Of a stretch of 10,573 nucleotides of DNA, positions 1 through 10,573 are shown in pieces. The DNA is from Spirochaetaceae bacterium. GTDB lineage: Bacteria; Spirochaetota; Spirochaetia; Treponematales; Breznakiellaceae. The notes below the pieces were generated by a model. The model searched no databases. It had not been told where the DNA came from and saw only the letters and a list, made by a program, of their open reading frames with translations. Made by a program: the position numbers and the translations under genes. Positions within the stretch are counted from its first letter, which is position 1. Every line of letters begins with the position of its first letter. The stretch is taken from positions 1-10,573 of the forward strand of contig JAISOO010000159.1 in NCBI GenBank assembly GCA_031275595.1. The letters run 5' to 3'.

Positions 1-116
1 TTGCATATATATGCAAAAAATCCTCGATTATCGGGCTCCTTTATGCAGTTTGCAGGGTATAAAAATTCACTTTTGTGAATTTTTATACGATTTTGCGCTG
101 AAGCGCAACAAACTGC
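1..116 (+). repeat. Structured repeat A, copy 1 (cut by window start)
   Basis: Positions 11-116 match 2294-2399 with only two differences in 106 bases (positions 53 and 68). Three nested or adjacent stems are visible. A hairpin TTGCAT/ATGCAA (1-6 with 11-16) has loop ATAT, and its outer part is cut off by the window edge. An outer stem GCAGTTTG (45-52) pairs with CAAACTGC (109-116). It encloses a 13-bp AT-rich hairpin (58-70 with 75-87, loop TTTT) and a TTGCGC/GCGCAA hairpin (93-98 with 103-108, loop TGAA), forming a three-way junction. It is non-coding. It may be a REP/MITE-like dispersed element or the 3' untranslated part of an upstream transcript. The family name is mine. Confidence 0.85.
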
Positions 117-215
117 TAGGGACAGGGCCGGATGGGGTCTATTATGCTCAAAAAGGGGATTAACCGCAAGGTCCCTTCAGCGAATTTTTTGTAAAACCAC
201 CGCTATTTTTGAGGT

Positions 216-242
216 TTTCCCAAAACTTCAGTTTTTGGGAAA
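216..242 (+). repeat. Hairpin repeat B, copy 1 (TTCA loop, bulged T)
   Basis: An 11-bp stem (216-226 with 231-242) carries one bulged T at 236 and is closed by the tetraloop TTCA (227-230). The core AACTTCAGTTTTTGG recurs in the same orientation at 2511-2539 and 10305-10329. No T-run follows, so it is not a textbook intrinsic terminator. It lies about 50 bases upstream of the promoter of the ABC exporter. Confidence 0.8.
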
Positions 243-271
243 GGCTCTGTTTCTCTAAAAAACGGCGGCAT

Positions 272-283
272 TGGGCCGGCCCA
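272..283. promoter_or_regulatory. 12-bp perfect palindrome just upstream of the -35 box
   Basis: TGGGCCGGCCCA is self-complementary and ends ten bases before the -35 hexamer of the exporter promoter. The position suits an activator or repressor site. Short GC palindromes also arise by chance in DNA this GC-rich, so the regulatory reading is weak. Confidence 0.25.
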
Positions 284-293
284 TTCCGAAAAC

Positions 294-322
294 TTGACAA
301 AACCGGGGAGGGGGCGTATGCT
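294..322 (+). promoter_or_regulatory. Sigma-70-type promoter of the ABC exporter
   Basis: A perfect -35 TTGACA (294-299) is followed by a 17-base spacer and a -10 TATGCT (317-322, 4 of 6 consensus bases). The spacer is very G-rich, as in the related promoter at 2566-2594. Transcription would begin near 329 and give a leader of about 110 bases before the GTG start at 440. Confidence 0.65.
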
Positions 323-327
323 CATTT

Positions 328-343
328 GTGAGTTTTGTCTAAC
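328..343. promoter_or_regulatory. Operator-like site, degenerate copy of the RND-operon palindrome
   Basis: GTGAGTTTTGTCTAAC matches 12 of 16 bases of GTTAGTATATTCTAAC at 2607-2622. The right half-site CTAAC is intact and the left half-site differs by one base. It would overlap the predicted start of transcription, a normal place for a repressor. The base matches are seen directly; the protein bound is unknown, and a TetR- or MarR-like repressor is a guess. Confidence 0.35.
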
Positions 344-372
344 AAAGAAATATTTTAGGGCTGTTTCAAAGG

Positions 373-420
373 GTCCGGTTTTAAAGAGGCGGGTTTTTGG
401 CCGTTTTTCCAAAACCGGGT
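373..420 (+). promoter_or_regulatory. Leader hairpin(s) before the exporter ribosome site
   Basis: CCGGTTTT (375-382) pairs perfectly with AAAACCGG (411-418), extendable by two G-T pairs at 373-374 with 419-420. The same 3' arm can instead pair with GGTTTTTGG (392-400) through 409-416 with one bulged T, so two mutually exclusive hairpins are possible. The 3' arm ends about ten bases before the AAGGAGG ribosome site (428-434). This could modulate translation of the exporter. No known riboswitch class is recognised. Confidence 0.4.
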
Positions 421-439
421 ACGGCGAAAGGAGGAGACC

Positions 440-2200
440 GTGTTTAACATAAAGAAACTATTGGGCTTATCGGAGGAAGGCTTCCGGAACTTTAAACGGG
501 CGGTCCGGGCGGTGGTGGTCTCGAACTTGTGCCTCTTTTTGCCCTTCATCGTGATCGTTCAAACCATCATCACCCTGCTCGGCCCCCTGATGGCCGGCGG
601 TTCCGGGGAAGCGGACGTGGACAGCCGCCGGCTCTGGCTCCTTTGGGCGCTGGGGCTCATCGCCGCGGCGCTGTATTTTTTCGCCTACCGCAGCGAGTAC
701 CGCAAAACCTACACCACCGCCTACAGCGAATCGGAAAAGATACGGCTGGAAGTGGCGGAGCGGATCCGGCGGCTCCCTTTAAGTTTTTTCAACAACAAGG
801 ACCTTTCGGAACTGACCACCAACATGATGGCGGACTGTACCACCGTGGAACACGTCATGAGCCATGTGTCGCCGATCCTTTTCGGCGGCATCATCACCGA
901 CGTGGTTATCTGCGCGCCCCTGGCGGTCTACGACTGGCGTATGGCCCTGGCCGTCTTCGCCGCCCTGCCCCTTGCCTTGGGGCTCATTTTCGGCAGCCGG
1001 AAATTGCAGGCTTTTTTGGGGGAACGTCATGTGCAGGCAAAACTGGCGGTGTCCGATCAGGTGCAGGAGTACCTTGAGGGGATCAAAGTCGTAAAGGCCT
1101 TCGGGCTTTCGGGGGAAAAATCGCAGGCCCTGAAACGCGCCCTGAGGAACATGATGAAGGAGGCGATAAAGTTCGAGGGCCTCACGGGGATTTTTATCGT
1201 TCTTGCCACGATGATCCTCCAGGTGGGGATAGGCCTCGTGGTACTGACCGGGGTGTTCCTTTTGACCGGCGGCAGCCTCGGGGTGATCCCCTTCCTCACC
1301 TTTATCCTCATCAGCGCGAAAATCTATTCGCCCCTGATCGTCATCTTTACCCTGCTGCCGGAATTTTTCTATTTCCTCGTTTCCACCAAACGGATGCGGC
1401 AGGTCCGGCGGGAGCCGGTGATGGAGGGGGATGAAAAAGTTGAAATCGATAATTACACCATCGAACTTAAAAACGTCAGTTTTGCCTACCACGAGGGAGA
1501 GGACGTGATCAGCAACATCAGCCTCTCCATTCCCCAGGGGGGGGTTACCGCCCTGGTGGGGCCCTCGGGGAGCGGCAAGAGTACCCTGTCCCGGCTTATC
1601 GCCCGGTTCTGGGATCCCCGGGAAGGGGAAATTCTCATCGGCGGGAAAAACATTTCCGGCGTCGATCCCGAAGCCTTGATGCGGTACATGAGTTTCGTGT
1701 TTCAGGACGTGGTGCTTTTTAACGACACGGTGAAGAACAACATCCGTATCGGCAAGGAGGGGGCGGATGACGAGGAGGTCTACGCCGCGGCGAAGGCGGC
1801 CCGCTGCGATGAGTTTATCCGGGAGATGCCCGAAGGATACGACACGGTGATCGGCGAAAACGGTTCCACCCTCTCAGGCGGGGAGCGGCAGCGGATCTCC
1901 ATTGCCCGGGCGCTCCTCAAGAACGCCCCCATCGTGCTCTTGGACGAAGCCACCGCCAGCCTTGACCCGGAAAACGAGACCCTGATCCAGGCGGCCATTT
2001 CGGAACTGGTGAAAAACCGGACGGTCATCGTCATCGCCCACCGGCTGCGGACGGTGCTGGGGGCGGACCGGATCGCCGTGCTGGATCAGGGGCGGCTGGC
2101 GGAACAGGGGTCCGGGGAGGAACTCCTGGCCGGAAACGGCCTCTTTGCCCGGCTCTACCGGATACAGCGGGAAAGCCTGGGGTGGACCGCGGCGCGGTAG
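440..2200 (+). CDS. Fused permease/ATP-binding ABC exporter (MsbA-like half-transporter)
   Basis: This is a 586-residue inner-membrane ABC exporter subunit with an N-terminal membrane domain and a C-terminal nucleotide-binding domain. Six hydrophobic segments lie at about 24-50, 64-82, 145-161, 167-184, 250-276 and 283-314. The ATPase has Walker A GPSGSGKST (374-382), Q-loop Q422, signature LSGGERQR (478-485), Walker B IVLLDE (498-503, catalytic E503), D-loop SLD (507-509) and switch H534, so it looks fully active. The start is GTG at 440, chosen for AAGGAGG at 428-434 with a five-base spacing. Proteins of this type work as homodimers or pair with a second half-transporter. No partner gene is in the window, so it is either a homodimer or its mate lies outside. 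The substrate is not deducible. It has its own promoter, possibly sharing a repressor with the RND operon downstream. Confidence 0.93.
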   Translation: MFNIKKLLGLSEEGFRNFKRAVRAVVVSNLCLFLPFIVIVQTIITLLGPLMAGGSGEADVDSRRLWLLWALGLIAAALYFFAYRSEYRKTYTTAYSESEKIRLEVAERIRRLPLSFFNNKDLSELTTNMMADCTTVEHVMSHVSPILFGGIITDVVICAPLAVYDWRMALAVFAALPLALGLIFGSRKLQAFLGERHVQAKLAVSDQVQEYLEGIKVVKAFGLSGEKSQALKRALRNMMKEAIKFEGLTGIFIVLATMILQVGIGLVVLTGVFLLTGGSLGVIPFLTFILISAKIYSPLIVIFTLLPEFFYFLVSTKRMRQVRREPVMEGDEKVEIDNYTIELKNVSFAYHEGEDVISNISLSIPQGGVTALVGPSGSGKSTLSRLIARFWDPREGEILIGGKNISGVDPEALMRYMSFVFQDVVLFNDTVKNNIRIGKEGADDEEVYAAAKAARCDEFIREMPEGYDTVIGENGSTLSGGERQRISIARALLKNAPIVLLDEATASLDPENETLIQAAISELVKNRTVIVIAHRLRTVLGADRIAVLDQGRLAEQGSGEELLAGNGLFARLYRIQRESLGWTAAR

Positions 2201-2257
2201 GACCCCGCAAACACGGGATCGCCGGATATGGCCCGGAAACCCAACCGGAGTTTCCCG

Positions 2258-2399
2258 AGGAGCCTGTTGCACTTGTGGATTTTTTGCATAGACATGCAAA
2301 AAATCCTCGATTATCGGGCTCCTTTATGCAGTTTGTAGGGTATAAAAATTTACTTTTGTGAATTTTTATACGATTTTGCGCTGAAGCGCAACAAACTGC
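2258..2399 (+). repeat. Structured repeat A, copy 2 (complete, about 142 bases)
   Basis: This copy shows the whole fold. Domain 1 is a nine-pair stem (2258-2266 with 2315-2323, including one G-T) enclosing a perfect 13-bp hairpin (2277-2289 with 2294-2306, loop AGAC). Domain 2 is GCAGTTTG (2328-2335) with CAAACTGC (2392-2399) around a 13-bp hairpin (2341-2353 with 2358-2370, loop TTTT) and a TTGCGC/GCGCAA hairpin (2376-2381 with 2386-2391, loop TGAA). Relative to copy 1, the C-to-T change at 2351 turns a G-C pair into G-U in + strand RNA but would be an A-C mismatch in minus-strand RNA. The loop of the first hairpin differs between copies while its arms are kept. It starts 58 bases after the exporter stop codon. 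Confidence 0.85.
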
Positions 2400-2510
2400 G
2401 AGGTTCCCCCAGGCAATTTAACCACGAACAAACCCGGGGATTGTATATGGCGGTTAGGGGGTTCCCCCTGGGGGCCCTTTCGCGGCATCAAATTCTGAAA
2501 GCAGATGAGG

Positions 2511-2539
2511 CTGTTCCGGAACTTCAGTTTTTGGAGCGG
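2511..2539 (+). repeat. Hairpin repeat B, copy 2
   Basis: The stem runs 2511-2522 with 2527-2539, with loop TTCA (2523-2526) and a bulged T at 2532, the same place as in the other copies. The arm sequence has diverged from copy 1 (CCGGAAC instead of CCCAAAAC), yet every changed position still pairs in + strand RNA through G-C or G-U. It lies 27 bases before the -35 box of the RND-operon promoter. Confidence 0.75.
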
Positions 2540-2549
2540 GTTCGAATGT

Positions 2550-2565
2550 GTTAGCATAAGATAAC
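2550..2565. promoter_or_regulatory. Upstream operator-like palindrome of the RND operon
   Basis: GTTAGCATAAGATAAC is a 16-base imperfect palindrome (GTTA...TAAC) ending at the base before the -35 hexamer. It shares the GTTAG-N7-TAAC frame and 16-base length with the downstream site at 2607-2622. Two similar sites bracketing a promoter, with centres 57 bases apart, are a common repressor arrangement. Confidence 0.5.
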
Positions 2566-2594
2566 TTGACGAAGGGAGCCGCCGGGGGTATACT
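2566..2594 (+). promoter_or_regulatory. Strong sigma-70-type promoter of the RND operon
   Basis: The -35 is TTGACG (2566-2571, 5 of 6) and the -10 is TATACT (2589-2594, 5 of 6), separated by exactly 17 bases of GC-rich spacer. The predicted start is near 2601. The only open reading direction served is the three-gene operon beginning at 2638. Confidence 0.8.
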
Positions 2595-2606
2595 GAAAAC
2601 CTCGTA

Positions 2607-2622
2607 GTTAGTATATTCTAAC
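2607..2622. promoter_or_regulatory. Downstream operator-like palindrome of the RND operon
   Basis: GTTAGTATATTCTAAC has perfect five-base half-sites GTTAG/CTAAC around a six-base AT centre. It lies about +7 to +22 of the predicted transcript, ahead of the AAAAGGGG ribosome site at 2625-2632. A bound repressor here would block transcription. Many RND/MMPL exporters are controlled by TetR-family repressors, but no regulator gene is in the window. Confidence 0.55.
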
Positions 2623-2637
2623 ATAAAAGGGGACGGG

Positions 2638-4995
2638 ATGAACCTTGACCGTATCAACCGGCGTTTTACCCAATTCGCCGCTTTTCAGATCCGCTGCCGG
2701 TGGTTCATTATCGCCGCCCTCGCCCTCGTAACCATCCTGGGCCTCACGGGGATGCCCAAAATGACCACCAGCGACAATATGGATGACTGGTTTGACGAAT
2801 TCGACGCCATACAGATCAACACCGATCGTTTCGAGGCCCTCTTTGGGAACGAGGATCAGGTTCTGGTACTGGTCCAGGCGGAGGATGTTTTTGACCCGGA
2901 GGTGCTGAGGGTGATCCGGGATCTGGGGGCGGAGCTGCTTGAAAAAGTCCCCTACGCGAAGGAACTGCGGTCCCTGACGGATATATCCGTCTCCTTCGGA
3001 ACGGAGGAGGGCATCGAAGTGAAAAGTCCCTTTGAGGACGGCATCCCCCCGGCGGGGCCGGAGCTGGAGGAAAAACGGGCCTACCTTATGTCCCGATCTT
3101 CCCTGGTGAATATGCTGGTTTCCGACGACTGCCGGGAAACCTGGCTTTCCTTAAGCCTCTACAACTACGAAGGGGAGAACGAGTCCGCTGAAATGTACAC
3201 CGTGGGGCGGGCGGCCATGGAAATTATCACCGATCCTCAATGGCAAAGCCCCAAATACAGCCTGAAGCCTTCGGGCATGGCCTATACCGAATGGGAGGAA
3301 CAGCTCACGATTATGGATGAAACCACCAAGCGGATTGCCGGCGGTTTTATCGTGGTGATCCTCTGCCTCATCATTTTTACCCGGTCCCTCCGGGGAATCG
3401 TGGTTCCCGTGCTGACCACCGTGGGAGGCATCGGCTCGGTTTTTGGCTGCATGGCCCATCTGGGGATACCCGCGGACTCCAACATGATGACCCTGCCTAT
3501 CCTCCTGGCCATGGCCCTGTCCATCGGCTATGCCATACACCTGGTGAATGCCTTTAAGTTCCATTTCCGCCGCTCGGGGAAACGGAAGGCGGCCCTCATC
3601 GCCGCGGTGGGGGAAACGGGCTGGCCCATACTCTTTACCGCCCTTACCACCATCGCCTCCCTGCTCTCCTTTCTTTTTACCAATATCGGGGCCCTGCGCT
3701 GGCTGGGCATTACCAGCGCGCTGACGGTTTTCGCGGTGTACCTCTACGTGGTACTCCTGGTGCCCACCCTCTTCAGCTTCGGCAAAGACCGGGGATCCCC
3801 CGGGGTCCAGGGCGCCGCGGAGGGGGGAACCATCGCGGACCGGAAGTTTTACCGCCTGGGGGAATCGTTCCTGGGGAAACGCCTTCCCGTCATTATCGCC
3901 GCCTTTCTCATCATCGCCCTTTTTATCCCCGGCCTGTTCAGGATGCGGGTGAACATGGATTATTTTTCCTTTATGGGGAAAAAGATCCCCTACATCGCCC
4001 GGCTCGGGGAGATACTCAGGGCAAAAATCGGCTCCCTCTACACCTACACGGTGATGATCTCCTATGACGAGACGGATGCTTTCAAGGACCCCCGGCAGAT
4101 GCGAAACCTGGACTACCTGGGCGAGGACCTGGGGGGCTTGGATTTTACCAAAGTTTCCGGGACCAGGCCCCGGGTGTCGGGGGTAACGGAAATTGTCAAG
4201 GAGATGAACCGTACCTTGAACGGGGACGATCCCGCCTCTTATGCCGTCCCCGATGATCCGGACCTGCTGGCCCAGCTTCTCTTCCTTTACGAAATCTCCG
4301 GGGGCGAAGATCTCTTTAACCGGGTGAGCGAGGATTTTTCCTCCGCCGTGCTGACGGTGGAACTTTCCGGCTACGACGCCAACCGGATAACCAAAACCAT
4401 CAAAGACGCGGAACAGGCCGCCCGGGCGCGGTTCCCCGGGGGAAACACGGCGGTGGTGGGGATGATCGCCGGTTTCGTTGAAATGAACCACAAGGTGGTC
4501 TACGGGGAATTAAAATCCTTTGCCGGCTCCTTCCTCATTATCTTTATCCTCCTGGCGCTGGTTTTCGGCAGCTTCCCCGTGGCCCTCATCGGCATGATCC
4601 CCAACATCGCGCCGGTGATCATCATCGGGGGGATCATGGGATACGCCGGAATTCCCCTGGATATGCTCACCATGACCGTCATGCCCATGCTTTTAGGGAT
4701 AGCCGTGGATGACACGATCCACTTTATCAGCCGCATACGGCTGGAACTGGAACAGACCGGCTCCTACCGCCGGGGGGTTTTGAATTCCTTCGGAAAGATC
4801 GGCAAGACCCTGGGGACAACAACGGTGATACTGTGCGCCATGTTCGCCGTCTATTCCTTCAGCCCCGTGGCCATGCTTTTCCATATGGGAATCCTGGCCA
4901 TCACCGGGATGGCCGCGGCGCTGCTGGCGGATTACACCCTCACGCCCCTGCTGGTTTTTATGCTGAAACCCCTGGGGAGGGAGAAGGCGGCATGA
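2638..4995 (+). CDS. RND-superfamily (MMPL/HpnN-type) inner-membrane exporter
   Basis: This is a 785-residue predicted exporter of the RND superfamily (the COG1033/MMPL group), normally driven by proton flow and often moving lipids or other hydrophobic cargo to the outer envelope. It shows the duplicated RND plan of 12 helices and two large periplasmic loops. TM1 is at 22-39, loop 1 at about 40-232, then TMs at about 233-378. TM7 is at 417-434, loop 2 at about 437-627, then TMs at about 628-775. The second-half helix carries GIAVDDTIHF (687-696) with the D691-D692 pair expected for proton relay. The equivalent first-half helix (LSIGYAIHL, 294-302) has no acid, an asymmetry I recall as common in this subgroup. 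ATG at 2638 follows AAAAGGGG with good spacing. It is the first gene of an operon with a LolA-like carrier and a beta-barrel protein. Cargo is unknown. Confidence 0.9.
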   Translation: MNLDRINRRFTQFAAFQIRCRWFIIAALALVTILGLTGMPKMTTSDNMDDWFDEFDAIQINTDRFEALFGNEDQVLVLVQAEDVFDPEVLRVIRDLGAELLEKVPYAKELRSLTDISVSFGTEEGIEVKSPFEDGIPPAGPELEEKRAYLMSRSSLVNMLVSDDCRETWLSLSLYNYEGENESAEMYTVGRAAMEIITDPQWQSPKYSLKPSGMAYTEWEEQLTIMDETTKRIAGGFIVVILCLIIFTRSLRGIVVPVLTTVGGIGSVFGCMAHLGIPADSNMMTLPILLAMALSIGYAIHLVNAFKFHFRRSGKRKAALIAAVGETGWPILFTALTTIASLLSFLFTNIGALRWLGITSALTVFAVYLYVVLLVPTLFSFGKDRGSPGVQGAAEGGTIADRKFYRLGESFLGKRLPVIIAAFLIIALFIPGLFRMRVNMDYFSFMGKKIPYIARLGEILRAKIGSLYTYTVMISYDETDAFKDPRQMRNLDYLGEDLGGLDFTKVSGTRPRVSGVTEIVKEMNRTLNGDDPASYAVPDDPDLLAQLLFLYEISGGEDLFNRVSEDFSSAVLTVELSGYDANRITKTIKDAEQAARARFPGGNTAVVGMIAGFVEMNHKVVYGELKSFAGSFLIIFILLALVFGSFPVALIGMIPNIAPVIIIGGIMGYAGIPLDMLTMTVMPMLLGIAVDDTIHFISRIRLELEQTGSYRRGVLNSFGKIGKTLGTTTVILCAMFAVYSFSPVAMLFHMGILAITGMAAALLADYTLTPLLVFMLKPLGREKAA

Positions 4996-5034
4996 AGGCA
5001 GGGGAGGCTTCCCGGGGCTTGAGGGTGATCCCCC

Positions 5035-5052
5035 ATGCCGGCGCCCCGGCAT
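5035..5052 (+). other. GC-rich intercistronic hairpin
   Basis: ATGCCGG (5035-5041) pairs with CCGGCAT (5046-5052) around loop CGCC, inside the 98-base gap between the RND gene and the next start. No T-run follows, so it is more likely a transcript-stability or partial attenuation structure than a terminator. Its presence also argues that this gap is not coding. Confidence 0.45.
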
Positions 5053-5093
5053 ATTTGAAGGAAAACCCGCGGGTATCACTAAGGAGGAATCGT

Positions 5094-5882
5094 ATGGGGA
5101 AAATTTTTTGCGCCGCCGCGGCGGTTTTTCTGCTGCTTGCGGGAAGGACGGAACTATCCGGCCAGAGCCTGAGCGCTTACGAAATCATGAAACGGGCCGA
5201 CGAACGATACACCGGCGATACGGCCCAATACGAGCTGGCCATGACCCTGATAAGCGGCCGGGGCGCTCCCCGGGTGCGGGAAGTGGATTATTATTTTAAG
5301 GATTACGGGGATACGGAAAAGATCCTCATGGGATTCAAAAGCCCCCGGGACGTGGCGGGAACGGGCTACCTCTCCTTCTCCTACGATGATGAATCAAAGG
5401 ATGACGATATATGGCTCTACCTCCCGGCGATGAAACGGGTGAGGCGCATCACCGGTTCGGGGAAAAACGACAGCTTCATGGGGACCGATTTTACCTACGA
5501 GGACATGGGGAACCGGAGCCTCGGCAAAGATGATTTCACCCTCCAGGGAGAGGAAACGGTGGAGGGGGCGCCCTGCTGGGTGGTGGAGGCAAAGGCCAAG
5601 GACCGCCGGGACCCCTACGGCCGGCGGGTCATCCGGGTCAGGAAGGATACCTATATGCTTGCCGCCGTGGATTACTACGACCGCCAGGACCGGCCCCTTA
5701 AAACCCTGCGGATTTCCGGCATCGATCAAATCGACGGCATCTGGACCGCCCAAAAAATGGAAATGACCAATGTGCAGGACAAACACACCACGGTGATCGA
5801 TATATCGGATATCCGGTTTAATATCCCGCTGGAGGACAGCCTCTTTACGGTTACGAATCTGGAACGGGGAAGCGGGCGATGA
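5094..5882 (+). CDS. LolA-like outer-membrane lipoprotein-sorting protein, secreted
   Basis: This is a 262-residue protein of the outer membrane lipoprotein-sorting family (COG2834, the LolA-like fold found beside MMPL/RND exporters), expected to carry a lipid or lipoprotein across the periplasm. Residues 1-25 form a Sec signal peptide with hydrophobic core CAAAAVFLLLAG. Cleavage is probably near LSG-Q (about 23-24), and there is no lipobox cysteine. The family hallmark is WLYLPAMKRVRRI (107-119) followed by GSGKNDSFMGTDFTYEDM (121-138). I chose ATG 5094 because AAGGAGG (5081-5087) lies six bases before it and a signal peptide follows at once. The frame is open upstream to 4833. ATG 4992, which overlaps the RND stop as ATGA, is an alternative adding 34 residues, but it would bury the signal peptide. 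The stop overlaps the next start by ATGA. Confidence 0.88.
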   Translation: MGKIFCAAAAVFLLLAGRTELSGQSLSAYEIMKRADERYTGDTAQYELAMTLISGRGAPRVREVDYYFKDYGDTEKILMGFKSPRDVAGTGYLSFSYDDESKDDDIWLYLPAMKRVRRITGSGKNDSFMGTDFTYEDMGNRSLGKDDFTLQGEETVEGAPCWVVEAKAKDRRDPYGRRVIRVRKDTYMLAAVDYYDRQDRPLKTLRISGIDQIDGIWTAQKMEMTNVQDKHTTVIDISDIRFNIPLEDSLFTVTNLERGSGR

Positions 5883-7150
5883 AACGGGGCTTAGCGGCGG
5901 TTTTTGGGCTCTGCGCCCTTTTTCCCCTGGCCGCCCAGGTAGGCATAGAACTCCACGGCTCGGTGGAAACCTTCGGCGCCTTCTCCTTCTCCCAAGACTT
6001 CGATCTGACCGATTCCCGCGCCTCCTTTACCGGGGAAGTGTCGGCCTGCGCTGACCGGGCTTCGGCCTTTGTTTCCCTTTCCGCGGAGTATAACGGCGCG
6101 AGCCCCGACCGCAGCGGTTTTTCCCTGGGGGAAGCCTGGGTGGATTGGAACGCCGGGGGCTTTAACCTCCGGCTGGGACGGCAGCTCCTTTCCTGGGGTA
6201 CCGCCGACGGCCTTATCCTTACCGATGTGGTCTGTCCCCCAAACCTTACCGCCTACGCGGGGCTCGATTTTGCCGGAAGCCGCCTGGCGGTGGACGGCGT
6301 CAAACTGCGGTACTCCTTTCCGGTCCTTGCCGTCGAGGGCGTATGGCTTCCCCTTTTTACCCCCGCCCGCCTTCCCGGGGATCCCCGAAATCCGCTGCAC
6401 GAAATTTTTTATCCCCCCTCGGTCGACATGAACGGAAGAATTCCGGTTTTTATGGCGGATGCCGCCCCGCCCTGGAGCATCGCCGATGGGGAATACGGCC
6501 TTCGGGTTTCCTGGTATACCCCGGCCCTGGATTTTTCTTGCATGGCTTTTTACGGCTGGAACGATATTCCCTATACGGAAAAAAAATTGATCCCCCCGGG
6601 AATTGAACTTACCCCGGGGTACGGGAGGACCGTTACCGCCGGGGCGGACGCCGGCATCCCCCTGGGGGATTTCCTCCTGCGGCTGGAGGCGGCCTGGACC
6701 GGAGGCGGCCGCTATGACCCTCCGGCCGGGGAAACGGCGGCGGCGCTGCGTGGGGGGCAGATCGGCGATCCCGTGGTCAGGCATAACCTCAAAGCCCTGG
6801 CGGGCATTGACTGGAACCCCTCGGGCTGGACCCTTTCCGCCCAATACTATGAGGATCTCCTCCCGGACGCCCGCGGCGGCGGAACAGCGCGGCCCTGGCG
6901 GAAAAACGGGATCAGCCTGCGGATTGCCAAGGGCTTTTTTCGGGAAACCCTGCATATTTCGGCCTGGGGTTATCTGGACCTGGCCGATTTCGATACTGCC
7001 GGCAGCCTGTCCGCCGATTACGCCCTGACCGACGCCTTGAGCCTCTCCTGGGGGACCGACTTTTTTACCGGCGGTATTGATAACCGGGGAAGCTACGCGG
7101 CCTATAGGGAGCTCAGCTGCGGATGGTTCAGGGGTATTTTCCGGTTCTGA
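5879..7150 (+). CDS. Outer-membrane beta-barrel protein (DUF1302-like)
   Basis: This is a 423-residue secreted protein. Residues 1-19 are a signal peptide ending PLAA-Q. The body alternates polar and hydrophobic residues, is rich in aromatic and glycine residues, and ends GIFRF with the terminal phenylalanine typical of Bam-inserted barrels. A segment at about 97-130 (LRLGRQLLSWGTADGLILTD, then PPNLTAYAGLDF) resembles the RxGRQxxxWG...D motif of DUF1302/alginate-export-like barrels. Proteobacterial clusters pair an RND exporter with a LolA-fold DUF1329 protein and a DUF1302 barrel. The same three roles and their adjacency here suggest this is the outer-membrane end of the pathway. Start ATG 5879 overlaps the previous stop (ATGA), and the ribosome site is weak, so translational coupling is likely. 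The exact family is uncertain; the barrel and operon roles are firmer. Confidence 0.75.
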   Translation: MKRGLAAVFGLCALFPLAAQVGIELHGSVETFGAFSFSQDFDLTDSRASFTGEVSACADRASAFVSLSAEYNGASPDRSGFSLGEAWVDWNAGGFNLRLGRQLLSWGTADGLILTDVVCPPNLTAYAGLDFAGSRLAVDGVKLRYSFPVLAVEGVWLPLFTPARLPGDPRNPLHEIFYPPSVDMNGRIPVFMADAAPPWSIADGEYGLRVSWYTPALDFSCMAFYGWNDIPYTEKKLIPPGIELTPGYGRTVTAGADAGIPLGDFLLRLEAAWTGGGRYDPPAGETAAALRGGQIGDPVVRHNLKALAGIDWNPSGWTLSAQYYEDLLPDARGGGTARPWRKNGISLRIAKGFFRETLHISAWGYLDLADFDTAGSLSADYALTDALSLSWGTDFFTGGIDNRGSYAAYRELSCGWFRGIFRF

Positions 7151-7326
7151 AAGGTACCGCGCGGAGAGGAACTGCCGGCCCCTCAAGGCACTTCCCATCC
7201 CGCTTTATATGCCTGGCTGCCTGTGCGATTTACTCAAGACGGCGGGCCGTTTCTTGAAGGGCTTTACGAGCGGCCCATAGATATGCATAACCAGGAGAAG
7301 CAACGCGGGCGCGGCATGACCGGATC

Positions 7327-7488
7327 TTACGGAGGGGCAAGGCGGCGGTATTCTTTGAGCAGCTTTACCGCTTCCGTCGGCCGGTAAGCAGCGTAACCAT
7401 GGATACCCGGAGGCACGGCCTTTTCCCCGGGAGACGCGCGGTATTGATTTGGCGGCCGGCCGGTCAATGCTTTGAACACCCGGTAATT
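7327..7488 (-). pseudogene. 3' remnant of an AraC-family transcriptional regulator
   Basis: Read on the minus strand, a frame entering at 7488 encodes NYRVFKALTGRPPNQYR, then about 35 more residues ending LLKEYRRLAPP and a TAA stop at 7329-7327. The string RVFKALTGRPPNQYR matches the end of the AraC helix-turn-helix domain (consensus FSRVFKxxTGxSPxxYR). An in-frame TAA at 7497-7495 and loss of all upstream AraC sequence show the gene is broken. The break lies where the transposase fragment begins on the other strand. It may once have regulated the sugar transporter next door. The assignment rests on one motif. Confidence 0.55.
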
Positions 7489-7607
7489 GGGGCATTAAGA
7501 ACTCCCGCCATTATGTGCTTGATGTGGCCTTTGGCGGGGACGCCTGCCGGATACAGAGCGGTAACGCGCCTGAGAACCAGAAGATGCTTTTCCCCTTTGT
7601 GGAGTGA
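7482..7607 (+). mobile_element. Degenerate C-terminal fragment of an ISAs1-family transposase
   Basis: The frame from 7482 reads GNWGIKN, then YVLDVAFGGDACRIQSGNAPEN, and ends at TGA 7605-7607. This matches the C-terminal catalytic block of ISAs1/H-repeat transposases (HWGIEN..LHW.LDV.F.ED..RIR.GNAPEN). The acidic residue expected in WGIEN is K here, and the LHW tryptophan is Y. A TGA lies three codons upstream (7473-7475), and the sequence after NAPEN no longer matches. It is an inactive relic. I see no terminal inverted repeats or target duplication. Confidence 0.75.
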
Positions 7608-7654
7608 GATCAACCAGGAAAGGGATTTTTTTACCTTTTTCATAGAAAAAAGAC

Positions 7655-7683
7655 TATACAAAACAAAAAAAACAGTTTATACT
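7655..7683 (+). promoter_or_regulatory. Putative promoter of the sugar ABC transporter
   Basis: TATACA (7655-7660, 4 of 6 for -35), a 17-base A-rich spacer and TATACT (7678-7683, 5 of 6 for -10) lie about 90 bases before the first gene. The surrounding DNA is strikingly AT-rich for this window. No clear LacI-type or other operator is visible in the leader. Confidence 0.5.
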
Positions 7684-7769
7684 ATTCTTAATCTGGGGAA
7701 TTTTCGGAACTCTCCGGTCAGATTTCCAGAGGTTTCGGCAAATGGTATAGGTAACAGGGGTTTTATCGG

Positions 7770-9284
7770 ATGAGTGATTTCCTTGTACAAATGGAAGGAA
7801 TAGAAAAGAGTTTTCCAGGGGTACATGCACTGAGCAATTGCTGTTTTGAACTACTCCGCGGGGAAGTTCATGGATTGGTCGGTGAAAACGGCGCGGGAAA
7901 GTCAACCTTGATGAAAGTGCTTTCCGGTATTTATGGGAAAGACGCTGGAACTATCAGGGTCCGAAACGAAATCGTGGAAGTTCATAATACCAAACAGGCT
8001 CAAAATTTGGGGATTAGTATTATCCATCAGGAATTAAATCTGATGAAGCATCTTACCGCGGCTCAGAATATTTTCATGGGCCGGGAACAGAAACGGGGGA
8101 TGCCGTTTCTCGTGGATGATACGGAGATCAATCATAAGGCCGAGGAATTGTTTAAACTGATTAATCTCCGTCTTGATCCCCGTATTAAGGTATCGGGGCT
8201 CACGGTCGCCCAGCAACAAATGATCGAAATCGCCAAGGCCCTTTCTTTTAACATGGACGTGCTTATCATGGACGAACCGACCTCGGCCTTAAGCGACACT
8301 GAAATAGAAGAACTTTTTAAGGTTATACGGAATCTGCGGAACCAGGGTAAGGGGATTGTGTATATTTCTCACCGCATGGATGAACTGCACCATATTTGCG
8401 ACCGGGTTACGGTTATGCGGGATGGCCGCTATATCGCTACTACGCCTATAAAGGATATTACCACCGAACAGATCATTGCCCAGATGGTGGGACGGGAAAT
8501 TTATGAAAGCCATCATCCCCACGGGGATACTTCAAAAAACGAAGTGGTCATGGAAATTAAGGGTCTTACCCGGGGACGGGCGGTGCAGGATGTATCCTTT
8601 CAACTCCACAAAGGAGAAATTCTCGGGTTTGCGGGACTTATGGGTGCCGGAAGAACCGAGACCATGCGGCTTATCTTTGGGGCGGATCCCCTGGAGCGGG
8701 GAGAGATCTTTGTCAAAGGGGAGCAGGTGCTCATCAGGCAGCCGAAGGATGCTGTGCGTTACGGTATCGGGTATCTTTCGGAGGACCGCAAGCGTTTCGG
8801 CCTCGCCCTGGGTATGTCCGTAAAGGTTAATACCGTCATGGCTTCCCTCAAAGACTTCTTAAAACCCCTGGGGGTACTCGATGAGGCAAAATCGAAAAAA
8901 GTAGCCCAGGAGTACATAGAACGGCTTAACACGAGAACTCCCAGTGTGGAACAGCTGGCAAAGAATCTTTCCGGCGGCAATCAACAGAAGGTCGTCGTAG
9001 GAAAATGGCTGGTCCGTAACAGTGACATCCTTATCTTCGATGAGCCGACCCGGGGTATTGACGTGGGTGCCAAGAGCGAGATTTATAAGCTGCTCAATGA
9101 GCTGGCGGACCAGGGAAAATCCATCATCATGATATCTTCTGAACTGCCGGAGATTCTGCGCATGAGCCACCGTATCGTGGTAATGTGCGAAGGCCGAATA
9201 ACCGCCACGTTAAGTGCCGAGGAAAGTTCTCAGGAAAAGATAATGTATTACGCAACGTTGCGTAATAATGCCCTTTCGGCTTAA
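7770..9284 (+). CDS. rbsA: Sugar ABC importer, double ATP-binding subunit (RbsA/MglA type)
   Basis: This 504-residue cytoplasmic ATPase has two fused nucleotide-binding domains, the length and plan of RbsA/MglA/XylG (carbohydrate uptake family 2). The first domain has Walker A GENGAGKST (38-46), Q87, an atypical signature SGLTVAQQQ (142-150), Walker B VLIMDEP (164-170) and H201. The second has the degenerate Walker A GLMGAGRTE (289-297) typical of this family, canonical signature LSGGNQQK (400-407), Walker B ILIFDEP (420-426) and serine in place of the switch histidine (ISSELPE, 455-461). ATG 7770 follows AGGGG (7756-7760) at nine bases. The permease follows after 28 bases. The ribose symbol reflects family resemblance and A-C-B order; galactose, xylose or autoinducer-2-like substrates are possible. 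Confidence 0.93.
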   Translation: MSDFLVQMEGIEKSFPGVHALSNCCFELLRGEVHGLVGENGAGKSTLMKVLSGIYGKDAGTIRVRNEIVEVHNTKQAQNLGISIIHQELNLMKHLTAAQNIFMGREQKRGMPFLVDDTEINHKAEELFKLINLRLDPRIKVSGLTVAQQQMIEIAKALSFNMDVLIMDEPTSALSDTEIEELFKVIRNLRNQGKGIVYISHRMDELHHICDRVTVMRDGRYIATTPIKDITTEQIIAQMVGREIYESHHPHGDTSKNEVVMEIKGLTRGRAVQDVSFQLHKGEILGFAGLMGAGRTETMRLIFGADPLERGEIFVKGEQVLIRQPKDAVRYGIGYLSEDRKRFGLALGMSVKVNTVMASLKDFLKPLGVLDEAKSKKVAQEYIERLNTRTPSVEQLAKNLSGGNQQKVVVGKWLVRNSDILIFDEPTRGIDVGAKSEIYKLLNELADQGKSIIMISSELPEILRMSHRIVVMCEGRITATLSAEESSQEKIMYYATLRNNALSA

Positions 9285-9312
9285 CTTTAAGAACAGGCAG
9301 GAATAGGATAGT

Positions 9313-10278
9313 ATGGCAAAGAATATAATTTTAGGCAAACAAATCAATTCTAAAGCAATTCAGACACTACTTGCTTTTACCGCCCTTATTTTATTGATCG
9401 TCATCTTTTCTGTTTTGTCTCCCAACTTTCTGACCTACAGTAATTTAGTTACCATTTTGCTGATGACCGCCGTGAACGGTATTCTGGCGGTGGGAATCAC
9501 CTTTATTATCGTAACCGGTGGCATAGACCTGTCCATCGGAACGGTTATGACCTTCTGCTCGGTTATGGCCGGGGTCTTTATTACCATGCTGGGGTTGCCT
9601 ATCTTCGCGGGAATCATCGCGGCTGTTATTGCCGGTGCCCTGTGCGGGTTTGTCAATGGCGTGAGTATTGCCAAGCTCAAGCTCCCCCCCTTTATCGCTA
9701 CCCTGGGGATGATGAATATTACCAAGGGGCTTAACCTCATCGTTTCAGGCACCAAACCGGTTTACTTTTCCGATGCCCCGGCCTTTGGGACTATCGCTAC
9801 AAAACCGATTCTGGGAATTCCCCTGGGGGTCCTTATATTTTTCGGCGCCGCGTTGATAGCCTCGTTTATCCTCTCCAAAACCATCATGGGTCGGTATACC
9901 TTTGCTATCGGCTCCAATGAAGAAGCCGCGAAACTTTCGGGAATCAATACCGATGTGTGGAAAATCGCCATTTATTCCATGGGCGGCGCCTTTTTTGGTA
10001 TTGCGGGAATCGTCATGGCCAGCCGGCTGAACTCCGCTCAGCCCGCCTTGGGCCCCGGCTACGAGATGGACGCCATCGCGGCGGCGGTTATCGGCGGGGC
10101 CTCCATGTCGGGAGGTGAGGGAAGCATCCTCGGAACGGTGATCGGCGCTTTTATCATCACGGTCCTTACCAACGGACTGCGGATACTTTCGGTGCCCCAG
10201 GAATGGCAGATGGTAGTGACCGGCCTTATTGTTATAGGCGCGGTTTATATCGATATAGCCCGGCGAAAAATAAAATGA
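9313..10278 (+). CDS. rbsC: Sugar ABC importer permease (RbsC type)
   Basis: This 321-residue inner-membrane permease has the size of E. coli RbsC and multiple hydrophobic helices from about residue 17 to the end. Family landmarks are GGIDLSIG (69-76), PPFIATLG (125-132), the ATPase-contact loop GRYTFAIGSNEEAAKLSGI (193-211) and the C-terminal block LGPGYEMDAIAAAVIGG (226-242). It pairs with the double ATPase upstream and should form a homodimeric channel for a pentose or hexose delivered by the binding protein downstream. ATG 9313 is preceded by AGGAA (9299-9303). There is no cysteine or charge anomaly and no truncation. Substrate cannot be read from the permease alone. Confidence 0.93.
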   Translation: MAKNIILGKQINSKAIQTLLAFTALILLIVIFSVLSPNFLTYSNLVTILLMTAVNGILAVGITFIIVTGGIDLSIGTVMTFCSVMAGVFITMLGLPIFAGIIAAVIAGALCGFVNGVSIAKLKLPPFIATLGMMNITKGLNLIVSGTKPVYFSDAPAFGTIATKPILGIPLGVLIFFGAALIASFILSKTIMGRYTFAIGSNEEAAKLSGINTDVWKIAIYSMGGAFFGIAGIVMASRLNSAQPALGPGYEMDAIAAAVIGGASMSGGEGSILGTVIGAFIITVLTNGLRILSVPQEWQMVVTGLIVIGAVYIDIARRKIK

Positions 10279-10304
10279 CGCTGCTTTAGCGTACCCGAGG
10301 GGCT

Positions 10305-10329
10305 TTCCTAGAACTTCAGTTTTTGGGAA
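10305..10329 (+). repeat. Hairpin repeat B, copy 3, in the rbsC-binding-protein gap
   Basis: The stem runs 10305-10314 with 10319-10329, with loop TTCA (10315-10318) and a bulged T at 10324. The two arm differences from copy 1 (C to T at 10309, A to G at 10311) both become G-U pairs in + strand RNA. It lies 26 bases after the permease stop and could protect the upstream message or help set different levels for the membrane and binding-protein genes. No T-run follows. Confidence 0.75.
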
Positions 10330-10399
10330 TGGCTCCGTATTTAAAAACATTTCAAAAAGGCCGATTTAAGGTATGGTATCATCAATAGCCTTTTGGTTG

Positions 10400-10436
10400 T
10401 TGAAAATATAAAAATTGCCATGTTAAATCATGGTAA
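10400..10436 (+). promoter_or_regulatory. Possible internal promoter with overlapping palindrome before the binding-protein gene
   Basis: TTGAAA (10400-10405, 5 of 6 for -35) and TTAAAT (10423-10428, 4 of 6 for -10) are 17 bases apart. The -10 forms the centre of an inverted repeat with arms TTGCCATG (10415-10422) and CATGGTAA (10429-10436), eight pairs with one G-T. A protein bound there would hide the -10, or in RNA the hairpin would sit four bases before AGGAGG. A separate promoter for the binding-protein gene is plausible because that subunit is usually needed in excess. Confidence 0.4.
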
Positions 10437-10451
10437 CAGCAGGAGGATGTT

Positions 10452-10573
10452 ATGAAAAAATTGTTTTTAGTGGTTCTGTGCCTTATGGTCGCAGTTTCCG
10501 GTATGGTATTCGCCAGAGGCGGAGCCCAGGGGGGGGGGGGGGGGGCCCGGGCCGGGGGCGGAAACAAAAAGTT
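10452..10573 (+). CDS. Start of secreted (sugar-)binding protein, cut by window end
   Basis: Only about 40 residues are visible. ATG 10452 has AGGAGG (10441-10446) five bases upstream. Residues 1-21 (MKKLFLVVLCLMVAVSGMVFA) are a Sec signal peptide with a clean VFA cleavage site, followed by a glycine-rich stretch coded by a G homopolymer. The position after the ATPase and permease makes it the expected periplasmic substrate-binding subunit (RbsB-like). The mature domain lies outside the window, so the family is inferred from context only. The glycine-rich segment may be artefactual. Confidence 0.7.
   Translation, partial: MKKLFLVVLCLMVAVSGMVFARGGAQGGGGGARAGGGNKK
10529..10545 (+). repeat. Run of 17 G inside the binding-protein coding sequence
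   Basis: Seventeen consecutive G encode five glycines just after the predicted signal-peptide cleavage site, followed by more G/C-only sequence to about 10560. The reading frame is open at this length; a change of one or two bases would shift it. It is the only such tract in the window and lies within 50 bases of the window end. Confidence 0.9.

Follow-up and report, generated by a model that had tools for sequence, protein, structure and literature searches.

Repeat A, a hairpin-rich repeat of a treponeme family, has ends like those of IS1182-type insertion sequences and is very probably a MITE

The window analysed here, a stretch of 10,573 nucleotides from a Spirochaetaceae bacterium (contig JAISOO010000159.1), carries two copies of a structured repeat, designated repeat A, and a neighbouring gene that we take, by our own reading, to be MMPL-type. 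The features of the repeat are collected in Table 1. Two - strand ORFs of at least 60 aa overlap the edges of repeat A in the window, and none lies wholly inside the element. When positions 2258-2399 were folded with RNAfold, the energy was -64.8 kcal/mol, whereas shuffles averaged -29.5 (z -8.9) and 0 of 200 of them folded as well. An earlier note on this DNA, made from the letters alone, had proposed a structured two-domain repeat, and this proposal is upheld by the fold and by the dozens of copies found among related genomes, which also settle the question of a chance origin for the window's two copies. The two hairpins that it placed in the three-way junction of domain 2 were recovered, at 14 and 5 bp instead of the 13 and 6 bp claimed. 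The copy at the window start is 96.6% identical to element positions 27-142 (4 of 116 bases different), and the differences claimed between the copies were all seen: by eye, the first loop accounts for two of them and the edge of the second outer stem for a third, while the fourth is a C/T difference by which a G-C pair of the 14-bp hairpin becomes G-U. A second short repeat, built around a AACTTCAGTTTTTGG core, is present at three places in the window (210-238, 2506-2534 and 10298-10326), and sequences like it adjoin repeat A copies in L023 and L041. The window also has a G run in coding sequence near the start of its last ORF (10529-10545), and two broken IS1182 transposase copies (L377 and L383) have C runs at their start; these runs are either hypermutable tracts or assembly artefacts.

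Table 1. Positions of repeat A and its parts in the window
Feature	Position	Strand	Remarks
Complete copy of repeat A	2259..2399	+	141 nt without flanking dinucleotide; ends and domains all present; CGAG on either side
Domain 1	2258..2323		9-bp outer stem 2258-2266/2315-2323 enclosing 13-bp hairpin 2277-2289/2294-2306
Domain 2	2328..2399		9-bp outer stem 2328-2336/2391-2399, closing a three-way junction
Inner hairpins of domain 2	2340-2353/2358-2371; 2377-2381/2386-2390		14-bp and 5-bp, respectively (RNAfold)
Left terminal inverted repeat	2259..2274	+	GGAGCCTGTTGCACTT; similar end 62-67 nt before IS1182-type transposase genes
Right terminal inverted repeat	2384..2399	-	GCAGTTTGTTGCGCTT on the - strand
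Left flanking dinucleotide GA	2257..2258		Putative target duplication, within C-GA-G (CGAG 2256-2259)
Right flanking dinucleotide GA	2400..2401		Putative target duplication, within C-GA-G (CGAG 2399-2402)
Second copy of repeat A	1..116	+	Element positions 27-142; cut by window start; TA (117-118) in CTAG at right

The distribution of repeat A was followed among related genomes. The MMPL-type gene led to 19 related loci, including MAGs labelled Treponema sp. and Spirochaetaceae bacterium, several of whose isolate codes presumably stand for termite guts, and BLAST found repeat A in 11 of the 14 genomes reached in this way. A covariance model built from 37 copies detected the repeat in 39 of 58 sampled genomes of the treponeme family of G005, with the highest copy number, at least 54, in G060. 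In a phylum-wide sample, the model matched 3 of 198 genomes (G005, G038, which is also part of the family sample, and G324, a borderline match with E 7e-4), under stricter filters that scored the best 15 candidates per genome and may let low-copy genomes escape. No match to repeat A was found in the plasmid and phage collections, and no match to its right-end 22-mer in viral contigs. Numerous copies are found at the ends of contigs, where a repeat that breaks assemblies would be expected to lie, and repeat A may also explain contig breaks in termite-gut treponeme assemblies, in which contigs often end inside copies. A literature search that included T. primitia and T. azotonutricium found no paper on repeat A, which does not prove its absence from print.

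Copies defined by their ends were compared in order to characterise the termini and the target. False matches, edge copies, nested copies and copies without four flanking bases were left out before counting (among them L011, one L154 match, one L051 match and L114), as were four copies overlapping better-scoring ones (L129, L006, L305 and L307), giving a set of 153 in which distorted copies may remain. These are 109-196 nt long, 116 of them 138-143 nt, and the repeat thus has the size (70-300 bp) and the lack of coding capacity of a MITE. It also has the imperfect terminal inverted repeats of a MITE, CTAG-SAGYYTGTTGCRC, with CTAGSAGYYTGTTGCRC at either end; copies begin CTAG[G/C]AGCCTGTTGCAC and finish GCGCAACAAACT[G/C]CTAG. 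The dinucleotide next to the element is preceded by C in 138 copies and followed by G in 135, with CTAG on both sides in 64. The left and right dinucleotides are identical in 100 of the 153 copies compared to 76.5 expected (0 of 20,000 shuffles) and differ in 53; in the set prior to removal of the four overlapping copies, the count was 101 of 157 with 77.4 expected. Among the 25 copies in which neither side is TA, the dinucleotides agree in 17, compared to 7.4 expected (0 of 20,000 shuffles), the matching ones being TG (10), CA (3), GA (2), TT (1) and GG (1). A reverse-complement relationship gave a weaker result (85 versus 75.2 expected; 111 of 20,000 shuffles), so direct repeats are the best fit, and target bases are directly repeated on both sides as in other MITEs; a duplication of exactly two bases is the length that the flanks suggest.

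Other arrangements of copies bear on the same point. Tandem junctions with exactly 2 shared bp were found in nine distinct places (10 rows, as L131 and L216 are one place), a sharing that insertion of a new copy into the terminal CTAG of an older one would be expected to produce. Forms of 62 nt with internal deletions retain both ends, and L065 and L066 have the identical deletion at different sites. Domain 1 occurs by itself with TAG ends in L045 and, among the matches listed, also in L101 and L137. A clean empty site was not found; the candidate, L251 compared with L034 (a single CTGG in L034), is a weak one, situated in repetitive sequence with 70-82% identity. In G003, a GC-rich palindrome occupies the first-hairpin loop in one orientation in L078, L083 and L086 and in the opposite one in L084, L088 and L089, and some of these copies have an extra small hairpin between domains 1 and 2.

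Gene context was examined with a simple in-house gene caller for those copies that have 700 nt or more on either side (98 of 153); 24 of these overlap a called ORF, partly through miscalls. Where a gene reads towards a copy, its stop codon lies exactly on the flanking TAG in 36 of 85 cases, while none of the 63 genes that read away from a copy has its start within 10 nt of it. Between co-directional genes, 27 copies have the same direction as the genes and 24 the opposite one, an even orientation. The respective counts before the four overlapping copies were dropped were 40 of 89, 0 of 65, and 29 versus 25. CTAG is scarce outside the masked repeat ends, with 231 sites in 1.10 Mb (loci of at least 2.5 kb), 134 of them genic, 75 intergenic and 22 at stops; the repeat A ends themselves may account for much of the total number of CTAG sites. 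The stop lies exactly on the flank in 33 of 74 non-overlapping copies compared to 22 of 97 non-genic background CTAG sites at stops, an excess that is indicative only, since each copy offers two flanks and masking was not the same in the two counts. The frequent position of copies at gene ends, with the stop retained, would follow from CTAG being rare and often containing a TAG stop codon, and target choice together with selection against broken genes can explain the stop-codon placement.

To find a partner, searches were run for Y1, DDE_3, DDE_Tnp_1 and IS630 transposases and for a Y1 relative. Multi-copy small Y1 (RAYT-like) transposases were seen in G002 (42 matches), G012 (22) and G057 (13), among L154-L179 and L320-L339. 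The lead, L203, came from DDE_Tnp_1: in this locus, CTAGGAGCCTGTTGCGCTTC lies 65 nt upstream of a transposase frame that is still open where the contig stops. This transposase, on which alone the family assignment was tested, matches NCBIfam NF033551 (IS1182) with 322.9 bits at a cut-off of 270, and has the Pfam domains DUF772 and DDE_Tnp_1. Its relatives, many of them remote, were found in 76 of 195 family genomes. In 13 of 16 distinct close relatives (at least 54% identity with the N-terminus aligned), a repeat-type end lies 62-67 nt before the start; the end is degenerate in L390 and L398 and absent in L370, L377 and L381. By comparison, none of the five remote relatives (24-27% identity) whose upstream sequence is long enough has such an end there, four of them showing loose 3-mismatch matches elsewhere, and in a sixth, L393, the sequence ends 28 nt before the match. 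A right end lies within 320 nt after the C-terminus in six of the eight close relatives whose sequence extends that way (L370, L371, L372, L374, L382 and L384), not in L388 or L394, and in none of four remote relatives. L372 has both ends, 1647 nt in all, with CTAG on either side and an interrupted transposase frame. Scans for transposon-sized pairs of ends yielded no transposase.

The ends of the insertion sequence and of the repeat were then compared directly. All 17 IS ends tested align in register with repeat ends over 15-33 nt (E 6.7e-6 to 0.15; 157 copies, the set prior to removing the four overlaps, with the outermost TAG letters of the copies added by hand as constants). Since only the terminal 15-33 nt are common to both, the hairpin-bearing core is the repeat's own and is unexplained by the IS. 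Sub-types agree, with GTGGGAC ends in both the repeats and the IS of G002 and GTTGCRC in G005. In G005 (L061/L397), an IS end abuts a repeat copy with TA common to both, and the left flank of the L370 transposase gene is an inverted repeat A half. Among the matches listed, transposase matches of at least 60% identity occur in at least 10 of the 39 genomes that the covariance model hit and in 0 of the 19 that it did not hit (Fisher p 0.022), counting short fragments, with the matches in G017 and G056 lying outside those listed. No relative of the L203 transposase was found in the draft assemblies of the copy- or end-rich genomes G003, G006, G007, G026, G041 and G055, which may reflect assembly loss, as multi-copy elements break contigs in drafts, or extinction of the partner. 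Overall, repeat A has ends in common with a transposase-bearing element, as MITEs do.

The pairing of the hairpins was examined across copies, the arm tests being made on the set prior to removal of the four overlaps. In the first inner hairpin, arms of the same copy match at 9.4 of 10 positions, compared to 7.1 with copies of differing arm, and the pairing is perfect over 10 nt in 79 of 136 copies compared to 1 of 1989 cross-pairings. In the second, the corresponding values are 8.4 and 6.2, with 12 of 144 perfect compared to 1 of 2160, in a test that depends on the chosen anchor (5 of 149 copies have no anchor). In an alignment with a structure of 27 pairs set by us, both sides change in 9 pairs and 92% of cells are paired, a result that 0 of 500 shuffles and none of the slides matched; the structure was derived from the same sequences, which favours it, and the inner hairpins were assessed by the anchored arm tests. 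Outer-stem pairs also covary; for the 5-bp hairpin, the share of paired cells is only 76%. RNAalifold on a MAFFT alignment gave 15 pairs and omitted the inner hairpins because they misalign. These results indicate that the pairing of repeat A is maintained by compensating changes, not visibly with a preference for one RNA strand.

Such a fold could belong to a structured non-coding RNA (a riboregulator, a terminator or an mRNA stabiliser) read from the + strand, its spread being driven by selection on that RNA function, as the earlier note had in part suggested. The strong fold and the compensating changes are in line with it, as are the G-U pairs (341 in + folds versus 220 in - folds of 81 distinct copies) and four terminator-like sites in 2180-2660 compared to 0.6 expected, all with 5-pair stems and one on the + strand inside the element (2306-2318). 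Against it, the same 81 copies have a mean fold of -55.5 on each strand, the + strand being lower in 39 and higher in 42 (Wilcoxon p 0.98); the mismatches of the first inner hairpin have no G-T bias (G-T 14, A-C 27), those of the second are balanced (G-T 24, A-C 23), orientation to co-directional genes is even, and the ends are those of a mobile element. The window contains no Rfam family at or above the gathering score, which also speaks against such an RNA; a lax search gave eight microRNA-family hairpins, all sub-threshold, with E up to 1. We therefore regard a + strand RNA as very unlikely, and the equal fold of both strands together with the even gene orientation favours palindromic DNA over one RNA strand. 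The earlier note's alternative of selection for, or mobilisation of, a structure fares better, the mobile-element ends speaking for mobilisation and the compensating changes for upkeep of the pairing. The covariance-model search that it proposed did return many copies with compensatory changes, without the one-strand pattern. It had also named two findings that would speak against its reading: a match to insertion-sequence ends, which was found (IS1182-type), and stem-breaking substitutions, which are not the rule. Template-switch repair of quasi-palindromes could keep the inner palindromes perfect without selection, a refinement that is compatible with a MITE. Arms change as wholes with few intermediate mismatches, many first-hairpin arms are perfect, and loop inserts occur in either orientation in G003 (L083 and L088), but the second hairpin is seldom perfect over 10 nt (by the anchor-dependent test) and the outer stems covary too; we consider such repair possible, if somewhat doubtful.

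Two other enzymes that might move the repeat were also considered. Two hairpins between TAG-containing tetranucleotides, and the existence of single-hairpin forms, resemble a REP/REPIN-type element moved by a REP-associated tyrosine (Y1) transposase, and neighbouring genes receive TAG stops, as is reported for GTAG REPs in the account of PMC3733652. A Y1 match is absent from the copy-rich genomes G006, G007, G008, G026 and G055, however, so that the RAYT expected of such elements was not seen there, and clear element ends lie near the Y1 gene in only 3 of 30 Y1 loci (L154, L168 and L176), a count that omits weaker 3-mismatch matches. Duplicated flanking bases also count against a REP/REPIN-type element, as Y1 transposition chemistry would not be expected to produce them, and we find this origin highly improbable. 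The CTAG target with a 2-bp repeat would suit a MITE of an IS630-type (Tc1/mariner-like) insertion sequence, IS630 being reported to prefer TA within CTAG in the title of a 1991 paper by Tenzen and Ohtsubo that PMC2170065 cites. In these genomes, however, IS630 matches are mostly fragments and are missing from G006 and G057, ordinary repeat ends lie inside a few IS630 loci (L353, L363 and L367) and in none were seen to bound the gene, L341 carries an unrelated inverted repeat, and identical non-TA dinucleotides are at odds with strict TA duplication. An IS630 origin thus seems extremely unlikely; an IS630 element with repeat A ends was not seen among the IS630 loci found.

Taken together, the shared ends, the matching flanking bases, the spread and the tandem copies lead us to conclude that repeat A is very probably a non-autonomous MITE, whose ends would be recognised in trans by the IS1182-family DDE transposase of an insertion sequence with the same ends. 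Judging from the sequence comparisons, this transposase probably moves repeat A into C-NN-G, mostly CTAG, with duplication of the two central bases, and an insertion at a CTAG-borne TAG would leave the gene its stop. The repeat A family belongs to a known kind of element, the MITEs, here with IS1182-type ends, and the IS partner is new, of a known family. Candidate roles for the inner palindromes are a cruciform recognised in transposition, a 3'-UTR hairpin on either strand and upkeep by template switching, and we favour a role at the DNA level. We would rather speculatively add that the hairpin domains could be working palindromic cassettes, each with its own terminal repeat, whose pairing is maintained by compensatory change on both strands because the IS1182-type transposase reads them as extruded stem-loops, an idea we think unlikely. 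If it were true, transposition could swap whole hairpins, in the way proposed for IS1272, and the element would evolve by hairpin exchange while docking harmlessly on stops. What looked like an orphan RNA has thus become a mobile element with a candidate enzyme. Its roughly 150 collected copies form a natural set with varying palindromes and kept pairing, which opens two questions to study: whether DNA hairpins are read by transposases of the IS1182 family, and how a repeat that inserts at CTAG stop codons can multiply while leaving genes intact.

Repeat A has counterparts among known systems. Short elements with an IS1182-family partner are described in Methanosarcina acetivorans, where the MITEs of ISMac2 are 160 and 169 bp long and present in 14 and 7 copies (PMC3852290). 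They are archaeal, the description available makes no mention of a two-domain architecture, and the likeness to repeat A is by that description only. IS1272 of Staphylococcus, counted in the IS1182 family by PMC5678879, belongs to the same transposase family as the partner of repeat A; in that account, stem-loops are central to its transposition model, and IS1272 reportedly takes the place of target stem-loops without duplicating the target, unlike repeat A, whose copies are flanked by short direct repeats. With the GTAG REPs and REPINs, as described in PMC3733652, repeat A shares palindromic units that stand singly or in pairs near gene ends and often supply TAG stops. It differs from them in having CTAG in place of GTAG, in its terminal inverted repeats, which it shares with an IS that encodes a DDE transposase, and in the five high-copy genomes without a matching Y1 transposase. 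RUP, NEMIS and Nezha are bacterial MITEs named in PMC3733652. With bacterial MITEs in general, as outlined in PMC10969869, repeat A shares a length of 70-300 bp, inverted ends, the lack of coding capacity and stable transcript folds, and it is set apart from the others, as far as those outlines go, by its two independent outer stems and its IS1182-type partner.
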